A stretch of DNA of 64,000 nt from Clostridia bacterium (lineage in GTDB: Bacteria; Bacillota; Clostridia; Caldicoprobacterales; Caldicoprobacteraceae). Under the pieces are notes generated by a model. It was not told where the DNA came from. It saw nothing but the letters and a program-made list of their open reading frames with translations, and did no database searches. The stretch spans positions 62,001 through 126,000 of the forward strand of contig PKRC01000001.1 of assembly GCA_017577715.1 (NCBI GenBank), in the 5' to 3' direction. The position numbers and the translations under genes were made by a program. Below, in pieces: positions 1 to 64,000 of this stretch (positions are counted from its first letter, which is position 1; every line of letters starts with the position of its first letter).

Positions 1-2
1 GA

Positions 3-371
3 ACGGTCACCGCAGGAAGGGTATTGGTGGATGGCCTGGGAGTTGGAGATGTAGGTAATATCGTGTTGCGCGACAGGAAGCACTTGTCGCAGGATGGCCT
101 TATCGTTGTAGTGGTCACCATCTCAAGGGAGACAGGTGGCGTCATTGCTGGGCCTGACATCATATCTAGAGGCTTTGTCTACGTGCGGGAATCTGAGGAA
201 CTCATAGAGCAGGCACGACAGGTGGTTAAAGAAACGCTGGATAGATGCGAGCGGCAGAACATCACCGATTGGGCTACTTTGAAAACCAATATAAGGGATG
301 AGCTGAGGGATTTCCTCTATGAGAAAACCAAGAGAAATCCCATGATACTGCCTATCATCATGGAAATATAA
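3..371 (+). CDS. rnj: Ribonuclease J, C-terminal part (5' end outside window)
   Basis: The reading frame is open from base 3 with no start in view, so this is the 3' end of a longer gene; about 122 residues are visible. The segment reads TVTAGRVLVDGLGVGDVGN, then LRDRKHLSQDG and GPDIISRGFVYV, which is the typical stretch after the beta-CASP/metallo-beta-lactamase core of RNase J. The catalytic HxHxDH motifs lie upstream of the window. RNase J is an endo- and 5'-3' exoribonuclease in mRNA decay and rRNA maturation in Firmicutes. A TTG at 24 is only an internal codon. The ylbF gene follows after a 53-nt gap. Family assignment is firm; whether it is RNase J1 or J2 cannot be told from this part. 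Confidence 0.9.
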   Translation, partial: TVTAGRVLVDGLGVGDVGNIVLRDRKHLSQDGLIVVVVTISRETGGVIAGPDIISRGFVYVRESEELIEQARQVVKETLDRCERQNITDWATLKTNIRDELRDFLYEKTKRNPMILPIIMEI

Positions 372-424
372 ATTACTTCACAATAATAATATAATTCATT
401 CCATGAAGATGGGGGGCTCCAGAT

Positions 425-799
425 ATGAACGTATACGATAAGGCCCATGAATTGGCCAGGGCGCTTTCGGTAAGCAAGGAATACAGGGATTACAAGGCCG
501 CAAAGGAAAGGGTTTATCAGGATGAAACCAACAAGAAGATGCTGAAGGACTTTAAGAAACGGCAGTTTCAGCTGCAGGCTGCATTTTTGAGCGGCAAGCA
601 GCCCGATGAGGAAGAGCTGGATAAGTTCAGAAAGCTTTCGGAGCTCATACAGCACTCACCTGCTATAAGCGAATTTTTGCAAGCTGAATACCGCTTAAAT
701 ACGCTCATGTCGGATATATACAAGATATTGAGCGAAGCTGTGGATATGGAGCTGGATTTTATGCAGGAAGACGGCGAAGAGGGGGATAAAGGGAAGTGA
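425..799 (+). CDS. ylbF: YlbF/YmcA family protein
   Basis: This 124-residue, highly charged, mostly helical protein has the YlbF/YmcA family layout: an N-terminal helix (NVYDKAHELARAL), a central Lys/Glu-rich helical hairpin, and a hydrophobic C-terminal helix (NTLMSDIYKILSEAVDMELDF). In Bacillus, YlbF forms a complex with YmcA and YaaT that affects RNase Y-dependent mRNA maturation, and through it sporulation, competence and biofilm formation. Its position directly after an RNase J gene fits a role in RNA processing, but that is inference. GGGGGG 12 nt before the ATG at 425 may serve as the ribosome-binding site. The stop overlaps the GTG start of queT by 3-4 nt, so the two are probably translationally coupled. 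Confidence 0.85.
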   Translation: MNVYDKAHELARALSVSKEYRDYKAAKERVYQDETNKKMLKDFKKRQFQLQAAFLSGKQPDEEELDKFRKLSELIQHSPAISEFLQAEYRLNTLMSDIYKILSEAVDMELDFMQEDGEEGDKGK

Positions 800-1278
800 A
801 GGAGTTTAAGATTTCTGCTCGCTTTATTGCGCGAGCAGCCATCATTGCTGCTGTATATACTGGGTTAACCATGACCCTTCAGTCGATATCCTTTGGCCCC
901 ATACAATTCAGGTTGGCCGAAGCGTTGACGGTGCTCCCATTTATAGATGCGGCTGCCGTTCCCGGAGTAGCGCTGGGATGCATGTTTGCCAATCTGAGCA
1001 GCCCATCTGGCTTGGTGGATATCCTGGGCGGCAGCCTCATTACGCTGGTATCGGCTTACCTTACGTATAAGGCGCCCAACCGTTATGTGGCCTTGCTGCC
1101 ACCCATAATTTTAAATGCTCTCGGCGTACCCATCTATCTAGCGCCGGCTGCTAATATGCCTTACTGGCTGGTTGCCCTGCAAGTAGGTTTGGGGCAGCTT
1201 GTGGTGATAGGCCTGCTGGGCCTTCCTGTATTGTCGCTGTATCAAAGGATAATGAGTAGATTTTCAATCAAAGATTAA
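796..1278 (+). CDS. queT: QueT family queuosine-precursor (preQ0/preQ1) transporter
   Basis: A 160-residue integral membrane protein with about five hydrophobic segments. The signature FGPIQFRLAEALTVLPF (residues ~32-48) is characteristic of the QueT family (PF06177), thought to take up queuosine precursors as the S component of an ECF transporter. The GTG start at 796 overlaps the ylbF stop, so it lies in the same operon. No preQ1 riboswitch was seen directly upstream, as expected for a gene internal to an operon. Family assignment is strong; the substrate is inferred from the family. Confidence 0.88.
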   Translation: MKEFKISARFIARAAIIAAVYTGLTMTLQSISFGPIQFRLAEALTVLPFIDAAAVPGVALGCMFANLSSPSGLVDILGGSLITLVSAYLTYKAPNRYVALLPPIILNALGVPIYLAPAANMPYWLVALQVGLGQLVVIGLLGLPVLSLYQRIMSRFSIKD

Positions 1279-1311
1279 CACAATTTTAATATTTTATTAA
1301 CCTCCTCTGCC

Positions 1312-1340
1312 TTGTCAAAAGATATGTAACTCTATATAAT
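1312..1340 (+). promoter_or_regulatory. Sigma-A-type promoter of mltG
   Basis: TTGTCA at 1312-1317 and a perfect TATAAT at 1335-1340 are separated by 17 nt, close to the vegetative consensus. The site lies in the 92-nt gap between queT and mltG, about 30 nt upstream of the mltG start. Confidence 0.75.
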
Positions 1341-1370
1341 TAAGATGACGACATAGGCGGGGGTTGAAAG

Positions 1371-2573
1371 ATGTCTGAAGTTGCAGTTACTCGAGATCAA
1401 AAGAAGAGAAAGGGTATACATCCTTTTATAAAATCTAGTGTAAGGAATTTATTGATATACCTCATCAGCCTTGGAATAGTGATGGGGGTTGTTTTGTGGG
1501 CGGTACGTCAAGTCCGAATATTGTTGTTTGAACCGGTGGACGTTAAGGATCACACCACCGTAACGGTGGATATACCGATGGGGACTTCTGTTCGGGGCAT
1601 TGCTAAAATACTGTATGAAAATGGCCTGATTCGCAGTACCGGCGTTTTTAGATTTTATGTTGAGCTTACCGATAAGGCTTCAAAGCTGAAGGCCGGGCGG
1701 TATAAGCTTTCCAGAAATATGACTCCCCAGCAGATCCTGGATGAGCTGATAACGGGCGAGGCTGCAGTGGACACGGTAAAGATTACAATTCCTGAAGGGT
1801 TTAGCATACGCGATATGGCCAATTACCTGGAGAATTTTGAAAAAGACGGGCAAAAGGTTTTTAGGTTTACAGCCCAGCAATTCATTGAAACTGCTAAGCA
1901 ATTTGATAAGTTTGCAGAAGAATATACCTTTTTGTATGAGATACCCGAGGTGAGAAGGAACGGAGAATATCCTCTGGAAGGATACTTGTTCCCCGATACC
2001 TATATAGTCTATGTGGACTCTATGCCCGATGATATAATAAGAAAGATGTTATCCACCTTTGAAAAGAAAGTGTACTATGCCGAATTCAGGGACGTACCTC
2101 TTCTTACAGCCATAGAGGAACGGGGGATGACCCTGGATGAGGTAATCACTCTGGCTTCGATAGTTCAGGAAGAGGCCGCTGTAAAGGATGAATTCTATAA
2201 GATCTCTGCGGTATTTCACAACAGGTTGAATATCGATATGCCCCTTCAGTCATGTGCAACGGTGCAGTATGCTCTGGGACGTTCTGAGAGGAAGCCCTTC
2301 CTGACCAATGAGGAGATTGCGGTGGATTCGCCTTATAATACCTACAAGTATAAGGGGCTGCCTGTTGGCCCTATAGCTTCGCCGGGACAGCTTGCTGTAG
2401 AAGCGGTACTGTATCCGGATGAGGAGTTCATGAATCCCAAAAAGCCCGTGCTGTTCTTTGTGTATGCCGGGGATAACCGGCACGAGTTTAGTTACACTGC
2501 CGAAGAGCATGCTAGAGCCAAGCAAAAGTACGAGAAGTTGTGGAAGGATAGCCAGAATAAAAATAAGGAATAG
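1371..2573 (+). CDS. mltG: Endolytic murein transglycosylase MltG
   Basis: A 400-residue protein: short cytoplasmic N terminus, one membrane segment (residues ~24-48), then an extracytoplasmic YceG domain. The motif LASIVQEEA (residues ~262-270) carries the conserved catalytic glutamate (about residue 268), followed by VFHNRL and the SPYNTY...GLPVGPIASPG block typical of MltG. The enzyme cleaves nascent glycan strands and is thought to set glycan chain length next to the elongation machinery. ATG 1371 is preceded by GGCGGGGG. It has its own promoter (1312-1340) and a hairpin right after the stop. In Firmicutes mltG is often followed by U32-family genes, as here. Confidence 0.95.
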   Translation: MSEVAVTRDQKKRKGIHPFIKSSVRNLLIYLISLGIVMGVVLWAVRQVRILLFEPVDVKDHTTVTVDIPMGTSVRGIAKILYENGLIRSTGVFRFYVELTDKASKLKAGRYKLSRNMTPQQILDELITGEAAVDTVKITIPEGFSIRDMANYLENFEKDGQKVFRFTAQQFIETAKQFDKFAEEYTFLYEIPEVRRNGEYPLEGYLFPDTYIVYVDSMPDDIIRKMLSTFEKKVYYAEFRDVPLLTAIEERGMTLDEVITLASIVQEEAAVKDEFYKISAVFHNRLNIDMPLQSCATVQYALGRSERKPFLTNEEIAVDSPYNTYKYKGLPVGPIASPGQLAVEAVLYPDEEFMNPKKPVLFFVYAGDNRHEFSYTAEEHARAKQKYEKLWKDSQNKNKE

Positions 2574-2586
2574 TGCAGGTATATTG

Positions 2587-2619
2587 GAGCTCACTCTAAT
2601 GAGTGGGCTCTGTTAGTTT
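2587..2619 (+). terminator. Probable intrinsic terminator after mltG
   Basis: GAGCTCACTC (2587-2596) pairs with GAGTGGGCTC (2601-2610), one G-T wobble, with a TAAT loop. The following TGTTAGTTT is only moderately T-rich, so termination may be partial. Confidence 0.6.
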
Positions 2620-2778
2620 AAGGCATTGAGTTATGGGAAGCTTTTATTGGTAGGCGTTTCTTTGGGGAGCTGTGCAACAAAAAGGAATTTTGATTTCCCG
2701 AAGTTTATGATGATCGTTTTTTCAGTAAGTTGGCTTTTTCATGAGAACATGTGATTTTACGAAAGGATGGAATGCAAT

Positions 2779-4011
2779 ATGAAGATACCCGAGCTTTTGG
2801 CACCGGCAGGCGACCTTGAAAAGCTAAAGGTGGCCGTGGCGTATGGAGCGGATGCCGTATATATAGGCGGCAAAAGGTTGAGCCTTAGGGCCTCGGCTGG
2901 CAATTTTGAACTGGATGAAATGAGGGAAGGGGTGGAATACGTCCACAGATATGGGCGTAGGGTATACGTCGCATTGAACATATTTGCTCACAACCAAGAC
3001 TTTGAGGGTGTTGAGGACTACGTTCGCTTTCTTGAAGATATTGGAGTGGATGCGGTCATAGTATCGGATCCAGGGATGCTGTCCCTGGTGAAGGAAGTTG
3101 CACCCGACATGGAAATACATTTAAGCACCCAGGCCAACACCACCAACTGGCGGAGTGCTGCCTTCTGGCACAGCCAAGGGGTAAAAAGGATAATAATGGC
3201 GAGAGAGCTCAGCCTGGATGAGATAAAGGAGATAAGGGATAAAACCCCCCCTACCCTCGAGCTGGAGGTATTTGTTCACGGTGCCATGTGTATCTCCTAT
3301 TCGGGTAGGTGCCTGCTGAGCAACTACCTTACCGGTAGGTATTCAAACAGGGGGGAGTGTGCGCACCCGTGCCGCTGGAAATATTACCTTATGGAGGAGA
3401 AAAGGCCGGGAGAATACCTGCCGATCATGGAAGATGAGAGGGGAGCTTATATACTTAATTCCAAGGACCTGTGCATGTTGGGGCACATTCGAGAGCTTAT
3501 TTCGGCAGGGGTGGATGGCTTTAAAATCGAAGGAAGGATGAAGAGCAGCTATTATGTGGCCGTTACCGTGAAGGCTTATCGACAGGAACTGGATCGATAT
3601 AGAAAAGATCCGCAGGGTTATCGTTTTGATCCCAGGGCTCTTGAAGAGGTAAAAAAGGCCAGCCATCGCCCATTTACTACTGGGTTTTATTTTGGTGTTC
3701 CCACATCCGATGCGCAGGAATATACAAGTAGCCAGTACATCAGGCAGTACGACTTTGTAGGTCTGGTGCTGGATTATGACCAGCAAAAGAGCATGGCTCT
3801 GGTAGAACAGCGCAATCCCTTCAAAAAGGGGGATGAGGTGGAAATTCTCCGCCCCCATGGTGATACACTGAGCTATGCCATTGATGAGATATTCGACGTC
3901 GATGGGCAGCCCATAGATAGCGTTCCTCACCCTCAGCAGAAGGTATATATTCCCATTCCATATTGCCTTGAGAGATATTCCATGTTGAGGAGAAAAAGAG
4001 GACATATGTAG
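2779..4011 (+). CDS. Peptidase U32 family protein, probable tRNA hydroxylation protein (TrhP/YrrO-like)
   Basis: About 410 residues. The N terminus (KIPELLAPAGDLEKLK) and the block EVFVHGAMCISYSGRCLLSN with the following C-A-H-P-C cysteines match the U32 signature. Family members such as TrhP/YrrO/YegQ are now linked to prephenate-dependent hydroxylation of tRNA uridine 34 rather than to proteolysis; the cysteines probably bind an Fe-S cluster. ATG 2779 is preferred because AGGATGG lies about 8 nt upstream; an in-frame ATG at 2767 directly abuts GAAAGG. The position after mltG matches the Bacillus yrrL-yrrM-yrrN-yrrO region, although yrrM is absent here. The exact substrate is inferred. Confidence 0.88.
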   Translation: MKIPELLAPAGDLEKLKVAVAYGADAVYIGGKRLSLRASAGNFELDEMREGVEYVHRYGRRVYVALNIFAHNQDFEGVEDYVRFLEDIGVDAVIVSDPGMLSLVKEVAPDMEIHLSTQANTTNWRSAAFWHSQGVKRIIMARELSLDEIKEIRDKTPPTLELEVFVHGAMCISYSGRCLLSNYLTGRYSNRGECAHPCRWKYYLMEEKRPGEYLPIMEDERGAYILNSKDLCMLGHIRELISAGVDGFKIEGRMKSSYYVAVTVKAYRQELDRYRKDPQGYRFDPRALEEVKKASHRPFTTGFYFGVPTSDAQEYTSSQYIRQYDFVGLVLDYDQQKSMALVEQRNPFKKGDEVEILRPHGDTLSYAIDEIFDVDGQPIDSVPHPQQKVYIPIPYCLERYSMLRRKRGHM

Positions 4012-4055
4012 AGGTAATAGGCTGTCGATCAGGTAAAAAATTTGCTGGGTAAAAA

Positions 4056-4065
4056 AAGAACAAGC
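4056..4065 (+). promoter_or_regulatory. SpoIIID-like box upstream of sigK
   Basis: AAGAACAAGC fits the published SpoIIID consensus WWRRACARNY at all ten positions. It abuts the -35 element of the sigma-K-like promoter at 4065-4093. SpoIIID activates sigK in Bacillus subtilis, so the position makes sense, but the consensus is short and matches by chance about once per 4 kb per strand. Confidence 0.45.
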
Positions 4066-4093
4066 ACATTTCCCCATGCAGTTACATATTATA
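4065..4093 (+). promoter_or_regulatory. Sigma-K-type promoter upstream of sigK
   Basis: CACA (4065-4068) and CATATTATA (4085-4093), 16 nt apart, fit the sigma-K consensus mACm-N16-CATAnnnTA exactly. Sigma-K autoregulates its gene in Bacillus, so this is a plausible feedback promoter. Sigma-E has a related -10, but no ATATT -35 is visible. Confidence 0.55.
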
Positions 4094-4130
4094 TAAGGTA
4101 ACCTATTTTCTTTGGGCGGTGTAACTGCAT
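4076..4130. repeat. 11-bp perfect inverted repeat flanking the sigK transcription start region
   Basis: ATGCAGTTACA (4076-4086) and TGTAACTGCAT (4120-4130) are perfect inverted copies with a 33-bp spacer. The left arm overlaps the sigma-K-like -10 element, so the pair would act as a DNA operator rather than a transcript hairpin if that promoter is used. From an upstream promoter it could form an RNA hairpin. Confidence 0.6.
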
Positions 4131-4147
4131 TTCAGGGGGTGTTATAT

Positions 4148-4864
4148 GTGCTATCCCTAATCGGGAGCCTGCTTTATCTCTTACGTTACGCCTATCTGCT
4201 TGTATCCCACATATCGGGCGGCGGTTCTTTCCCCCGGCCATTAAGCCCTGAAGAAGAGGAATATTATCTGAAGAAATTCATGGAAGAGGGAGATGAAAGG
4301 GCCAGAAATATTCTCATAGAGCATAATCTCAGGTTGGTAGCACACGTTGTAAAAAAATACAGCAATTGTGGGAAAGATGTGGATGACCTCATTTCCATAG
4401 GAACCATTGGCCTTATAAAAGCCATATCCACTTTTGACTCGAACAAGAAGACCAGGCTTGCTACCTATGCGGCCCGTTGTATTGAAAATGAAATCCTTAT
4501 GGCCATTCGTGCGGATAAAAAGATAAATGGAGAGGTGTCTCTCCAGGAACCTATAGGCATGGACAAAGAAGGGAATGAAATATCGCTTATGGATATACTG
4601 GGTACTGATCCGGATGCGGTGATAAACGAGGTTGAGTCGAAAATGCAGATTCGGCACCTTTACAAAAAGATGGCTACAGTGTTAAAAAAGAGGGAAAGAA
4701 TGGTTTTAGAGATGAGATACGGCTTGCTCAACGGTAGACACAGGACGCAAAGGGAAATAGCTCAAATGCTTGGCATTTCAAGGTCGTACGTATCCAGGAT
4801 TGAAAAAAGGGCCATATCAAAATTGAGCAAGGAATTTGGCGTAGGAGGCTGTCATTCAAGTTGA
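4148..4864 (+). CDS. sigK: RNA polymerase sporulation sigma factor SigK
   Basis: Residues NILIEHNLRLVAHVVKKY, DLISIGTIGLIKAI and TYAARCIENEIL form sigma regions 2.1-2.4, and QREIAQMLGISRSYVSRIEKRA is the region 4.2 helix-turn-helix; together they match late mother-cell sigma-K. A hydrophobic N-terminal pro-sequence (LSLIGSLLYLLRYAYLLVS) precedes the core, consistent with activation by proteolysis (SpoIVFB). GTG 4148 is chosen because AGGGGGTG lies 5-6 nt upstream; GTG 4139 and TTG 4112 are alternatives with weaker sites. The gene is continuous: no skin-type element interrupts it. Sigma-K drives late spore coat genes in the mother cell. Confidence 0.95.
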   Translation: MLSLIGSLLYLLRYAYLLVSHISGGGSFPRPLSPEEEEYYLKKFMEEGDERARNILIEHNLRLVAHVVKKYSNCGKDVDDLISIGTIGLIKAISTFDSNKKTRLATYAARCIENEILMAIRADKKINGEVSLQEPIGMDKEGNEISLMDILGTDPDAVINEVESKMQIRHLYKKMATVLKKRERMVLEMRYGLLNGRHRTQREIAQMLGISRSYVSRIEKRAISKLSKEFGVGGCHSS

Positions 4865-4876
4865 CAGCCTTTTTGA
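4846..4876 (+). terminator. Intrinsic terminator overlapping the sigK stop codon
   Basis: AGGCTGTCA (4846-4854) pairs perfectly with TGACAGCCT (4862-4870) around a 7-nt loop and is followed by TTTTTGATTTT. The sigK TGA (4862-4864) forms part of the right arm. Confidence 0.85.
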
Positions 4877-4955
4877 TTTTCTATTAATATTAAAGTTAAA
4901 GTACGATTCTGCTATTAAAGGATGGCAATTAAGTTATATTTTAGAAGGGATTTAA

Positions 4956-5447
4956 ATGTTTAAAAAGCTTAAACCTGATCAGATGGTAGAAAGTGTTTGT
5001 GATATAAAGCTTGATGAGCTGATGAGAAGAGGGATTTCCAATATAATCATAGATCTGGATAATACCTTGATCCCCTGGGGTGAAGAAAACATCATTCCCG
5101 AAGTTTATCAATGGATCAAAGCCGGTCAGGAGATGGGATTTAAGTTCTGCATCGTGTCTAACGGCAGCTTCAAAAGAATACGCCATTTTGCTTCAAAATT
5201 TGGGATGCTGGCTGCTTCCAAAAGAGGCAAGCCCCTGTCCCGAGCTTTTAAAAATGCTATGATGACGCTGGAGGGTAATAAACACAATACCGCAGTAATA
5301 GGCGATCAGATTTTTACCGATATCCTCGGGGGAAACATGCTCGACCTATATACCATTCTGGTTGAACCTATATCAAAAAGGGAATTCATAGGTACCAGGA
5401 TTATGAGATTTTTTGAAAAAACTATTGCCAAAAGGAGGAGGCCATGA
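4956..5447 (+). CDS. yqeG: YqeG family HAD-IIIA phosphatase
   Basis: A 163-residue protein with HAD motif I in IIDLDNTLIPW (residues ~32-42), motif II in CIVSNGS (~64-70) and the acidic motif III in VIGDQIFTDILGGN (~112-125). This is the YqeG pattern, a HAD subfamily IIIA phosphatase common in Firmicutes; its physiological substrate is not settled. GAAGGG precedes the ATG. The ATGA at its end is shared with aroE, as in the Bacillus yqeG-yqeH-aroE region, but the GTPase gene yqeH is missing here. Confidence 0.9.
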   Translation: MFKKLKPDQMVESVCDIKLDELMRRGISNIIIDLDNTLIPWGEENIIPEVYQWIKAGQEMGFKFCIVSNGSFKRIRHFASKFGMLAASKRGKPLSRAFKNAMMTLEGNKHNTAVIGDQIFTDILGGNMLDLYTILVEPISKREFIGTRIMRFFEKTIAKRRRP

Positions 5448-6298
5448 ATATATCTCCCAATACAAAGCTGGTAGGGCTTATAGGCCATCCGGTAGAGCAT
5501 TCGCTGTCACCCAAACTGCACAATAGCCTTTATAAAAAATACAATCTGGACTACGTGTATCTGGCCTTTGATATCGCTCCCGATGATGTTGGGAAAGCGT
5601 TAGAAGCGTTTAAAGTTCTTGGGTTTAAGGGATTCAATGTGACCATTCCCCATAAAGAAAGGGTCATGTGGTTTTTGGATTGGCTGGACACCGAGGCTGC
5701 AATTATCGGAGCGGTGAACACCGTTAAGGTAGAAAACGGAAAGCTCATAGGCTACAATACCGACGGGATGGGATTTGTGGATTCCCTAAAGCGCCGAGGG
5801 ATAGCCCTTAAGGATACAGTTGCACTGGTGCTGGGGGCGGGTGGAGCGGCAAGGGCGATATGCGTATATCTTCTCAAAGAAGGAGTAAAAGAACTTTATA
5901 TCTACAATCGAACCAGGGAAAGGGCAATTGAGCTTATCAAACACCTGGAGCGATTTTTTTCGGGCGTTTGTTTGAATTATCTTACAAAAGAAAATATCAA
6001 GGAGGTACAACCTGACCTGGTGGTCAATACCACGCCGGTGGGCATGTGGCCACATACCCAACTTATGCCGGTAGAAGATTATGCCTTTTTACCCGGTATG
6101 ATAGTAGTGGATATCATATACAATCCCATTGAAACCGCCTTTTTGAGAAAGGCCAGACAAGCAGGGTGTATGGCCATAAACGGCCTTGATATGCTGGTGG
6201 GGCAAGCCATAAAGGCCATTGAGATTTGGACTGGCCTCAAGGTGGATTATGATGAAGCTATTAGTATATTGATAGAAGGGGATAAGTTTTTGTTGTAA
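5444..6298 (+). CDS. aroE: Shikimate dehydrogenase (NADP+)
   Basis: 284 residues, full length for AroE. The substrate-binding residues are present in EHSLSPKLHN, the catalytic Lys in NVTIPHKE and the Asp in NTDGMGF. The Rossmann dinucleotide loop is GAGGAARAI followed by NRTRERA, the usual NADP-binding signature. It reduces 3-dehydroshikimate to shikimate in the common aromatic pathway. The start overlaps yqeG by 4 nt. Two further shikimate-pathway genes, aroK and aroQ, lie 11-13 kb downstream on the far side of the pilus operon. Confidence 0.96.
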   Translation: MNISPNTKLVGLIGHPVEHSLSPKLHNSLYKKYNLDYVYLAFDIAPDDVGKALEAFKVLGFKGFNVTIPHKERVMWFLDWLDTEAAIIGAVNTVKVENGKLIGYNTDGMGFVDSLKRRGIALKDTVALVLGAGGAARAICVYLLKEGVKELYIYNRTRERAIELIKHLERFFSGVCLNYLTKENIKEVQPDLVVNTTPVGMWPHTQLMPVEDYAFLPGMIVVDIIYNPIETAFLRKARQAGCMAINGLDMLVGQAIKAIEIWTGLKVDYDEAISILIEGDKFLL

Positions 6299-6321
6299 AA
6301 TGGAGTCCAATGGTATATAAT
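6294..6321 (+). promoter_or_regulatory. Possible sigma-A promoter of the pilus operon
   Basis: TTGTAA (6294-6299), a 16-nt spacer and TATAAT (6316-6321) precede pilB. The -35 overlaps the aroE stop codon. The -10 is perfect; the -35 is moderate. Confidence 0.5.
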
Positions 6322-6339
6322 GGTTGATAATGAAAGAGA

Positions 6340-6379
6340 ATAGGACAAATTTACTAATTATAGGACTGATTTACTTATT
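6340..6379 (+). repeat. Tandem 20-bp direct repeat upstream of pilB with SpoIIID-like boxes
   Basis: Two adjacent 20-bp units starting ATAGGAC (6340-6359 and 6360-6379) agree at 17 of 20 positions. The first contains TAGGACAAAT, a full match to the SpoIIID consensus; the second has TAGGACTGAT, a poorer match. Repeat spacing of two helical turns, just downstream of the putative pilB promoter, is what one expects of an operator. Confidence 0.6.
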
Positions 6380-6405
6380 ATTTTTTACTTTAGGTGGGGC
6401 GCTTT

Positions 6406-8100
6406 ATGGGGGCATACAGGAAGAGGCTGGGGGAACTGTTGGTTGAAAAAGGCATAATCACCAGGGAGCAGCTTAAAGAGGCGCTTGCCCTGCAAAAGTC
6501 TACCGGTAAAAAGCTGGGCGAAGTACTCATCTCTCAAAACTTGATATCTGAAGCCCAGATGGCTGAAGTGCTTCAGGAACAGCTGGGTATTCCCTTTGTG
6601 GATTTAAACAAAGTTACCCTTGAACCTAAACTGGCTGAGTACATCCCTTTCATGCTTGCCAAAAGGCATACCCTAATCCCCATAAAGGAGGAAAACGGCA
6701 AACTTTACATAGCTATGGAAGACCCGCTGAATTTTGCTGCTGTCGACGATGTAAAGCGCGTATCAAAAATGGATGTGGTACCGCTTATTTCGTTTGGAGA
6801 AGCTATAAAAAATGCCATCAACAGGCTTTACGGGATGGAGTATGCCGAAAAGGCAGTTCAGGATTATACAAGGGAAGCTAAGCTAGGGCAACTGCCTCAG
6901 GATGTGCAAAACGGCTCTTTTGATGAGGACGTCAGCAATGCTCCGGTAGTGAGGCTGGTCAATTCCATAATCCAACAGGCGGTTAGCATGGGGGCCAGCG
7001 ATATCCACATCGAGCCCACAGAGAATGAGTCACGGGTGAGATTCCGGATCGATGGGATGCTGCAAAAGATATTTAACATACCCGTTTATATGCATTCTGC
7101 CCTGATCACCCGCATAAAGATCATGGGCAACATGGACATAGCCGAAAAGAGGCTCCCTCAGGACGGACGCGTGGGTATGAACATATCAGGAAAGGACATA
7201 GACCTCCGCATTTCTACCATACCTACCATCTACGGGGAAAAAGCTGTCCTAAGGATTTTGGATCAATCCAATTTTCTCCTGTCCAAAGAAAAGCTCGGGT
7301 TTACAGAAGAAAACTTGGAGAAATTCAATGAACTGCTTAAAAATACCCATGGCATCATATTGGTGACGGGGCCTACAGGTAGTGGCAAGTCGACCACCCT
7401 CTATGCCATGCTCAATGAGCTCAACAGGGAATCGGTCAACATCATAACCATAGAGGACCCGGTGGAGTACCGGATGGAGGGGATAAACCAGATTCAAGTC
7501 AACCCCAAAGCGGGACTAACCTTTGCCGCGGGACTTAGAGCCATCGTGCGTCAAGACCCCGATATCATCATGGTGGGAGAGATTCGGGACAGCGAGACAG
7601 CCGAGATTGCTATACGTTCGGCAATCACAGGACACCTGGTATTGAGCACCTTACATACCAACGATGCTGTCAGCGCCATCTCCCGGTTAATAGATATGGG
7701 CATAGAGCCTTACCTCATATCTGCCTCCCTGGTGGGGGTGATATCCCAGAGGCTTTTGAGGAAGGTATGCAGTAACTGCCGCGTACCCTATGAGATTGAG
7801 CCCCATCATCTGGCTGTACCAGGATTTGAGGAATTGGCGGGTGTGACGCTGTACAGGGGAAAGGGGTGCAGCGCCTGCAATTATACCGGTTACAAAGGGC
7901 GTGTGCCTGTCCATGAAATCCTTGTGGTTTCAAGGCAGCATCGTCAACTGATAGCACAAAAGGCCCCAATCGATGAAATAAAGGATTTGTCCATAAAGAT
8001 GGGCATGAGCACTTTGAAGGAAGAGTGCATAAAGCTAATACGAAGAGGAGTGACCACCATTGATGAGGTGATACGCGTATCTTACAGTCAGGATGGGTGA
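6406..8100 (+). CDS. pilB: Type IV pilus extension ATPase PilB
   Basis: About 564 residues: an N-terminal MshEN/T2SSE-N domain (LGELLVEKGIITREQLKEAL) followed by the secretion ATPase core. Walker A is GPTGSGKST (residues ~322-330), the Asp box is TIEDPVEY, Walker B is IIMVGEIRD and the His box is HLVLSTLHT. A zinc-binding tetracysteine occurs near the C terminus in CSNC...CSAC. ATG 6406 is chosen because TAGGTGGGG lies just upstream; GTG 6394 sits inside that site. It powers pilin polymerisation at the cytoplasmic membrane and is the first gene of the pil operon. Confidence 0.95.
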   Translation: MGAYRKRLGELLVEKGIITREQLKEALALQKSTGKKLGEVLISQNLISEAQMAEVLQEQLGIPFVDLNKVTLEPKLAEYIPFMLAKRHTLIPIKEENGKLYIAMEDPLNFAAVDDVKRVSKMDVVPLISFGEAIKNAINRLYGMEYAEKAVQDYTREAKLGQLPQDVQNGSFDEDVSNAPVVRLVNSIIQQAVSMGASDIHIEPTENESRVRFRIDGMLQKIFNIPVYMHSALITRIKIMGNMDIAEKRLPQDGRVGMNISGKDIDLRISTIPTIYGEKAVLRILDQSNFLLSKEKLGFTEENLEKFNELLKNTHGIILVTGPTGSGKSTTLYAMLNELNRESVNIITIEDPVEYRMEGINQIQVNPKAGLTFAAGLRAIVRQDPDIIMVGEIRDSETAEIAIRSAITGHLVLSTLHTNDAVSAISRLIDMGIEPYLISASLVGVISQRLLRKVCSNCRVPYEIEPHHLAVPGFEELAGVTLYRGKGCSACNYTGYKGRVPVHEILVVSRQHRQLIAQKAPIDEIKDLSIKMGMSTLKEECIKLIRRGVTTIDEVIRVSYSQDG

Positions 8101-8173
8101 CGCTATTAGGCTCTCATAATACAACGCCCATACCATTCATTCCAAGGGTTGCAGTGAAAGGGGCAGTTAGTTT

Positions 8174-9232
8174 ATGGACATATATGAGATACTCAAGAAA
8201 GCCGTTGAGCTCAAATGCTCCGATGTACATATATCTGCCGGCATGCCACCGGTTGTGCGCAAGGATGGAAACTTGTTGCCGATATCGGGTGAACCTTTGT
8301 CTGCTGACCAGACCCATCAGTTTACAAGAGCGCTGCTAAATGATGAGCAGTGGGAAGCATTTCAGGATAAAGGGGAGATCGATTTTTCCCTGTCCATAGC
8401 AGGAGTTCACAGGTTTCGAGTAAACGCCTATAAGCAGAGGGGTAGCTGCAGTCTGGCTATAAGATTGGTGAATTTGAGGATTCCTGATTTTGAGGAGCTG
8501 GGATTGCCCCCGGTGGTGCAGGAATTTGCCAACAGGAAAAGCGGTTTGGTGTTGGTGACCGGGCCCACGGGCAGCGGCAAGTCAACCACTCTAGCGGCAA
8601 TAGTCAATAAGATAAACATGGAAAGGGCTGCCCATATCATCACTTTAGAAGAGCCCATAGAATATCTGCATCGGCATCAGAAAAGCATAGTCAACCAGAG
8701 GGAAGTGGGAAGCGATACCAGAAGCTTTGCGGCGGGCTTAAGGGCGGCGCTGCGCCAGGATCCTGATGTAATATTGATAGGCGAGATGCGAGACCTGGAA
8801 ACCATTTCCACAGCCATTACGGCTGCTGAGACGGGGCACCTGGTGCTGTCCACTTTGCATACAATTGGTGCGGCAAAGACCATAGACAGGATCATCGATG
8901 TCTTTCCGCCGCATCAGCAGCAACAGATAAGGTTTCAGCTGTCAACCGTGCTGGAAGGTGTCATAAGCCAGCAGTTGATTCCGCGAAAGGATGCTGCAGG
9001 CAGGGTGGTGGCTGTGGAGGTGATGGTGGTGACGCCGGCCATACGAAACCTCATTCGCGAAGGCAAGACCTATCAAATAACCAATGCTATTCAGACTGGT
9101 GCCAGGCTGGGCATGAGAACCATGGATCAGGCGCTGCTGGAGCTTTACAATAAAGGGCTAATAACCAAAGAGGATGCCGTGCTTTATGCCGTCGATACCG
9201 AGCATATGAAAGCCTTGATAAGCAGCCGATAG
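8174..9232 (+). CDS. pilT: Type IV pilus retraction ATPase PilT
   Basis: 352 residues, usual for PilT. Walker A is GPTGSGKST (residues ~129-137), the Asp box ITLEEPIEY, Walker B VILIGEMRD, the His box HLVLSTLHT. The PilT-specific motif AIRNLIREGK near residue 290 separates it from PilB. It drives pilus retraction and hence twitching and DNA uptake. GAAAGGGG lies 10-15 nt before ATG 8174. The 73-nt gap after pilB shows no terminator, so it belongs to the same operon. Confidence 0.95.
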   Translation: MDIYEILKKAVELKCSDVHISAGMPPVVRKDGNLLPISGEPLSADQTHQFTRALLNDEQWEAFQDKGEIDFSLSIAGVHRFRVNAYKQRGSCSLAIRLVNLRIPDFEELGLPPVVQEFANRKSGLVLVTGPTGSGKSTTLAAIVNKINMERAAHIITLEEPIEYLHRHQKSIVNQREVGSDTRSFAAGLRAALRQDPDVILIGEMRDLETISTAITAAETGHLVLSTLHTIGAAKTIDRIIDVFPPHQQQQIRFQLSTVLEGVISQQLIPRKDAAGRVVAVEVMVVTPAIRNLIREGKTYQITNAIQTGARLGMRTMDQALLELYNKGLITKEDAVLYAVDTEHMKALISSR

Positions 9233-9275
9233 CTTTGAGAATTGAGCCGTGGTGGTGAGGAAGGAGTGATGGGAT

Positions 9276-10484
9276 ATTGCCAGGTACAGGTATTTAGCTA
9301 AGAATCTACAGGGCATCGTGACCAGGGGAACGCTTGAGGCTTCAAGCAAAAAGGAAGTTTACCGCCTTCTTAAGGAAAGGGATTATTATCCCGTCAAGGT
9401 AGAAAAGGTAATTCAAATCAGGGATATAAAGGATTTGCAGCTGTCCAGCAAGATAAAGTCAAAGGATATGGCGGTGCTTTGCAAGCAGTTTTCTACCATG
9501 CTAAAGGCGGGGATTCCCATAATAAGGTGCATTGATATACTGTCCAAACAGCTTTCAAGCAGGCTGCTGCGGAGCATATTTGCCGAGATGTACGTGGAGG
9601 TGCGTTCGGGGAAGAGCTTGAGCGAGAGCCTGGTGAAGCGGAGCAGGTATTTTCCCCAGCTGTTTATAAGCATGGTGGAAGCGGGGGAAGCCAGCGGTAC
9701 CTTGGACGATGTGCTGGATAACCTGGCGCAGCATTATGAGAAGGAGCACAAGCTTATACAAAAGATCAAAAACTCCATGGCATATCCCGTCATAGTGCTT
9801 GTGGTGGCGGTTGCAGTTGTGTATTTTCTGTTGACTACGGTGGTCCCCACCTTTGCCGACATATTCACCCGCAGCGGAGCAACCCTTCCACTGCCCACGC
9901 GCATGCTTCTCGGTTTAAGCGATTTTACGCTCAAATATGGTATTTTCGTGCTGCTGTTCCTTGTAATGTTTGCTTTTGGATTTTATGTAGCCACCTCCAG
10001 AGGAGAGGGGCGTTACAGGTGGCATAAGTTCTTGCTGAGGTTGCCTGTGGTCAAGGCAGTGGTTGTTCAATCCATATCAACCCGGTTTTCGGGAACGCTG
10101 GGTATACTGCTTAGGACGGGGATACCGCTTGTTACTGCGCTGGAGATAACTAAAAAAGTGGTAGGCAACGAAGTAGCCCAAAGGGGTTTGCTGCAGGTTC
10201 AGGATGCGGCAAAGAAAGGCGGTGGCATATCGGCTCCGCTGGAGCAGCTCAACCTGTTTCCTCCCATGTTCATTCAGATGATCAGGATAGGTGAGGAATC
10301 GGGTACGCTGGACGAGATGCTGCTTAAGACAGCCGAGTTTTATGAAGCAGAGCTGGAGACCAACCTCACTAGGCTCACCACCCTGCTGGAACCCATGGTA
10401 ATAGTGCTGCTGGGAGGAGTTGTGGCATTCATCGTACTTTCTATAGCTTTGCCCATGTTTGAAATGACTGGCTTTATTGGCTAA
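9276..10484 (+). CDS. pilC: Type IV pilus inner-membrane platform protein PilC, probable ATT start
   Basis: The protein holds two GspF/PilC helical domains (around CKQFSTMLKAGIPI and RFSGTLGILLRTGIPLV) and three membrane segments, at residues ~170-190, ~225-245 and near the C terminus. Homologues begin with a YRYxAxxxxG block; here that block (ARYRYLAKNLQG) lies upstream of the first canonical in-frame start, GTG 9318. The frame opens after TGA 9267-9269, and the only start-like codon is ATT 9276, 9 nt after AAGGAG (9261-9266). I therefore place the start there, with GTG 9318 as a fallback. PilC couples the ATPases to the pilus base. A 10-codon ATG frame at 9269 overlaps the start. Confidence 0.85.
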   Translation: MARYRYLAKNLQGIVTRGTLEASSKKEVYRLLKERDYYPVKVEKVIQIRDIKDLQLSSKIKSKDMAVLCKQFSTMLKAGIPIIRCIDILSKQLSSRLLRSIFAEMYVEVRSGKSLSESLVKRSRYFPQLFISMVEAGEASGTLDDVLDNLAQHYEKEHKLIQKIKNSMAYPVIVLVVAVAVVYFLLTTVVPTFADIFTRSGATLPLPTRMLLGLSDFTLKYGIFVLLFLVMFAFGFYVATSRGEGRYRWHKFLLRLPVVKAVVVQSISTRFSGTLGILLRTGIPLVTALEITKKVVGNEVAQRGLLQVQDAAKKGGGISAPLEQLNLFPPMFIQMIRIGEESGTLDEMLLKTAEFYEAELETNLTRLTTLLEPMVIVLLGGVVAFIVLSIALPMFEMTGFIG

Positions 10485-10514
10485 AGAATAAAAACGAAAG
10501 GAGAGAGGAGAAAG

Positions 10515-10943
10515 ATGATTAAAAAGTTTATGAAAAACAAGAAAGGTTTTACGCTGATTGAGCTTGTGGTGGTAGTGGCGATATTGGGGATATTGGCTTT
10601 GCTGGTCGTGCCAAATGTGGTAAACCGGATTAAAGAAACAAGAGAAACCGTGATAGATGCCAACATAAAGGTGATAAACAATGCGATTAAGATGTATTAT
10701 GCCGAGCAAGGAGATTATCCGGATATTAGCAGAGCTCAGGAAGGCAAAGAAATAGAAGAGTTATTGAATAAATTGCAGACAGCTGGGTATTTAGATGCGA
10801 ATGAAGTGACAAACGCTTTAAAAGCTTTTGAAAATGTAAGTATTACAGTGAATACAGTGCAAAATACTAGTAAAGTTACAAGTATCGAAAAAAAAAGGGA
10901 CTACAAACTGAGTCTACTCCTTAAGGTTAACGGACTAATATAA
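10515..10943 (+). CDS. Type IV major pilin (prepilin, N-methylation motif)
   Basis: 142 residues with a class III prepilin leader: KNKKG followed by FTLIELVVVVAILGILALLVVP, Glu at mature position 5, then a globular domain with GspG-like features (NAIKMYYAEQGDYPD). PilD should cleave after Gly. GGAGAGAGGAG lies just upstream of ATG 10515. Its position after pilC and its small size suggest the major pilin. An A9 run (10888-10896) lies 15 codons before the stop; a length change would replace the C terminus. About 210 bp without a gene follow before pilD. Confidence 0.9.
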   Translation: MIKKFMKNKKGFTLIELVVVVAILGILALLVVPNVVNRIKETRETVIDANIKVINNAIKMYYAEQGDYPDISRAQEGKEIEELLNKLQTAGYLDANEVTNALKAFENVSITVNTVQNTSKVTSIEKKRDYKLSLLLKVNGLI

Positions 10944-11153
10944 CCACAGCATCTTATGCAAATAATCTTTCAACAGGCATCGCAGGGATAATTCGGGTTA
11001 GTAGTTGATGCAGCGGTTTACCCTTTGGTTTAACCATGTGCTATCCAGTTTTCTTATAATAATGCGGTATCCCCAGAGTAGTTACCCGTGTTCTAGATCA
11101 TATATTTACATATGGTATTGCGCTGTCTAACATCGCTTTGTTGAGAGGATAAC

Positions 11154-11915
11154 ATGGATTTTGTAGTGATGGCATTTGGACTTTTAATAGGAAGCTTTCT
11201 CAACGTATGCATATACAGAATACCTAGAGACGAGTCGGTGGTCTTTCCGGGCTCCCGCTGTCCTGATTGCGGGGCCCGGCTTAAGCCGGCTGACCTGGTG
11301 CCGGTTATCAGCTTTTTGCTCCTTAAAGGCAGGTGCAGGTATTGCAGCCGACCCATATCGTGGCGGTATCCGCTTGTAGAGACATTGACGGCTTGCCTTA
11401 TGTGGCTGTTTTACAGGCACTACGGTATAACTATCATGGCAGCATACTATGCTTTTATTGGCTGCCTTCTCGTTGTCGTGGCGTTCATTGATCTTTCCCA
11501 TCAGGAGATCCCCAACGGGCTGGTGCTGGCGCTTATGGTTGTCGGACTGGTAGCTAAGCTGGCTGGCATTGGTGCGGGGGTTGTTGATGGCCTGTACGGC
11601 TTATTGGTCGGAGGAGCGCCCCTTGTCCTCATTGCTGTCATTTCTGTTTTGGCTTTGCGCAGGGAAGGTATGGGCGGGGGAGATATAAAGCTGATGGCGG
11701 CCGTGGGTTGGTGCCTGGGCTGGCGCCTGACAGCTATAACGCTTATTTTATCCGTATATATAGGCGGTTTGGTGGCCCTCATGCTGTTGTGCTTCAAAAT
11801 AAAGGGCAGGAAGGATTATATTCCTTATGGGCCATTTATAGCCCTTTCGGCTATCATATCCATGCTTTGGGGAGAAAGGATATTGTACTGGTATATAGGC
11901 TCATTCTGGGGATGA
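11154..11915 (+). CDS. pilD: Prepilin peptidase (leader peptidase/N-methyltransferase) PilD
   Basis: 253 residues of the A24A family. The N-terminal domain holds two CxxC pairs (CPDC and CRYC), and the peptidase domain has the two catalytic aspartates in DLSHQEIPNG and GGGDIKLM, with about seven membrane segments. It removes the short leader of the prepilins and N-methylates the new N terminus. Its substrates lie on both sides (10515 and 11920-15270). GAGAGGATAAC precedes ATG 11154. Confidence 0.95.
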   Translation: MDFVVMAFGLLIGSFLNVCIYRIPRDESVVFPGSRCPDCGARLKPADLVPVISFLLLKGRCRYCSRPISWRYPLVETLTACLMWLFYRHYGITIMAAYYAFIGCLLVVVAFIDLSHQEIPNGLVLALMVVGLVAKLAGIGAGVVDGLYGLLVGGAPLVLIAVISVLALRREGMGGGDIKLMAAVGWCLGWRLTAITLILSVYIGGLVALMLLCFKIKGRKDYIPYGPFIALSAIISMLWGERILYWYIGSFWG

Positions 11916-11919
11916 GGGT

Positions 11920-12384
11920 ATGGGCAATACCAGGGGCGTTACCCTTATAGAGCTGTTGGTGGTCGTTGCCATCATAAGCGTGCTGATTTTTCTTATTTCT
12001 GTGAGTCCAGCCACGCCTATGGACAGGAGCATACTGGAGTCGGCTGCCAATATGATAGCACAGGATATACGTTTAACCCAGCAGCTTGCCGTATCCAATG
12101 GGAGTACATATTTTTTTGAAATACATACCAAGGATAACTACTATCAGATACGTTCACAGTCAGTCGAGACAGCGTACAAGAAGGAATACCTACATGATGG
12201 TATATCCATTTCGACAATCGGGTTTGAAAGCCTTTATACCGATTCAACACGTAAGGATTTGAAGACGTTGAGATATACTCCGGCAGGTACTCCTGGTACT
12301 ACAGGTACCATTACTTTGAAAAAGGGCAATTGGGTCAAGCAGATAACCGTTATGGTGGGCACGGGAAGGGTGAAAATTGATTGA
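11920..12384 (+). CDS. Minor prepilin, GspH/FimT type
   Basis: 154 residues starting with a very short leader MGNTRG followed by VTLIELLVVVAIISVLIFLISVS, a class III signal with Glu5. The rest resembles a GspH/FimT pseudopilin: a helix with SAANMIAQDIRLTQQLAVSNG and then a beta-rich domain ending in GTGRVKI. Mature residue 1 would be Val instead of the usual Phe or Met. The gene begins 4 nt after pilD and overlaps the next minor pilin by 4 nt. It probably belongs to the priming complex at the pilus tip. Confidence 0.88.
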   Translation: MGNTRGVTLIELLVVVAIISVLIFLISVSPATPMDRSILESAANMIAQDIRLTQQLAVSNGSTYFFEIHTKDNYYQIRSQSVETAYKKEYLHDGISISTIGFESLYTDSTRKDLKTLRYTPAGTPGTTGTITLKKGNWVKQITVMVGTGRVKID

Positions 12385-13127
12385 ATTCTAAAGGCATGAC
12401 GTTAATAGAGGTCCTTATAGCTACAGCTTTGTTGGCCATGGTGGCGGGGATTTTGCTGACAGCCTTTGGCTTTTCTTTGGTGAGCACCAAAAAAGCGGAG
12501 AACACGCTTTCATCAACCTTTGTGGCCCAGAGCCGGATGGAGGAGATACATGGCATGGATGTCGCAACCGCTTTGGAAGAGGGCAGAGGTGAGAGAAGGC
12601 TGTTTATGGATAAATATGTTGAGACGATAGTAAAGCCGTATTTCCGAGAAAATTGTCATGCCTTTTATGTAATACTGGGAGGAGCCCTTGCCGATGTGTA
12701 TGCCGTGCCGCCGGATAATAGCGGTGCATTGCAGATATCTACCATTATGGGGAGCCGGAGCATGAACATATCCATATCCGCTAACAGCTATTCCATTGCT
12801 TCGGCAGGCTATGAAACGCTGGAAGGTAGTTTACCTCCGAACTCACAAGATATTATGGTGCTTATAAACGGCGTGAAGTATTCTTCGCCGGCAAATGTAA
12901 CCATAAACGTCACGGCAGCAGGGTGCAATGTCAGTGTATGGGTGTATGATGGGGGCAGCAATTCGTCGCGTATAGAGGTCACCGGGTCCAACGTAGAGAT
13001 AAAGCGTTTCAGCGGGTATACATACCGCGACTATTCCACCGTAAAGGTGCAGGTTAAGGTTTACGAGAGGGAAGATGATTTGCAGCCTTCAGCTAATTTC
13101 AGCAGCATACTTCAGCTCAAAAATTAA
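12381..13127 (+). CDS. Minor prepilin, PilV/GspI type
   Basis: 248 residues; leader MNSKG, then MTLIEVLIATALLAMVAGIL, a class III prepilin signal with Glu5. The region after the helix (SSTFVAQSRMEEIHGMD) is typical of PilV/GspI proteins, while the C-terminal half is beta-rich with little recognisable similarity. The TTG start at 12381 overlaps the stop of the preceding pilin (TTGA). Likely a minor pilin assembling with its neighbours. Confidence 0.85.
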   Translation: MNSKGMTLIEVLIATALLAMVAGILLTAFGFSLVSTKKAENTLSSTFVAQSRMEEIHGMDVATALEEGRGERRLFMDKYVETIVKPYFRENCHAFYVILGGALADVYAVPPDNSGALQISTIMGSRSMNISISANSYSIASAGYETLEGSLPPNSQDIMVLINGVKYSSPANVTINVTAAGCNVSVWVYDGGSNSSRIEVTGSNVEIKRFSGYTYRDYSTVKVQVKVYEREDDLQPSANFSSILQLKN

Positions 13128-13145
13128 ACAGCAGGGGTTGACTGC

Positions 13146-13652
13146 ATGTGCAGTTTTAAGAGGTTATTTCGCAGGAGAAAAGTGGATTTCACGTACAGAA
13201 AAGGCAAAAAGGGGTATACCCTCCTTGAGGTCATGATAGCGGTGGCTTTGCTTGGGGTAGTTGTAAGCATGGGTTATGCCATATACCTCATGGGGGTAAG
13301 GTCATACATCATGTCTACCAAAAAGATGGAGGTACAGCAAAACGTCCGGTCAGCGGCCTCCTTCATACAGAGGCGCCTGCTTACGGCTGCAGCAAACGAT
13401 GTAGAGGAAATTTATCATAATGGGCTGAAGACGCTGAGAATAGGCGACGAATGCTTCAACTTAAAAGATGGTACTTTGCGGGTCAATCTGGAGTTTTCCA
13501 AACCCGGTCCACATTTTAACCCCTTGGCAGAGGGCATATCGCATTTTGATTTCTCTATAGACGGAAGGCGGGTAAAGGTAGAGCTGGCGGGAGGGCAGGA
13601 AGGAGAGGATGATTACTTTAGAGTGGAGTTTGAGGTGTTTTTGAGGCGGTAA
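13146..13652 (+). CDS. Minor prepilin, PilW/GspJ type
   Basis: 168 residues with a longer basic leader (about 24 residues, ending RKGKKG) and then YTLLEVMIAVALLGVVVSMGYAIY. The following helix (QQNVRSAASFIQRRLLTAA) and a small beta domain fit a PilW/GspJ-type pseudopilin. It sits in the run of minor pilin genes. The 130 bp after it hold no gene or clear terminator. Confidence 0.85.
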   Translation: MCSFKRLFRRRKVDFTYRKGKKGYTLLEVMIAVALLGVVVSMGYAIYLMGVRSYIMSTKKMEVQQNVRSAASFIQRRLLTAAANDVEEIYHNGLKTLRIGDECFNLKDGTLRVNLEFSKPGPHFNPLAEGISHFDFSIDGRRVKVELAGGQEGEDDYFRVEFEVFLRR

Positions 13653-13782
13653 CAGCATTGTATATTTTACTGTGGTGCATTCGTCCTTTGTCTTAATACC
13701 TCGCATTAAGTGGCCTCGGCTGTCAAACGGCTATGCTTTTACGGTCATGTTACGCCCCATATAGGGGAATGAGGGGTGGGTA

Positions 13783-15270
13783 TTGGCCTTGAGATATAAA
13801 AACGCACTGTCACATGCCCGTAATTGTATTTCTGCTAACAGCAGGGGTTCGGTTCTTTTGCTGGCGGTGCTGGCCTTGATGGTGGTGTTTACGCTGGGAA
13901 CGGGGCTTTTGGCGGTAGCCACTTCTAACTATGTAATGGACCAAGCCGAGCACGACTACCAAGCGGCCTTCTACGCTGCTGAGGCTGGGCTTCGTCATAA
14001 GATAGAGGTAATGAGAGCTGAAATGGATAGGCTTTACCTGGAAGGGAGCTATACCAATGCGTCGGCTTTTTTCAATACCTTCTGGGGACGGATAGAGAAT
14101 GACGAAATCCTGAACTTAGGTACGGTAAACGATAAGTCGGTTAGTGCTGTAGCGACTGTAAACAAGGGTACCTTGGGAGATGATTTCTGCGAGTATAAGA
14201 TTCATTCGGAAGGTCGAGTAGGGCGCATAAGGCGGACGCTAGAGAGCACCGTGAGGATGAAATATGTGTCCAGGACCTCAACGCCATTATCCGACCTTTT
14301 TAGTTATGCCATATTTGCCGACGGTAAAGTTGAAATGAGTGGAAGTCCCCGGGTATACGGCAATGCCGGTACCAATACAACTGTCCCTAAAGGATTTTAT
14401 TTAAATGATGGGGATCCAATTATTCATGGAGATGTTGTGATCGGGCATAATGGCGACATCGGTCAAGTGATTCACATCCCATGGGGAAGCATGGATAATT
14501 TCATAAAAGGTGAAAGTCGAGTAAATGACAGCCTTGTTAAGTTTCCCGTTATAGAACCAATGGGGAACATTAGTTTCCCCGATGTAAAGGGCAAACCCTC
14601 GCTGGAAGTACAAGGCGTGGATGTGATAAATCATAATGGTGGAGGGCAATTTTCAAAGGTTGTAGCCACGGCTAGTGGCAAATTGAATTTAAACCTGGGA
14701 GATGGTGATAGGTTATATACAACCGAATTCAAGGTGGATGGAGCTGGCAAAGCCAATGTATATATGAGCGGGGATGCCGAAATATATGCCCGAAAGTTGA
14801 TCCTGGACGGTTCGGGTGAATTGATCTTTCATGTTGAGGGCGATAAGCGCATATATCTTGAAACCCTGGATTTAACGGGTGCTTCTTCCGGTAATATCAT
14901 ATCGGTTGAGGGAGAAGGTCGGTTATTGCTATTTATTGAAAAGGAATTGAAAAGAGGTGGAAGCGCAAACATCAACTTGAACGGGAATCCTTCCAAACTA
15001 ATTGTATTCTTTAATGGAGATAAGGTAGATTTTTCGGGTGGAGGCGAGTCACCCTGTTTTACCGGGGGATTGTATGCTCCCCGTGCTACAGTGAGCTTAA
15101 GTGGGAGTGCCACTGTGAAGGGAAGCATTGTTGCATCAACTATAAGTATGGAGGGGGGCGCAAGCGTGTACTTTGAGGAGGTAGTTGATGAGGATGATCC
15201 CCTTTTCGGAGAACAGAACCAGCGGATTGGCCCAGAATCATTTGTGATTATCTCATATGGTGAAAAATAA
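13783..15270 (+). CDS. Large PilX-like pilus component with beta-rich C-terminal domain
   Basis: 495 residues. The N terminus (RGSVLLLAVLALMVVFTLGTGLLAVAT, then QAEHDYQAAFYAAEAGLRHKIE) is a PilX-N-type pilin-like segment, lacking the usual prepilin G|FxxxE. The remaining ~350 residues are rich in Gly, Asp and Ser in short repeated beta strands (for example SGSPRVYGNAG, SGDAEIYARKL, SGSATVKGSIVAS), suggesting a beta-solenoid like that seen in DUF7305-type proteins. TTG 13783 is taken as the start, with GAGGGG upstream. It may be a surface-exposed tip or adhesive component; that role is inferred. Confidence 0.75.
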   Translation: MALRYKNALSHARNCISANSRGSVLLLAVLALMVVFTLGTGLLAVATSNYVMDQAEHDYQAAFYAAEAGLRHKIEVMRAEMDRLYLEGSYTNASAFFNTFWGRIENDEILNLGTVNDKSVSAVATVNKGTLGDDFCEYKIHSEGRVGRIRRTLESTVRMKYVSRTSTPLSDLFSYAIFADGKVEMSGSPRVYGNAGTNTTVPKGFYLNDGDPIIHGDVVIGHNGDIGQVIHIPWGSMDNFIKGESRVNDSLVKFPVIEPMGNISFPDVKGKPSLEVQGVDVINHNGGGQFSKVVATASGKLNLNLGDGDRLYTTEFKVDGAGKANVYMSGDAEIYARKLILDGSGELIFHVEGDKRIYLETLDLTGASSGNIISVEGEGRLLLFIEKELKRGGSANINLNGNPSKLIVFFNGDKVDFSGGGESPCFTGGLYAPRATVSLSGSATVKGSIVASTISMEGGASVYFEEVVDEDDPLFGEQNQRIGPESFVIISYGEK

Positions 15271-15297
15271 AAAGTATTAGCTGTAGTAAGTGAGGTT

Positions 15298-16227
15298 ATG
15301 CTTATGCCAAAATTTATCGATAAGGTTATAGGTATAGACATAGGTTCAGGATATATAAAAATGTTACAAATGTCATATCAAGGTGGGATGGAGATATCCA
15401 GATGGGGGTTAATTGAGACACCTAAAATTGGGCAAGAGATGGCCGCCATGGATGATGGAGAAGTGGCAAAGGCAATAAGGGAGTGCTTTAAGTACAATGG
15501 TTTCTCTGTCAAAAGGACAAGCCTGTGCCTTTCCGATCCATCCATCATCTTCAGGGATATACGGCTTCCCGAGATGAGGGATGAGGAGATAAGGGAAAAT
15601 GTAAAGTTTGAGATGTCAGAGTATTTTTCAATAGATCCCGACAAATACTCCATAACATACAGGGTATTGGGGAAGGAGGACAACGATGGCAGGGTGGTGC
15701 TGCACCTGCTGGGGGTGGCGGCTCCCCTTGACCTCATAGCCAGGTACCTGCGAATCATCAGGAAAGCCGGATTAAGGCCAGAATACGTCGACGTTAGCGT
15801 AAATGCCTATTTAAAGGCTGCAAAGCTTTTAGACGATGTAGAGGATATATCAAATAGCCGCGGAGTATGCATCATGGATTATGGGCACAGCACATTGACC
15901 GTATGCGTGTTGGAGAACGGAGTGCCCTTTGTAGTGAGAACGGTGGACAAAAGTTGGGATGATCATAATTTTGACGCTGTGGCTGCTACATTGACCCAGG
16001 TGATGGATTATTATTACAGCCGGACTTACACCTGGCACATAGAAAGGGTGTGGGTGGTGGGCGGGGGAAGCCTGGCAAAGGATTTGTGTCAGTACCTGGA
16101 ATTGCAGACAGGGGCTGAAGTGAAGGAGGTTACCCCCCAGCTGCTTAAAGTAAAGTATGATGAGGGACATGATTTTCCCGCCAGTCTCTATTTTAAATGC
16201 CTAGGTGCTGCCATAAGAGAGGACTGA
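15298..16227 (+). CDS. pilM: Type IV pilus assembly protein PilM
   Basis: 309 residues with an actin/FtsA-like ATPase fold: VIGIDIGSGYIKMLQM forms the phosphate-1 loop near the N terminus, CIMDYGHSTLTVCVL the phosphate-2 loop and VWVVGGGSLAKDL the adenosine motif. PilM is cytoplasmic and binds the N terminus of PilN, linking the ATPases to the PilN-PilO membrane pair. The partner genes follow directly. ATG 15298 is used; ATG 15304 is possible. Confidence 0.92.
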   Translation: MLMPKFIDKVIGIDIGSGYIKMLQMSYQGGMEISRWGLIETPKIGQEMAAMDDGEVAKAIRECFKYNGFSVKRTSLCLSDPSIIFRDIRLPEMRDEEIRENVKFEMSEYFSIDPDKYSITYRVLGKEDNDGRVVLHLLGVAAPLDLIARYLRIIRKAGLRPEYVDVSVNAYLKAAKLLDDVEDISNSRGVCIMDYGHSTLTVCVLENGVPFVVRTVDKSWDDHNFDAVAATLTQVMDYYYSRTYTWHIERVWVVGGGSLAKDLCQYLELQTGAEVKEVTPQLLKVKYDEGHDFPASLYFKCLGAAIRED

Positions 16228-16228
16228 T

Positions 16229-16759
16229 GTGTTTATGAACGATATAAATTTGCTCAACGATTTCTATCGCCCTAAGAAAACCGCCAAAATAGCATCATCC
16301 CTGTTGGCAGGAATTTTGATCGGTGTCCTGTTTTCGTACGTTGGTGTTTTTGTGCCCTTAAAACAAAAACGCGAGTTAAGCCTTATGGTATCCAATCTCT
16401 CTCAAACCAACAGCGAGTATGAATCCCTGGAAGAGGAATATGCCCAGCTTTCTAGGAAGGTGGAAGAATTAGAGCAAAGGGCCAGCGACATAACCCCGCT
16501 GATATCCGGGCAAAAGTGGAGCCGGGTTTTTGAGCTAATTGAACAGGCTATGCCTCAAGGGATATCTCTACGCAGCCTTTCATATGAGGGGGATGCTGTG
16601 GTGCTGGAAGGCACTGCGTCGGATGACGTTGAAATCGCTCGATTTATGGTAATGCTTAAAAAGACCGGCTTGTTTTTGGAAATCAGCGTTAAAAGGATTT
16701 ACGGTGATCAAGAGAGGCAGATGTTTTTAATGACCGGTAAGCTCAATTCTCTGGATTGA
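16229..16759 (+). CDS. pilN: Type IV pilus assembly protein PilN
   Basis: 176 residues. The N terminus contains NDINLLNDFY, the conserved PilM-binding motif (D/N-INLL). One membrane helix follows (SSLLAGILIGVLFSYVGVFV), then a coiled coil (SQTNSEYESLEEEYAQLSRK) and a small periplasmic-type alpha/beta domain. GTG 16229, just after the pilM stop, has GAGG 6 nt upstream; ATG 16235 is an alternative. It forms the alignment complex with PilO. Confidence 0.9.
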   Translation: MFMNDINLLNDFYRPKKTAKIASSLLAGILIGVLFSYVGVFVPLKQKRELSLMVSNLSQTNSEYESLEEEYAQLSRKVEELEQRASDITPLISGQKWSRVFELIEQAMPQGISLRSLSYEGDAVVLEGTASDDVEIARFMVMLKKTGLFLEISVKRIYGDQERQMFLMTGKLNSLD

Positions 16760-16794
16760 TCATATAAGGATGCAGCAAAAGGGTGGTTTGATTG

Positions 16795-17406
16795 ATGCAA
16801 CTTACCAAACGAGAAAAGGTATTTATTGCGATATTTATAGTGGTATCGGTTGTGGCGGTGTATTACGTATTTTTTTATCAGCCGCTGGTGAAGGATATAG
16901 AGGCAATGTCAGTGCAGGTGACGGAGGGTGAGGATCTGCCTTTGCTCATCAAATCAAAAAAAGAACAGCTTGCATCTCTACAGCATGAGTACCAGGAGCT
17001 TTCGACGAAAGTATTGGACACGCTGGAGAGCTTGCAATGGCCTGACGACCAGCCGGGCTTGGTGGTGCATCTATATGAGATTTTTTCAAGCCGCTCCAAA
17101 ATGCAACAAGTGGAGTTTGGGGAGATGAAGCAGCATGCCGACTTTTGCCTGATGCCTGTCAACGTAACATTTACTTCTACGTATGATGATTTCAAGGATA
17201 TACTGGTACAGCTTGAAAAGTCCTCTTACAAAAACTACATTCAGGCTTTGAATGTACAAGCCGTAGAGGGAGGAAATTCTGTCAGCGTGACCATGTCCCT
17301 TAAGTTCTATTTTAAACCCGAGCCTGCTCCAGATGAGCTGGAATATCCATTTGTCGATGAAGGCAGGTACGGTAAAGACAATCCCTTTCAATTTCCCGGG
17401 CAATGA
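16795..17406 (+). CDS. pilO: Type IV pilus assembly protein PilO-like
   Basis: About 203 residues: a single N-terminal membrane helix (VFIAIFIVVSVVAVYYVFF), a coiled coil (SKKEQLASLQHEYQELSTKV) and a ferredoxin-like C-terminal domain (NVTFTSTYDDFKDILVQLE). This is the PilO layout, and the position directly after pilN supports it. ATG 16795 is preferred over TTG 16792. It is the last gene of the pil operon. Confidence 0.85.
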   Translation: MQLTKREKVFIAIFIVVSVVAVYYVFFYQPLVKDIEAMSVQVTEGEDLPLLIKSKKEQLASLQHEYQELSTKVLDTLESLQWPDDQPGLVVHLYEIFSSRSKMQQVEFGEMKQHADFCLMPVNVTFTSTYDDFKDILVQLEKSSYKNYIQALNVQAVEGGNSVSVTMSLKFYFKPEPAPDELEYPFVDEGRYGKDNPFQFPGQ

Positions 17407-17411
17407 TGGTC

Positions 17412-17467
17412 TTTGGCCGTAGAAGCCTGTCTCATAAGCAATCTTTTTTTCATCATCTATGGCCAAA
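17412..17467. repeat. 12-bp inverted repeat between pilO and comFB
   Basis: TTTGGCCGTAGA (17412-17423) pairs with TCTATGGCCAAA (17456-17467), one G-T wobble, around a 32-nt loop that contains a T7 run. It may end the pil transcript, but the T-run is inside the loop rather than after the stem, so the role is unclear. Confidence 0.45.
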
Positions 17468-17525
17468 TAAAACAGATTTGTAGTATAATGGTTGCAGCTA
17501 AACTGTATTTGAGGGGATTGAGCCT

Positions 17526-17825
17526 ATGGGGGATGATTTCGACAAAAACATGAGACCTAAAAATTACATGGAAGACGTGGTGTTCCATCATTTGGACGGT
17601 ATACTTAAACATACTGATTGCTGCAAGTGCCAGCGCTGCCGTATGGACATTGCCGCTTATGCGCTAAATCAGCTCCCCAGCAAATATGTGGTTACCCGCA
17701 AGGGAGAGGTGTATTCCAAGCTGCTAGAGCTGCAACAGCAGTTTGAGACCGATGTCATCATAGCCATAATCAAAGCCGTTGAGGTGGTGAAGAAAAATCC
17801 TCGCCATGACGAGATGCAAGTGTAA
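17526..17825 (+). CDS. comFB: ComFB family late competence development protein
   Basis: 99 residues matching the ComFB family (PF10719): N-terminal NYMEDVVFHHLD, a Cys cluster CCKCQRCRMDIAAYALNQLP and PSKYVVTRKGEVY. In Bacillus comFB lies in the comF competence operon; homologues elsewhere have been linked to c-di-nucleotide signalling. The cysteines suggest metal binding. Lying directly after the type IV pilus genes, it may regulate pilus or DNA-uptake functions, but this is inference. GAGGGG precedes ATG 17526, and TAGTATAATGG about 45 nt upstream may be a -10 element without a clear -35. Confidence 0.85.
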   Translation: MGDDFDKNMRPKNYMEDVVFHHLDGILKHTDCCKCQRCRMDIAAYALNQLPSKYVVTRKGEVYSKLLELQQQFETDVIIAIIKAVEVVKKNPRHDEMQV

Positions 17826-17835
17826 GGAGCAAAAT

Positions 17836-18375
17836 CTGAGTGTCAGGTGCCATAACATCGTATTGATAGGGTTTATGGGGGTAGGAAAGACCACTGTTGG
17901 CAAGTTGCTGGCCCAGCGCGTGGGATATCGTTTTGTGGATGTTGATCAGGTCATCGAAAATGAAACGGGGCTTTCGATTCCCCAGATTTTCTCAATATAT
18001 GGGGAAGGATATTTTCGTCAGCTGGAGAGGCAAACTATCCGTAGAATTCTTGATAGCTCAGGCATGGTAATTGCAACCGGCGGCGGTGCCGTGATGGATC
18101 CCGCCAATTTTTCGTTTTTGATGGAGAATGGCTGCGTCGTGGCCCTGGATGCCAGCGAGGACACCCTTTGGGAAAGGCTTAAGTCCTGCAATGACCGTCC
18201 TATGCTTTACTCCAATAATCCCAGGGAAAGGGTGAGGGCCTTGCTTGAGATAAGGCGTCCTGTCTATCATAAAGCCCACTTTGTGGTGCGGGTAGACGGC
18301 AAATCGCCAGATGAGGTGGTGGATGAAATCATAGCGATGATAGAGGTGAAGGAAAGGGATGACCATAAAGAATGA
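17836..18375 (+). CDS. aroK: Shikimate kinase, probable CTG start
   Basis: A P-loop kinase with Walker A GFMGVGKTT, shikimate-binding D in VDVDQVIE, R in GEGYFRQLE and the GGG motif (ATGGGAV), plus the lid arginine in CNDRPM. It phosphorylates shikimate at O3. The frame allows ATG 17806 inside comFB, but that codon has no ribosome-binding site and would add ten atypical residues. CTG 17836 has AAGGAG exactly 6 nt upstream and gives MSVRCHNIVLIG, the usual AroK N terminus, so I prefer it. It overlaps the next gene by 17 nt. Confidence 0.92.
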   Translation: MSVRCHNIVLIGFMGVGKTTVGKLLAQRVGYRFVDVDQVIENETGLSIPQIFSIYGEGYFRQLERQTIRRILDSSGMVIATGGGAVMDPANFSFLMENGCVVALDASEDTLWERLKSCNDRPMLYSNNPRERVRALLEIRRPVYHKAHFVVRVDGKSPDEVVDEIIAMIEVKERDDHKE

Positions 18376-19249
18376 CGTTATAAGGTTTGGGCCGGCGGGG
18401 AATTCCGATTCGTTCTACGAACAGGGGTATAGCTCCAGCGTGGACATGCCCAAATGGCTTCATGGTATGGGGCTTACTGCCTATGAGTACACCTGTACCC
18501 ATGGGGTAAACATTGGTGAGGCCACCGCCAGGGCTATAGGCCAGGAGGCGCGCAAGTGGGATATAGCGTTGAGCATCCATGCGCCCTACTACATAAATCT
18601 GGTATCAAAGGATGAGGATAAAAGGGCCAAAACCAAGCGGCATATAATGGATTCCCTTAGGGTGGCACATTGGATGGGAGCAAAACGGGTGGTTTTCCAT
18701 CCGGGTTCATGCTCCGGGATGGACAGAAGGGCGGCCCTTGAAATAGCAATGGATTTCTTAAAGGAGATCATCGATGAAGCTAGAGAGTTTATCGAGGAAG
18801 GTATACACCTTTGCCCCGAGACCATGGGCAAGGTGAACCAGCTGGGGACTGTCGATGAAGTGCTGGAGATGTGTCTGATCCATGACTCCCTTATACCCAC
18901 CCTGGATTTTGGCCATATAAATGCCATGGGACGCGGTAGCATCAGGTCGCGGGAGGATTACATGAACATCATAAACAGGGTAAAGGAAGTTTTGGGGGAA
19001 GATAGGGCCAGGCATTTTCACTGCCATTTCAGCAGGATAGAGTATTCCAATGGCGGAGAGAAAAGGCATTGGACCTTGAAGGATACCCAATATGGTCCCG
19101 AGTTTGAGCCGCTGGCCGAGGTGATAGCCTTGCTTGACTTAAAGCCTATAATAATATGCGAATCCAGGGGTACCATGGCTGAAGATGCTGCCCAGCTAAA
19201 AGAGATTGCCCTTCAAAAAATTAATCTATTCAATACTGGCATTTTATGA
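18359..19249 (+). CDS. Endonuclease IV-like TIM-barrel protein
   Basis: 296 residues of the xylose-isomerase-like/AP endonuclease 2 TIM-barrel family. Metal-ligand-type residues appear in SIHAPYYINL, VVFHPGS, PETMGK, LDFGHINA, HFHCHFS and CESRG, placed as in endonuclease IV (Nfo). It could be a deoxyribonuclease IV, but it lacks the most typical Nfo sequence blocks and could equally act on a small molecule. It sits between aroK and aroQ and overlaps aroK by 17 nt, so it is co-transcribed with shikimate genes; whether that has meaning is unknown. Confidence 0.78.
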   Translation: MTIKNDVIRFGPAGNSDSFYEQGYSSSVDMPKWLHGMGLTAYEYTCTHGVNIGEATARAIGQEARKWDIALSIHAPYYINLVSKDEDKRAKTKRHIMDSLRVAHWMGAKRVVFHPGSCSGMDRRAALEIAMDFLKEIIDEAREFIEEGIHLCPETMGKVNQLGTVDEVLEMCLIHDSLIPTLDFGHINAMGRGSIRSREDYMNIINRVKEVLGEDRARHFHCHFSRIEYSNGGEKRHWTLKDTQYGPEFEPLAEVIALLDLKPIIICESRGTMAEDAAQLKEIALQKINLFNTGIL

Positions 19250-19295
19250 TAATATTATTGAGTGGAATTTTTGGTGAGGGCAGGGGTACGCACAA

Positions 19296-19736
19296 ATGAA
19301 GATTTTGGTGGTAAACGGCCCAAATTTGAACCTCCTAGGTCAACGGGAGCCGTCGATATATGGCGAGACCAGCCTAGAACATCTGGTTGAAATGCTAAAA
19401 GACCACGGCAGCAAAATGGGCATTTATGTGGACCACATACAATCCAACAGCGAAGGGGAAATAATAGATGCTCTCCACAATGCCGTGGGAAAATGGGATG
19501 GCATCATTCTCAATGCAGGTGCCTATACCCACTACAGCTATGCCATACGGGATGCCGTGGCGGCTGTAAAACTGCCCGTCATAGAGATACATATATCCAA
19601 TATACATGCCAGAGAAGAGTTTCGCCGGCAGTCGGTTATAGCGCCGGTATGCATAGGGCAGATCACCGGTTTGGGCATTGAGGGGTATCTGCTAGCCCTG
19701 GATTATTTTGCTAAATATTTCAAGAAGAAAAGCTAG
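19296..19736 (+). CDS. aroQ: Type II 3-dehydroquinate dehydratase
   Basis: 146 residues, standard for AroQ. Conserved blocks are VVNGPNLNLLGQREPSIYG (with the catalytic Tyr of the flexible lid), QSNSEGEIIDALH, ILNAGAYTHYS, EIHISNIHAREEFR and the catalytic His in EIHISN. It dehydrates 3-dehydroquinate in the shikimate pathway. GAGGGCAGGGG lies 10-20 nt upstream of ATG 19296. In many Firmicutes aroQ is followed by a Xaa-Pro peptidase gene and efp; the same order is seen here, but the peptidase is reduced. Confidence 0.96.
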   Translation: MKILVVNGPNLNLLGQREPSIYGETSLEHLVEMLKDHGSKMGIYVDHIQSNSEGEIIDALHNAVGKWDGIILNAGAYTHYSYAIRDAVAAVKLPVIEIHISNIHAREEFRRQSVIAPVCIGQITGLGIEGYLLALDYFAKYFKKKS

Positions 19737-19778
19737 AAAGGGGGAGAAGAGCGCCTTTCTCTTCCTCTAAAAGAGTTT

Positions 19779-20183
19779 TTGCGCTCACACATTATGATGA
19801 AGTCGCCAATGAGTAGGTTGCTGGACCAAATGGAGAACCATGATGGTGTTAATGCAGCCCTGATTACCGACCCTGAAGATGTGGAATACTATTCCGGCTT
19901 TAGGGCAAATGAAGCTATGCTATTCGTACACTCTCTGGTGCGCTATCTCATCGTTATGGATGGCGAGGCGGACCAGTTATGTAAGGCGGAGCAATCGGGC
20001 TTTAAGGTTCTCAACGCACCATGGGATGAAGCTGTCAATTTTCTTTCAAAATTGTGCAGCAAATTAGGAGTCCATAGTATATGGATTGAAGAAAAACATA
20101 TAAATAAAGAGGAGTACAGGCTGTTAAAAGAGTCTTTAAATGGAGTGGAGCTCATACCGGTTAATGATTTTAAAAATCATTGA
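19779..20183 (+). CDS. Creatinase N-terminal domain protein, truncated Xaa-Pro peptidase remnant
   Basis: 134 residues corresponding only to the N-terminal non-catalytic domain of aminopeptidase P/prolidase (RLLDQMENHDGVNAALITDPEDVEYYSGFR; SIWIEEKHI). The metal-binding pita-bread domain with its two Asp, one His and two Glu ligands is entirely absent: the frame stops at 20183, and efp begins 38 bp later. The order aroQ-peptidase-efp is common in Firmicutes, so this looks like an internal deletion of the catalytic domain. It could persist as a stand-alone domain or be decaying. The TTG start is uncertain; ATG 19794 or 19797 is possible. Confidence 0.75.
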   Translation: MRSHIMMKSPMSRLLDQMENHDGVNAALITDPEDVEYYSGFRANEAMLFVHSLVRYLIVMDGEADQLCKAEQSGFKVLNAPWDEAVNFLSKLCSKLGVHSIWIEEKHINKEEYRLLKESLNGVELIPVNDFKNH

Positions 20184-20220
20184 AGGATAAAACTATTCTT
20201 AAGGAAAGGAAGTGGTGATT

Positions 20221-20784
20221 ATGGATATGATTGCAGCAGGTGATTTCAGAAAAGGCGTAACCATTGAATTGGACGGGCAGGTATATACAATCGTCGATTT
20301 TCAGCATGTAAAGCCTGGAAAAGGAGCTGCGTTTGTGCGCACCAAGATTAAGAACATAGTGACGGGCAACGTGCTGGAGCGCACCTTCAACCCTACTGAA
20401 AGGGTGCCCAGAGCTCATATAGAGACCAAGGAGATGCAGTACCTGTACAACGATGGTAACCTGTACTACTTTATGGATACCGAAACCTATGAACAGATAC
20501 CTCTAAACAGGGAACAAGTGGAAGATGCTATGAAATATATAAAGGAAAATATGATCGTCACTATCAAGTTTTATAAGGGAGTGCCTTTTACAGTAGAGCC
20601 GCCTAACTTTGTGGAGCTAAAAGTTATTGATACCGAGCCGGGCGTAAGGGGAGATACGGTTACGGGCGGAAGCAAACCTGCAACTTTGGAGACCGGAGCT
20701 GTCATTCAGGTGCCGTTGTTTATCAACACCGGTGACGTCATAAGGATCGATACCAGGACCGACGAGTATATAGAAAGGGTTTAA
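20221..20784 (+). CDS. efp: Elongation factor P
   Basis: About 187 residues, full length. The KOW-like N domain contains [20 protein letters not shown], where the Lys in GKG is at the usual modified position, and the OB domains contain [19 protein letters not shown] and [20 protein letters not shown], with the C-terminal signature [12 protein letters not shown]. It relieves ribosome stalling at proline stretches. ATG 20221 is preferred, with AGGAAG 8 nt upstream; a GTG at 20212 would add three residues. Confidence 0.97.
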
Positions 20785-20788
20785 GGGG

Positions 20789-20838
20789 AATAGTATAAAG
20801 TGAAATCATGGATTTCAAGCCGGAATAGTCATACTATT
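20789..20838. repeat. Nested inverted repeats between efp and the CD1247-like gene
   Basis: AATAGTAT (20789-20796) and ATACTATT (20831-20838) flank an inner GAAATC/GATTTC hairpin (20802-20807, 20811-20816). No T-run follows, so it is not a clear terminator; it could shape the leader of the next gene. Confidence 0.4.
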
Positions 20839-20856
20839 TCAAAGGGAGGAAACTAA

Positions 20857-21276
20857 ATGAACAACAATTTGGGCGAAAAGGTATCCTACATCAAAGGGTT
20901 GGCAGAAGGATTGGGGCTGCACAAAGAAGATACAAAGGAAGCCAGGATACTCATGAACATTATCGAACTGCTGGAGGACATAGTTGATGCCATAAATGAG
21001 CTTGAAACTTCTCAGGCCGAGCAGGATGATTACCTTGATGCCCTCAATGAAGATTTGACGGATATACAAAACGATATATATGGTGAAGATGAGGGCGAGG
21101 ACATGGATGAAGATGCCCATTATGTGGAAGTGGTCTGCCCTCACTGCCAAGAAACCGTTTATTTCGAGGAGGAGGCATTTGAAGAAGAGGATGACCTTGC
21201 CTGCCCCAACTGCGGAAAGCTAATATACCAAGAAGAAGATGATGATGAATACGACCAAGACGAAAATGAGGAATGA
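20857..21276 (+). CDS. CD1247 N-terminal domain protein with acidic zinc ribbon
   Basis: 139 residues: an N-terminal helical domain (LGEKVSYIKGLAEGLGL ... ELLEDIVDAINELE) known from Clostridial CD1247-type proteins, then a zinc ribbon (CPHC ... CPNC) and an extremely acidic C-terminal tail of Asp/Glu. The function of the family is not known. AAGGGAGGAA precedes ATG 20857, and a strong terminator follows, so it ends the efp transcription unit. Confidence 0.8.
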   Translation: MNNNLGEKVSYIKGLAEGLGLHKEDTKEARILMNIIELLEDIVDAINELETSQAEQDDYLDALNEDLTDIQNDIYGEDEGEDMDEDAHYVEVVCPHCQETVYFEEEAFEEEDDLACPNCGKLIYQEEDDDEYDQDENEE

Positions 21277-21290
21277 GCTATTAAGGAGGA

Positions 21291-21319
21291 CCGGTGCAAA
21301 ACGCACCGGCTTTTTTTAT
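21291..21319 (+). terminator. Intrinsic terminator after the CD1247-like gene
   Basis: CCGGTGC (21291-21297) pairs with GCACCGG (21303-21309) around AAAAC, followed by CTTTTTTTATTTTT. It separates the efp unit from the spoIIIA operon. Confidence 0.9.
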
Positions 21320-21324
21320 TTTTG

Positions 21325-21354
21325 GTGATATTCTTTTAGCCCAAGACATAGATA
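21325..21354 (+). promoter_or_regulatory. Sigma-E-type promoter of the spoIIIA operon
   Basis: GTGATATT (21325-21332) resembles the sigma-E -35 and CATAGATA (21347-21354) the -10 (CATACAAT), with 14 nt between. spoIIIA is a sigma-E operon in Bacillus. The -10 is imperfect after CATA. Confidence 0.5.
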
Positions 21355-21375
21355 TTTATTAAAAGGGAGGACGAG

Positions 21376-22374
21376 TTGTATATGGTATACAGCCGATATC
21401 CTTCGGGGATTGCATGGAAGCATGTAATACTCGATGTGCTGCCCGAAAACATTGGGAGGATAATAGATGGAATTCCCCAGGATGTTGCCGAAAACTTGGA
21501 AGAAATTCGGATACGTGAAGCGCGACCGCTGATCATACATGGCCGGGGGAAGAGCTACTATCTGGGGCCTGACGGAGAGCTGTGTCCTTCGCCGGAGAAG
21601 GCTTATTATGTAAATCACAGCGATATCCAAAGCATACTGCAGCGCGTCTCCAACTATTCCATATACGCTGTGGAGGAAGAGCTGCGCAACGGGTACATAA
21701 CTTTAAAGGGTGGGTATCGGGTGGGGCTGGCTGGCAAAGCCGTGTTGGAAGGGGGCAAAATAAAGACGTTAAAGTATATAAGTTCCTTTAACATACGCAT
21801 ATGCCGGGAGATAATAGGGGTTGCCGACAAAGTTATTCGCTATATCGTTTCTGGAGGAGAAGTGCATCATACTCTCGTGCTGTCTCCACCCCAGATGGGC
21901 AAGACCACTCTTATCCGCGATATTGCTCGACAGCTGAGCGATGGTTTTCCCGGCTTTAGGGGCGTGAAGGTCGGAATCGTGGACGAACGCTCCGAGATAG
22001 CAGGTTGCTTTCAAGGGGTTCCACAGAACAACGTGGGGCTTCAAACCGATGTGCTAGATGCCTGCCCTAAAGTAGAGGGCATCATGATGCTCATCCGCTC
22101 CATGTCACCTGCTGTCATAATAACCGACGAGATCGGCAAGGCCGAGGATGTGGAGGCCATTGAGGAGGCGCTCAATGCAGGTATAAAGATAATTACAACA
22201 GCTCATGGCAGCGATATAGAGGAGGCACGGCGCCGGCCCATTCTCTCAAAGATTCTGGACAAGAAGATATTCCAAAGAATCATCGTGTTGGGGAATTCCC
22301 TGGGGGTGGGTACGGTCGAGAAGATATACGACGGCCACACTTTAAACAATCTGCTAGATAGGCCCGTTCGTTGA
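21376..22374 (+). CDS. spoIIIAA: Stage III sporulation protein AA (ATPase)
   Basis: 332 residues. It has a secretion-ATPase-like core with P-loop LSPPQMGKTTLIRD, then VGIVDERSEIAG and VIITDEIGKAEDVEAI as Walker B, followed by ITTAHG. The leading P-loop glycine seen in Bacillus (GPPQTGKT) is Ser here. SpoIIIAA powers the mother-cell to forespore channel (feeding tube). TTG 21376 lies 5 nt after AGGGAGG; ATG 21382 is the alternative. It is the first gene of an eight-gene operon. Confidence 0.96.
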   Translation: MYMVYSRYPSGIAWKHVILDVLPENIGRIIDGIPQDVAENLEEIRIREARPLIIHGRGKSYYLGPDGELCPSPEKAYYVNHSDIQSILQRVSNYSIYAVEEELRNGYITLKGGYRVGLAGKAVLEGGKIKTLKYISSFNIRICREIIGVADKVIRYIVSGGEVHHTLVLSPPQMGKTTLIRDIARQLSDGFPGFRGVKVGIVDERSEIAGCFQGVPQNNVGLQTDVLDACPKVEGIMMLIRSMSPAVIITDEIGKAEDVEAIEEALNAGIKIITTAHGSDIEEARRRPILSKILDKKIFQRIIVLGNSLGVGTVEKIYDGHTLNNLLDRPVR

Positions 22375-22389
22375 GAGGGGGTAGCTATC

Positions 22390-22914
22390 ATGGCCTTTAT
22401 CAAGATATTATCAAGCTTGATGATAGTGATATGCTGTTCATTTTTAGGGATGCAAGCCGCCAATAGATATTCATTGAGGGTTAAGGAGCTCAGGCTGCTG
22501 CGTATGGCATTTGCACATCTGGAGAGCGAGGTTATCAACTACGCCAACTTTTTGCCCGAGGCGGTAGAGAGGGCAGCTGTCCTTTTACAAGGTGGAGTAA
22601 AGGAATTTTTTAATGACTTTAGTCGCAGGCTGCAGCAAAGGAGCGGTGCCACAGCTGCCGAAGCATGGGAAAAGGCTCTGCGAAGTTGGAGAAGTCATCT
22701 TCATATAACTGATGAGGATGCTCAAATCCTCCTGAGCTTTGGGAAGGTGCTGGGAGTAAGCGACAGGGACAGTCAGCAAAGGTATTTCCAAATCATCCAA
22801 AGCCAGCTAAAAAGTCAGGAACAGAAGGCTGAAGAAGCCTGTTCGAAATACCGCAACATGTACAGGAGTTTAGGGGTGTTAGGCGGATTAGCCCTGGCCA
22901 TAATACTGCTGTGA
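22390..22914 (+). CDS. spoIIIAB: Stage III sporulation protein AB
   Basis: 174 residues with membrane helices at both ends (KILSSLMIVICCSFLGMQAANRY and LGVLGGLALAIILL) and a helical middle. The layout and a weak resemblance to GspF-type platform proteins fit SpoIIIAB, a membrane component of the SpoIIIA-SpoIIQ channel. GAGAGGGGG precedes ATG 22390. Its stop overlaps the start region of spoIIIAC. Confidence 0.92.
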   Translation: MAFIKILSSLMIVICCSFLGMQAANRYSLRVKELRLLRMAFAHLESEVINYANFLPEAVERAAVLLQGGVKEFFNDFSRRLQQRSGATAAEAWEKALRSWRSHLHITDEDAQILLSFGKVLGVSDRDSQQRYFQIIQSQLKSQEQKAEEACSKYRNMYRSLGVLGGLALAIILL

Positions 22915-22931
22915 CGGGGGTGCGCATCGGG

Positions 22932-23129
22932 ATGAGCGTCGACATAATATTTAAAATAGCTGCCATAGGCATACTTGTCTCGGTACTCAATCATGTGCTC
23001 AACAGGGCGGGACGGGAGGAGATATCCATGATGGTAACTTTAGCGGGTATAGTGGTGGTTCTGTTGATGGTGATAGACATGATAAGCAGGCTGTTCAACA
23101 ATGTCAAGAACATATTCCAGCTTTACTGA
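22932..23129 (+). CDS. spoIIIAC: Stage III sporulation protein AC
   Basis: 65 residues with two membrane segments (IIFKIAAIGILVSVLNHVL and MVTLAGIVVVLLMVIDMI), matching the small SpoIIIAC protein in size and sequence. ATG 22932 is preferred over GTG 22911 because the family begins directly before the first helix. It is a membrane part of the SpoIIIA channel. Confidence 0.93.
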   Translation: MSVDIIFKIAAIGILVSVLNHVLNRAGREEISMMVTLAGIVVVLLMVIDMISRLFNNVKNIFQLY

Positions 23130-23138
23130 GGAGAGCAC

Positions 23139-23534
23139 ATGATGGATATAGAGGTCTTTCAGCTGGTGGGATTGGGAATAGTGGCTGCCATTTTGGCGCT
23201 GGTGTTGAAGCAACATAAACCTGAACTCGGTTTATTCATAGCGATTGCCACTGGAGCCATAATGCTGCTCATGATAACGGGAAGGCTGGTGGCCATAGTT
23301 GCCGTGCTGGATAACATGGCCCGGCAAGCTAACCTTGATCAGTCACACCTGTCTGTGGTGCTTAAAGCTATAGGCATCGCTTATATCGCCGAATTTGGTG
23401 CCCAGGTATGTAAGGATGCGGGGGAAAACGCCATAGCTTCTAAGATAGAGCTGGGCGGCAAGATCATAATACTGAGTTTGGCCATCCCAATTCTTGTGGG
23501 ATTGATTGAAGTGATATTGCAAGTTCTCACTTGA
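23139..23534 (+). CDS. spoIIIAD: Stage III sporulation protein AD
   Basis: 131 residues, four membrane segments. The C-terminal half (KAIGIAYIAEFGAQVCKDAGENAIASKIELGGKI is split over residues ~85-115) is the most conserved block of SpoIIIAD. GAGGAG lies about 5 nt before ATG 23139; ATG 23142 is possible. Confidence 0.94.
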   Translation: MMDIEVFQLVGLGIVAAILALVLKQHKPELGLFIAIATGAIMLLMITGRLVAIVAVLDNMARQANLDQSHLSVVLKAIGIAYIAEFGAQVCKDAGENAIASKIELGGKIIILSLAIPILVGLIEVILQVLT

Positions 23535-23547
23535 GGGGATAAAGCTC

Positions 23548-24741
23548 ATGAAAGCCTTTGCTATTCTTTTATCATTACTGTTGTGCTTGCCTGAAATGGT
23601 TTTTGCAAACCCCGAGTATCATGGAGGTTTAGAAGATATAAGGGAACAAATGCGGTCAATCATAGACCGACAGCTGGATGAGTTAAGCGTTGAAAGATGG
23701 GACGAGTTCATAGAAGAGGGTCAGCAGCAGGGCAACCCGGTTTTTCAGGAGGGTAGTGCCCGCGATCTGATAAAAAAGATAGTTACAGGACAATTTGACT
23801 TTAACCTAAGGGATTTTTTGCTTCATATAATGGGCATCTTTTACAGAGAGGTCATGTCAAATTTGGCCTTGATAGCAAGGATAATAGCTCTGGCCGTGGT
23901 GTGCGGCGTGCTCAAAAACATGCAGGATTCATTCCAAAGCGTCTCGACAGCTGAAGTAGCTTATTTTGCATGCTATATGGTAGTGGTACTAATGGTCATA
24001 CATAGCATCATGTCGGCGGTGGAGACAGGACGGAAAGCTGTTGAGGCCATGGCCTCATTTACCCATAGCTTTTTTCCTGTCCTGCTGGCCTTGCTGGTCT
24101 CCATCGGAGGGATCACCTCTTCAGCCATTTTGAAGCCTACCGTTGGCCTATTGGTGGGTTTTATGGGCATGGTGATAGAACATATCATGTTCCCTTTGAT
24201 ACTCGCTTCGGCAGTCATCATCATGGTGAACCACATCAGCGACAAGGTTCAACTCAACCGCTTAAGCTCGTTGCTAAAAAACCTTTGCGAATGGTCACTA
24301 GGCCTTATATTCACCGTATTTGTGGGTGCCCTGATCGTTCAAGGGGTGATGGCAGCATCCATTGATGGTATATCTATCAGGACGGCCAAGTTTGCGGTTG
24401 ATACATTTGTGCCGGTTGTAGGGAAGATGTTTGCGCAGGCGGTTGACATGGTGGTGGGATGTTCGTTGCTGATAAAAAACGCGGTGGGCCTTGTGGGTTT
24501 GCTGGTCATAGCATCCATATGTCTGTATCCAGTGCTAAAGATACTGGGCATCATGGCCATATATAAGCTCACCAGCGCGGTATTGGAGCCGGTGACTGAT
24601 AAGCGCATCGCCGATTGCCTGAATGACATCGGCAACATGATGATAATAATCGCCATAACGGTAGCCGGAATGGCCATGGTATTCTTCCTGGCCATAACAC
24701 TGGTCATTGGCGTTGGGAACGCCGCTACCATGATGAGATAA
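23548..24741 (+). CDS. spoIIIAE: Stage III sporulation protein AE
   Basis: 397 residues. An N-terminal signal sequence (AFAILLSLLLCLPEMVFA) is followed by an extracytoplasmic segment and then about seven membrane helices with the family motifs FTHSFFPVLLALLVSIGG and CLYPVLKILGIM. SpoIIIAE is the large polytopic subunit of the feeding-tube channel. AGGGGATAAAGCTC precedes the ATG. Confidence 0.95.
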   Translation: MKAFAILLSLLLCLPEMVFANPEYHGGLEDIREQMRSIIDRQLDELSVERWDEFIEEGQQQGNPVFQEGSARDLIKKIVTGQFDFNLRDFLLHIMGIFYREVMSNLALIARIIALAVVCGVLKNMQDSFQSVSTAEVAYFACYMVVVLMVIHSIMSAVETGRKAVEAMASFTHSFFPVLLALLVSIGGITSSAILKPTVGLLVGFMGMVIEHIMFPLILASAVIIMVNHISDKVQLNRLSSLLKNLCEWSLGLIFTVFVGALIVQGVMAASIDGISIRTAKFAVDTFVPVVGKMFAQAVDMVVGCSLLIKNAVGLVGLLVIASICLYPVLKILGIMAIYKLTSAVLEPVTDKRIADCLNDIGNMMIIIAITVAGMAMVFFLAITLVIGVGNAATMMR

Positions 24742-24801
24742 GCTCTATGATAGTGCGTTGGTAAAAAGGGAAAGCATAACTCCAGGGAGGTGGTAAAAGG
24801 T

Positions 24802-25467
24802 GTGAGCCCTTCGATTGGCGGGTGGATCCTCAATCTGGCGGTTATGAGCATTCTGGGTGCAGCGGTAGACCTGTTGCTGCCGAGCGGCAGCATGAAGAAG
24901 TATGTCAGGTTTTTGATAGGCATAGCCATTTTGGCCGCAATGCTTCAGCCCATCTTTAAAGCCTTTGACCAGTTGCCCAATTTGGAGAAATACACTGCTC
25001 AGGCCTTTGCAACCATGGACTTTGCAAATATGAGTTATCAGATAAAATGGCTGGAAGGTCAGCAACAACGTGAAATAATGGATTATTTTATACAAACTAT
25101 GGAATCCCATATGGAGCAGCAGATCAAGCAGATTAAAGGTTACGAGCAAGTAAAAGTCCGTGTAGAAGCAGATGAAGGCTTATACCATGAAAGCCAGCTG
25201 CCGGATATTCTCAAAGTGTACGTAGATGTCGGCACTTCGGCAGAAAGCCATATTAAACCGGTGCGCATCGATATAGGCACAAAGGATGCCAATGCCTTGC
25301 AAGCTGATAAGCCTGCCCAGGTATCAAAGGAGCAACAGGAGATCAAGGCGCTTTTATCGAGCATATACGGCATTGACCAGAGCAGAATAGAGGTAAATTT
25401 TCGAGATAATTCACATGCCGGCCAAAACGATGATAAACCTAAGGTCCGGGAGGGAGAACTGCCGTGA
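24802..25467 (+). CDS. spoIIIAF: Stage III sporulation protein AF
   Basis: About 222 residues: two N-terminal membrane helices (ILNLAVMSILGAAVDLLLP and FLIGIAILAAMLQPIF) with the conserved PSGSMKKYVRF between them, then a soluble ring-building (RBM-like) domain. GTG 24802 gives the usual short N terminus; GTG 24790 lies within the ribosome-binding region. SpoIIIAF contributes to the channel rings. Confidence 0.92.
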   Translation: MSPSIGGWILNLAVMSILGAAVDLLLPSGSMKKYVRFLIGIAILAAMLQPIFKAFDQLPNLEKYTAQAFATMDFANMSYQIKWLEGQQQREIMDYFIQTMESHMEQQIKQIKGYEQVKVRVEADEGLYHESQLPDILKVYVDVGTSAESHIKPVRIDIGTKDANALQADKPAQVSKEQQEIKALLSSIYGIDQSRIEVNFRDNSHAGQNDDKPKVREGELP

Positions 25468-26066
25468 AACACCTAGGCTTTTTAAAGAAAGCAGCAGAAA
25501 AGCTTAAAGGTTTAAAAAACGTGGAGATAGTTATTGCCCTACTCTTTGTGGCAGTGGTGCTCAGCGTGTATGCATCAAACTTCAACAGGGCATCTCCTTC
25601 CGTGCCTGACTCCGACGGCCAAGCCAATAGAGGGGTACAATGGGTGGGGCAGGATGGATATGAAGACCAGCAGGAGCTTAAGCTGCAAAAAAAGCTATCG
25701 ACCATCAAAGGGGTGGGAAAAGTAGAAGTCATGATCACCTATAAATCCAGCAAGGAAATAGTCACCGCCATGAATACCACACAGTCGGAGACGGTGACCG
25801 AAGAACAGGATAGCAGCGGTGGAACGCGAAGGGTATCACAGAGGGATATCAACAGCCAAACCGTCACCATCGGTGAAGCCGGTAACGCACAGCCGTTGGT
25901 CATCAAGGAGATGGAGCCTGAGATTAAGGGCGTGATAGTCATCGCCGAAGGGGCAAGGGACGTGCGCGTAAAGCTGGACCTTATAAGAGCGGTCCAGACA
26001 GCCCTGGGGGTCAGTGCCCAGCAGGTTGAAGTGTTTGAGATGGAGACAAATGGAGTGGAGGAGTGA
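25464..26066 (+). CDS. spoIIIAG: Stage III sporulation protein AG
   Basis: 200 residues: a single N-terminal membrane helix (VEIVIALLFVAVVLSVYAS) and a soluble domain with the family core LSTIKGVGKVEVMITYKSS and VIVIAEGARDVRVKLDLIRAVQTAL. SpoIIIAG forms a large ring in the intermembrane space. Its GTG start overlaps spoIIIAF by 4 nt. Confidence 0.94.
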   Translation: MKHLGFLKKAAEKLKGLKNVEIVIALLFVAVVLSVYASNFNRASPSVPDSDGQANRGVQWVGQDGYEDQQELKLQKKLSTIKGVGKVEVMITYKSSKEIVTAMNTTQSETVTEEQDSSGGTRRVSQRDINSQTVTIGEAGNAQPLVIKEMEPEIKGVIVIAEGARDVRVKLDLIRAVQTALGVSAQQVEVFEMETNGVEE

Positions 26067-26071
26067 TGGAG

Positions 26072-26641
26072 ATGCTGGTTGTAAGGAAAAAGAGCGTGGT
26101 TATGGGGATCCTTGTTGTATTGTTGATCATCACAGGTTATCTAAATTTGGTTTACAATCAAAGCGCGTTGAATGGGCAAAATGTGCAAGAAGCGGTAAAC
26201 CAGCAGGATGAAATGGATGGGATAGTGGTCAGGGACATGGAAGATTCAACGGAGGAAGAGGAAGATGCGACCGAAGTAGCAGCCATCAGTTCGGCAAATT
26301 TCTTTGCAAGCTACAGGCTGGAGAGGGAAAACACCCGTAAGGAGGAGATAGAGTACATACGGCAGATATTGGATAACCCAGCATCCGACCCTGAGATTAA
26401 GAAAGAGGCCCAGGCACAATTGCTGGAGATTACCAAAAACATGGAAAAGGAGCTGGCCATAGAGGCCTTGATCAAGGCAAAGGGGTTTAAGGATGTGGTG
26501 GTAATCCTCCACAAGGATTCAGTCAACGTTATAGTAGATAAACCGGACCTGCAACAAGAGGAAGTGGCGCAGATTCTTGATATAGTTCGCCGCGAATCGG
26601 GCCATAAACCAGAAAATATAAAAATTATACCCAAATTATAA
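26072..26641 (+). CDS. spoIIIAH: Stage III sporulation protein AH
   Basis: About 190 residues: a membrane helix (SVVMGILVVLLIITGYLNLVY) and a YscJ/FliF-like ring-building domain (EKELAIEALIKAKGFKDVVV) preceded by an acidic linker. SpoIIIAH binds SpoIIQ of the forespore in Bacillus; here it closes the operon. ATG 26072 has GGAGGAG 8 nt upstream; GTG 26063 and ATG 26066 are alternatives. Confidence 0.94.
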   Translation: MLVVRKKSVVMGILVVLLIITGYLNLVYNQSALNGQNVQEAVNQQDEMDGIVVRDMEDSTEEEEDATEVAAISSANFFASYRLERENTRKEEIEYIRQILDNPASDPEIKKEAQAQLLEITKNMEKELAIEALIKAKGFKDVVVILHKDSVNVIVDKPDLQQEEVAQILDIVRRESGHKPENIKIIPKL

Positions 26642-26650
26642 GGAAGAAGT

Positions 26651-26679
26651 TTGTAAAACAGCGCCCGTTTTGCTATAAT
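26651..26679 (+). promoter_or_regulatory. Sigma-A promoter of the asp23-family gene
   Basis: TTGTAA (26651-26656) and TATAAT (26674-26679) are spaced by 17 nt, with TGC before the -10 forming an extended -10. It starts a new transcription unit after spoIIIAH. Confidence 0.75.
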
Positions 26680-26717
26680 AACATTGTGTAATAAAATATG
26701 TCGGGGAGGTGGGTACC

Positions 26718-27113
26718 ATGTCCGAAGTCGTGCAAAACAAAGTTGAAGAATACGGGAAGGTGACCTTTGCAGATGAAGTGGTAGCCATCATTGCAGGGCT
26801 AGCTGCTACCGAGGTAAAAGGGGTTGCAGCCATGAGCGGTAGCATGGCGGGCGGCATTGCTGAAAAGCTGGGGCGTAAGAGCTTGACAAAAGGAGTAAAA
26901 GTGGAAGTAGGAGAGAAAGAGGCAGCTATTGACCTCTATGTCATAGTTGATTACGGCGTCAGAATACCCGAGGTGGCATGGAATATTCAAGAAAACGTGA
27001 AGAAGGCAGTAGAAACCATGACTGGATTGTCAGTAGTGGAAGTCAATGTACACGTTCAAGGCGTCAGTTTCGATAGGGAAATCAAGGACGAGGAAGGGGA
27101 CAAGAAGCAATAA
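26718..27113 (+). CDS. Asp23/Gls24 family envelope stress response protein
   Basis: About 131 residues with the Asp23 signature: FADEVVAIIAGLAATEVKGVAAM, VEVGEKEAAIDLYVIVDYG and VNVHVQGV. Family members are anchored at the membrane by AmaP and are linked to cell envelope stress. ATG 26718 has AGGTGG just upstream. A hairpin terminator (27133-27163) separates it from amaP, but the three genes asp23, amaP and the DUF2273 gene form the usual cluster. Confidence 0.92.
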   Translation: MSEVVQNKVEEYGKVTFADEVVAIIAGLAATEVKGVAAMSGSMAGGIAEKLGRKSLTKGVKVEVGEKEAAIDLYVIVDYGVRIPEVAWNIQENVKKAVETMTGLSVVEVNVHVQGVSFDREIKDEEGDKKQ

Positions 27114-27132
27114 TAAAATACATAAAATTTCG

Positions 27133-27163
27133 ACCCTCTGAGCCTATCAGAGGGTTAATTTTA
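27133..27163 (+). terminator. Hairpin terminator after the asp23-family gene
   Basis: ACCCTCTGA (27133-27141) pairs perfectly with TCAGAGGGT (27147-27155), loop GCCTA, followed by the weak tract TAATTTTA. Probably a partial terminator. Confidence 0.65.
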
Positions 27164-27285
27164 ACGCGAGCCGTGAAAAGCTAAAGTAAAGCCTTTGATG
27201 GCTGAAATATGTAAGATGCCTGGGCTGGCACGTTTTTACCAAGGAGAAGAACAGTACATAACCGTTAATTTGAGGGGGAAAAAAC

Positions 27286-27837
27286 ATGAAGATAAACTGG
27301 GCTGATAGGATATTATTGGTAGTGTATACGCTTTTAATTGCCATAGTGTCGCTGGCTTTGATGGCTATAGCGGTGGGGATTATACCCTTTGCCGGCGTGG
27401 TTGAGTACATAAACGGCATTCAATACAATTGGGGCTTTGCTGTGGCGGTTTTCTTAGTCTCCCTTGCCTTTTTGCTGGCAAGCCTGAGACTTTTGTTTTT
27501 AAGGCAAAGGCGTACCAACTTTGCAGGTACCCTTATTAAGAACACGGAACTGGGTATGATAAGAGTGTCGATAAGTACGCTGGATACGCTGGTACAAAAA
27601 GCCGTGAGGGGATTTAGCGAAGTAAAGGATGTAAAAAGCCTGGTTGTGGCCGAACCTGATGGTATAAGGATACGCCTTAGCATGCAGCTTATGCCGGATG
27701 TCAATATTCCCGAGATAAGCCAGGCCATACAAAAGAAGGTTAAGGAGTATGTCGAGGCTACTGCCGGCATCTTGGTGAAAGAGGTATATGTGTATATAGA
27801 CAACCTTGCTGCTCTTCAGCGGTCGAGGGTAGAATAG
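27286..27837 (+). CDS. amaP: Alkaline shock response membrane anchor protein AmaP
   Basis: 183 residues with two N-terminal membrane helices (ILLVVYTLLIAIVSLALMAIAVG; WGFAVAVFLVSLAFLLASLRLL) and an Asp23-like soluble domain (TELGMIRVSISTLDTLVQKAV ... VKEVYVYIDNL). This is the AmaP layout; it tethers Asp23 proteins to the membrane. It is followed by a DUF2273 gene as in other Firmicutes. Confidence 0.9.
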   Translation: MKINWADRILLVVYTLLIAIVSLALMAIAVGIIPFAGVVEYINGIQYNWGFAVAVFLVSLAFLLASLRLLFLRQRRTNFAGTLIKNTELGMIRVSISTLDTLVQKAVRGFSEVKDVKSLVVAEPDGIRIRLSMQLMPDVNIPEISQAIQKKVKEYVEATAGILVKEVYVYIDNLAALQRSRVE

Positions 27838-27850
27838 GGAGGGAGTCCCT

Positions 27851-28069
27851 GTGGAACGTGGAGATATGTATGCCTTTTTTAAGTCCAATAAAGGGAAGGT
27901 TATAGGGGTGCTGACTGGACTGCTATTCGGGATGCTCGTGCTGATGGTAGGCTTCTGGCGTTCGGTCTTTTTGGCTATCTGTATGGGCGTTGGCTATTTT
28001 GTAGGAAGCCTGTACGATGGGAGCAGCAAGTTGCGCACGTTTTTAAAGAAGTTTTCCGACACAATATGA
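27851..28069 (+). CDS. DUF2273 small membrane protein
   Basis: 72 residues with two hydrophobic segments (VIGVLTGLLFGMLVLMVGFW and VFLAICMGVGYFVGSLYDG), matching DUF2273, a companion of amaP and asp23. The exact role is unknown. GTG 27851 has AGGGAGGG about 7 nt upstream. Confidence 0.88.
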   Translation: MERGDMYAFFKSNKGKVIGVLTGLLFGMLVLMVGFWRSVFLAICMGVGYFVGSLYDGSSKLRTFLKKFSDTI

Positions 28070-28120
28070 TGTTCAAAAACACCATGTTTAAAATACATAG
28101 CAGCGTTTAGGAGGAAAGAC

Positions 28121-28672
28121 ATGGCTAGAAAAGATGCAAGGGAAGTGGCCATGAAGCTTTTATACCAGAAGGACATGTCGGGAGAAGCCGACATCGATTT
28201 ACTGCTTAAGATGGAACCGCATTACTCTATACATGAAAACGACAGGGAATACATATTGAACCTGCTGAACTTATTTGAAACCCATGCAGAGGAAATAGAT
28301 GGCCATATAAGGTCCTTCTCCAAAGGGTGGGAATTTTCTAGGATTGCCAAGGTGGACCTGGCCATACTGAGGTTGGCTCTGTGCGAAATCCTGTACCGCG
28401 ATGATATCCCGGTAAGCGTCTCCATAAACGAGGCGGTGGAGCTGGCCAAAAAGTTCAGCAACGACAAATCCGGCAGGTTTGTCAATGGGGTGCTGGGAGG
28501 TTTTATTCGCTCCCGGCAGATTGTACCAGAACAACATGTTATGCATAAGGAACAAACCACATCGGGCTATGAGGTTACGACTGACAACCCTACTGCATTG
28601 CAGCACAAAATCGCCACAGAGGAACAAATGTCTCTAGATGAAAATGTCAAGGTAGAGGAGAACCCGCAGTGA
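28121..28672 (+). CDS. nusB: Transcription antitermination factor NusB
   Basis: 183 residues. Residues 1-135 are a normal NusB (ARKDAREVAMKLLYQKDM; RIAKVDLAILRLALCEI; VSINEAVELAKKFSNDKSGRFVNGVLGG). It binds boxA RNA with NusE in rRNA antitermination. About 45 residues follow the end of the usual domain; this tail is polar, Gln/Glu/Thr rich and without recognisable motifs. AGGAGGAAA precedes the ATG. The stop overlaps the next gene. Confidence 0.95.
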   Translation: MARKDAREVAMKLLYQKDMSGEADIDLLLKMEPHYSIHENDREYILNLLNLFETHAEEIDGHIRSFSKGWEFSRIAKVDLAILRLALCEILYRDDIPVSVSINEAVELAKKFSNDKSGRFVNGVLGGFIRSRQIVPEQHVMHKEQTTSGYEVTTDNPTALQHKIATEEQMSLDENVKVEENPQ

Positions 28673-29646
28673 GATGCATCCTTGGCATGGATACCAGCTG
28701 TTATACCACGTCTATTGCTCTGGTGGATTTGGATGGAAATATCCTGCTAAGCAGGCAGATTCCCCTGGAAGTAGAGCCGGGACAAAGAGGCCTGCAACAG
28801 TCAAAGGCGTTGTTTCAGCATCTGCACCGGCTACCCCATATGGCTAGCGAGGTTGCAAGGGTCATCGATCCCAAGAATGAGCTGGCGGCCGTGTGCGCCA
28901 CCTGCAGGCCGCGTCCAGTAGAAGGTTCCTACATGCCGGTTTTCATGGTATCCCACCTTACAGGACAGGCCTTTGCCAACATGCTCGGCATTCCATATTA
29001 TGCTGTCAGCCATCAGGAAAGCCATATCCAGGCAGGGCTCTATTCTGCTGGAGGACCATGCAGCCAGCGCTTTTTAGCCATACATCTGTCGGGCGGCACA
29101 TCGGAGCTGCTAAAAGTTAATGATGTGGGTACAGGATTTGAAATTGAAATACTGGGGGCAACCCAGGATCTTCATGCTGGCCAGTTTGTCGACAGGATAG
29201 GGGTAGCAATGGGGCTTCAGTTTCCAGCAGGGGCTCATTTGGAGGAACTAGCGCGAAGAGGAAAGGATGGATATGTGACCATCCCTTTTTCTGTTAAAGG
29301 GCTGACCATAAGCTTCTCTGGGCCGGAAACCCATGCCCAGAGGCTGCTTGACAGAGGGGTTGATAAGGCAGATGTGGCTATAGCGGTATACAATTGCCTT
29401 GTAAGCACCCTTGAAAGGTGGATACTGAATGCTATGGACATCCCTGGCACGAATGTGAAGGATGTGCTGCTGGTTGGGGGCGTGGCATCGAGTGCCATAC
29501 TTCGCCAAAAGCTGGTTGATAGGCTAAGAAAACGGGATGAATCCATACGCCTTTATTTTGCCGATCCATTGCTCTCAAAGGATAATGCGGTGGGTACCGC
29601 CCTTTTGGGCTTAAAGCTTTACAGGCGGTCTAGGAGAGGAGGATAA
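28669..29646 (+). CDS. Kae1-like (TsaD-related) domain protein
   Basis: 325 residues of the ASKHA/Kae1 fold: CILGMDTSCYTTSIALVD (phosphate-1), the metal-binding HxxxH in SHQESHIQAG, IHLSGGTSELL (phosphate-2) and LLVGGVASSAILRQ. It is a paralogue of TsaD, which makes t6A in tRNA, but differs in the surrounding motifs, and the usual tsaB/tsaE partners are not here. Such Kae1-like genes occur next to nusB and folD in Clostridia. The activity is not known. GTG 28669 overlaps the nusB stop. Confidence 0.85.
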   Translation: MRCILGMDTSCYTTSIALVDLDGNILLSRQIPLEVEPGQRGLQQSKALFQHLHRLPHMASEVARVIDPKNELAAVCATCRPRPVEGSYMPVFMVSHLTGQAFANMLGIPYYAVSHQESHIQAGLYSAGGPCSQRFLAIHLSGGTSELLKVNDVGTGFEIEILGATQDLHAGQFVDRIGVAMGLQFPAGAHLEELARRGKDGYVTIPFSVKGLTISFSGPETHAQRLLDRGVDKADVAIAVYNCLVSTLERWILNAMDIPGTNVKDVLLVGGVASSAILRQKLVDRLRKRDESIRLYFADPLLSKDNAVGTALLGLKLYRRSRRGG

Positions 29647-29648
29647 TA

Positions 29649-30500
29649 TTGGAAACAAGAGTAATTGATGGAAGAGAACTATCCAATCGGTTGAGGGAGG
29701 ATATAAAATCAAGGGTAGAGAGGCTAAAGGAGAAGGGCATAACTCCTGGTTTGGCCGTTATACTGGTGGGAAATGATCCAGCTTCAGCGGTATACGTGTG
29801 CAACAAGGAAAAGGCCTGTAATAAAGTGGGAATATACTCTCAGGTGATTAGGCTGGATGAGAATACCTCTCAAGAGACTTTGTTGGAGTACATATACGGG
29901 CTAAACGCCGACAAAACCATACACGGCATACTTGTACAGCTGCCCTTGCCGCCGCAGATAGATACCAATGCGATCATAAATGCTATTGACCCCGCTAAGG
30001 ACGTAGATGGTTTTCATCCGGTCAATATGGGCCGGCTGATGATAGGGGAAGATTGTCTTGAACCCTGTACTCCCAAAGGCATCATTCGGCTTATACAGGA
30101 GACCGGCCAGCCCATAGCTGGCAAGCATGCTGTAGTAATAGGGAGAAGCAATATAGTAGGAAAGCCTGTAGCATTGATGCTGCTTCGGCATAACGCCACC
30201 GTTACCATTTGCCACTCAAAGACCGTTAATTTAAAGGAAATAGCCCGGCAGGGGGATATACTGGTGGTTGCTGTGGGGAAGCCAAACCTGGTGGACAGCA
30301 GCTTTATAAAGCCAGGGGCTATAGTCGTAGATGTTGGGATAAACAGGGTGGATGATAAATTAGTGGGAGACGTCAATTTCCAGGATGCCTGCCAGGTAGC
30401 GGGCTGGATCACGCCTGTGCCGGGTGGGGTTGGGCCAATGACCATTACCATGCTTTTGGAAAATACCGTTTTGGCAGCGGAGAGAAAATGGGTAGAGTGA
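29649..30500 (+). CDS. folD: Bifunctional methylenetetrahydrofolate dehydrogenase/cyclohydrolase FolD
   Basis: 283 residues, full length. Motifs: VGNDPASAVYVCNKEKAC (with the catalytic Lys), GILVQLPLP, PCTPKGIIRL, VVIGRSNIVGKP and TPVPGGVGPMT. It interconverts 5,10-methylene-, methenyl- and 10-formyl-THF with NADP. TTG 29649 has AGGAGG 6 nt upstream, a clear start. Its end overlaps xseA by 13 nt. Confidence 0.97.
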   Translation: METRVIDGRELSNRLREDIKSRVERLKEKGITPGLAVILVGNDPASAVYVCNKEKACNKVGIYSQVIRLDENTSQETLLEYIYGLNADKTIHGILVQLPLPPQIDTNAIINAIDPAKDVDGFHPVNMGRLMIGEDCLEPCTPKGIIRLIQETGQPIAGKHAVVIGRSNIVGKPVALMLLRHNATVTICHSKTVNLKEIARQGDILVVAVGKPNLVDSSFIKPGAIVVDVGINRVDDKLVGDVNFQDACQVAGWITPVPGGVGPMTITMLLENTVLAAERKWVE

Positions 30501-31711
30501 TCTTTTCGGTCCATCAGATAAATGAATACGTGCGCGGTTTGCTGGGGCGGGACCCTATACTGCAGGACGTGTGGGTGCGCGGCGAGATTTCTAACCTAAA
30601 GGTGCACACCTCAGGCCATATTTATTTTACCCTAAAGGACGAGCAGGATAGGATACGCTGCGTGTTTTTTAGACAAAATCAAAGGGAGATGGCCTTTATA
30701 CCCTCCGATGGGATGAGGGTGCTGGTAAGGGGACAGGTATCCCTTTATTGTAAGGACGGACAGTACCAGATGTACGTAATGGACATCGAAAAGGACGGTA
30801 TAGGCGAGCTATATCTGGCTTTTGAAGCTTTAAAGGAGAGGTTGAAGGCTGAAGGGCTTTTTGATGTGCGGCATAAAAAGCCTATTCCCACTTTTCCCAG
30901 GAAAATAGCGGTTATCACTTCGCCTACGGGGGCAGCGGTTCGGGATATAATAAAGGTGGCAAGGCGCAGGTGCCCTTGTGTGGACATACTGGTGGTTCCC
31001 GTGCTGGTTCAAGGTTCTGCCGCACCTGCACAGATAGCGGCTGCTCTTGACTATGTCAACACCAGAGACGATATCGATACCATCATTGTGGGTAGAGGAG
31101 GAGGCTCGCTGGAGGAGCTGTGGGCTTTCAACGAAGAGGTAGTGGCTCGAGCAATCTGGCGCTCCAGGATTCCGGTGATATCGGCTGTGGGACATGAGAC
31201 CGATTTCACCATAGCTGACTTTGTGGCAGACTTGAGGGCACCCACCCCTTCGGCTGCTGCCGAGATGGCGGTGCCCATGTTTCAGCATCTTCAAGAAGTG
31301 CTGTCCGGGTTAAACTCCCGGCTGATGGAAGCCATGCGCAACATGCTGATGCACAAGCGAAAGGGTTTGGAACATCTCAAATCCAGCTACGTATTTCGAT
31401 ACCCCGACAGGATCATGCAGCAGCGCAGGCAGCAGCTGGATCAGGCTTATACAAGACTTTGTGCTGCTTTCAACGATGTGCTATCTTACAAAAGGGAGAG
31501 GCTGTCGCGCTTGGCAGCAACGCTGGATGCGTTAAGCCCTCTGGCCGTTTTGGGGCGCGGCTATGCCTTTATAACCTTAAAACCATCCGAAAGGACGGTG
31601 TGTTCGGTTGCATCGTTAAACCGGGGAGATGACATCACGGTTCATTTCAAGGATGGACGTGCCCATTGTAGGGTGGAGGAAATAGAGAGTGGGGTGTATG
31701 GGGTAACATGA
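30488..31711 (+). CDS. xseA: Exodeoxyribonuclease VII large subunit
   Basis: 407 residues. An N-terminal OB fold (DVWVRGEISNLKVHTSGHIYFTLK is spread over residues ~22-45) precedes the catalytic domain with ITSPTGAAVRDI, VGRGGGSLEELWAFN and SAVGHETDFTIADFVADLRAPTPSAAAE spread over ~140-260, then a coiled coil. The complex degrades single-stranded DNA. It overlaps folD and, at its end, xseB. Confidence 0.96.
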   Translation: MGRVIFSVHQINEYVRGLLGRDPILQDVWVRGEISNLKVHTSGHIYFTLKDEQDRIRCVFFRQNQREMAFIPSDGMRVLVRGQVSLYCKDGQYQMYVMDIEKDGIGELYLAFEALKERLKAEGLFDVRHKKPIPTFPRKIAVITSPTGAAVRDIIKVARRRCPCVDILVVPVLVQGSAAPAQIAAALDYVNTRDDIDTIIVGRGGGSLEELWAFNEEVVARAIWRSRIPVISAVGHETDFTIADFVADLRAPTPSAAAEMAVPMFQHLQEVLSGLNSRLMEAMRNMLMHKRKGLEHLKSSYVFRYPDRIMQQRRQQLDQAYTRLCAAFNDVLSYKRERLSRLAATLDALSPLAVLGRGYAFITLKPSERTVCSVASLNRGDDITVHFKDGRAHCRVEEIESGVYGVT

Positions 31712-31968
31712 GTCAGGAATGTAATAGGAATATATCAGAGTTGACTTTTGAAGAGGCTTTGAAAGAGCTGGAAATGGTAATATCGCGCCTTGAATCCGAC
31801 GATTTATCGCTGGATGAGGCTATTGAGCTGTTTAAACGGGGAGTTAGCCTTTCTGCTCACTGCAATGCGAAGCTGGAAAGGGCTGAAGGGACGGTAAAAC
31901 TGCTTATACAGAATCAGGGTAAAATTGAGGAAGTCCCTTTTATACCTGCTGAGGGAGATGAAGTATGA
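31708..31968 (+). CDS. xseB: Exodeoxyribonuclease VII small subunit
   Basis: 86 residues with the XseB core LTFEEALKELEMVISRLESDDLSLDEAIELF split over residues ~11-41 and the GVSLSAHCNAKL helix. It binds several per large subunit. The start overlaps xseA by 4 nt, and the end overlaps ispA by 4 nt. Confidence 0.95.
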   Translation: MSQECNRNISELTFEEALKELEMVISRLESDDLSLDEAIELFKRGVSLSAHCNAKLERAEGTVKLLIQNQGKIEEVPFIPAEGDEV

Positions 31969-32855
31969 ATTTTGACGAGATATACAGCAATAAACTGGAA
32001 CTGGTGGAGAGCGCTTTGAAGAAATTGATGGAGAGGCATCGCGATTGTCCCCCTACTTTATTCAGGGCAATGAATTATAGCTTATTTGCTGGTGGGAAAC
32101 GCATAAGGCCAGTGCTGCTGCTCTCAGCCCATGAATTGGTAGGAGGAGACATCAAAGAATCCATGGCGCTGGCCTGCGGGCTGGAGATGATTCACACCTA
32201 TTCATTGATACACGACGATCTGCCGGCCATGGACGATGATGATCTGCGCAGGGGTATGCCAACCAATCACAAGGTGTTTGGGGAAGGGATAGCCATATTG
32301 GCTGGCGATGCTCTCCTTAACCTGGCCTATGAGGTTTTTCTGGAGAACGCCATGAAATATCCCCATAAGCTGGAACGCCATGTAAGAGCGGCTTTTGTGA
32401 TAGCTAGGGCTGCGGGGCTTCATGGCATGATTGGTGGGCAGGTGGCTGACCTTGAGCAAGAAGGAAAAGATGTCCAGCCCGATATGCTTTATTATATTCA
32501 CACCCACAAGACCGGAGCACTGATAGAAGCTGCCGTAAGGGCAGGTGCCATGCTTGAGCTCATCGAGAAGGATGTGGAGGATGCCATTGCAAAATACGGG
32601 CAAAACCTCGGGCTAGCATTTCAAATAGTAGATGACATCTTGGATGTTATAGGGAATGTAACCGATATGGGCAAAAATCCCAGCAGGGATGAGAAGCGCC
32701 AAAAAGCTACTTTCCCGGCTCTGTATGGTTTAGAGGAGTCGAAGCGTATGGCACAGGACTTGATTGAACAAGCGGTAAGCCATCTGGAACGCTTCGGCAA
32801 AGATGCATATTTTCTAAAAGAGATTGCCTATTATGTCTTGAGGCGCCAGAAATAG
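31965..32855 (+). CDS. ispA: Polyprenyl (farnesyl/geranylgeranyl) diphosphate synthase
   Basis: 296 residues. First aspartate-rich motif DDLPAMD (residues ~85-91) preceded by YSLIH, second motif DDILD (~223-227), and GGKRIRP for diphosphate binding. The bulky residues before the first motif (IHTYSLIHDD) fit a medium-chain enzyme such as FPP synthase. It condenses IPP with allylic diphosphates. The order xseB-ispA and the nearby dxs form an isoprenoid block interrupted by the OLE locus. Confidence 0.94.
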   Translation: MNFDEIYSNKLELVESALKKLMERHRDCPPTLFRAMNYSLFAGGKRIRPVLLLSAHELVGGDIKESMALACGLEMIHTYSLIHDDLPAMDDDDLRRGMPTNHKVFGEGIAILAGDALLNLAYEVFLENAMKYPHKLERHVRAAFVIARAAGLHGMIGGQVADLEQEGKDVQPDMLYYIHTHKTGALIEAAVRAGAMLELIEKDVEDAIAKYGQNLGLAFQIVDDILDVIGNVTDMGKNPSRDEKRQKATFPALYGLEESKRMAQDLIEQAVSHLERFGKDAYFLKEIAYYVLRRQK

Positions 32856-32865
32856 GAGGTGCTGG

Positions 32866-33309
32866 ATGGAACAGCTCAAGCAGCTCGCTTCTAATTCGGC
32901 TTTATGGGTAAGCTTTCTGGCGTGGTTTATTGCCCAGACGTCCAAGGTGATCTTGACGGTGTTGACCCATAAAAAATTGGATCTGCGCAGGTTTGTGGGT
33001 TCAGGCGGCATGCCCAGCTCTCACACTGCCCTTGTGGTTTCCTTGGCTACTGCGCTCGGAGAAATAAATGGCTATGATTCCGATATATTTGCGCTGTCTT
33101 TGGTGTTCGCATTTGTGGTCATGTACGATGCGGCAGGAGTAAGGAGGGCGGCTGGAAAACAGGCCGCCGTGCTCAATGAGATATTGGAAAGGTTGCAGGA
33201 GGGCAAGGATGTTCCGCAGGAAAAGTTAAAGGAACTCATTGGACACACGCCCATAGAAGTCATAGTGGGCGCCATCTTGGGCTTTGTGATAGCTAAGCTG
33301 TTGCTGTAA
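32866..33309 (+). CDS. Divergent PAP2 family protein (DUF212/YuiD)
   Basis: 147 residues with three or four membrane segments and the motifs WFIAQTSKV, GGMPSSHTALVVSL and MYDAAGVRRAAGKQA. The PSSH block resembles the PAP2 phosphatase motif 2; the family is called divergent PAP2. A phosphatase acting on lipid (possibly prenyl) phosphates is plausible next to ispA, but not shown. AGGAGG precedes ATG 32866. The OLE promoter begins 4 nt after its stop. Confidence 0.9.
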   Translation: MEQLKQLASNSALWVSFLAWFIAQTSKVILTVLTHKKLDLRRFVGSGGMPSSHTALVVSLATALGEINGYDSDIFALSLVFAFVVMYDAAGVRRAAGKQAAVLNEILERLQEGKDVPQEKLKELIGHTPIEVIVGAILGFVIAKLLL

Positions 33310-33312
33310 AAT

Positions 33313-33341
33313 TTGAATTTTGGGGGCTGTTATGATATAAT
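33313..33341 (+). promoter_or_regulatory. Sigma-A promoter of OLE RNA
   Basis: TTGAAT (33313-33318), a 17-nt spacer and perfect TATAAT (33336-33341) lie directly after the DUF212 gene. The predicted transcription start is near 33348, just before the closing stem of OLE RNA. Confidence 0.75.
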
Positions 33342-33347
33342 ACTATT

Positions 33348-33955
33348 CAAGGAAATAATCTGTTACGTGGTGGTGCAGTATTCTAGTCAGCTCGGCCAAT
33401 TTTGAAGACGGGCCTAAAAATCCGTCAAGGGCACATCGATGAAGTTCCTGGTGCTGGCTCTCGACGCCCAGTCGGGGGTTGGTGCTGGGAGTTAAGGAAG
33501 GTGGGCGACCCGCAAAGGCATGCGGGCGTTGACCCATCTTCCGCGGAGACCCAAGTGGGTGGTAACCATCGTTTGCTACTACTTGGGCATGAACCTGTAT
33601 CGCGGCGAAAAGCTGTGTACAGTGTAGCCTGCCTTGAGTGGTATGGGTGGATTACAGATCAGGTTTCGGCACAATAGGGCCCATTGTGCGGAAACTATTG
33701 CTGTATGAAACCCATGCTGCAAAAGAGGCTAGAAATTGGCTGTAGCTGTCGGGGAAAGCCCCTAGACTGCTGTACGGTGTGTTGGGGATTACAGTGTGGT
33801 CTAAGTGGTGATCCAGTTTTACCGTTGGCGACACGGTAAGGCGGGGTTTAAAGGGAAACCGCTTCTTCGGCGACGGGAAGTACCCTGCCGGGAAATCCTA
33901 CTGGACCTTAAGCCGCAAAGTCTACCCAACACATCACCACCACGGTACATATACA
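33348..33955 (+). ncRNA. ole: OLE RNA (ornate, large, extremophilic)
   Basis: A ~600-nt non-coding stretch, GC-rich and structured, between the DUF212 gene and oapA. GTGGTGGTG (33367-33375) and CACCACCAC (33935-33943) form a terminal closing stem. Inner hairpins include CCCGCA/TGCGGG (33509-33526), CCCAAGT/ACTTGGG (33550-33587), GCACAAT/ATTGTGC (33669-33689) and ACCGT/ACGGT near 33830. Length, closing stem and the order xseB-ispA-RNA-oapA-dxs match OLE RNA as described in extremophilic and anaerobic Firmicutes, where it binds OapA at the membrane and affects tolerance to cold, alcohols and Mg2+. Short frames inside are not coding. Ends are estimated from the promoter and stem; a covariance search was not possible. 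Confidence 0.9.
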
Positions 33956-33987
33956 TATAGTTAGTTGATAGGGAGCGTGCATACCAC

Positions 33988-34722
33988 TTGTCCAAGGATG
34001 ATGGAGATCCATATAAGAGTATTAATGCTAAAAAAAGGGCAAGAATAAAAGATCAGAAAAATAACAAGAATGGTAAAAATGACGAGAATGGCAAGAATGG
34101 TAAGAATGGCAAGAATGGTAAAAATGGCAAAAAATGCAACAATGGATGGGCAAGAAAGGTCTTCGTTTTGACGTTTGTCATTGCATGTGCGTTTAGCTTT
34201 ATTTCAGAAGCCACCATTCGAAGGATGAGTAACTTAATAGTAGCAGCATTAATCTTATTCGTAATCATATTAATAGGCATAGTTTTTGATATAATAGGCA
34301 TCGCAGTGACATCTGCCTCTGAGGTGCCTTTTGTGTCTATGGCGTCCAAAAAAATACGCGGAGCCAAGGAAGCTATACGCCTTATAAGGAAAGCTGACCA
34401 GGTCAGCAGCTTTTGTAACGACGTGGTGGGCGACATCTGCGGAATTATCAGCGGTGCTGCTGGCGGCGTATTGACCTTGAAAATTATTGGGACAGACTTC
34501 ACGACATTGGAAGAAAGTCTCTTGAGCATAATAATAAGTAGTTTGATCGCTGCCCTTACGGTGGCGGGCAAGGCTCTGGGTAAAAGCTTTGCCATCACCA
34601 ATTGCGATAAAGTGGTGTATTATACGGCATACTTTTTGTCATTGTTAAATGAAAAGATAGACGTGCTGAACGGCAAGAAAAATTCTAAAGGCAATGCAGT
34701 TATGAAAGCGAGAGAGAATTAG
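33988..34722 (+). CDS. oapA: OLE-associated protein A (OapA)
   Basis: 244 residues. Positively charged N terminus with an Asn-Gly-Lys repeat (residues ~26-48), then about four membrane helices (VFVLTFVIACAFSFI, ~58-72; LIVAALILFVIILIGIVF, ~83-100; GIISGAAGGVLTLKI, ~154-168; SIIISSLIAALTVAG, ~182-196). The segment IGIAVTSASEVPF and what follows resembles the DUF21/CNNM (CorB-like) domain, as in known OapA. OapA is the membrane protein that anchors OLE RNA. TTG 33988 is the first start in frame, but GGGAG is 13 nt upstream, so the start is uncertain. It ends immediately before dxs. Confidence 0.88.
   Translation: MSKDDGDPYKSINAKKRARIKDQKNNKNGKNDENGKNGKNGKNGKNGKKCNNGWARKVFVLTFVIACAFSFISEATIRRMSNLIVAALILFVIILIGIVFDIIGIAVTSASEVPFVSMASKKIRGAKEAIRLIRKADQVSSFCNDVVGDICGIISGAAGGVLTLKIIGTDFTTLEESLLSIIISSLIAALTVAGKALGKSFAITNCDKVVYYTAYFLSLLNEKIDVLNGKKNSKGNAVMKAREN
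34063..34131 (+). repeat. 9-bp tandem repeat encoding Asn-Gly-Lys units in oapA
   Basis: About eight units of a 9-bp sequence of the type AATGGYAAR encode N-G-K (one unit reads N-D-E). The alternation of GGT and GGC and of AAG and AAA indicates the copies have begun to diverge. Such repeats can change in number by slippage without shifting the frame. Confidence 0.85.
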
Positions 34723-36621
34723 ATGGGCAGATATCCGCTGCTAGAATGCATTGACTCGCCTAAGGATTTGAAGCGTTTAAATATAGGAGAACTAAAGCAG
34801 CTGGCCGAAGAGATAAGGCGATTTCTGCTGGATAAAGTGTCCAAGACGGGAGGGCACTTGGCTTCAAATCTCGGTGTGGTGGAGCTGACCATTGCACTTC
34901 ACTACGTATTTAATAGCCCCTTTGATAAGATCATCTGGGACGTGGGACACCAGGCATATGTGCACAAGATACTAACGGGGCGAAGAGATCAGTTCGATTC
35001 ATTGCGCCAGTTTGGGGGATTAAGCGGTTTTCCAAAGCGCAAGGAAAGCGTGCACGATGTGTTTGATACGGGGCATAGCAGCACCTCTATTTCGGCTGCG
35101 CTGGGCATGGCCCGTGCCAGGGATTTAAAGAATGAAAAGTACAGCGTAATAGCGGTGATCGGCGATGGTGCCCTAACCGGAGGTATGGCTTTTGAGGCCT
35201 TAAACGATGCTGGCCATTCCAAGACCAACCTCATAGTTATATTAAACGACAACGAGATGTCCATATCCGAAAACGTAGGCGCTTTGGCTGCTTACCTATC
35301 AAGGGTCAGATCAAATCCCAGATATACCAGGGTTAAAAAGGGGATAAATTCGCTGCTACGTAAAATCCCGCGGATGGGTCAATATTTTGCCAATTTAATT
35401 GAAAAGTTCAAAAACAGCTTTAAATATCTCTTGATTTCGGGAATGTTCTTCGAGCAGATGGGTTTTACCTATATAGGGCCTATTGACGGCCATAACCTGG
35501 CAGCTCTAATTGACGTGTTGAAGAGAGCTACCATGGTGGAAGGGCCTGTACTCATCCATGTGGTCACCGAGAAAGGGAGGGGCTATGGTTTTGCCGAAAA
35601 AAATCCCGAGCTGTTTCATGGGGTTCCTCCCTTTGACGTGCACAGCGGCGAGATAAGCGTAAAAGGCGAGGTTACCTTTTCCCATGCTTTTGGTCAACAC
35701 TTGGTGGAGATGGCCCAGCAGGATCCAAGGATTGTAGCCATTACGGCGGCCATGCCTGAAGGTACCGGCCTGATTGAGTTTAAAAAGCGATTTCCCAATC
35801 GCTTTTTTGATGTAGGCATCGCAGAACAGCATGCCGTCACGATGGCTGCGGGGCTGGCGGCTAACGGTTTTAGGCCATATGTGGCTATTTACTCTACATT
35901 TTTGCAACGGGCCTACGACCAGATACTCCACGATGTGTGTCTTCAAAATCTTCCAGTGGTGCTGGCAGTCGATAGGGCCGGCATAGTAGGCGAGGATGGT
36001 GAAACCCATCACGGGGTGTTCGATATAAGCTACCTGCGACATATACCCAACATCACCGTGATGGCTCCCAAGAATATAGTCGAGCTTAAGGAGATGCTGG
36101 ATTATTCCTTGACCATGGAAGGACCGGTAGCCATTCGTTATCCCAAAGGCAACACTGGGATAGATGATGCGTCTCCTGTAAAGCCGCTGGAAGGCTTGAA
36201 GTGGGAAACCATGGTTAATGGGAGCGATTGTTGCATATTTAGCTTTGGCAGGATGTTAAAGGTGGCCTTGGAAGTTGCCAGCATCCTCAGAAGGGATGGC
36301 ATAAGCACTTGTGTGGTAAATGCAAGGATTATCAAGCCGCTGGATGAACAGCTGCTTATGGATATTTCAAATTGCATAGTCAGATGGATTACCCTGGAGG
36401 ATACCGTCCTTCAGGGAGGTTTCGGGAGCAGCATAAACGAGTTTGTTGCTGCCCATCAACTACCAGTGTGTGTGATGAATTTGGGAGTAAATGATAGCTT
36501 TGTCCCCCACGGTTCGGTGGAGCGCTTGCTCAACGAGCTGGGACTTGATTCACACAGCGTAGCATTTAAAATAAAGAAATTTTTGAGCGGATATAGAAAG
36601 AGGGCTTATGTCAACTTCTAA
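34723..36621 (+). CDS. dxs: 1-deoxy-D-xylulose-5-phosphate synthase
   Basis: 632 residues, full length. ThDP-binding GDGALTGGMAFEALNDAG and the following NDNEMSIS; GHSSTSISAALG near the start; the catalytic region DVGIAEQHAVTMAAGLA; DRAGIVGEDGETHHG in the transketolase pyrimidine domain. It makes DXP from pyruvate and glyceraldehyde 3-phosphate, first step of the MEP isoprenoid pathway. ATG 34723 follows the oapA stop without a gap, so the two are translationally coupled. Its stop overlaps tlyA by 14 nt. Confidence 0.97.
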   Translation: MGRYPLLECIDSPKDLKRLNIGELKQLAEEIRRFLLDKVSKTGGHLASNLGVVELTIALHYVFNSPFDKIIWDVGHQAYVHKILTGRRDQFDSLRQFGGLSGFPKRKESVHDVFDTGHSSTSISAALGMARARDLKNEKYSVIAVIGDGALTGGMAFEALNDAGHSKTNLIVILNDNEMSISENVGALAAYLSRVRSNPRYTRVKKGINSLLRKIPRMGQYFANLIEKFKNSFKYLLISGMFFEQMGFTYIGPIDGHNLAALIDVLKRATMVEGPVLIHVVTEKGRGYGFAEKNPELFHGVPPFDVHSGEISVKGEVTFSHAFGQHLVEMAQQDPRIVAITAAMPEGTGLIEFKKRFPNRFFDVGIAEQHAVTMAAGLAANGFRPYVAIYSTFLQRAYDQILHDVCLQNLPVVLAVDRAGIVGEDGETHHGVFDISYLRHIPNITVMAPKNIVELKEMLDYSLTMEGPVAIRYPKGNTGIDDASPVKPLEGLKWETMVNGSDCCIFSFGRMLKVALEVASILRRDGISTCVVNARIIKPLDEQLLMDISNCIVRWITLEDTVLQGGFGSSINEFVAAHQLPVCVMNLGVNDSFVPHGSVERLLNELGLDSHSVAFKIKKFLSGYRKRAYVNF

Positions 36622-37432
36622 AGAGCGATTGGACGTGCTGTTGGTCAGAAGAAATTTAATAGAGAGCCGCGAGAAGGCAAAGGCCGCTATAATGGCGGGG
36701 CTTGTATACGTAGGCAATAAAAAGGTGGATAAGCCTGGCACCTTGGTGAGGATCGATGAAGAGGTTACCATAAAAGGAGATCCAATCCCTTATGTCAGCC
36801 GTGGTGGCCTGAAGCTGGAAAAGGCTCTTCAAGTTTTTAGAGTGTCCGTTGAGGGGAAGGTATTTATGGACGTGGGGGCTTCAACGGGAGGTTTTACCCA
36901 TTGCCTTCTTTTGAACGGGGCCAAAAAGGTGTATGCAATAGATGTGGGATATGGGCAGCTGGCCTGGCAGTTGAGGCAGGACCAGCGGGTGGTGGTAATG
37001 GAGCGAACCAACATCCGGTACGTTACCGCAGACATGTTCGACGAGCCAATTCAGGGAGCCACGATAGATGTGTCGTTTATATCTTTAAAGCTCGTACTTC
37101 CTGTAGTGAAGGAGATAGTCCAGGAGGATAGCGATATCATAGCCCTCATCAAGCCGCAGTTTGAGGCGGGAAGGCAAAAGGTGGGCAAAAAGGGAATAGT
37201 GAGAGATCCCCGTGTTCATACAGAAGTCCTTTTAGGATTTATAGATACGTGCCAGGAGCTTGGCCTTACGCTATACGACATTACCTATTCCCCTATTACC
37301 GGTCCGGAGGGTAACATCGAGTTTTTAGCTCATCTGCATAAAGCTACTGCCTCTCCGTTCATATATGTGACGGCACAAAAGGTGGAAAAGGTAGTTGAAG
37401 AAGCCCATAAGGAGCTGTTGCATGGCCAGTGA
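36608..37432 (+). CDS. tlyA: TlyA family S4-domain rRNA 2'-O-methyltransferase (YqxC)
   Basis: 274 residues: N-terminal S4 RNA-binding domain (RLDVLLVRRNLIESREKAKAAI) followed by an FtsJ-type methyltransferase with SAM motif MDVGASTGGFTHCLL and later IDVSFISLK. TlyA methylates 16S and 23S rRNA in mycobacteria; the old name hemolysin is not supported. It lies between dxs and nadK as in Bacillus. Confidence 0.94.
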   Translation: MSTSKERLDVLLVRRNLIESREKAKAAIMAGLVYVGNKKVDKPGTLVRIDEEVTIKGDPIPYVSRGGLKLEKALQVFRVSVEGKVFMDVGASTGGFTHCLLLNGAKKVYAIDVGYGQLAWQLRQDQRVVVMERTNIRYVTADMFDEPIQGATIDVSFISLKLVLPVVKEIVQEDSDIIALIKPQFEAGRQKVGKKGIVRDPRVHTEVLLGFIDTCQELGLTLYDITYSPITGPEGNIEFLAHLHKATASPFIYVTAQKVEKVVEEAHKELLHGQ

Positions 37433-37443
37433 GGAGGTGCTGT

Positions 37444-38331
37444 GTGAAAAACATCGGTATTGTGCCCAATTTTTCCAAAGACCCGGATGGGGTTCAGACC
37501 AGTGCTATTGTAAGGGAAATACAGCGAAAAGGAATGCAGCCCCTTGTCTTACCTGAAGTTTTCCGGATTATAAATGTTGGAAAGGCTGTCGAAGAAGAAA
37601 GCTTTTACAGCCTTTCGGATTTCATATTTGTGCTGGGTGGAGATGGTACATTGCTGAGAGCAGCCAGGCAGGCTTGCAAGTATGGCCTGCCTGTTTTGGG
37701 TATAAATATGGGTAGGCTGGGATTTCTCACCGAAATAGAGGTTTCGGACATAGGGCTGGCACTGGATTCCATTCTAAAAGGTAACTATTACATTGAACGC
37801 CGCATGATGCTCAAGGCAAAGCTGGTGCGCCAGGGTATGGAAATACGCGAGCTGGTGGCTTTAAACGATATAGCCATTGCCAAAGCCTCCTTTGCTCGGA
37901 TCATTCACCTAAAGGTGTACATCAATGACGAGTTTGTGGGGTACTACCCCGCAGATGGGGTTTTGGTATCCAGCCCTACCGGTTCCACAGCCTATTCCCT
38001 GTCTGCAGGTGGCCCTATAATCAATCCTGAGATGGAGTGCCTGCTGCTTACGCCCATATGTCCCCATGCTTTGAATGCAAGAGCCATCGTCACCGATAGT
38101 AAGGATGAGATCCGCATTGAAGTGGCCGATAAAAGCCGCGATGTCCTGCTAACGGTGGACGGGCAGGAGGGGGTGCCGGTACATAAAGGGGATAACATAG
38201 TTATAACTAAAGCAGAGGTTGAGACCAGGCTTGTACGTATACGTCGGCGCAGCTTTTTTAACCTATTGAGGGATAAGATGGCAGAACGGCTGTCGGATTT
38301 ACCAGAGGCAGGAGGGGGGATAGAGGGATGA
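37444..38331 (+). CDS. nadK: NAD kinase
   Basis: 295 residues. [11 protein letters not shown] holds the catalytic Asp (residues ~63-73), and NDIAIAK and [18 protein letters not shown] are the substrate-binding motifs. It phosphorylates NAD to NADP. GTG 37444 is chosen, with GAGGAGG 6-7 nt upstream; an earlier GTG at 37429 overlaps tlyA. The end overlaps argR by 4 nt. Confidence 0.95.
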
Positions 38332-38786
38332 AGTTGCAGCGCCATGCCAAAATACTGGAACTTATACAGCAAAAGGACATTGAGACGCAGGAAGAGCTGG
38401 CCGAGGAGCTTAGAAACCACGGCTTTGACGTTACTCAAGCTACCGTATCTCGGGATATAAAGGAATTACGGCTCATAAAAGTTCTTACTCCTGCGGGGAC
38501 TTATAAGTATGCCACCATGAGCAAGATGGATTCCCAAAACTGGGAAAAGATGATACGCGTCTTTGTGGAGTCGGTTACCTCCATAGACTACGCTTCCAAT
38601 TTGATCGTGGTCAAAACCCTTTCGGGCAACGCGCAGGCTGCAGCGGCGACTATAGATGCGCTTAACTGGCCCGAAATTTTGGGGTGCGTAGCTGGGGATG
38701 ATACCATTCTGGTTGTGGTAAGGGATGCCGCTAAAGCAAAGGACGTAGTGGAACGCTTTAAAAAGTTGAGCCGCTATACCAGTTGA
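38328..38786 (+). CDS. argR: Arginine repressor ArgR/AhrC
   Basis: 152 residues: winged helix domain ([20 protein letters not shown] ... [18 protein letters not shown]) and an oligomerisation/arginine-binding domain ([31 protein letters not shown] partly: [18 protein letters not shown]). It controls arginine metabolism genes and lies at its usual place between nadK and recN. Confidence 0.96.
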
Positions 38787-38830
38787 GGGAGATTTATGTC
38801 GTTTTTGATGACAGGTATGGGGGTGCCTTC

Positions 38831-40582
38831 ATGCTTAGCCACTTGTCCATACAAAACGTGGCTCTCATCGATAACCTGGTAATCGAATTCTGCGAGGGAT
38901 TCAACGTTCTCACCGGTGAGACGGGTGCCGGGAAGTCCATCATAGTCGATGCCATAGGTTTAATGTTGGGCGAAAGGGCTGACAGGGACCTCATTCAGAC
39001 GGGAAAGGACCACGCCCAGGTAGAGGGTTTGTTTTGTTTAAAACATCCCGAAAAAGTAGCGTCCGTCCTGGAGCGGTACGGTATTCCGATGGAAGATGAC
39101 GGTACCTTGGTGCTGATGCGCCAGCTTTCCCGCAGCGGCCGAAACGTATGCCGCGTAAATGGCCAGATGGTAACCCTTTCTATTTTGAAGGAGATAGGGC
39201 AGTACCTGGTGGATATACATGGACAGCATCAGCATCAGTCACTATTAAATCCCGATTACCATATCGAAATTTTGGACCGCCTGGGCGGAGATGCCGTAGC
39301 TGTGCTCAAACAGCGGGTAGGGTATCTGTATTCCCAGTGGAGAGCTATAAGGCGTGAGATTGAGGAACTCATAAAGCTCGAAAGAGATGGAGAACGCATG
39401 AAGGACCTTCTAAACTACCAGATAAACGAGATTGCAGCGGCCAACCTCAAAACGGGAGAGGATACCGAGCTACTGAATGAACGCTCTTTGTTGCAGAATG
39501 CCGAAAAGATCATGGGCGTAGTTCACCATGCCTATGATGCCTTGTATTCGGGCAGTGTTACAGGGACGTCGGTAATTGATCAGCTGGCTATCATAAGAGA
39601 TCGTTTTGCTCAAATAGCCCAGTATAACGAAGACTTTGCGCGTATAGCTCAGGATATGGAAAACATATATTACCAATTAGAGGACGTCATAGACAGGATA
39701 AGGAATTACAGGGACGGCTTTGATTATGACCCTGGCAGGCTGGATGAGATTGAGGCTCGCCTGGCGTTGATAAATTCCTTGAAAAGAAAATATGGTTCTA
39801 CTATCGAAGAGATCTTGGAGCTTAAAGAAAAGCTAGAACAGCAGCTGCTTACCATTGAAAGCGGCCAGGAAAAGCTAGAAGAGTTGAAGCTGCAGGAGCA
39901 CCAGGTTTTTTCCAATCTAATAGAAGTTTGCCTTCAGCTTTCCCGTAAAAGAAGGGAAGTGGCCAAGGCCTTTGAAGGGCAGCTGGTATCCCAGCTTAAG
40001 GAATTGGGGATGGAGAGGACCAGGTTCGCAGTAGATATATCGAGTCCCGATGTAAGCAGTACCGATGAAGATCGGCTTAAAACGTCGGTTTTAAGCCGCA
40101 TTACCCCTCAGGGGTTTGACAGCGTCGAATTTTTGATATCGCCCAATCCCGGGGAGCCCCTTAAGCCGCTGGCCAAAATCATATCGGGCGGGGAAATGTC
40201 CAGGGTAATGCTGGCATTCAAGACGGTACTGGCTGAAAAGGACGATATACCCACTCTGATCTTTGATGAGATAGATACGGGGATAAGCGGGCGGATAGGC
40301 AGCGTGGTGGCTGAAAAGATAAACGGGCTATCGCGCTCCCATCAGGTGATATGCATAACCCACCTGCCTCAGATTGCCGTCATGGCGGATAAACACTACA
40401 GGATCGAGAAGAAAGTCTACGATGGGCGCACTGTGACGCAGGTTCACCTGTTGGATGACCAAGAACGCCAGATGGAAATAGCCAAGTTAATAGGAGGAGC
40501 GGAAGTCAGCCACATAGGGCTGAAACACGCTCAGGAGCTGATTGACACAGCGCGCAAGGTCAAAGGGGCGATAAGCGGGTAA
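38831..40582 (+). CDS. recN: DNA repair protein RecN
   Basis: About 583 residues of SMC-like architecture: N-terminal LSIQNVALIDNLVIEF and Walker A TGETGAGKSIIVDAI, a long central coiled coil, then signature IISGGEMSRVMLA and Walker B TLIFDEIDTGISG. It acts in double-strand break repair. ATG 38831 gives the normal RecN start; an in-frame GTG-type start at 38783 overlapping argR would add 16 atypical residues. A strong terminator follows. Confidence 0.96.
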   Translation: MLSHLSIQNVALIDNLVIEFCEGFNVLTGETGAGKSIIVDAIGLMLGERADRDLIQTGKDHAQVEGLFCLKHPEKVASVLERYGIPMEDDGTLVLMRQLSRSGRNVCRVNGQMVTLSILKEIGQYLVDIHGQHQHQSLLNPDYHIEILDRLGGDAVAVLKQRVGYLYSQWRAIRREIEELIKLERDGERMKDLLNYQINEIAAANLKTGEDTELLNERSLLQNAEKIMGVVHHAYDALYSGSVTGTSVIDQLAIIRDRFAQIAQYNEDFARIAQDMENIYYQLEDVIDRIRNYRDGFDYDPGRLDEIEARLALINSLKRKYGSTIEEILELKEKLEQQLLTIESGQEKLEELKLQEHQVFSNLIEVCLQLSRKRREVAKAFEGQLVSQLKELGMERTRFAVDISSPDVSSTDEDRLKTSVLSRITPQGFDSVEFLISPNPGEPLKPLAKIISGGEMSRVMLAFKTVLAEKDDIPTLIFDEIDTGISGRIGSVVAEKINGLSRSHQVICITHLPQIAVMADKHYRIEKKVYDGRTVTQVHLLDDQERQMEIAKLIGGAEVSHIGLKHAQELIDTARKVKGAISG

Positions 40583-40610
40583 AAAGGGCCAATGGCCCTT
40601 TTTTTTTTGT
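40582..40610 (+). terminator. Intrinsic terminator after recN
   Basis: AAAAGGGCC (from 40582) pairs with GGCCCTTTT around AAT, followed by a long T-run to 40608. It ends the dxs-recN transcription unit before spoIVB. Confidence 0.9.
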
Positions 40611-40703
40611 CTTTTTTTGTTCTTTCATGTTTTGAATAATTCGCATTTTTTGAGGTTAACTTAAGTTTATGAATCTTAATTTAAGCAAATAGGACAGGAG
40701 TAT

Positions 40704-42011
40704 GTGGCAACTATGGAGAGATATAGAACTAGGAAACTGGTAGGAATATTTTTGGCATTGATATTTTTGTTCATAAACTATTCTCCATGGATCCAAAACT
40801 TTAAGAATATACCCTCAGAGCTTCTAATTTTTGAAGGCGATGCTCACATTCTCAACATCGGATTACCGCTTACGGTAAAAATTGAGGCTGACAACGTCAA
40901 TGTGCTAAAGTTCAACGGTAATTCTTTGAAGGATCAGCCTAATTATAACATGGCGCGACCTTTGACCATACAGACGGTAAATGAAGGCAGCGCTGAGCTT
41001 ATATTCAAGCTCTTTGGCATCATCCCTATCAAACAGATGAAGGTAAAGGTGCAACCGGTTAAGAAGATATTTCCCGGCGGCAATTCCATTGGCGTTTCCA
41101 TGTATACTCAGGGAGCACTGGTGGTTGGCATATCCGAGGTCATAGATCCCGAAGGTTTTATCCATTATCCTGCCAGCGAAGCTGGTTTGAGGCCTGGGGA
41201 TGTGATAGAAAAGGTTAACGGCATTGAGGTGGAAAATGCAGACCACCTTTCTAAGTTGGTCAACCAGGTCAAGGAAAAGGGACTTGAGCTGGAAGTAAGA
41301 AGGGGCAATACCATATTTAAGACAAATATAGTGCCGGTTAAAGATATGCACGATTCTAAATACAGGCTGGGCATCTGGGTACGGGACAGCACTGCCGGGG
41401 TTGGTACCCTTACATTTTACGATCCTGATACCGGACTTTTTGGCGCTTTGGGTCACGCTATTACAGATATCGACACCGGCGTTTTGCTGTCGGTAAAAAA
41501 TGGCGAAATAGTGCAATCCACCATAATAGATGTAAAACAGGGCAAGCGCGGTGAACCAGGAGAACTGAGGGGCGTATTTTCGAGCAAGCAAAAAGCCATA
41601 GGCAATATACTGCGCAATACCCCGTACGGAATATACGGCAAGGTGTATGGCCCTTTATCTGATCTTTATTATGATGAGCCTTTGCCCATATGCTCCCAGT
41701 ACGATGTGAAGGTTGGCAAAGCAAGCATACTGACTACAGTGGATGAAGAGGGAGTAAAGGAGTTTGAAATTCGCATAGTCAAGGTAAATGTTCAACAGCA
41801 TCCCAGCTCCAAGGGAATGGTGATAGAGATTACGGATCCGGAACTGCTGGCGCGGACGGGAGGAATTGTACAGGGAATGAGTGGTAGCCCAATTATTCAA
41901 GATGGCAAGATTGTGGGGGCCATTACCCATGTATTTGTCAACGATCCTAAGAGGGGATACGGCATATTCATAGAATGGATGCTGGAGGAGTGCCAGAAAA
42001 TCATCGATTAA
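40704..42011 (+). CDS. spoIVB: Stage IV sporulation protein B (SpoIVB serine peptidase)
   Basis: 435 residues: an N-terminal membrane anchor ([19 protein letters not shown]), a PDZ domain ([22 protein letters not shown] is spread over ~160-185) and the SpoIVB peptidase domain with its catalytic His in LGHAITDI and Ser at ~395 in QGMSGSPII. In Bacillus it is made in the forespore under sigma-F and sigma-G and triggers pro-sigma-K processing. Its predicted target, sigK, is at 4148. The GTG start at 40704 is close to AGGAG; ATG 40713 is possible. TAGGACAGGA at 40690 is one mismatch from the SpoIIID consensus. Confidence 0.95.
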
Positions 42012-42090
42012 TGTAAAGGTTTGGAGTTTCCTGTTGAAGGTTGATTTGGCAAAAAAAGTAGTAAACCGACAATTGTTTTTTGATGTACGG

Positions 42091-42119
42091 GCAGGAATTT
42101 TTTTGCAGGTGTCGAATAG
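42091..42119 (+). promoter_or_regulatory. Sigma-H-type promoter with overlapping 0A box, upstream of spo0A
   Basis: GCAGGAATT (42091-42099) fits the sigma-H -35 RnAGGAwWW, and GTCGAATAG (42111-42119) fits the -10 RnnGAATww except the last base, with an 11-nt spacer. TGTCGAA (42110-42116), a Spo0A box core, overlaps the -10. This matches the sporulation promoter logic of spo0A in Bacillus, where sigma-H drives it under feedback by Spo0A. Confidence 0.65.
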
Positions 42120-42168
42120 AAATTTAAGAGTAAGAGGGTCGGAGTTTGTATACGGGGGGTATTTTGAA

Positions 42169-43008
42169 ATGAAAAATAGTATAAAGGTGCTATTAGCAGA
42201 TGATAACAGGGAATTCTGCGATATTCTCACCAAATATTTGGAAAAGCAGGATGATATAGAAGTGGTTGGAGTAGCCAGCGATGGAATGGAAGTTCTAGAG
42301 ATGATTCCCAAGTTAAAGCCTGATGTAATCATCCTTGATATCATAATGCCTCATCTCGATGGTCTGGGGGTTTTGGAACGGTTGAATGAGTTGGGATTAG
42401 AGCAACTGCCTAAAATTATCGTATTTTCGGCGGTGGGACAGGATAAGATTACACAGCGGGCCGTTGCGTTGGGGGCCGATTACTACATGGTTAAACCCTT
42501 TGATATGGAAGTGTTTACAAAAAGGATCCGCGAAGTGGTGTGGGGCCTCTCGCCCGAGATGGGAGCGCCTGTATTTTCCGTCGACCAGTCACCCCAGAGT
42601 TTTCAGGCTTCCATCCTTCCATTGAACAGGCGCACCAATGAGAGAAGGTCTTCAATTGAGGCCGATGTCACCAACATCATTCACGAGATAGGGGTGCCGG
42701 CTCATATTAAAGGCTATCATTATTTGAGGGAAGCCATACTGTTGGTGATGAACAATATGGACCTTCTAGGAGGAATTACTAAAGAGCTTTATCCCATGAT
42801 TGCCAAAAAATTTAATACCACCCCCAGCAGAGTGGAAAGGGCAATACGCCATGCTATCGAGGTGGCTTGGAATAGAGGTCGCATAGAGACCATAAACAAG
42901 ATATTCGGGTATACAGTGCATGATGAAAAGGGCAAGCCCACCAACGGAGAGTTCATCGCCATGATAGCTGACCGGCTGAGGTTGCAGTTAAAATCTTCGG
43001 TTTACTGA
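42169..43008 (+). CDS. spo0A: Sporulation master regulator Spo0A
   Basis: 279 residues. Receiver domain with acidic pocket (LLADDNREF), phosphoacceptor Asp57 in [12 protein letters not shown], and Lys in MVKPFD; after a linker, the C-terminal DNA-binding domain with [18 protein letters not shown], nearly identical to Bacillus. It controls entry into sporulation. ATG 42169 has GGGGGG about 8 nt upstream; the frame is open far upstream to 42034, but that part is not homologous to anything and overlaps the sigma-H-like promoter. Confidence 0.97.
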
Positions 43009-43033
43009 TTTGATAAAACGGCATTAAATGGAT

Positions 43034-43063
43034 GGCAGCGATCTTTCGCTGCCTTATTTTTTT
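43034..43063 (+). terminator. Intrinsic terminator after spo0A
   Basis: GGCAGCGA (43034-43041) pairs with TCGCTGCC (43046-43053) around TCTT, followed by TTATTTTTTTTG. Confidence 0.9.
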
Positions 43064-43149
43064 TGTGCACGTATATTTAATGTGGTAATGTAAACCATAT
43101 ATGTATGGATATTGATTTTTGAATGGTATCAGCTGAGGGTGTTTAGCTT

Positions 43150-44268
43150 ATGATAAAAGGTCGGGCAAAAAAGGATAAACGTACCAAAAACCTCATTGGC
43201 CGGCTTATGCCAGGGGATATAGCGGTGATATACCATCAGGACCTGGATGAGGTAGCAGCCCTACATCTGGTAGAAAAAAGGGTGAAGGCCGTCATTAATG
43301 GGGCTTTATCCATAAGCGGGCGGTATCCAAACCAGGGACCTAAAGTACTTTTAGAGGCAGGTATACCCATTATCGACAACATCGGCAAGGAAGCTTTTGA
43401 GTATATTCAGGATGAGGATTATTTAGAAATAGACGATAAGGGGCTGTGGGTGAACCGCAGGTATTTGTGCAACGTCAAGTTTCTGGCTAAGGATGAAGTG
43501 GAAGGGAAGATGAAGGAAGCCAGCGAAAACATATGGGAAGTACTCCGCGAATTTATCGATAACACTTTGGATTATGCTGAAAGGGAAAAGGATATGGTGA
43601 TCGGCCCCGTAAAGGTGCCCCCCCTCAAGGTCAAGATGGAGAATCGACATGTGCTCATAGTGGCAAGGGGTAGGAACTATATTGAGGATTTAAAGGCTAT
43701 ACGCGCGTATATAGATGAGGTACGTCCCGTGATGATCGGGGTGGATGGGGGAGGAGACGCATTGCTGGAGTTCGGCTACAAACCCGACATAATAGTAGGC
43801 GATATGGACAGCGTCAGCGATCGCTGTTTGAAAAGCTGTGGGGAAATAGTGGTACATGCCTATCCCGATGGGCGTTGCCCCGGCATGGAACGAATACGAG
43901 CGTTGGGGCTTGAAGCGGTTACCTTTCCATTTCCGGGCACCAGCGAGGACGTGGCTATGATACTGGCGTATGAGAATAAAGCGGAGCTCATAGTCATGGT
44001 GGGCAGCCATAATAGTATGGTGGACTTCCTTGAAAAAGGAAGAAAGGGAATGGCCAGTACTCTTTTAGTGAGGATGAAGGTGGGATACAAAGTTGTTGAT
44101 GCCAAAGGCGTCAGTGAGCTATATAAAAACCGCATACAGCCCGGTTATATAGTTGCCATATTTGCAGCGGCCATGTTTCCCATCTTGCTCATAACGCGCA
44201 TGTCGCCGCAAATTCAAGATTTATACCAACTGATAGCGCTTCGTATAAAGCTATTATTCGGTCTGTAG
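43150..44268 (+). CDS. steA: Putative cytokinetic ring protein SteA
   Basis: 372 residues. N-terminal region (LIGRLMPGDIAVIYHQDLDEVAA; AVINGALSISGRYPNQGP) and a central thiamin-pyrophosphokinase-like domain (MIGVDGGGDALLEFGYKPDIIVGDMDSVSD is spread over ~198-227), with one C-terminal membrane helix (IVAIFAAAMFPILLI). This is the SteA family, which in actinobacteria localises with its partner SteB to the division ring. The TPK-like domain lacks an obvious thiamin role here. The next gene is the SteB/MctB-like partner. Confidence 0.88.
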   Translation: MIKGRAKKDKRTKNLIGRLMPGDIAVIYHQDLDEVAALHLVEKRVKAVINGALSISGRYPNQGPKVLLEAGIPIIDNIGKEAFEYIQDEDYLEIDDKGLWVNRRYLCNVKFLAKDEVEGKMKEASENIWEVLREFIDNTLDYAEREKDMVIGPVKVPPLKVKMENRHVLIVARGRNYIEDLKAIRAYIDEVRPVMIGVDGGGDALLEFGYKPDIIVGDMDSVSDRCLKSCGEIVVHAYPDGRCPGMERIRALGLEAVTFPFPGTSEDVAMILAYENKAELIVMVGSHNSMVDFLEKGRKGMASTLLVRMKVGYKVVDAKGVSELYKNRIQPGYIVAIFAAAMFPILLITRMSPQIQDLYQLIALRIKLLFGL

Positions 44269-44281
44269 TAGGTGGAGGACC

Positions 44282-45118
44282 ATGTTGCATCTTAAATATT
44301 ACGTCATCCTGCTCATCGGAATATTTCTTGCGCTTGGACTGGGGATTTTGATCGGCATAACGCTTGAAAACAATAACGTGTTGGAAAATCAGCAGGAGCT
44401 CATCATCCGCCAAATAGAAAGCGAATTTGAATCTTTAAGAAATGAGGCTGCTATGCTAAAAAAAAGCCTGGCTGTCCTAGAAGAACAGAAAGCTCAGGCT
44501 GAATCTACATCTGAATACCTGTTTTCCCGGCTTATAGAGGATAGATTGCAGGGCCTTAAGGTTTCGATTATAAGCTTCGGTCAGGACACCATCTCCCCTG
44601 ATTTGATACAGCTTTTGAGGTCGGCAGGAGCAACGGTGGGCTCCAATATAACCGTCAGGGCCGATTTATATGCAAGGCAGGATTTGGGCACGGCGCTGGT
44701 AACTTTTTTACAGAATGATGGCGATGATATGGGGAGGAATGACCTCCACAGCATAGTTGCCGATGCGCTGGTCTCAAGCCTCATAGAGGGGACCTTTACG
44801 CCGCTATCCCTTCGATTGAAGGAGATGCGCCTGATTCAAGCTTCCGGTGATATCGAGCAAAGCTGTGATGTGATCATCTTAAGTAGCAACGGAAAGGACG
44901 CACAGGCACAGTTCTCGGAAGAAAATGGTCTTGATGTTGTGCTCATTCAGACGGCCCTCAACATGGGGTTGCCCGTTGTGGCGGTGGAGCCATCCTCAGT
45001 GGAGAAGAGCGCCGTTTCGGAGTACGAAGAACTGGGGGTTTCGACAGTCAGGGATGTGGATACCCTTTACGGCAAGCTGGCACTGATATCGATATTGGAG
45101 GCCAACAGGCCCGAGTAG
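44282..45118 (+). CDS. Copper transporter family (MctB/SteB-like) protein
   Basis: 278 residues: one N-terminal membrane helix (YYVILLIGIFLALGLGILIGI), a coiled coil (RQIESEFESLRNEAAMLKKSLAVLEEQKAQAE spread over ~45-78) and an alpha/beta domain. The layout matches the MctB family annotated as copper transporter (DUF3186) and the SteB partner of SteA. A link to copper is doubtful in this context; an envelope or division role fits the neighbour better. AGGTGGAGG precedes ATG 44282. Confidence 0.82.
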   Translation: MLHLKYYVILLIGIFLALGLGILIGITLENNNVLENQQELIIRQIESEFESLRNEAAMLKKSLAVLEEQKAQAESTSEYLFSRLIEDRLQGLKVSIISFGQDTISPDLIQLLRSAGATVGSNITVRADLYARQDLGTALVTFLQNDGDDMGRNDLHSIVADALVSSLIEGTFTPLSLRLKEMRLIQASGDIEQSCDVIILSSNGKDAQAQFSEENGLDVVLIQTALNMGLPVVAVEPSSVEKSAVSEYEELGVSTVRDVDTLYGKLALISILEANRPE

Positions 45119-45157
45119 TATAGTGGGGCATCTTGCCATGTGAAGGAGGCATATCAG

Positions 45158-45865
45158 ATGGACTGCTCAGGTGTAGGAGTGGTCATCCCAGCATATAACG
45201 AGGAGCAGCGCATTGGTAGCACTATAAGGGCAATAAAAAGCCTCGACCTAGTTCGTGAGATTGTGGTGGTGGACGACGGGTCCACCGACAATACCGCTCA
45301 GGTCGCTATGAGGGAAGGCGCAAGCCTTATAAAGCTGGCGCGGAACCATGGTAAGGGCTATGCCCTGTGTCAGGGCTTGAAAGCCATATCTAGCCCCATT
45401 GTGCTCATATTGGATGCCGACCTGGGGGACAGCGCCGTTGAGGCGGCAAAGCTGATACAGCCCATCATGGAAGGAAGGGCCGATGTAACCATTGCGCGAT
45501 TTCCTAGCCTGCCCGGCAGGCACGGCTTTGGATTGGTCAAGGGCCTATCCAGAATGGGGATACGGCTTTTGACTGGGAAGGATTTCGATGCCGTGCTTTC
45601 GGGCCAGCGCGCTTTTAGGAGAGAACTCATAAATCCTCAATTTTTCAAATACAAAAGGTTCGGCGTAGAATTTGGTATGACGGTGGATTTGCTCAACCAC
45701 GGCTTTAGGATATGCCAGGTGGATGTTGAGATGGACCATCGCGTTACGGGCTTTGATCTTGCAGGGGTGTTGCACAGGGCAAGGCAGTTTAGGGATATAC
45801 TCGTTGTTTTGATGTCCAAGCTGTGGGAAAAGGTGGGAGTGAAAAAGGCTTATGGGATTGATTGA
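45158..45865 (+). CDS. Glycosyltransferase family 2 protein
   Basis: About 235 residues of the GT-A fold: VVIPAYNEEQRIGSTI at the N terminus, VVDDGSTDNT, and the metal-binding DAD in LILDADLGD, then SGQRAFRRE. Polyprenyl-phosphate mannosyl- or glucosyltransferases have this layout; the substrate cannot be told. ATG 45158 has AAGGAGG about 8 nt upstream; a GTG at 45140 precedes that site. It lies between the SteA pair and a MraY-like gene, so an envelope glycan pathway is likely. Confidence 0.88.
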   Translation: MDCSGVGVVIPAYNEEQRIGSTIRAIKSLDLVREIVVVDDGSTDNTAQVAMREGASLIKLARNHGKGYALCQGLKAISSPIVLILDADLGDSAVEAAKLIQPIMEGRADVTIARFPSLPGRHGFGLVKGLSRMGIRLLTGKDFDAVLSGQRAFRRELINPQFFKYKRFGVEFGMTVDLLNHGFRICQVDVEMDHRVTGFDLAGVLHRARQFRDILVVLMSKLWEKVGVKKAYGID

Positions 45866-46697
45866 TCAAATGGTATCGCTGGCGCTGTCCTGTTTTGCTG
45901 CAAGGCTTTTTATGCCCAGCATCTTTAAAATGCTTAAAGGTGGAGGGATGATGGTAAGGAATTATAGGGGGCAGCCTGTCACCACATCCATGGGGTTGAG
46001 CTTTATCTTTCCATGCCTTTGGGGCATCATTCCGTTTATGTTCGCGGGAATTGAGCCGGAACATGTGGCTTTTTTAGCAGTTGTCACATCGCTGGCCTTG
46101 GTGGGCTTCATAGACGATGCAGTGGGAGATACCGCTATAAAGGGTATAAAGGGCCATATTGGGGAACTCATCAGGGGCAGGATATCTACGGGGGTAGTCA
46201 AGCTCGTGATATCGGCCTTGTTGGGGCTATTTATAACAGCCTATTACCATAAAAGGCTAATAGCGTGGGGAATTTATGCCCTGTTATTTTCGCTGCTAGT
46301 AAATTTTATAAATCTTATGGATTTAAGGCCTGGACGGGCAATAAAAGCCTTTCTTCTGGTGGCTATCGCCCTTGTGATTTTGGGAGGTTTCTCGAATGTA
46401 TGGATGCTGATCCCCGTTATGGCCGCATTGCCCTTCTATATGAAGGGCGAGATGGAGGAGAAATACATGCTGGGGGATGCCGGGGCAAACCTTTTGGGCG
46501 GGATAGCCGGGCTTTATGCCGTCAAATCCATAACGCTGGTGACCGCAGCTATAATGTCGGTGCTGCTGCTGTCAATTCATGCCATAGCTGAGTACTGCTC
46601 TTTATCGAAATTCATAGAGTCTATTCCCGCACTGCGGTTTATCGATCAATTGTGGAGGGTAAAGGCGGATGAGGATACCGGTATGGATAGAGCTTAA
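45852..46697 (+). CDS. MraY/WecA-like glycosyltransferase family 4 membrane protein
   Basis: 281 residues with about eight membrane segments. The family features are FIDDAVGD (Asp-rich loop), LVNFINLMDLRPGRAIKAF, in place of the usual NxxNxxDGLDGLA, and YMLGDAGANLLGG. This points to a phospho-sugar polyprenyl-phosphate transferase, but the altered DLRPGR motif makes it divergent and the sugar unknown. It overlaps the GT2 gene by 14 nt and the DUF3866 gene by 29 nt. Confidence 0.82.
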   Translation: MGLIDQMVSLALSCFAARLFMPSIFKMLKGGGMMVRNYRGQPVTTSMGLSFIFPCLWGIIPFMFAGIEPEHVAFLAVVTSLALVGFIDDAVGDTAIKGIKGHIGELIRGRISTGVVKLVISALLGLFITAYYHKRLIAWGIYALLFSLLVNFINLMDLRPGRAIKAFLLVAIALVILGGFSNVWMLIPVMAALPFYMKGEMEEKYMLGDAGANLLGGIAGLYAVKSITLVTAAIMSVLLLSIHAIAEYCSLSKFIESIPALRFIDQLWRVKADEDTGMDRA

Positions 46698-47799
46698 AAG
46701 AGGTGTTGTAAAGGAGATAGTAGAGAGCGATGAGAGGGGTACAATGGTCGTCAGGCTGGATATCCATCACCCCCATAAGCTGGCAGTGGTGTATGCGCCG
46801 TTGACGGGATGGGTTGAGGTAGGCGATGAAGTGCTGGTCAACACCACCGCATGCAGCCTTGGTTTGGGCACAGGGGGCTATCACTTCGTGGTGTGCAACC
46901 TCAACATGAGGGATAGAGCTTTTGTCAGCAAAGGTCACGGCATGAAGCTGAAATACACTCCCCTTCAAATGCAGATTCTCCTGTCCGAGGAGGAAGAAAG
47001 TCCGCATCATGCCCACTATAACCAGCCCATTGATTTCCGGGGAAAGCTGGTGTACGTTGGAGAGCTGCACAGCATGCTGGCCCCCTTATGCGCCTATCTG
47101 AAATACTTTTCTGAGGGCAAAGTATCCATTGCGTATATAATGACCGACCATGGCGCGTTGCCCATAAGCTTCAGCCGAATTGTCGGCCTGCTCAAAAGGA
47201 AAGGCTTGCTGGATGTTACCGTTACCTCGGGCAATGCCTTTGGTGGGGACTATGAGTGCGTAAACATATATACCGCTTTGAAGGCTGCTCTTAACGTCGC
47301 CAACTGCGATGTGGCCATTGTGGCTATGGGGCCGGGCATACTGGGGACCGGTACCACCTTTGGGTTTAGCGGTCTAGAGCTGGGACTATATGTCAACCTG
47401 GTGGCAGCCTTGGGGGGAAACGTATTGTACATACCGCGGCTGGGATTTGGCGATGCCAGGGAGCGCCACATAGGGATAAGCCACCATTCCATTACGGTGC
47501 TAAAGCACATCATCCATCATCCCATCCCTCTCGTGCTGCCTTTAATGGATAAATCAAAGCTAAGGAGGGTTATAAAGCAGCTTGAAGATAGCCGTCTGCT
47601 GGCCAAGTACAGAGCCGTCTTTTTAAGCGGCAGCGATATAAGGAAAGCTTTAAAGCATTATGGCCTTGCTCCCACCACCATGGGCAGGGGTATCGATGAG
47701 GAGCCCTATTTTTTTTATGCTTTAGGAGCGGCAGCGCGCTATGGTTTGACCCAGGTGCTCCAAATACGATGTCGTGATATCGAAAAGGACGGGTTATAA
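46669..47799 (+). CDS. DUF3866 family protein
   Basis: 376 residues. The sequence matches DUF3866: an N-terminal beta-barrel-like part (GWVEVGDEVLVNTTACSLGLGTGGYHFVV spread over ~45-75) and a C-terminal alpha/beta part (VAIVAMGPGILGTGTTFGFSG; GISHHSITVLKHII). Function unknown. Its start lies inside the previous gene, so the two are translationally coupled, suggesting a shared pathway with the envelope genes. Confidence 0.85.
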   Translation: MRIPVWIELKRGVVKEIVESDERGTMVVRLDIHHPHKLAVVYAPLTGWVEVGDEVLVNTTACSLGLGTGGYHFVVCNLNMRDRAFVSKGHGMKLKYTPLQMQILLSEEEESPHHAHYNQPIDFRGKLVYVGELHSMLAPLCAYLKYFSEGKVSIAYIMTDHGALPISFSRIVGLLKRKGLLDVTVTSGNAFGGDYECVNIYTALKAALNVANCDVAIVAMGPGILGTGTTFGFSGLELGLYVNLVAALGGNVLYIPRLGFGDARERHIGISHHSITVLKHIIHHPIPLVLPLMDKSKLRRVIKQLEDSRLLAKYRAVFLSGSDIRKALKHYGLAPTTMGRGIDEEPYFFYALGAAARYGLTQVLQIRCRDIEKDGL

Positions 47800-47827
47800 A
47801 TTCTCCTCGAGGTTCATAGTTATCAAG

Positions 47828-47837
47828 TAGGACAAAT
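47828..47837 (+). promoter_or_regulatory. SpoIIID-like box upstream of spoIIM
   Basis: TAGGACAAAT fits WWRRACARNY at every position and lies 31 nt before the spoIIM start. The same 10-mer occurs at 6341 and 55381. Confidence 0.45.
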
Positions 47838-47868
47838 ATTCACAAAAGTCCTCGGGGGGATAGCTTAA

Positions 47869-48543
47869 TTGAACTCATCTAAGATAAAAACCCATATAAT
47901 GCTCCACATAAGGAAGAATATAGTCCTTTACCTGCTTATAATATTTGCCTTCATCACTGGGGTGGCTGCCGGGGGATTCACGGTCGGTTCCATCAGCCCT
48001 GAGCAGAGGATGTATCTGGCCGATTACCTGCAGGGATATTCGTATATCATTGGCAATCAGCCCCATGTGGATAGAACCATTATATTCATAAAGGCTTTGC
48101 TACAGAACCTTCAGACCGCTTTTTTTATCTGGTTGTTTGGACTGACTTATTTGAGCATTCCCCTGGTGCCGTTAACGGTGGGGATCAGAGGTTTTTTCCT
48201 TGGCTTTACCGTTGCTTTTTTGATTGACTACTATGCCCTGAACGGACTTTTTATGGTGCTTGTGTGCATCTTACCGCAATCGTTTATCCATATACCTTGC
48301 ATTGTGATTATGGGCGTATTGGCTGTGCAATTTGGAATAGAGAGGTTCAAGATAAGAAAGCTGCCCCACCTAAAGCAAATGAGGATGCGGAGAATAGCTC
48401 CTTACACTTTCAAATTTGTGCTTATCATCATGGCTTTTTTTATAAGCAGCCTGTTTGAGGCTTTTGTGGTGCCCTTGGTCTTCAAATTTTTGTTTGCAAA
48501 TATGTTTAAAATGAAGGAGTTCATAGCCTTTTTATCGAAATAA
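47869..48543 (+). CDS. spoIIM: Stage II sporulation protein M
   Basis: 224 residues with five membrane segments (IVLYLLIIFAFITGVAAGGF; FFIWLFGLTYLSIPLVPLTVG; GFFLGFTVAFLIDYYALNGLF and others) and the family's SpoIIM/DUF95 pattern. SpoIIM, with SpoIID and SpoIIP, drives septal peptidoglycan thinning and engulfment. TTG 47869 has GGGGGGA about 8 nt upstream. It follows the DUF3866 gene after 69 nt. Confidence 0.93.
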   Translation: MNSSKIKTHIMLHIRKNIVLYLLIIFAFITGVAAGGFTVGSISPEQRMYLADYLQGYSYIIGNQPHVDRTIIFIKALLQNLQTAFFIWLFGLTYLSIPLVPLTVGIRGFFLGFTVAFLIDYYALNGLFMVLVCILPQSFIHIPCIVIMGVLAVQFGIERFKIRKLPHLKQMRMRRIAPYTFKFVLIIMAFFISSLFEAFVVPLVFKFLFANMFKMKEFIAFLSK

Positions 48544-48613
48544 ATAAAATAGGTTTGAAGCAGCCGATAGCAGCGGTATGTAGTCAAATAGGCGATGGTG
48601 AGAGGTGGGATGC

Positions 48614-49417
48614 GTGTACAAAAATGCTGCTGAATTCGTTCAAAGAAAGGTCAAAATACAGCCTGAGGTGGGATTGATACTGGGGTCGGGCCTGGGAGAT
48701 GTGGTGGAGGCCATAGAGGACCCCATCTTCATTGATTATAAGGATATACCCGGTTTTCCTAAGACCACCGTGCCGGGCCACAAAGGCCGATTTGTGGTCG
48801 GCCGATGCCAGGGTAAAAAGGTAATAGCTGCTCAAGGGAGGTTTCATTACTACGAGGGCTATGATATGGAACAGGTGGTTCTGCCCGTTCGCACCATGAA
48901 GGTCATGGGTATACAGATCCTCATCGTTACCAATTCGGCAGGGGGAATAAATCCTGAGTTTTCGCCCGGCGATCTGATGGTCATAAAAGACCACATAAAC
49001 GTATCGGGCGTCAACCCATTGAGGGGAAGGAATAGGGACGACCTTGGTCCCCGATTCCCCGATATGACCTATGCTTATGACCCCAGCTTAAGGCGCCTTG
49101 TTATGGATACTGCAAAGGAGATGGGGCTTAAAGTCAGGGAAGGGGTTTATGCCATGATGCCAGGCCCTAGCTATGAGACGCCGGCTGAGATACACATGCT
49201 GCGGGTGCTGGGTGCAGATGCGGTTGGCATGTCCACTGTACCTGAGGTTATAGCCGCTGTCCATGCTGGTCTAAAGGTTGTGGGCATCTCGTGCATCACC
49301 AACATGGCTGCAGGGATATTGGACAAGCCTTTAACCCATGAAGAGGTCATGGAAACAGCCGAACGAGCGGCCAAGGATTTTGCCAGGCTCTTGCTGGGCT
49401 TTATTACAAAAATATGA
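48614..49417 (+). CDS. punA: Purine-nucleoside phosphorylase
   Basis: About 267 residues of the trimeric PNP type: GLILGSGLGDVVEAI, phosphate-binding GRFHYYEGY, TNSAGGINPEF, MMPGPSYETPAEI and VGMSTVPEVIAA with GISCITNMAAG. It cleaves inosine and guanosine to base and ribose 1-phosphate. GTG 48614 has GAGAGGTGGG just upstream; GTG 48605 sits inside that site. Confidence 0.95.
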   Translation: MYKNAAEFVQRKVKIQPEVGLILGSGLGDVVEAIEDPIFIDYKDIPGFPKTTVPGHKGRFVVGRCQGKKVIAAQGRFHYYEGYDMEQVVLPVRTMKVMGIQILIVTNSAGGINPEFSPGDLMVIKDHINVSGVNPLRGRNRDDLGPRFPDMTYAYDPSLRRLVMDTAKEMGLKVREGVYAMMPGPSYETPAEIHMLRVLGADAVGMSTVPEVIAAVHAGLKVVGISCITNMAAGILDKPLTHEEVMETAERAAKDFARLLLGFITKI

Positions 49418-49487
49418 CGATGGCGACCGTTAATACGACTGTTTGGCAAAAACAGGCATAAGCCAATCTGACGGCGCTTTTTGATGT

Positions 49488-49517
49488 GCATAACCCTTCT
49501 ATTCGATGGAAAACCTA
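49488..49517 (+). promoter_or_regulatory. Sigma-F/sigma-G-type promoter of dacF
   Basis: GCATA (49488-49492), 15 nt, then GGAAAACCTA (49508-49517) fit the forespore consensus GyATA-N15-GGnnAnAnTR with one mismatch in the -10. dacF is a sigma-F gene in Bacillus. Confidence 0.55.
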
Positions 49518-49554
49518 ATCCTAGATAAAGATGTGATGCATAGGAGGGATCGCG

Positions 49555-50742
49555 TTGAGCACATTAAAAAGGGCCGTTGTTTGTTGGCTGCTGACCGCAA
49601 TCTTCGCCATTATGCCTTTTGGGGTGGCTGTGGCTGCGCAACCGGCAACCGAGCTTCCCTTTAATATACAGGCTAAAGCGGCGCTACTTATGGATTATGA
49701 AACGGGTACCGTGCTGTATGAGAAAAATGCTCACCAAAAGCTTCCTGTAGCCAGCATAACTAAAATAATGACCCTTCTTTTGGCTATGGAAGCCATTGAG
49801 GAGGGCAGGTTAAAGCTGGATGATCCCGTACATGTCAGCCCGTATGCTGCTAGCATGGGCGGCTCTACCGTATTTTTAGAGGCTGGAGAGACCTTTCCGG
49901 TATCCACCATACTGGAGAGCATAATAGTAGCGTCGGCCAATGACGGCAGCGTTGCCCTTGCTGAAAAGATATACGGCAGCCATGAGCTGTTCGTGCAGAA
50001 GATGAACGAGCGGGCCCAGCAATTGGGAATGAAAAATACCAATTTTGTCAACTGCACCGGCCTGCCTGCAGAAAACCATTATACCACCGCATATGATGTC
50101 GCTCTGATGAGTAGGGAGCTGTTGAAGCATCCCCTCTTTTTCAAGTGGAGTACCATATGGTTGGATTACATGAGGGATGGCAAGACCATGCTGGTCAATA
50201 CCAATAGGCTTATCAGGTTTTACGAAGGCTGCGATGGCATCAAGACGGGCTATACCCAGGAGGCTGGCCATTGTATTTCGGCTACTGCAAAGCGCGGAAA
50301 CTTAAGGCTTATAGCCGTTATATTGGGAGCGCCCACATCCCAGATCAGGTTCAATGAAGCTCGCAAGCTTTTGGATTACGGTTTTGCCAATTACGAGTCG
50401 GTTATGGTGGTTAGGAAAGGTCAGATCGTCCAAAACGAAATACCTGTAACGGGAGGAAAAACCAGCAGGATAATGGGAGTGGCGGCCGATAACTTGTCAT
50501 TGCTGCTTACCAAGGGCGATTCAAAGGAGTTTGCCAAGGAGGTACAGATTTCCGCTCCCTTGAAGGCCCCCATCCGTGAGGGACAAAAGATTGGGATACT
50601 GACGGTTAAGAAGGACGGCAAAGAGGTTGGAAAAGTGGACATCCTGGCAGGAGAATCAGTAGAGGTTGCCGGCGTGTTCGATTATTTCAATAGAATATTT
50701 AACAACTGGCTTAGGAGACCGGCAAGCCAAAAAAACAAGTAA
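49555..50742 (+). CDS. dacF: D-alanyl-D-alanine carboxypeptidase DacF (penicillin-binding protein)
   Basis: 395 residues with a signal peptide (CWLLTAIFAIMPFGVAVAAQ). Peptidase S11 motifs: SxxK in VASITKIM (Ser67, Lys70), SxN in VASANDGSVA and KTG in GIKTGYTQEAGHC. A C-terminal PBP5-like domain and a basic amphipathic tail (YFNRIFNNWLRRP) follow, suggesting membrane association. It trims D-Ala from pentapeptides during spore cortex formation. TTG 49555 has AGGAGGG 5-6 nt upstream. The spoIIA genes that often follow dacF are not here. Confidence 0.95.
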   Translation: MSTLKRAVVCWLLTAIFAIMPFGVAVAAQPATELPFNIQAKAALLMDYETGTVLYEKNAHQKLPVASITKIMTLLLAMEAIEEGRLKLDDPVHVSPYAASMGGSTVFLEAGETFPVSTILESIIVASANDGSVALAEKIYGSHELFVQKMNERAQQLGMKNTNFVNCTGLPAENHYTTAYDVALMSRELLKHPLFFKWSTIWLDYMRDGKTMLVNTNRLIRFYEGCDGIKTGYTQEAGHCISATAKRGNLRLIAVILGAPTSQIRFNEARKLLDYGFANYESVMVVRKGQIVQNEIPVTGGKTSRIMGVAADNLSLLLTKGDSKEFAKEVQISAPLKAPIREGQKIGILTVKKDGKEVGKVDILAGESVEVAGVFDYFNRIFNNWLRRPASQKNK

Positions 50743-50791
50743 CGCTTCATCTCATTGACGGTTGAATTTGCATAATTTTGCAGAAGGCTTA

Positions 50792-50828
50792 ATGGGTCGG
50801 TAAAGCATAGGTGCCGACCCATTTTTAT
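50792..50828 (+). terminator. Intrinsic terminator after dacF
   Basis: ATGGGTCGG (50792-50800) pairs perfectly with CCGACCCAT (50814-50822) around a 13-nt loop, followed by TTTTATTTT. Confidence 0.88.
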
Positions 50829-50950
50829 TTTAAGAAAGGGAAAATCCAGATTAAGGGTTTCATAATGGTAATTAATCATGTACAATAAAACCATGGATGG
50901 TTGTCTGTTTTAAAAGCACCTATCATGGAGCAGAATGGAGGTTGTCTGAA

Positions 50951-51586
50951 TTGTACATAAACTGGGTTGATGTACTTTTAAGCTTGCCGGCTGTATTTTT
51001 GGCCATGTCTTTCCATGAGTTTGCTCATGCCCTTACAGCTTATAGGCTGGGGGACCCTACTCCTAAAAATCAGGGGCGGCTTACCCTGTTCCCTTTAGCC
51101 CATGTGGATTGGCTGGGACTAATACTGTTTGCCCTATTTAGGTTTGGCTGGGCAAGGCCAGTACAGGTCAATCCTGCAAATTTCAAAAATCGAAAGTGGG
51201 GCAGCGTCATTGTGTCTTTTGCTGGGCCGCTGGCCAATATGCTGCTGTCCCTCATAGCCTTGGTAATTTTGATGGTAGCCGAGCTATTTGTTTTTTTCTA
51301 TAGGGATATCGTGCTTGGAATTATAGACCGCGTAGTGCAGCTGAATATAGTGTTTGCTATTTTGAATTTAATGCCCATACCTCCTTTTGATGGATATCAC
51401 ATTATAAAGGAACTATTTTATCGTCGGAATGTCAAATTTTTTTGGAACTATGAATACTACGGCATGCTAATTTTGTTCATCTTTGCGGTGTTGGGAGGAT
51501 TCAATTTGCTGGTGCATACCCCTGCCCAATACGTATATCGGCAATTGATGCATCTGCAAACCTTTTTGCTTTCTTTGTTGCAATAA
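50951..51586 (+). CDS. Site-2 protease family (M50) membrane metallopeptidase
   Basis: About 211 residues with four to six membrane segments. Zinc motif HEFAH (in MSFHEFAHALTAYRLG, residues ~22-37) and the C-terminal NLMPIPPFDGYHI with the metal-binding Asp identify a site-2 protease of the small YwhC-like type. It cleaves proteins within the membrane; the substrate is unknown. TTG 50951 has GGAGG 9 nt upstream; a longer frame begins at 50897. It precedes scpA as in many Clostridia. Confidence 0.9.
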   Translation: MYINWVDVLLSLPAVFLAMSFHEFAHALTAYRLGDPTPKNQGRLTLFPLAHVDWLGLILFALFRFGWARPVQVNPANFKNRKWGSVIVSFAGPLANMLLSLIALVILMVAELFVFFYRDIVLGIIDRVVQLNIVFAILNLMPIPPFDGYHIIKELFYRRNVKFFWNYEYYGMLILFIFAVLGGFNLLVHTPAQYVYRQLMHLQTFLLSLLQ

Positions 51587-51607
51587 GGGGAAGGGGGTAA
51601 TAATGGT

Positions 51608-52351
51608 TTGGGTTATCAGGTAAGGCTTGAAGTTTTTGAAGGGCCGCTGGACCTTTTGCTGCACCTCATCGCCAAGGCCAAAATAAACATAGAGGATATA
51701 TCCATATCCGAGATAACAGCGCAGTACATGGACTATTTGAGCCAGATGCAGGCGTTGGATATCGACATAGCAAGTGAGTTCATGGTCATGGCTGCCACTT
51801 TGCTTCATATAAAGTCCAGCAAGCTGCTTCCCAAGCCTGTGCAGCAGTCAGAGGAGCAAGAGCCCGATCCACAGCAGCAGTTGATCGAGAGGTTGAAGCA
51901 ATACAAGAAGTATAAAGACGCCGGTGAATGGTTACATGAAAGGTACATGGTGTATTCCAACATGTACAGCAAGCTACCAGAAGAAGTGGTAGATACAGCT
52001 GAAGATGTAAAGTTTTCCAACGTGACCAAGCAGGACATAGCGCAGACCATGATGGCCTTGCTTGATAAAAAGAATACCTCTCAGCAGTCCCAAACGGTCG
52101 TCCGCAACATTAAGCCAGAACCCATATCGCTTCATGAGAGAATAAATCAGCTAGCGGCTTTAATTGTAAGGCGGGGAAAGGTGCTGTTTTCTCAGCTGGT
52201 CAGCAGGAAGTTTTCCAGACTGTACGTTGTGGTTACCTTTTTGGCGCTGCTTGAGATGGTAAACAGGGGCTGGGTTGCGGTGCAGCAATCCAGGCCATTT
52301 TCTGATATCTTCATTCAAAGGAAGGGGTTAAAATGGAAGAACAGCAGATGA
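51608..52351 (+). CDS. scpA: Segregation and condensation protein A
   Basis: 247 residues: N-terminal VRLEVFEGPLDLLLHLI and IASEFMVMAATLLHIKSSKLLP, Smc-head binding parts, a linker with a predicted helix, and a C-terminal winged helix (FLALLEMVNRGWV). ScpA is the kleisin of the Smc-ScpAB complex. The TTG start at 51608 is weak; ATG 51603 is out of frame. The end overlaps scpB by 19 nt. Confidence 0.94.
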   Translation: MGYQVRLEVFEGPLDLLLHLIAKAKINIEDISISEITAQYMDYLSQMQALDIDIASEFMVMAATLLHIKSSKLLPKPVQQSEEQEPDPQQQLIERLKQYKKYKDAGEWLHERYMVYSNMYSKLPEEVVDTAEDVKFSNVTKQDIAQTMMALLDKKNTSQQSQTVVRNIKPEPISLHERINQLAALIVRRGKVLFSQLVSRKFSRLYVVVTFLALLEMVNRGWVAVQQSRPFSDIFIQRKGLKWKNSR

Positions 52352-52854
52352 TGGCCATAGCAGAAGCGATTTTGTTCATTGCAGGGGATCCAGTACCTGT
52401 AAGGAGTATTGCCGAGGTGTTGGATATAGACGTTGATGCCGCCCAGAGTTTGATGGAAAAGATGCTTGAAGCCTATGCTTTGCAACCACGGGGATTACAG
52501 CTTATAAGGATCAACGACGCATATCAGCTGGTTACTCGGCCTGAGTACGGTGAGTATATCCGCAAGTTTACCGGTGCGACCAAGGAGCAGCCGCTCTCCA
52601 GAGCCTGCCTTGAAACCCTGGCCATCATTGCCTACAACCAGCCTGTGACGAAAGCTGACATCGAGCAGCTCAGGGGGGTAAAATGTGACCATGCCATTGC
52701 TGTGCTGCTGGAAAAAAATTTGATCCGCGAGGTAGGGAGACTTGACGCACCGGGAAAGCCCAAGCTGTATGGAACTACAGAACTGTTTTTGAAGAGCTTT
52801 GGATTGTCGGATATCAATGACTTGCCGCCTCTTGAGCAACAGCAAGGCTCATGA
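52333..52854 (+). CDS. scpB: Segregation and condensation protein B
   Basis: 173 residues: two winged helix domains (AIAEAILFIAGDPVPVRSIAEVLDI spread over ~8-32; LETLAIIAYNQPVTKADIEQLRGV spread over ~98-121) ending with YGTTELFLKSFGL. It dimerises and binds ScpA. The start lies within scpA, with AAGGAAGGGG upstream. Confidence 0.95.
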   Translation: MEEQQMMAIAEAILFIAGDPVPVRSIAEVLDIDVDAAQSLMEKMLEAYALQPRGLQLIRINDAYQLVTRPEYGEYIRKFTGATKEQPLSRACLETLAIIAYNQPVTKADIEQLRGVKCDHAIAVLLEKNLIREVGRLDAPGKPKLYGTTELFLKSFGLSDINDLPPLEQQQGS

Positions 52855-52908
52855 CTTTATTTCTTGTGCTGTGTATTTTTTTTTGTAAGCGTGAAAAACT
52901 AGAAAAAA

Positions 52909-53550
52909 ATGCACGGAGTGCGGGTGGCTGTGGCTTTATACGTTTGGATAATTCTGGCTGTATTGGTTGTGCTGGTGTTGGCTAGCATGGCAACCATACG
53001 TATAGAGATTAGCCTTAAAATAGAGAACGGCCACAATGAGGCATTCATGATTGTACACGCTTTGGGAGGCATTGTACGAAAAAAGATATTCATTAACACA
53101 AAGCCAGGCGTTGATCGCACATCTCTTTCCGGTAGTGGAGAGCCTTCATCTCAGGGTGAGACAGCTATATCTGCGGAGATCGTGAGCTTGATAAGGGAGG
53201 TGCTGGTAAAGACGCGGCAAAATGCTCCATATTTCAAAATCCTCAAGGGGAAGGCCAGGGTGGAGGATTTTGAGGTGAGGGCCAGGCTGGGTATCGGCGA
53301 TGCCGCGCATACGGCGTTGCTATGCGGAAGCCTTATCTCTCTGCTGCACATAGCGCTTTCTTACCTTCAAAACAGATACTATTTTGAGAAAAAGAGGGTG
53401 GATATAACTCCGGTGTTTGATAGGGAGATTTTTCGGCTGCACTTTAATTGCATAATAGCCCTTAAATTGAGATATATTATAATTGCTGGAATGCGAAAGA
53501 CAGCTGAAAAAATAAAGGGCGGTGAAGGAATTGTCAGGGCATCCGATTGA
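52909..53550 (+). CDS. DUF2953 domain protein (sporulation-associated)
   Basis: 213 residues: an N-terminal membrane helix (VAVALYVWIILAVLVVLVLASM), then a soluble region and the DUF2953 core (ILKGKARVEDFEVRARLGIGDAAHTALLCG spread over residues ~107-136; ITPVFDREIFRLHFNCII). In Bacillus a DUF2953 gene (ytfI) precedes ytfJ, and the same order is seen here. Function unknown. The end overlaps ytfJ by 29 nt. Confidence 0.88.
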   Translation: MHGVRVAVALYVWIILAVLVVLVLASMATIRIEISLKIENGHNEAFMIVHALGGIVRKKIFINTKPGVDRTSLSGSGEPSSQGETAISAEIVSLIREVLVKTRQNAPYFKILKGKARVEDFEVRARLGIGDAAHTALLCGSLISLLHIALSYLQNRYYFEKKRVDITPVFDREIFRLHFNCIIALKLRYIIIAGMRKTAEKIKGGEGIVRASD

Positions 53551-53980
53551 GAATATCATGAGGACCACTATGGAAAACATCAAGGAGATGATAGATGTAA
53601 ATACCATTGTGGGCGATCCTGTAGAGACGGCAGATGGCAATGTCATCATACCCATATCCAAAGTTTCTTTCGGTTTCGTGGCAGGAGGCGGTGAATACAG
53701 GGATGGGAGCAAAGACCAGAAGCAGGGCAGGGGTGGCGTAGAAGGCGAAGCTTTGTCGTCCATGCCTTTTGCGGGTGGCACCGGAGCAGGCGTATCCGTG
53801 AATCCGGTAGCGTTTTTGGTGGTGGGTGGCGGCAAGGTCAGGCTTTTGCCTGTCCGTTTTCGCACTCCAACTGATCGAGTTGTCGAGATGCTCCCACAGC
53901 TGCTGGAAGACATACAAAGCTTGATGGGATCCAAAAAGGAAAATGGAGGTAGTCCCCATACACAACAAAATGTGCAATAG
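53522..53980 (+). CDS. ytfJ: GerW/YtfJ family sporulation protein
   Basis: 152 residues with the family blocks TMENIKEMIDVNTIVGDPVE, VIIPISKVSFGFVAGGGEY and the Gly-rich stretch up to VAFLVVGGGKVRLLPV. GerW/YtfJ is a spore protein needed for germination in Bacillus. The start is GTG 53522 or TTG 53531; the latter gives a shorter overlap with the DUF2953 gene. A terminator begins at the stop. Confidence 0.92.
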   Translation: MKELSGHPIENIMRTTMENIKEMIDVNTIVGDPVETADGNVIIPISKVSFGFVAGGGEYRDGSKDQKQGRGGVEGEALSSMPFAGGTGAGVSVNPVAFLVVGGGKVRLLPVRFRTPTDRVVEMLPQLLEDIQSLMGSKKENGGSPHTQQNVQ

Positions 53981-54006
53981 GCGGCTAAAAGCCGCCTTTA
54001 TTTTAT
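53978..54006 (+). terminator. Intrinsic terminator after ytfJ
   Basis: AGGCGGCT (53978-53985) pairs perfectly with AGCCGCCT (53989-53996) around AAA, followed by TTATTTTAT. It overlaps the ytfJ stop. Confidence 0.85.
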
Positions 54007-54110
54007 ATCCTCTTTGATGTATACTATAACTTGTATTTTTGCTTGAAAAAAATTAAATCGGTATATATAAAGTGAGTTTGGTTGGTGCCTGTATTGAGAG
54101 GAGATGTCCC

Positions 54111-54833
54111 GTGCGCCTACAAAAATATATGGCTCATTGTGGGGTGGCTTCCCGCAGAAAATGCGAGGAGATGATAAAGCAGGGGAGGGTTACCGTCAAT
54201 GGCCAGGTGGTGACCCAGCTGGGAGTAAAGGTGGACCCGCAGAGGGATGAAGTAAAGGTGGACGGTAAACCCATTTCGCTGGAACCAAAGCAGGTATACA
54301 TTCTCCTGTATAAACCACGGGGATATGTAACCACTGTGAAGGATACCCACCAAAGGCCCACCGTAATGTCGCTGTTGGGGAGTCAGCCCGTCAGGGTATA
54401 TCCTGTAGGCAGGTTGGATTTCGATACCGAGGGCCTATTATTGCTTACCAACGATGGCGAGCTGGCCAATAAGCTCATGCACCCGCGGTACGGCGTGGAA
54501 AAGGAATATTATGTGGTGGTGGAAGGCCGCCCTTATAAGTCCCAGATTCAGAAGTTTATAGATGGGATCGATATAGGCGATGCCATTGCCCATGCCCATA
54601 AGATAAGGTTGCTGTGGCAGAAGGGCAACAGTTCGGCATTCAAGATAGTATTGAAAGAAGGAAGGAATAGGCAGATAAGGCGGATGTTTGAAGCCATTGG
54701 CTGCCCGGTCAAATTTCTAAGGAGGGAGCGGTTTGGGAATCTTGTGCTTAGAGGCTTAAAGCCCGGACAGTGGCGATACCTCGATGAGCATGAGATAATA
54801 CAGCTCAAAAAATTGGTGGAGGCGAAAGCATGA
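54111..54833 (+). CDS. rluB: 23S rRNA pseudouridine synthase RluB-like
   Basis: 240 residues: N-terminal S4 domain (LQKYMAHCGVASRRKCEEMI), then the catalytic RsuA/RluB domain with Asp in VGRLDFDTEGLLLLTNDG and the EGRNRQIRRMFEAIG motif. It modifies a uridine in 23S rRNA helix 89. GTG 54111 has GAGAGGAG just upstream; an earlier frame start at 54072 adds residues with no homology. It overlaps the GNAT gene by 4 nt. Confidence 0.94.
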   Translation: MRLQKYMAHCGVASRRKCEEMIKQGRVTVNGQVVTQLGVKVDPQRDEVKVDGKPISLEPKQVYILLYKPRGYVTTVKDTHQRPTVMSLLGSQPVRVYPVGRLDFDTEGLLLLTNDGELANKLMHPRYGVEKEYYVVVEGRPYKSQIQKFIDGIDIGDAIAHAHKIRLLWQKGNSSAFKIVLKEGRNRQIRRMFEAIGCPVKFLRRERFGNLVLRGLKPGQWRYLDEHEIIQLKKLVEAKA

Positions 54834-55237
54834 TAACCTTCAGGAAGATTGAACCTCAGGACCTGGATGAGATATACTTAAATGAAGGCCTGCGCTCTTT
54901 GATTACGATATCGAGCCAGGGTGAGAGGTTTGCTGTGGTGGCTGAGGAGGATGGGCGTATAAAAGGGGGTATAAGTGGCTATAGGCAGGATGAAAGCGCG
55001 TTTATACAGCGCATTGCGGTGCTGCCTGGCCCTGATAAGGAATCTTTGGAGGATGGCCTGGTTCGTTCGCTGGCGTATATACTGGATAGGGAAGGAGTCA
55101 AGAGGCTCTTTGCTGGGGACCCTGAAAATAGAAGCCTCCTTGAGAGGATAGGATTTAAGCGCTTTGATGGCCATGATTCCAATTACTGCATGGTGTTGGA
55201 TTTGTCGTGGTTTTTTGAGCAAAGGAGCTGCGGATAA
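54830..55237 (+). CDS. GNAT family N-acetyltransferase-like protein
   Basis: 135 residues with a GNAT-like order: ITFRKIEPQDLDEIY at the N terminus, VVAEEDGRIKGGISGYRQ, a central strand (FIQRIAVLPG) with a PGPDKESLEDGLVRSL stretch in place of the acetyl-CoA loop, and ERIGFKRF near the end. The acetyl-CoA-binding R/QxxGxG/A motif is not intact, so activity is uncertain. ATG 54830 overlaps the rluB stop. Confidence 0.7.
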   Translation: MITFRKIEPQDLDEIYLNEGLRSLITISSQGERFAVVAEEDGRIKGGISGYRQDESAFIQRIAVLPGPDKESLEDGLVRSLAYILDREGVKRLFAGDPENRSLLERIGFKRFDGHDSNYCMVLDLSWFFEQRSCG

Positions 55238-55589
55238 AACGTTTTGAAACGATTTTTGTATTTTATCGAGTAGAGGTTTTGTTGTCCTTAAAAGAGGTTA
55301 TAGATGTATTAAAAGCCTCGTTCCGTAGCATGCTGGGTACAGGTGTTGTAGGCCTGGCATAGGATCGTGTATCGAGGCGATAGGACAAATGAAGAACTTA
55401 AAATAGCCAATATGCCCTATAATTGGCTGCTAAGATAGTTCTATAGTTATGCCGATGATTTAAATTAGAGATTTAAAATAAAAAATTTTTAGAAAAAAAG
55501 AAGGAAAAAAGGTATTTTTGTAGAATTAAAAGAAGTTGGGTCAAAAGTTTTTTCTTTTCAAAAATTTTAAAGGATCTGGAGGGTGTTGG
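55238..55589. other. 350-bp non-coding region upstream of the decarboxylase operon
   Basis: No gene or start with a ribosome-binding site is visible. The first half contains the nested inverted repeats described at 55282-55388; the second half is very A/T-rich with A and T runs up to 55570. No clear -35/-10 pair was found. Confidence 0.6.
55282..55388. repeat. Nested inverted repeats, possible structured leader RNA or paired operator
   Basis: Three nested arms: TTGTCCT (55282-55288) with AGGACAA (55382-55388); GCCTCG (55315-55320) with CGAGGC (55373-55378); and ATGCTGGGT (55330-55338) with GCCTGGCAT (55352-55360), which pair with three G-U wobbles. The outer arms also read as SpoIIID-like half sites in opposite directions. 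No known riboswitch family was recognised. Confidence 0.5.
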
Positions 55590-57140
55590 ATGAGTACATA
55601 CGACAAAATAAGGATTATGCAGGACCGAAAGCTGGCCATTCGTCAAGGCGGTGGCCCGGAGAAGATTCAAAAGCAGCACGACAGCGGCAAACTTACTGCC
55701 CGCGAGAGGATTGAGCGGCTGGTGGATCCAGGTAGCTTTGTCGAGCTGGATGCTTTTGTGGAGCATCGCTCGGTGGAGTTTGGCCTGGATAAGATGAAGA
55801 TGCCTGCTGACGGCGTGATAACAGGTTATGCCACTATAGACGGCAGGCCTGTGTATTTGTATTCCCAGGACTTTACCGTCATGGGCGGTTCGCTGGGTGA
55901 GATGCATGCTAAGAAGATTACCAAGATAATGGACATGGCCATGAAAACGGGATGTCCCATCATTTGCATCAACGATTCGGGAGGGGCAAGGATTCAGGAA
56001 GGCATAGATGCCTTAAGCGGCTATGGCGAGATCTTTTTCCGCAACACCATGGCCTCCGGCGTCGTCCCGCAGATTTCGGTGATAGTTGGGCCATGTGCCG
56101 GAGGGGCTGTTTATTCTCCAGCCCTTACCGATTTTGTGTTCATGGTAGATAAGAGCAGCAAGATGTTTATAACTGGTCCGCAGGTGGTTGAGGCGGCAAC
56201 GGGCGAAAAGGTGACGGCAGAGGACTTGGGCGGTGCTTTGACCCATAACAAGATGAGCGGCGTTGCCCACTTCATAAACGCTACCGAGGATGAGTGCTTT
56301 GCCGCGGTGAGGAAGCTTTTGAGCTATCTGCCCCTCAATAACATGGAGGACCCGCCGCTTTACGAGTGCCAGGACGATCCTAACAGGCTGGCACCAGAGC
56401 TTAACAACATCATTCCTGACAATCCCAATAAGGCTTATGATGTAAAGGATGTTATAAGGCAGGTTGTGGACTACGGCGATTTCTTTGAGGTTCAACCGCT
56501 TTATGCTCCCAACATCGTGGTTGGGTTTGCGCGGCTTAATGGCAGATCGGTGGGAATCGTGGCCAATCAACCCAATGAGCTAGCTGGCTGTCTGGACATC
56601 AACGCCTCCGATAAAGCCGCTAGGTTTGTGCGCTTCTGCGATGCCTTCAACATTCCAATCATAACCTTCACCGATGTTCCGGGGTATTTGCCCGGGGTGG
56701 AGCAGGAGCACGGCGGCATCATACGCCACGGCGCAAAGCTGCTGTACGCATATTCGGAGGCAACCGTTCCAAAGATCAATGTGATCTTGCGCAAGGCATA
56801 TGGTGGCGCGTATATAGCCATGAGCAGTAAGCATCTAGGGGCCGACATCGTAATGGCATGGCCTACGGCCGAGATTGCCGTAATGGGACCTGAAGGTGCT
56901 GCCAACATCATATTCAAGAAAGAAATCGAGAATTCAGCTGATCCCATTGAGATGAGGCAACAAAAGATCGAAGAGTATCGCAACCGCTTTGCTAATCCTT
57001 ACGTGGCTGCTGCTCGCGGCTATGTCGATGACATTATCGAGCCCGAGGCTACAAGGCCAAGGCTAATTAGCGCTCTCCAGATGTTGGAAGGCAAGCGCGA
57101 AAATAGGCCACCTAAGAAGCATGGCAATATGCCCGTGTGA
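55590..57140 (+). CDS. mmdA: Methylmalonyl-CoA decarboxylase alpha subunit / acyl-CoA carboxyltransferase
   Basis: 516 residues of the 12S transcarboxylase/propionyl-CoA carboxylase beta type. N half: [19 protein letters not shown] and [13 protein letters not shown] (CoA-binding oxyanion motif); C half: [28 protein letters not shown] (spread over ~365-392) and [15 protein letters not shown]. It transfers carboxylate between acyl-CoA and biotin. ATG 55590 has GGAGGG 7 nt upstream. It heads an operon with a gamma/delta-type subunit, biotin carrier, Na+ pump and a second carboxyltransferase. Confidence 0.93.
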
Positions 57141-57165
57141 TTAGAGGGAAATGAGGTGGATAAAA

Positions 57166-57543
57166 TTGTTGGGTATCATTTGGGATAGTCTAAAGGTAAT
57201 GGTTCTCGGCATGGGGACCGTATTCGTAGCTTTAATCGGTTTGGTGTTCATATTGAAAGGGATGCACAGGCTTACCGATAGGAGCGCGAAAGCGCAAAGG
57301 ACAGCTGAAGCTGACCAAACTTTAAAAGCTGTCGAGAAGAGCGATGCGGTTGATAGCGTTGTTCAATTTCAAGGTCAGGATGAAGAGGATGAGGAGCTGG
57401 TGGCAGTTATAGCTGCTGCCGTTGCAGCTTCCCTTCATCGTTCAACCCATGACATCGTTGTTAGGTCCATAAGGCGAGTTCCTGCCATAACGCCCGTATG
57501 GAACAGGATCGGCCGTCAAGAACAAATAGCAAGCAGGTTATAA
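57166..57543 (+). CDS. OadG/MmdD-type decarboxylase gamma (delta) subunit
   Basis: About 125 residues: one N-terminal membrane helix (VMVLGMGTVFVALIGLVFILKGM) and a polar C-terminal tail with an Ala-rich VAVIAAAVAASLH segment typical of OadG. It stabilises the Na+-translocating decarboxylase in the membrane. TTG 57166 has GAGGTGG 6-7 nt upstream; ATG 57151 is an alternative but overlaps that site. Confidence 0.88.
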   Translation: MLGIIWDSLKVMVLGMGTVFVALIGLVFILKGMHRLTDRSAKAQRTAEADQTLKAVEKSDAVDSVVQFQGQDEEDEELVAVIAAAVAASLHRSTHDIVVRSIRRVPAITPVWNRIGRQEQIASRL

Positions 57544-57573
57544 AAAAATAATCATTTTAAGGAGGAAGTAGGT

Positions 57574-58005
57574 ATGAGGAAATTCATCATAACTGTTAAC
57601 GGAAAATCCTATGAGGTTGAAGTGGAAGAGTTGTCAACTCAGACAGCAAGTGCTGTTACGCAGCCCACGCCTGTAGTAACGGCTGCACAGACATCTCAAC
57701 CCGCTGCTCAGCCGGCGTCTCAAGCTGCTGCAGCACCTAAGCAAGAAAAGGCTGCCGAGCAAAAGCAAGCTTCGCAGCCCATACCCAGCGGGGCTGAGCT
57801 GGTAAAGGCGCCCATGCCCGGCACAATACTAGATGTAAAGGTGAATGTTGGAGACGAGGTAAAGAGAGGACAGGTATTGTTGATACTTGAAGCTATGAAG
57901 ATGGAGAACGAGATCATGGCGCCCAGAGATGGCAAGGTTGTTTCCATCCAGGTGAGCAAGGGAGCATCGGTAAATACGGATGACGTGTTGGTAGCTTTGC
58001 AGTAA
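57574..58005 (+). CDS. mmdC: Biotin carrier protein of the decarboxylase complex
   Basis: 143 residues: N-terminal [18 protein letters not shown], an Ala/Pro/Gln-rich flexible linker (~40-75) and a biotinyl domain with EAMKMEN, biotin on Lys109. It shuttles carboxybiotin between carboxyltransferase and the membrane beta subunit. AAGGAGGAAG precedes the ATG. Confidence 0.95.
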
Positions 58006-58028
58006 TATACGTAGTAGGAGGTGAAGTA

Positions 58029-59198
58029 ATGGGGAAACCATTGGGAGATGTAATACTGGATTTCCTTCGAGAGTCGGGCTTTGCTGCCATAACATGGAAG
58101 CAAGCCTTGATGTTAGGCATATCTTGGCTTCTGATTTTTCTGGCTATAAAGAAAAAATATGAGCCTTTATTGCTCTTGCCAATAGCCTTTGGTATGATGC
58201 TTGCCAATTTGCCGTTGGCGGGGTTGACTGCAGAACCCAAATATGAAATGGTAAACGGCGAAATGAAGCTAAAAGAGGTTGGAGGACTCCTGTACTATCT
58301 TTATCAGGGTGTCAAATTGGGCGTATATCCTCCACTCATATTCTTAGGCATTGGGGCTATGACCGATTTTGGCCCGCTCATCGCCAACCCCAGCAGCTTG
58401 CTGTTGGGAGCTGCTGCCCAGCTGGGAATATTTGCAGCTTTTTTCCTGGCCAGGCTATTGGGATTTGACCCCAAAGCTGCTGCTTCAATCGGCATAATTG
58501 GCGGGGCAGATGGCCCTACCGCCATATACCTTACTACCAAGTTAAAGCCTGAGCTTTTAGGGCCGGTTGCTATTGCTGCCTATTCCTATATGGCCTTGAT
58601 ACCTATGATTCAGCCGCCCATTATGCGGGCGCTTACCACAAGGAAGGAGCGCCAGGTGGTGATGAAGCAGCTGAGGCCAGTATCCAAGCTGGAGAAGATT
58701 CTGTTCCCTATCGTGGTTACGGTGGTAGGGTCGCTGTTGGTCCCCTCCTCGGCTCCTCTGCTGGGAATGCTCATGCTGGGCAACCTATTCAGGGAAAGCC
58801 TTGTGGTGGATCGCCTCAGTAAGACGGCGCAGAACGAGCTCATCAACATAATTACCATATTCATTGGCGTTACGGTGGGATCCACGGCAACGGCAGAAAG
58901 GTTTATATCTCCCGATACCCTCAAGATTATTGCCCTGGGGCTTGTAGCCTTTGCTTTTAGCACTGTAGGAGGCGTATTGTTAGGAAAGATTATGTACTGG
59001 GCAACTGGTGGTAAGGTCAATCCTTTGATAGGGTCTGCGGGGGTATCGGCGGTGCCCATGGCAGCCCGCGTTTCACAAATAGAAGGTCAGAGGGAGAATC
59101 CATCCAACTTCCTTTTGATGCATGCCATGGGGCCCAACGTGGCCGGCGTTATAGGTTCGGCCATTGCGGCAGGAGTGCTTCTTAACCTGTTTGGTTAA
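58029..59198 (+). CDS. mmdB: Na+-translocating decarboxylase beta subunit
   Basis: 389 residues with about nine to ten membrane helices. Conserved motifs [13 protein letters not shown] (with the Asp needed for Na+ transport), [10 protein letters not shown], and [11 protein letters not shown] near the C terminus. It decarboxylates carboxybiotin and pumps Na+ out. Decarboxylases of oxaloacetate, methylmalonyl-CoA and glutaconyl-CoA share this subunit. Confidence 0.95.
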
Positions 59199-59230
59199 TA
59201 GTATAAACTTTTGAATAGGAGGCTATTCAT

Positions 59231-60628
59231 ATGGCAAAAGTTAGGATAACCGAAACTGCTTTGAGGGATGCGCATCAGTCTTTAATTGCAACCCGAATGA
59301 GTACTGACGAAATGTTGCCTATAGTAGAGCTGATGGATGAAGTAGGATATTACTCTTTGGAGATGTGGGGCGGAGCCACCTTTGATGCCTGCTTGAGGTT
59401 TTTAAACGAAGACCCATGGGAGAGGCTACGCAGGATACGAAAGATAGTGAAGAAGACCAAGCTGCAGATGTTGCTTAGAGGACAGAACCTGCTGGGATAC
59501 AAGCATTATCCCGACGATGTAGTTAAGGAATTTGTCAAAAGAGCGGTGGGCAACGGTATCGATATCATTCGAATATTCGACGCATTGAACGACGTTAGGA
59601 ACCTTGAAACGGCAATTCGTGCTACAATCGATGAGGGTGCCCACGCACAAGCTACCGTCGTCTATACCATAAGCCCTATACACGATATACAGCACTATAT
59701 CGATACCGCCAAGACGCTGGAGCAGATGGGTGCCCATTCCCTGTGCATAAAGGATATGGCAGGGCTTCTGACGCCTTACACAGCATATGAACTGGTTAAA
59801 GAGCTTAAAAAGGTCATAAAGATACCCATTCAGGTCCACTCCCATTACACCAGCGGTTTGGCATCCATGACTTACCTAAAGGCCATAGAGGCCGGGGCCG
59901 ACGTGGTGGACTGTGCCATTTCTCCCATGGCCCTTGGCACTTCTCAGCCTGCTACTGAGCCTTTGGTGGCAGCCCTTAAGGATACGCCGTACGATACCGG
60001 GCTGGACCTTGAACTGCTCAGCAAGATAGCCGATTACTTTAGGCCTTTGCGCGAGAAATACCTGAGCAGTGGTTTGCTCAATCCAAAGGTATTGTCGGTA
60101 GACGTAAATACCCTGCGCTATCAGGTGCCCGGCGGGATGCTTTCCAACCTGGTATCTCAGCTCAAACAACAAAACAGGCTGGATAAGTATGAAGAGGTGC
60201 TCAAAGAGGTACCGAGGGTACGTGAGGATTTGGGCTATCCGCCGCTGGTAACTCCGACCAGCCAGATGGTGGGAACACAGGCGGTGCTCAACGTTATAAC
60301 GGGTGAGCGTTATAAGATGGTGCCTGCCGAGGTGAGAGCATATGTAAGAGGCGAATATGGCAGGCCTCCAGGGGAGATCAAAGAAGAGGTTCGCAAGAAG
60401 ATCATAGGGGACGAAAAGCCCATCACCTATCGTCCAGCAGATGCTCTTGAGCCGGCGCTTGACAAGTATCGTGAAGAGATAAAGGCCTATATGGAGCAGG
60501 AAGAAGACGTTCTAACTTACGCTCTGTTCCCGCAGGTGGCCATGAACTTCTTTAAGTACCGCCAGGCTCAGAAGTATAAGATTGACAGCACGTTGCTGGA
60601 CGAGGAAAATAAAGTGCATCCCGTTTAA
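59231..60628 (+). CDS. oadA: Oxaloacetate decarboxylase alpha / pyruvate carboxyltransferase (5S-type) without biotin domain
   Basis: 465 residues of the HMGL-like TIM barrel family: ETALRDAHQSLIATRM, WGGATFDACLRFL, DIIRIFDALND, CIKDMAG with the carbamylated Lys and QVHSHYTSG with metal-binding His. The C-terminal biotin domain of full-length OadA (~590 residues) is absent; the carrier is encoded separately at 57574. It uses pyruvate/oxaloacetate. AGGAGG precedes ATG 59231. A strong terminator follows. Confidence 0.94.
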   Translation: MAKVRITETALRDAHQSLIATRMSTDEMLPIVELMDEVGYYSLEMWGGATFDACLRFLNEDPWERLRRIRKIVKKTKLQMLLRGQNLLGYKHYPDDVVKEFVKRAVGNGIDIIRIFDALNDVRNLETAIRATIDEGAHAQATVVYTISPIHDIQHYIDTAKTLEQMGAHSLCIKDMAGLLTPYTAYELVKELKKVIKIPIQVHSHYTSGLASMTYLKAIEAGADVVDCAISPMALGTSQPATEPLVAALKDTPYDTGLDLELLSKIADYFRPLREKYLSSGLLNPKVLSVDVNTLRYQVPGGMLSNLVSQLKQQNRLDKYEEVLKEVPRVREDLGYPPLVTPTSQMVGTQAVLNVITGERYKMVPAEVRAYVRGEYGRPPGEIKEEVRKKIIGDEKPITYRPADALEPALDKYREEIKAYMEQEEDVLTYALFPQVAMNFFKYRQAQKYKIDSTLLDEENKVHPV

Positions 60629-60655
60629 TGTAAAGGTGAGAGAAAGTTACCAGTT

Positions 60656-60737
60656 GAAGGAGGTGGCACTGAGGCAAGTCCGTACGGCCATAAATGTTGG
60701 TTCTATGGGTTTGCGGGCCGCCTCCTTCTTTTTTGTT
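60656..60737 (+). terminator. Intrinsic terminator with large structured loop after oadA
   Basis: GAAGGAGGTGGC (60656-60667) pairs with GCCGCCTCCTTC (60717-60728), one G-U wobble, and is followed by TTTTTTGTTT. Inside, GCAAGTCC (60674-60681) can pair with GGGTTTGC (60707-60714). The 49-nt loop is unusually large and structured for a terminator. Confidence 0.8.
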
Positions 60738-60789
60738 TGTAAATCTATGAAATGGGAAATCTCTGGAGAGAAACAGGGGATTTACGCGG

Positions 60790-61434
60790 CTAACATCTGT
60801 AATGCAGGTATATGATATTGGGGCAGTTGCTGGTGTATTTGAGTACCTTGACGTGGCTGCCCGGTTTTATCCTTTTGCCGCATTTGAGGCATATGTAATT
60901 CCGCTTGTAGAGGATGTCTTCTGCTATCTCAATGTTGAGATGGCCATATTTTTTCCAGCTTTTCCAGCCAGTTTTACATAAAGGCTGGCGCTTAACGTAG
61001 TCTGCGTATACCCATCTCAATATCCTGTGAAAATGCAGGGGATATCGGGTGTATTTTACGTATTGAACGGGTACCCCAAGGCTTAGTGCATATTCCTGAA
61101 AGGTATTTTCTATTACTGTCTGTAGGGGATCCTTGATTTTGGTGCTGTGTACGTTGAATCCCTCCTGCTTTAGCTTATGCCTTACCGTTTCAAACATGTA
61201 TCCCTGGCAGATGAGTATTTCCTCGTGCTTACTCACCTTTAGCTTTGATATCAGCGAATATACTATTTCTTCGCATTTGCCTATGTATGCCTTTTTTTCA
61301 AAAGCCCCTTCATAATAAAACTCGACTGGGATGAAGTCAAATACGAATTCCCCGGTTTCCACGCGCATGGCGCCAATGCAGGTGCCCCCCACAAGGCTTC
61401 CGCTTCCGGCGTCGTCGATTTGTACCAAACGCAT
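60790..61434 (-). CDS. Unrecognised protein with RNase-H-like N terminus and a C-terminal zinc-ribbon-like motif
   Basis: 214 residues, the only confident minus-strand gene. N-terminal VQIDDAGSGSLVGGTCIGAM resembles the first strand and turn of RNase HII (IDEAGRGPLAGP): an acidic residue pair followed by G-x-G. The middle has ILICQGYMFETV and a basic, aromatic stretch (VKYTRYPLHFHRILRWVYADYVK). The C terminus carries CxxC (CLKC) and later Cys (NCPN, YRC), suggestive of zinc. I do not recognise a named family; a nuclease or nucleic-acid-binding role is inferred. GAGGAG lies 4 nt upstream on its strand. Confidence 0.75.
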   Translation of the reverse strand: MRLVQIDDAGSGSLVGGTCIGAMRVETGEFVFDFIPVEFYYEGAFEKKAYIGKCEEIVYSLISKLKVSKHEEILICQGYMFETVRHKLKQEGFNVHSTKIKDPLQTVIENTFQEYALSLGVPVQYVKYTRYPLHFHRILRWVYADYVKRQPLCKTGWKSWKKYGHLNIEIAEDILYKRNYICLKCGKRIKPGSHVKVLKYTSNCPNIIYLHYRC

Positions 61435-61572
61435 CCACTCCTCATGTTAGATTAAACTATTCCTTTGAATTTATTATTGTGATAAACCATATTTTTAAAC
61501 CGCTGCTAAAGCAGCATGTAAAAGCTTGATGAAATTAATAGAAATACTAAGGAAAAGGTTGGGGACAGCGTG

Positions 61573-61602
61573 TTGAGAGACATCCGCATTTGATGATATA
61601 AT
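61573..61602 (+). promoter_or_regulatory. Sigma-A promoter of surE
   Basis: TTGAGA (61573-61578) and TATAAT (61597-61602) with an 18-nt spacer, about 40 nt before surE. It lies in the divergent region between surE and the minus-strand gene. Confidence 0.7.
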
Positions 61603-61640
61603 AGTAGGGACAAAAAAGAGGGTGCAGAAGGAGATGAGGT

Positions 61641-62414
61641 ATGAGGATTTTAGTATGTAACGATGATGGCATCTCTTCCAAAGGGATCATAGAGCTGGCC
61701 AAAAGCATGAGCAGGATTGGAGAAGTGGTGGTAGCAGCTCCCGACGAGGAGAGGAGCGCCATAGGCCATGCCATAACGCTACATAAACCCCTTAGGATAG
61801 AGCCGGTAAAGCTTCACGATGTGGATATTGAGGCATATTCCATCAATGGCACCCCGGCTGATTGCGTGAAGATCGGCGTTGACGTCATAATGAAGAGAAA
61901 GGTGGACCTGGTCATATCGGGCATCAATAGGGGACCCAATTTGGGCACTGATGTCCTATATTCCGGCACCGTATCGGCGGCCATTGAAGGCTGTATTCTC
62001 GGTATTCCCTCTGTTGCCATATCGCTGGTGTCGTATAAGTCTGACGATTTTTCGTATGCTGGTGAGGTGGCAGTGGAGGTGGCTCAAAAGCTGCTTGAGC
62101 ATGGGCTGCCCAAGGGAGCTCTGCTCAACGTGAATGTACCTGCGGTGCCAAAGGAGGAGATAAGAGGTATAAAGGTTGCACGTCTGGGTATACGGCGTTA
62201 TGCCGAGACATATATCAAACGGCTGGATCCACGAGGTAGGCCATATTACTGGCTTACCGGGGAAGCTATCGATACTTCCCAAGAGGATATGCAGTTGGAT
62301 ACCGATATATTTGCTGTAAAGGAAAATTACGTTGCCGTAACGCCAATTCATCTGGATTTAACGCTTTATTCGTTTATGGATGCGGTGAAAGAGTGGTTTA
62401 ATAAAGGCCAATAG
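61641..62414 (+). CDS. surE: 5'/3'-nucleotidase SurE
   Basis: 257 residues: N-terminal LVCNDDGISSKGI with metal-binding Asp pair, AAPDEERSAIGHAIT, SINGTPADCVKIG and ISGINRGPNLGTDVLYSGTVSAA (spread over ~94-116). It removes phosphate from nucleoside monophosphates and exopolyphosphate. GAAGGAGATGAGG precedes ATG 61641. Confidence 0.96.
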   Translation: MRILVCNDDGISSKGIIELAKSMSRIGEVVVAAPDEERSAIGHAITLHKPLRIEPVKLHDVDIEAYSINGTPADCVKIGVDVIMKRKVDLVISGINRGPNLGTDVLYSGTVSAAIEGCILGIPSVAISLVSYKSDDFSYAGEVAVEVAQKLLEHGLPKGALLNVNVPAVPKEEIRGIKVARLGIRRYAETYIKRLDPRGRPYYWLTGEAIDTSQEDMQLDTDIFAVKENYVAVTPIHLDLTLYSFMDAVKEWFNKGQ

Positions 62415-62434
62415 GAGTTTGAAGGAAAGGTGGG

Positions 62435-62632
62435 ATGTTGGTGGAAAACGGGTCCATGTATTCCCATGCCGTGAGGGCAGTCTTGGATATCAAGAATTTC
62501 CCCGACCTTTATAAGATAGTGGATTTTTTAAACAAGAATTTAAAGGACAAAGGCTTGATTTTCGGGCTTTCGCAAAGGGATGAGGAAACCATGCGCATAT
62601 CCATATACGAAGCTAGCCCAGTGAATAAATGA
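62435..62632 (+). CDS. ypmA: YpmA/DUF4264 small protein
   Basis: 65 residues with an ACT-like run of strands and helices (RAVLDIKNFPDLYKIVDFLNKNL; LIFGLSQRDEETMRISIYE) matching DUF4264/YpmA. Function unknown. ATG 62435 lies 20 nt after surE, with GAAAGGTGGG upstream. Confidence 0.82.
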   Translation: MLVENGSMYSHAVRAVLDIKNFPDLYKIVDFLNKNLKDKGLIFGLSQRDEETMRISIYEASPVNK

Positions 62633-62714
62633 AGCTTTAAATTTGCAAATTAAAGAGAATGTGTTAAAATATGTTTGTAAGCAACAAAGGGCCATGTTTG
62701 AGGAGGATATTTTA

Positions 62715-63578
62715 ATGGATAACGAGGATTTACTTCAGAGAATTGCCGAGCGGTACAAGAAGATGAGCAAGGGACAAAAGCTTATTGCGGATTTCATTTT
62801 AAACAATTACGACAAGGCCGCTTTTATGACGGCATCCAAGATAGGCCATAAGGTGGGAGTAAGCGAGTCCACCGTGGTAAGGTTTGCCAATATGCTGGGC
62901 TATGAGGGGTATCCCCAGCTTCAGAAGGCGCTGCAGGAGGTAATTCGCAATAAGCTGACTACCGTGCAGCGCATAGAGATGACGTCCGAGCTGGATGAAT
63001 CCACCCTCCTGAAGACGGTGTCAAAGATGGATATAAACAACATACGCCTTACCGTAGAGGAGATAGACAAAGAGGTATTCAACAGGGTGGTGGATAGGAT
63101 ATTTTCAGCCAGGAGCATATACGTGCTGGGGTTGAGAAGCGCAGCCCCCCTGGCTCAGTTTATGGGATATTATCTGAGCTTCATATTTGATAAAGTGAGA
63201 GTGGTGACCTCTGGCGTTAACGATATATTGGAGCAGCTCATCCACATTCAGCCCCAGGATCTGCTGATTGGCATAAGCTTTCCAAGATATGCAAGGCGCA
63301 CTGTAGAGGCCATGATGTTTGCTAAGAACAAAGGCGCCGAAACGGTGGCTATAACCGATTCGCTGCTGTCGCCTCTCACGCCTTATGCAGACCACATATT
63401 GCTGGCAAGGAGCGATATGGCCTCCTTTGTAGATTCTCTGGTGGCGCCCTTGAGCCTCATCAATGCCTTGATTGTGGCTGTAGGCATTCGCAAGAAGGCC
63501 GATATCTCGTCAGAGTTCCAGGAGCTTGAGAAAATATGGGGCGAATACCAGGTATATGTCGGTAAGGAGAACTCTTAA
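62715..63578 (+). CDS. MurR/RpiR family transcriptional regulator
   Basis: 287 residues: N-terminal HTH (RYKKMSKGQKLIADFIL; VSESTVVRFANMLGYEGYPQ) and a C-terminal SIS sugar-phosphate-binding domain (SIYVLGLRSAAPLAQFMGYYL; LIGISFPRYARRTVEAM). Such regulators sense phosphosugars. The ligand and targets cannot be told. ATG 62715 has GAGGAGG about 8 nt upstream; the frame extends to 62643 without a better start. Confidence 0.92.
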   Translation: MDNEDLLQRIAERYKKMSKGQKLIADFILNNYDKAAFMTASKIGHKVGVSESTVVRFANMLGYEGYPQLQKALQEVIRNKLTTVQRIEMTSELDESTLLKTVSKMDINNIRLTVEEIDKEVFNRVVDRIFSARSIYVLGLRSAAPLAQFMGYYLSFIFDKVRVVTSGVNDILEQLIHIQPQDLLIGISFPRYARRTVEAMMFAKNKGAETVAITDSLLSPLTPYADHILLARSDMASFVDSLVAPLSLINALIVAVGIRKKADISSEFQELEKIWGEYQVYVGKENS

Positions 63579-63591
63579 GGGGAAATAGGGA

Positions 63592-64000
63592 GTGATAGTG
63601 TACATTACAAGGCACGGGGAAACACAATGGAACGTTGAGGGCAGGACGCAAGGGGCCTGTGATATAGGGTTGACCGAAGAAGGGCGCAAGCAGGCTTATC
63701 GGCTGGCCAGGCGCCTGAAAGGTATATCTATAAGGAAGATATACTGCAGCGACTTGCAAAGGGCCCTTGAGACCGCTTCAATCATTGGACGAGAGATTGG
63801 CGTAGAGTGGGTGACTACACCGCTTTTAAGAGAGGCTTCTTTTGGAGAATGGGAAGGCCATACCTTGACCGACATCGAGCGCCTATTTCCGGGGCAGCTA
63901 TCTCGGTGGTATGATGACCCTACATTTTGCCCACCAGGTGGGGAGAGCTTGAGTTGCGTAAGGGATAGGATAAGCAGGTTTGTAGAACAAATCAAGTCCT
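63592..64000 (+). CDS. Histidine phosphatase (phosphoglycerate mutase-like), 3' end outside window
   Basis: The first 136 residues are visible. The catalytic His lies in YITRHGETQWN at the N terminus, followed by SDLQRALETA with a conserved Arg and REASFGEWEG with the acid. This is the branch that includes CobC/alpha-ribazole phosphatase and PhoE. The substrate is unknown. GTG 63592 gives MIVYITRHGE; GTG 63598 has GGGAG 5 nt upstream and is also plausible. It runs off the window. Confidence 0.9.
   Translation, partial: MIVYITRHGETQWNVEGRTQGACDIGLTEEGRKQAYRLARRLKGISIRKIYCSDLQRALETASIIGREIGVEWVTTPLLREASFGEWEGHTLTDIERLFPGQLSRWYDDPTFCPPGGESLSCVRDRISRFVEQIKS

Follow-up and report, generated by a model that had tools for sequence, protein, structure and literature searches.

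Layout of the ole locus

The window, the whole 64,000-nt stretch of Clostridia bacterium DNA analysed here, carries a complete ole locus on its forward strand, with the OLE RNA followed by the gene for its membrane partner OapA and by dxs. The features are as follows:

31965..32855, + strand: ispA-type polyprenyl synthetase gene (PF00348, 194.2 bits)
32866..33309, + strand: DUF212 (divergent PAP2) gene, ahead of ole (PF02681, 174.8 bits)
33313..33341, + strand: ole promoter (-35 TTGAAT, spacer of 17, extended -10 TGaTATAAT; transcript start predicted near 33348)
33354..33956, + strand: OLE RNA, full-length type (RF01071, 552.8 bits, model positions 1-616 of 616)
33366..33375, + strand: P1 closing stem, 5' strand CGTGGTGGTG (own-partner helix longer than cross-partner helix, 140 loci)
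33416..33420, + strand: L4 A-run (CTAAAAAT; role as A-A dimer bridge from the available text of PMC12286853)
33677..33682, + strand: L9 self-complementary loop GGGCCC (role as kissing-loop dimer contact from the same partial source, PMC12286853)
33935..33944, + strand: P1 closing stem, 3' strand CACCACCACG (same helix comparison, 140 loci)
33970..33975, + strand: oapA ribosome-binding site AGGGAG, 25 nt past P1, read from the sequence
33988..34722, + strand: oapA, 244 aa, TTG start, encoding the CNNM-like membrane partner of OLE
33988..34158, + strand: OapA N-terminal basic tail, codons 1-57 (18 K/R, 6 D/E; predicted disorder to about residue 50)
34065..34145, + strand: 9-bp tandem repeat of Lys-Asn-Gly units in the OapA tail (repeat search; codons read)
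34723..36621, + strand: dxs (PF13292, 431.7 bits)

The isoprenoid setting that the earlier note had described is borne out by the ispA-type gene and dxs on either flank, and sporulation genes lie in the same row. Ahead of ole the order is spoIIIAE, nusB (these two separated by some further ORFs), a TsaD-like gene, folD, xseA, xseB, ispA and DUF212; behind it follow oapA, dxs, an FtsJ/S4 methyltransferase gene, an NAD-kinase-like gene, argR, recN, spoIVB and spo0A. This kind of neighbourhood is described in PMC12265935, as far as its text was available; from unpublished work, that paper also lists ArgR among possible OLE partners. The TsaD-like gene (window 28669-29646) scored 126 bits against TsaD cut-offs of 208 and 296 and is perhaps a paralogue.

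The oapA start codon lies 32 nt 3' of the last OLE model base and 43 nt past P1, and no terminator-like site was called between OLE and oapA. The script that scored ribosome-binding sites took the oapA frame one base over (GGGAGC rather than AGGGAG). As had also been claimed, dxs comes right after the membrane protein gene, its start at 34723 being directly past the oapA stop.

Identity and structure of the OLE RNA

An OLE RNA had been read here from the letters, with a covariance-model search named as the check; that search gave an RF01071 match over the full model at 33354-33956 (+), with 552.8 bits and an E-value of 2.2e-159 (gathering cut-off 50 bits). We regard the identity of the locus as OLE RNA with its OapA partner as near certain, and the same match rules out a chance stem or an unrelated intergenic RNA. 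The window's genome holds one OLE copy.

For comparison 147 OLE loci were examined, of which 141 remained after six without the exact 5' motif were left out (two of the six, L045 and L046, stand in for two broken copies first taken as the pieces L027-L030). The loci from the phylum come from 119 of the 290 OLE genomes found in 398 searched, are those among the best-scoring matches listed, and lean to high scores.

The closing stem claimed earlier (33367-33375 with 33935-33943) is present and makes up nine of the actual 10 bp of P1. This stem covaries, since the strands of one locus form longer helices than strands of different loci (median 12 bp vs 7 bp over 140 loci), with helices of at least 9 bp in 122/140 own pairs vs 447/2100 cross-locus pairs; each locus's own 3' region was placed by best pairing, which somewhat favours own pairs. 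The dimer-contact loops L4, L5.1, L6.1 and L9 are all present in the window at the sequence level (CTAAAAAT, CGCCCAG, CAAAGGCATG and GGGCCC, respectively). Among the matches listed, the L4 motif occurs in 137 of 141 loci, the CGCCCAG of the L5.1 contact loop in 123 of 141, and the GGCAT core of L6.1 in all 141. A self-complementary tetranucleotide from a chosen list was found in the L9 region of 134/141 loci, a count made without a chance control, and four of the seven misses are alignment gaps. The L9 palindrome, GGGCCC in the window, is GGATCC or GAGCTC in relatives, and such switches are reported as kissing-loop evidence in the part of PMC12286853 available; the window's palindrome has six letters vs four in the C. 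acetobutylicum structure paper.

While the window lacks the small 4-bp hairpin found at Rfam model positions 424-435, and its hairpin at model ~198-241 has a loop 6 nt shorter, the remaining stems of the model are all covered, and on this account the RNA is of the full-length type of PMC11332333, as its available text defines that class. It shares with the OLE RNAs of Halalkalibacterium halodurans and Clostridium the full-length architecture, P1, the dimer loops, an own promoter and an adjoining oapA, as well as OapB, OapC and bS21 in the genome; it is unlike known OLE RNAs in its host genus, Caldicoprobacter, and in the missing model 424-435 hairpin. The literature search found no paper joining Caldicoprobacter and OLE RNA. 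One relative (L025) has a hairpin and then a T-rich stretch right behind OLE, with oapA farther off than in most loci.

The ole promoter

The promoter claimed earlier, TTGAAT-N17-TATAAT, is present at 33313-33341 (-35 at 33313-33318, -10 at 33336-33341), and the TG of an extended -10 lies at 33333-33334. A consensus scan alone performed no better than chance, with nine promoter-like sites in 7 kb vs 9.9 expected, and the promoter was therefore tested by comparing loci. This comparison took loci with 100 nt or more of upstream sequence and searched within ~45 nt of P1, the controls being mononucleotide shuffles of the same stretches. TGn plus a -10 (at least 5/6) occurred in 108 of 139 OLE loci vs 4.5% of shuffles, and a -10 with the TG requirement dropped in 132/139 vs 46%; a -35 (at least 3/6, spacing 16-18 nt) was also found in 124/139, a count without shuffle control. 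Six of the family's seven genomes, all but G006, were also compared with one another; they share an identical -35 and TG and vary at a single one of the six -10 positions.

A dedicated ole promoter is not new. In the available text of PMC9723947 the ole gene of Bacillus (Halalkalibacterium) halodurans lies in a large operon, has its own promoter, and its RNA is presumably processed to ~630 nt. The window's locus adds a complete member to a known kind; its promoter is a confirmation, and the OapA tail described below is a modest new lead.

OapA and its relation to CNNM transporters

The four-helix membrane protein of the earlier reading is OapA; a predicted model and a structure match give it four putative membrane helices and a fold like that of CNNM proteins. 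Its DxxxD motif is D145-V-V-G-D149, both aspartates being invariant in 65/65 aligned rows; in the text of PMC11332333 available, DxxxD is the OapA-defining motif. From its sequence, the window's OapA is a candidate OLE-binding membrane partner, and it resembles known OapA in DxxxD, the four predicted helices, a basic inter-helix loop and the order ole-oapA.

The relation to CNNM proteins rests on the predicted fold and on a Pfam score below cut-off (24.3 bits against the CNNM domain, cut-off 28.4). The structure match spans residues 81-231, with the first helix and the tail outside it, and a PDB sequence-profile search with OapA returned no CNNM chain, its sole row being a chance one (E 0.43). 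No CBS or CorC domain was found in the 244 residues at E-values up to 1. OapA is therefore like the magnesium transporters MpfA, CorC and CorB (CNNM) in the predicted fold of its membrane domain, and unlike them in its want of CBS/CorC domains and in its extra first helix and tail.

Starts of OapA were chosen by ribosome-binding site, and of 140 proteins three without a usable start and 25 with a weak site were left out, leaving 112. TTG was the best-supported oapA start in 81/112 loci, among the matches listed. Its standing as a special mark of oapA is weakened by the next gene, used as a control, in which TTG is also frequent (by one ribosome-binding-site rule 39/84 loci, vs 64/84 for oapA), and the rule probably over-calls TTG; the paired excess of oapA over that gene (35 to 10, p 0.0002) is suggestive only.

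The basic N-terminal tail of OapA

Unlike known OapA, the window's protein has a basic tail of 57 residues (net charge +12) that contains Lys-Asn-Gly repeats and precedes the first membrane helix; of the 112 tails compared it is the longest, and the earlier note did not mention it. Tails measure 57, 49, 48 and 33 residues within the genus and 39 and 37 in the sister genus, with a median of 28 in the window's class (26 loci, own family included) vs 16 in the other classes of the phylum (86 loci); a Mann-Whitney test of this difference gives p 6e-9, and p 2e-6 once the own family is left out, with shared descent uncorrected. The K/R share of the tails is likewise 0.32 in the class vs 0.21 in the phylum's other classes, shared descent again uncorrected. 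A basic stretch as such is general among OapA, as 109/112 tails are net positive.

Several features of the tail bear on whether it has a role. Positive charge before the first membrane helix is usual (the positive-inside rule), the tail is partly built of 9-bp tandem repeats, its length differs within the genus, and four of the nine repeat units carry amino-acid changes; all this speaks for repeat slippage in a loosely constrained stretch, with no RNA role. Against mere slippage, the other five units are Gly-Lys-Asn with silent differences only, the tail start, MSKDD or MSNDD, is kept in all six family members compared, and tails are longer across the class. We give slippage about an even chance. 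The alternative, that the lysine-rich, repeat-built arm serves the OLE complex as an RNA-binding module, one that has grown in the class and most of all in Caldicoprobacter, is in our estimate doubtful. The predicted model of residues 1-50, with pLDDT block means of 44-54, is as expected of a disordered arm. Such an arm could lie on the cytoplasmic side, beside domain 1 of the OLE dimer, where it would bring positive charge near the proposed membrane-crossing stem and might tune the affinity or stability of the complex. The available text of PMC12265935 proposes that an OLE stem crosses the membrane, and finds too little protein shielding for that stem.

We did not find this tail in the published OLE accounts examined, in the parts available, which falls short of proof of novelty. 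The word "lysine" is absent from the main text of PMC12265935, PMC12054373 and PMC11332333 (PMC9723947 and PMC10898510 were outside that check), and the literature search found no paper joining OapA, OLE RNA and "lysine-rich". The tail offers a simple removable element for asking how OapA holds RNA.

Partners, host and co-occurrence

Caldicoprobacter is a thermophilic genus, and a second genome from it, that of Caldicoprobacter oshimai DSM 21659 (JAGB01000001.1; G003), carries an ole locus as well, with the ole promoter and oapA arranged as in the window. The window's genome encodes homologues of OapB (94 aa), OapC/YbxF (92 aa) and bS21; the ORFs beside the OapB and OapC homologues look, by eye, like map, infA and rpoC, rpsL. 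The presence of both OapB and OapC is common, not universal, among OLE hosts.

Across 61 genomes (the window's own and 60 relatives), OapA was found in 28/28 genomes with OLE vs 1/33 without. According to the part of PMC11332333 available, OLE and OapA may never occur apart. The single genome with OapA and no OLE (G033, oapA at L043:2871-3470) is a 0.9-Mb genome of the same class with completeness 100, whose OapA has DxxxD; neither a single-genome search (E up to 10) nor a permissive Rfam scan of the 5.5 kb surrounding its oapA found OLE, and the genes beside this oapA look by eye like proS and infC.

Large CNNM proteins were found in 15/28 genomes with OLE vs 30/33 without, which repeats in a small set the anticorrelation published in PMC11332333, as given in its available text. 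The window's own genome has a CorC/MpfA-type CNNM protein besides OLE (G000:C22:3284-3868, L044). The same search found no large CNNM protein in the genus's three other genomes. The gene sits on a contig of just 10 kb and may be a contaminant; the two ORFs that flank it (255 and 281 aa) are nearly identical.

Proposed role of the OLE-OapA complex

Few conserved bacterial RNAs that lack a known biochemical function are as large as OLE. The most likely mechanism is the published one, in which two OLE RNAs form a dimer that serves as a scaffold at the membrane for the putative metal transporter OapA; we put the OLE identity and this working model, taken together, at a probability of about 0.72. 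All steps of the mechanism past sequence, co-occurrence and predicted fold we infer. OLE would be made both from its own promoter and by read-through of the operon, as the earlier note had supposed, and would be cut free near the oapA ribosome-binding site. It would then close on itself via P1 and pair with a second OLE at L4, at the L5/L6 loops and at the P9 loop GGGCCC. The four-helix OapA, whose predicted fold is that of the CNNM/CorC magnesium-transporter domain, would hold OLE at the membrane, its long basic tail possibly adding an electrostatic contact to the RNA on the cytoplasmic side, and OapB, OapC and bS21 would join the complex. OLE most likely substitutes for the cytosolic regulatory domains that are present in CNNM transporters and absent from OapA, and the complex would thereby adjust divalent-metal flux and stress physiology. 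The window's genome has all published partners tested (OapA, OapB, OapC, bS21), its genus has cultured members, and a thermophilic genus may yield stabler particles for structures of domain 2 and of the RNA-OapA contact.

Two other views of OLE compete with the scaffold model. That OLE is a ribozyme for some reaction, with OapA mainly its membrane anchor, is suggested by a size and conservation that are ribozyme-like (PMC11332333 and PMC12265935, in the parts available); we consider it unlikely, as no reaction is known, nothing in the window bears on one, and the CNNM-like fold of OapA together with the anticorrelation with CNNM proteins points to metal transport. Less likely still is that OLE is mainly a cis leader, in which P1 opens and its 3' strand blocks oapA translation by pairing to the ribosome-binding site: the site and start codon do lie close behind P1 (25 and 43 nt) and such a hairpin forms in loci L004, L096 and L109 (z -2.9, -3.8 and -2.5), but masking is rejected for the window, where shuffles fold more strongly (z +1.36) and the unpaired share of the site is 59% when the P1 strand is included and 54% when it is left out, while over 93 loci the median z was -0.30 (26 below -1, five below -2 and six above +1), and OLE is reported, in the available text of PMC9723947 and PMC12265935, to be an abundant, free-standing RNA of ~630 nt that OapA binds at the membrane. 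The strong P1-3'-strand hairpins of L004, L096 and L109 may constitute a switch in those loci, one that the window lacks.
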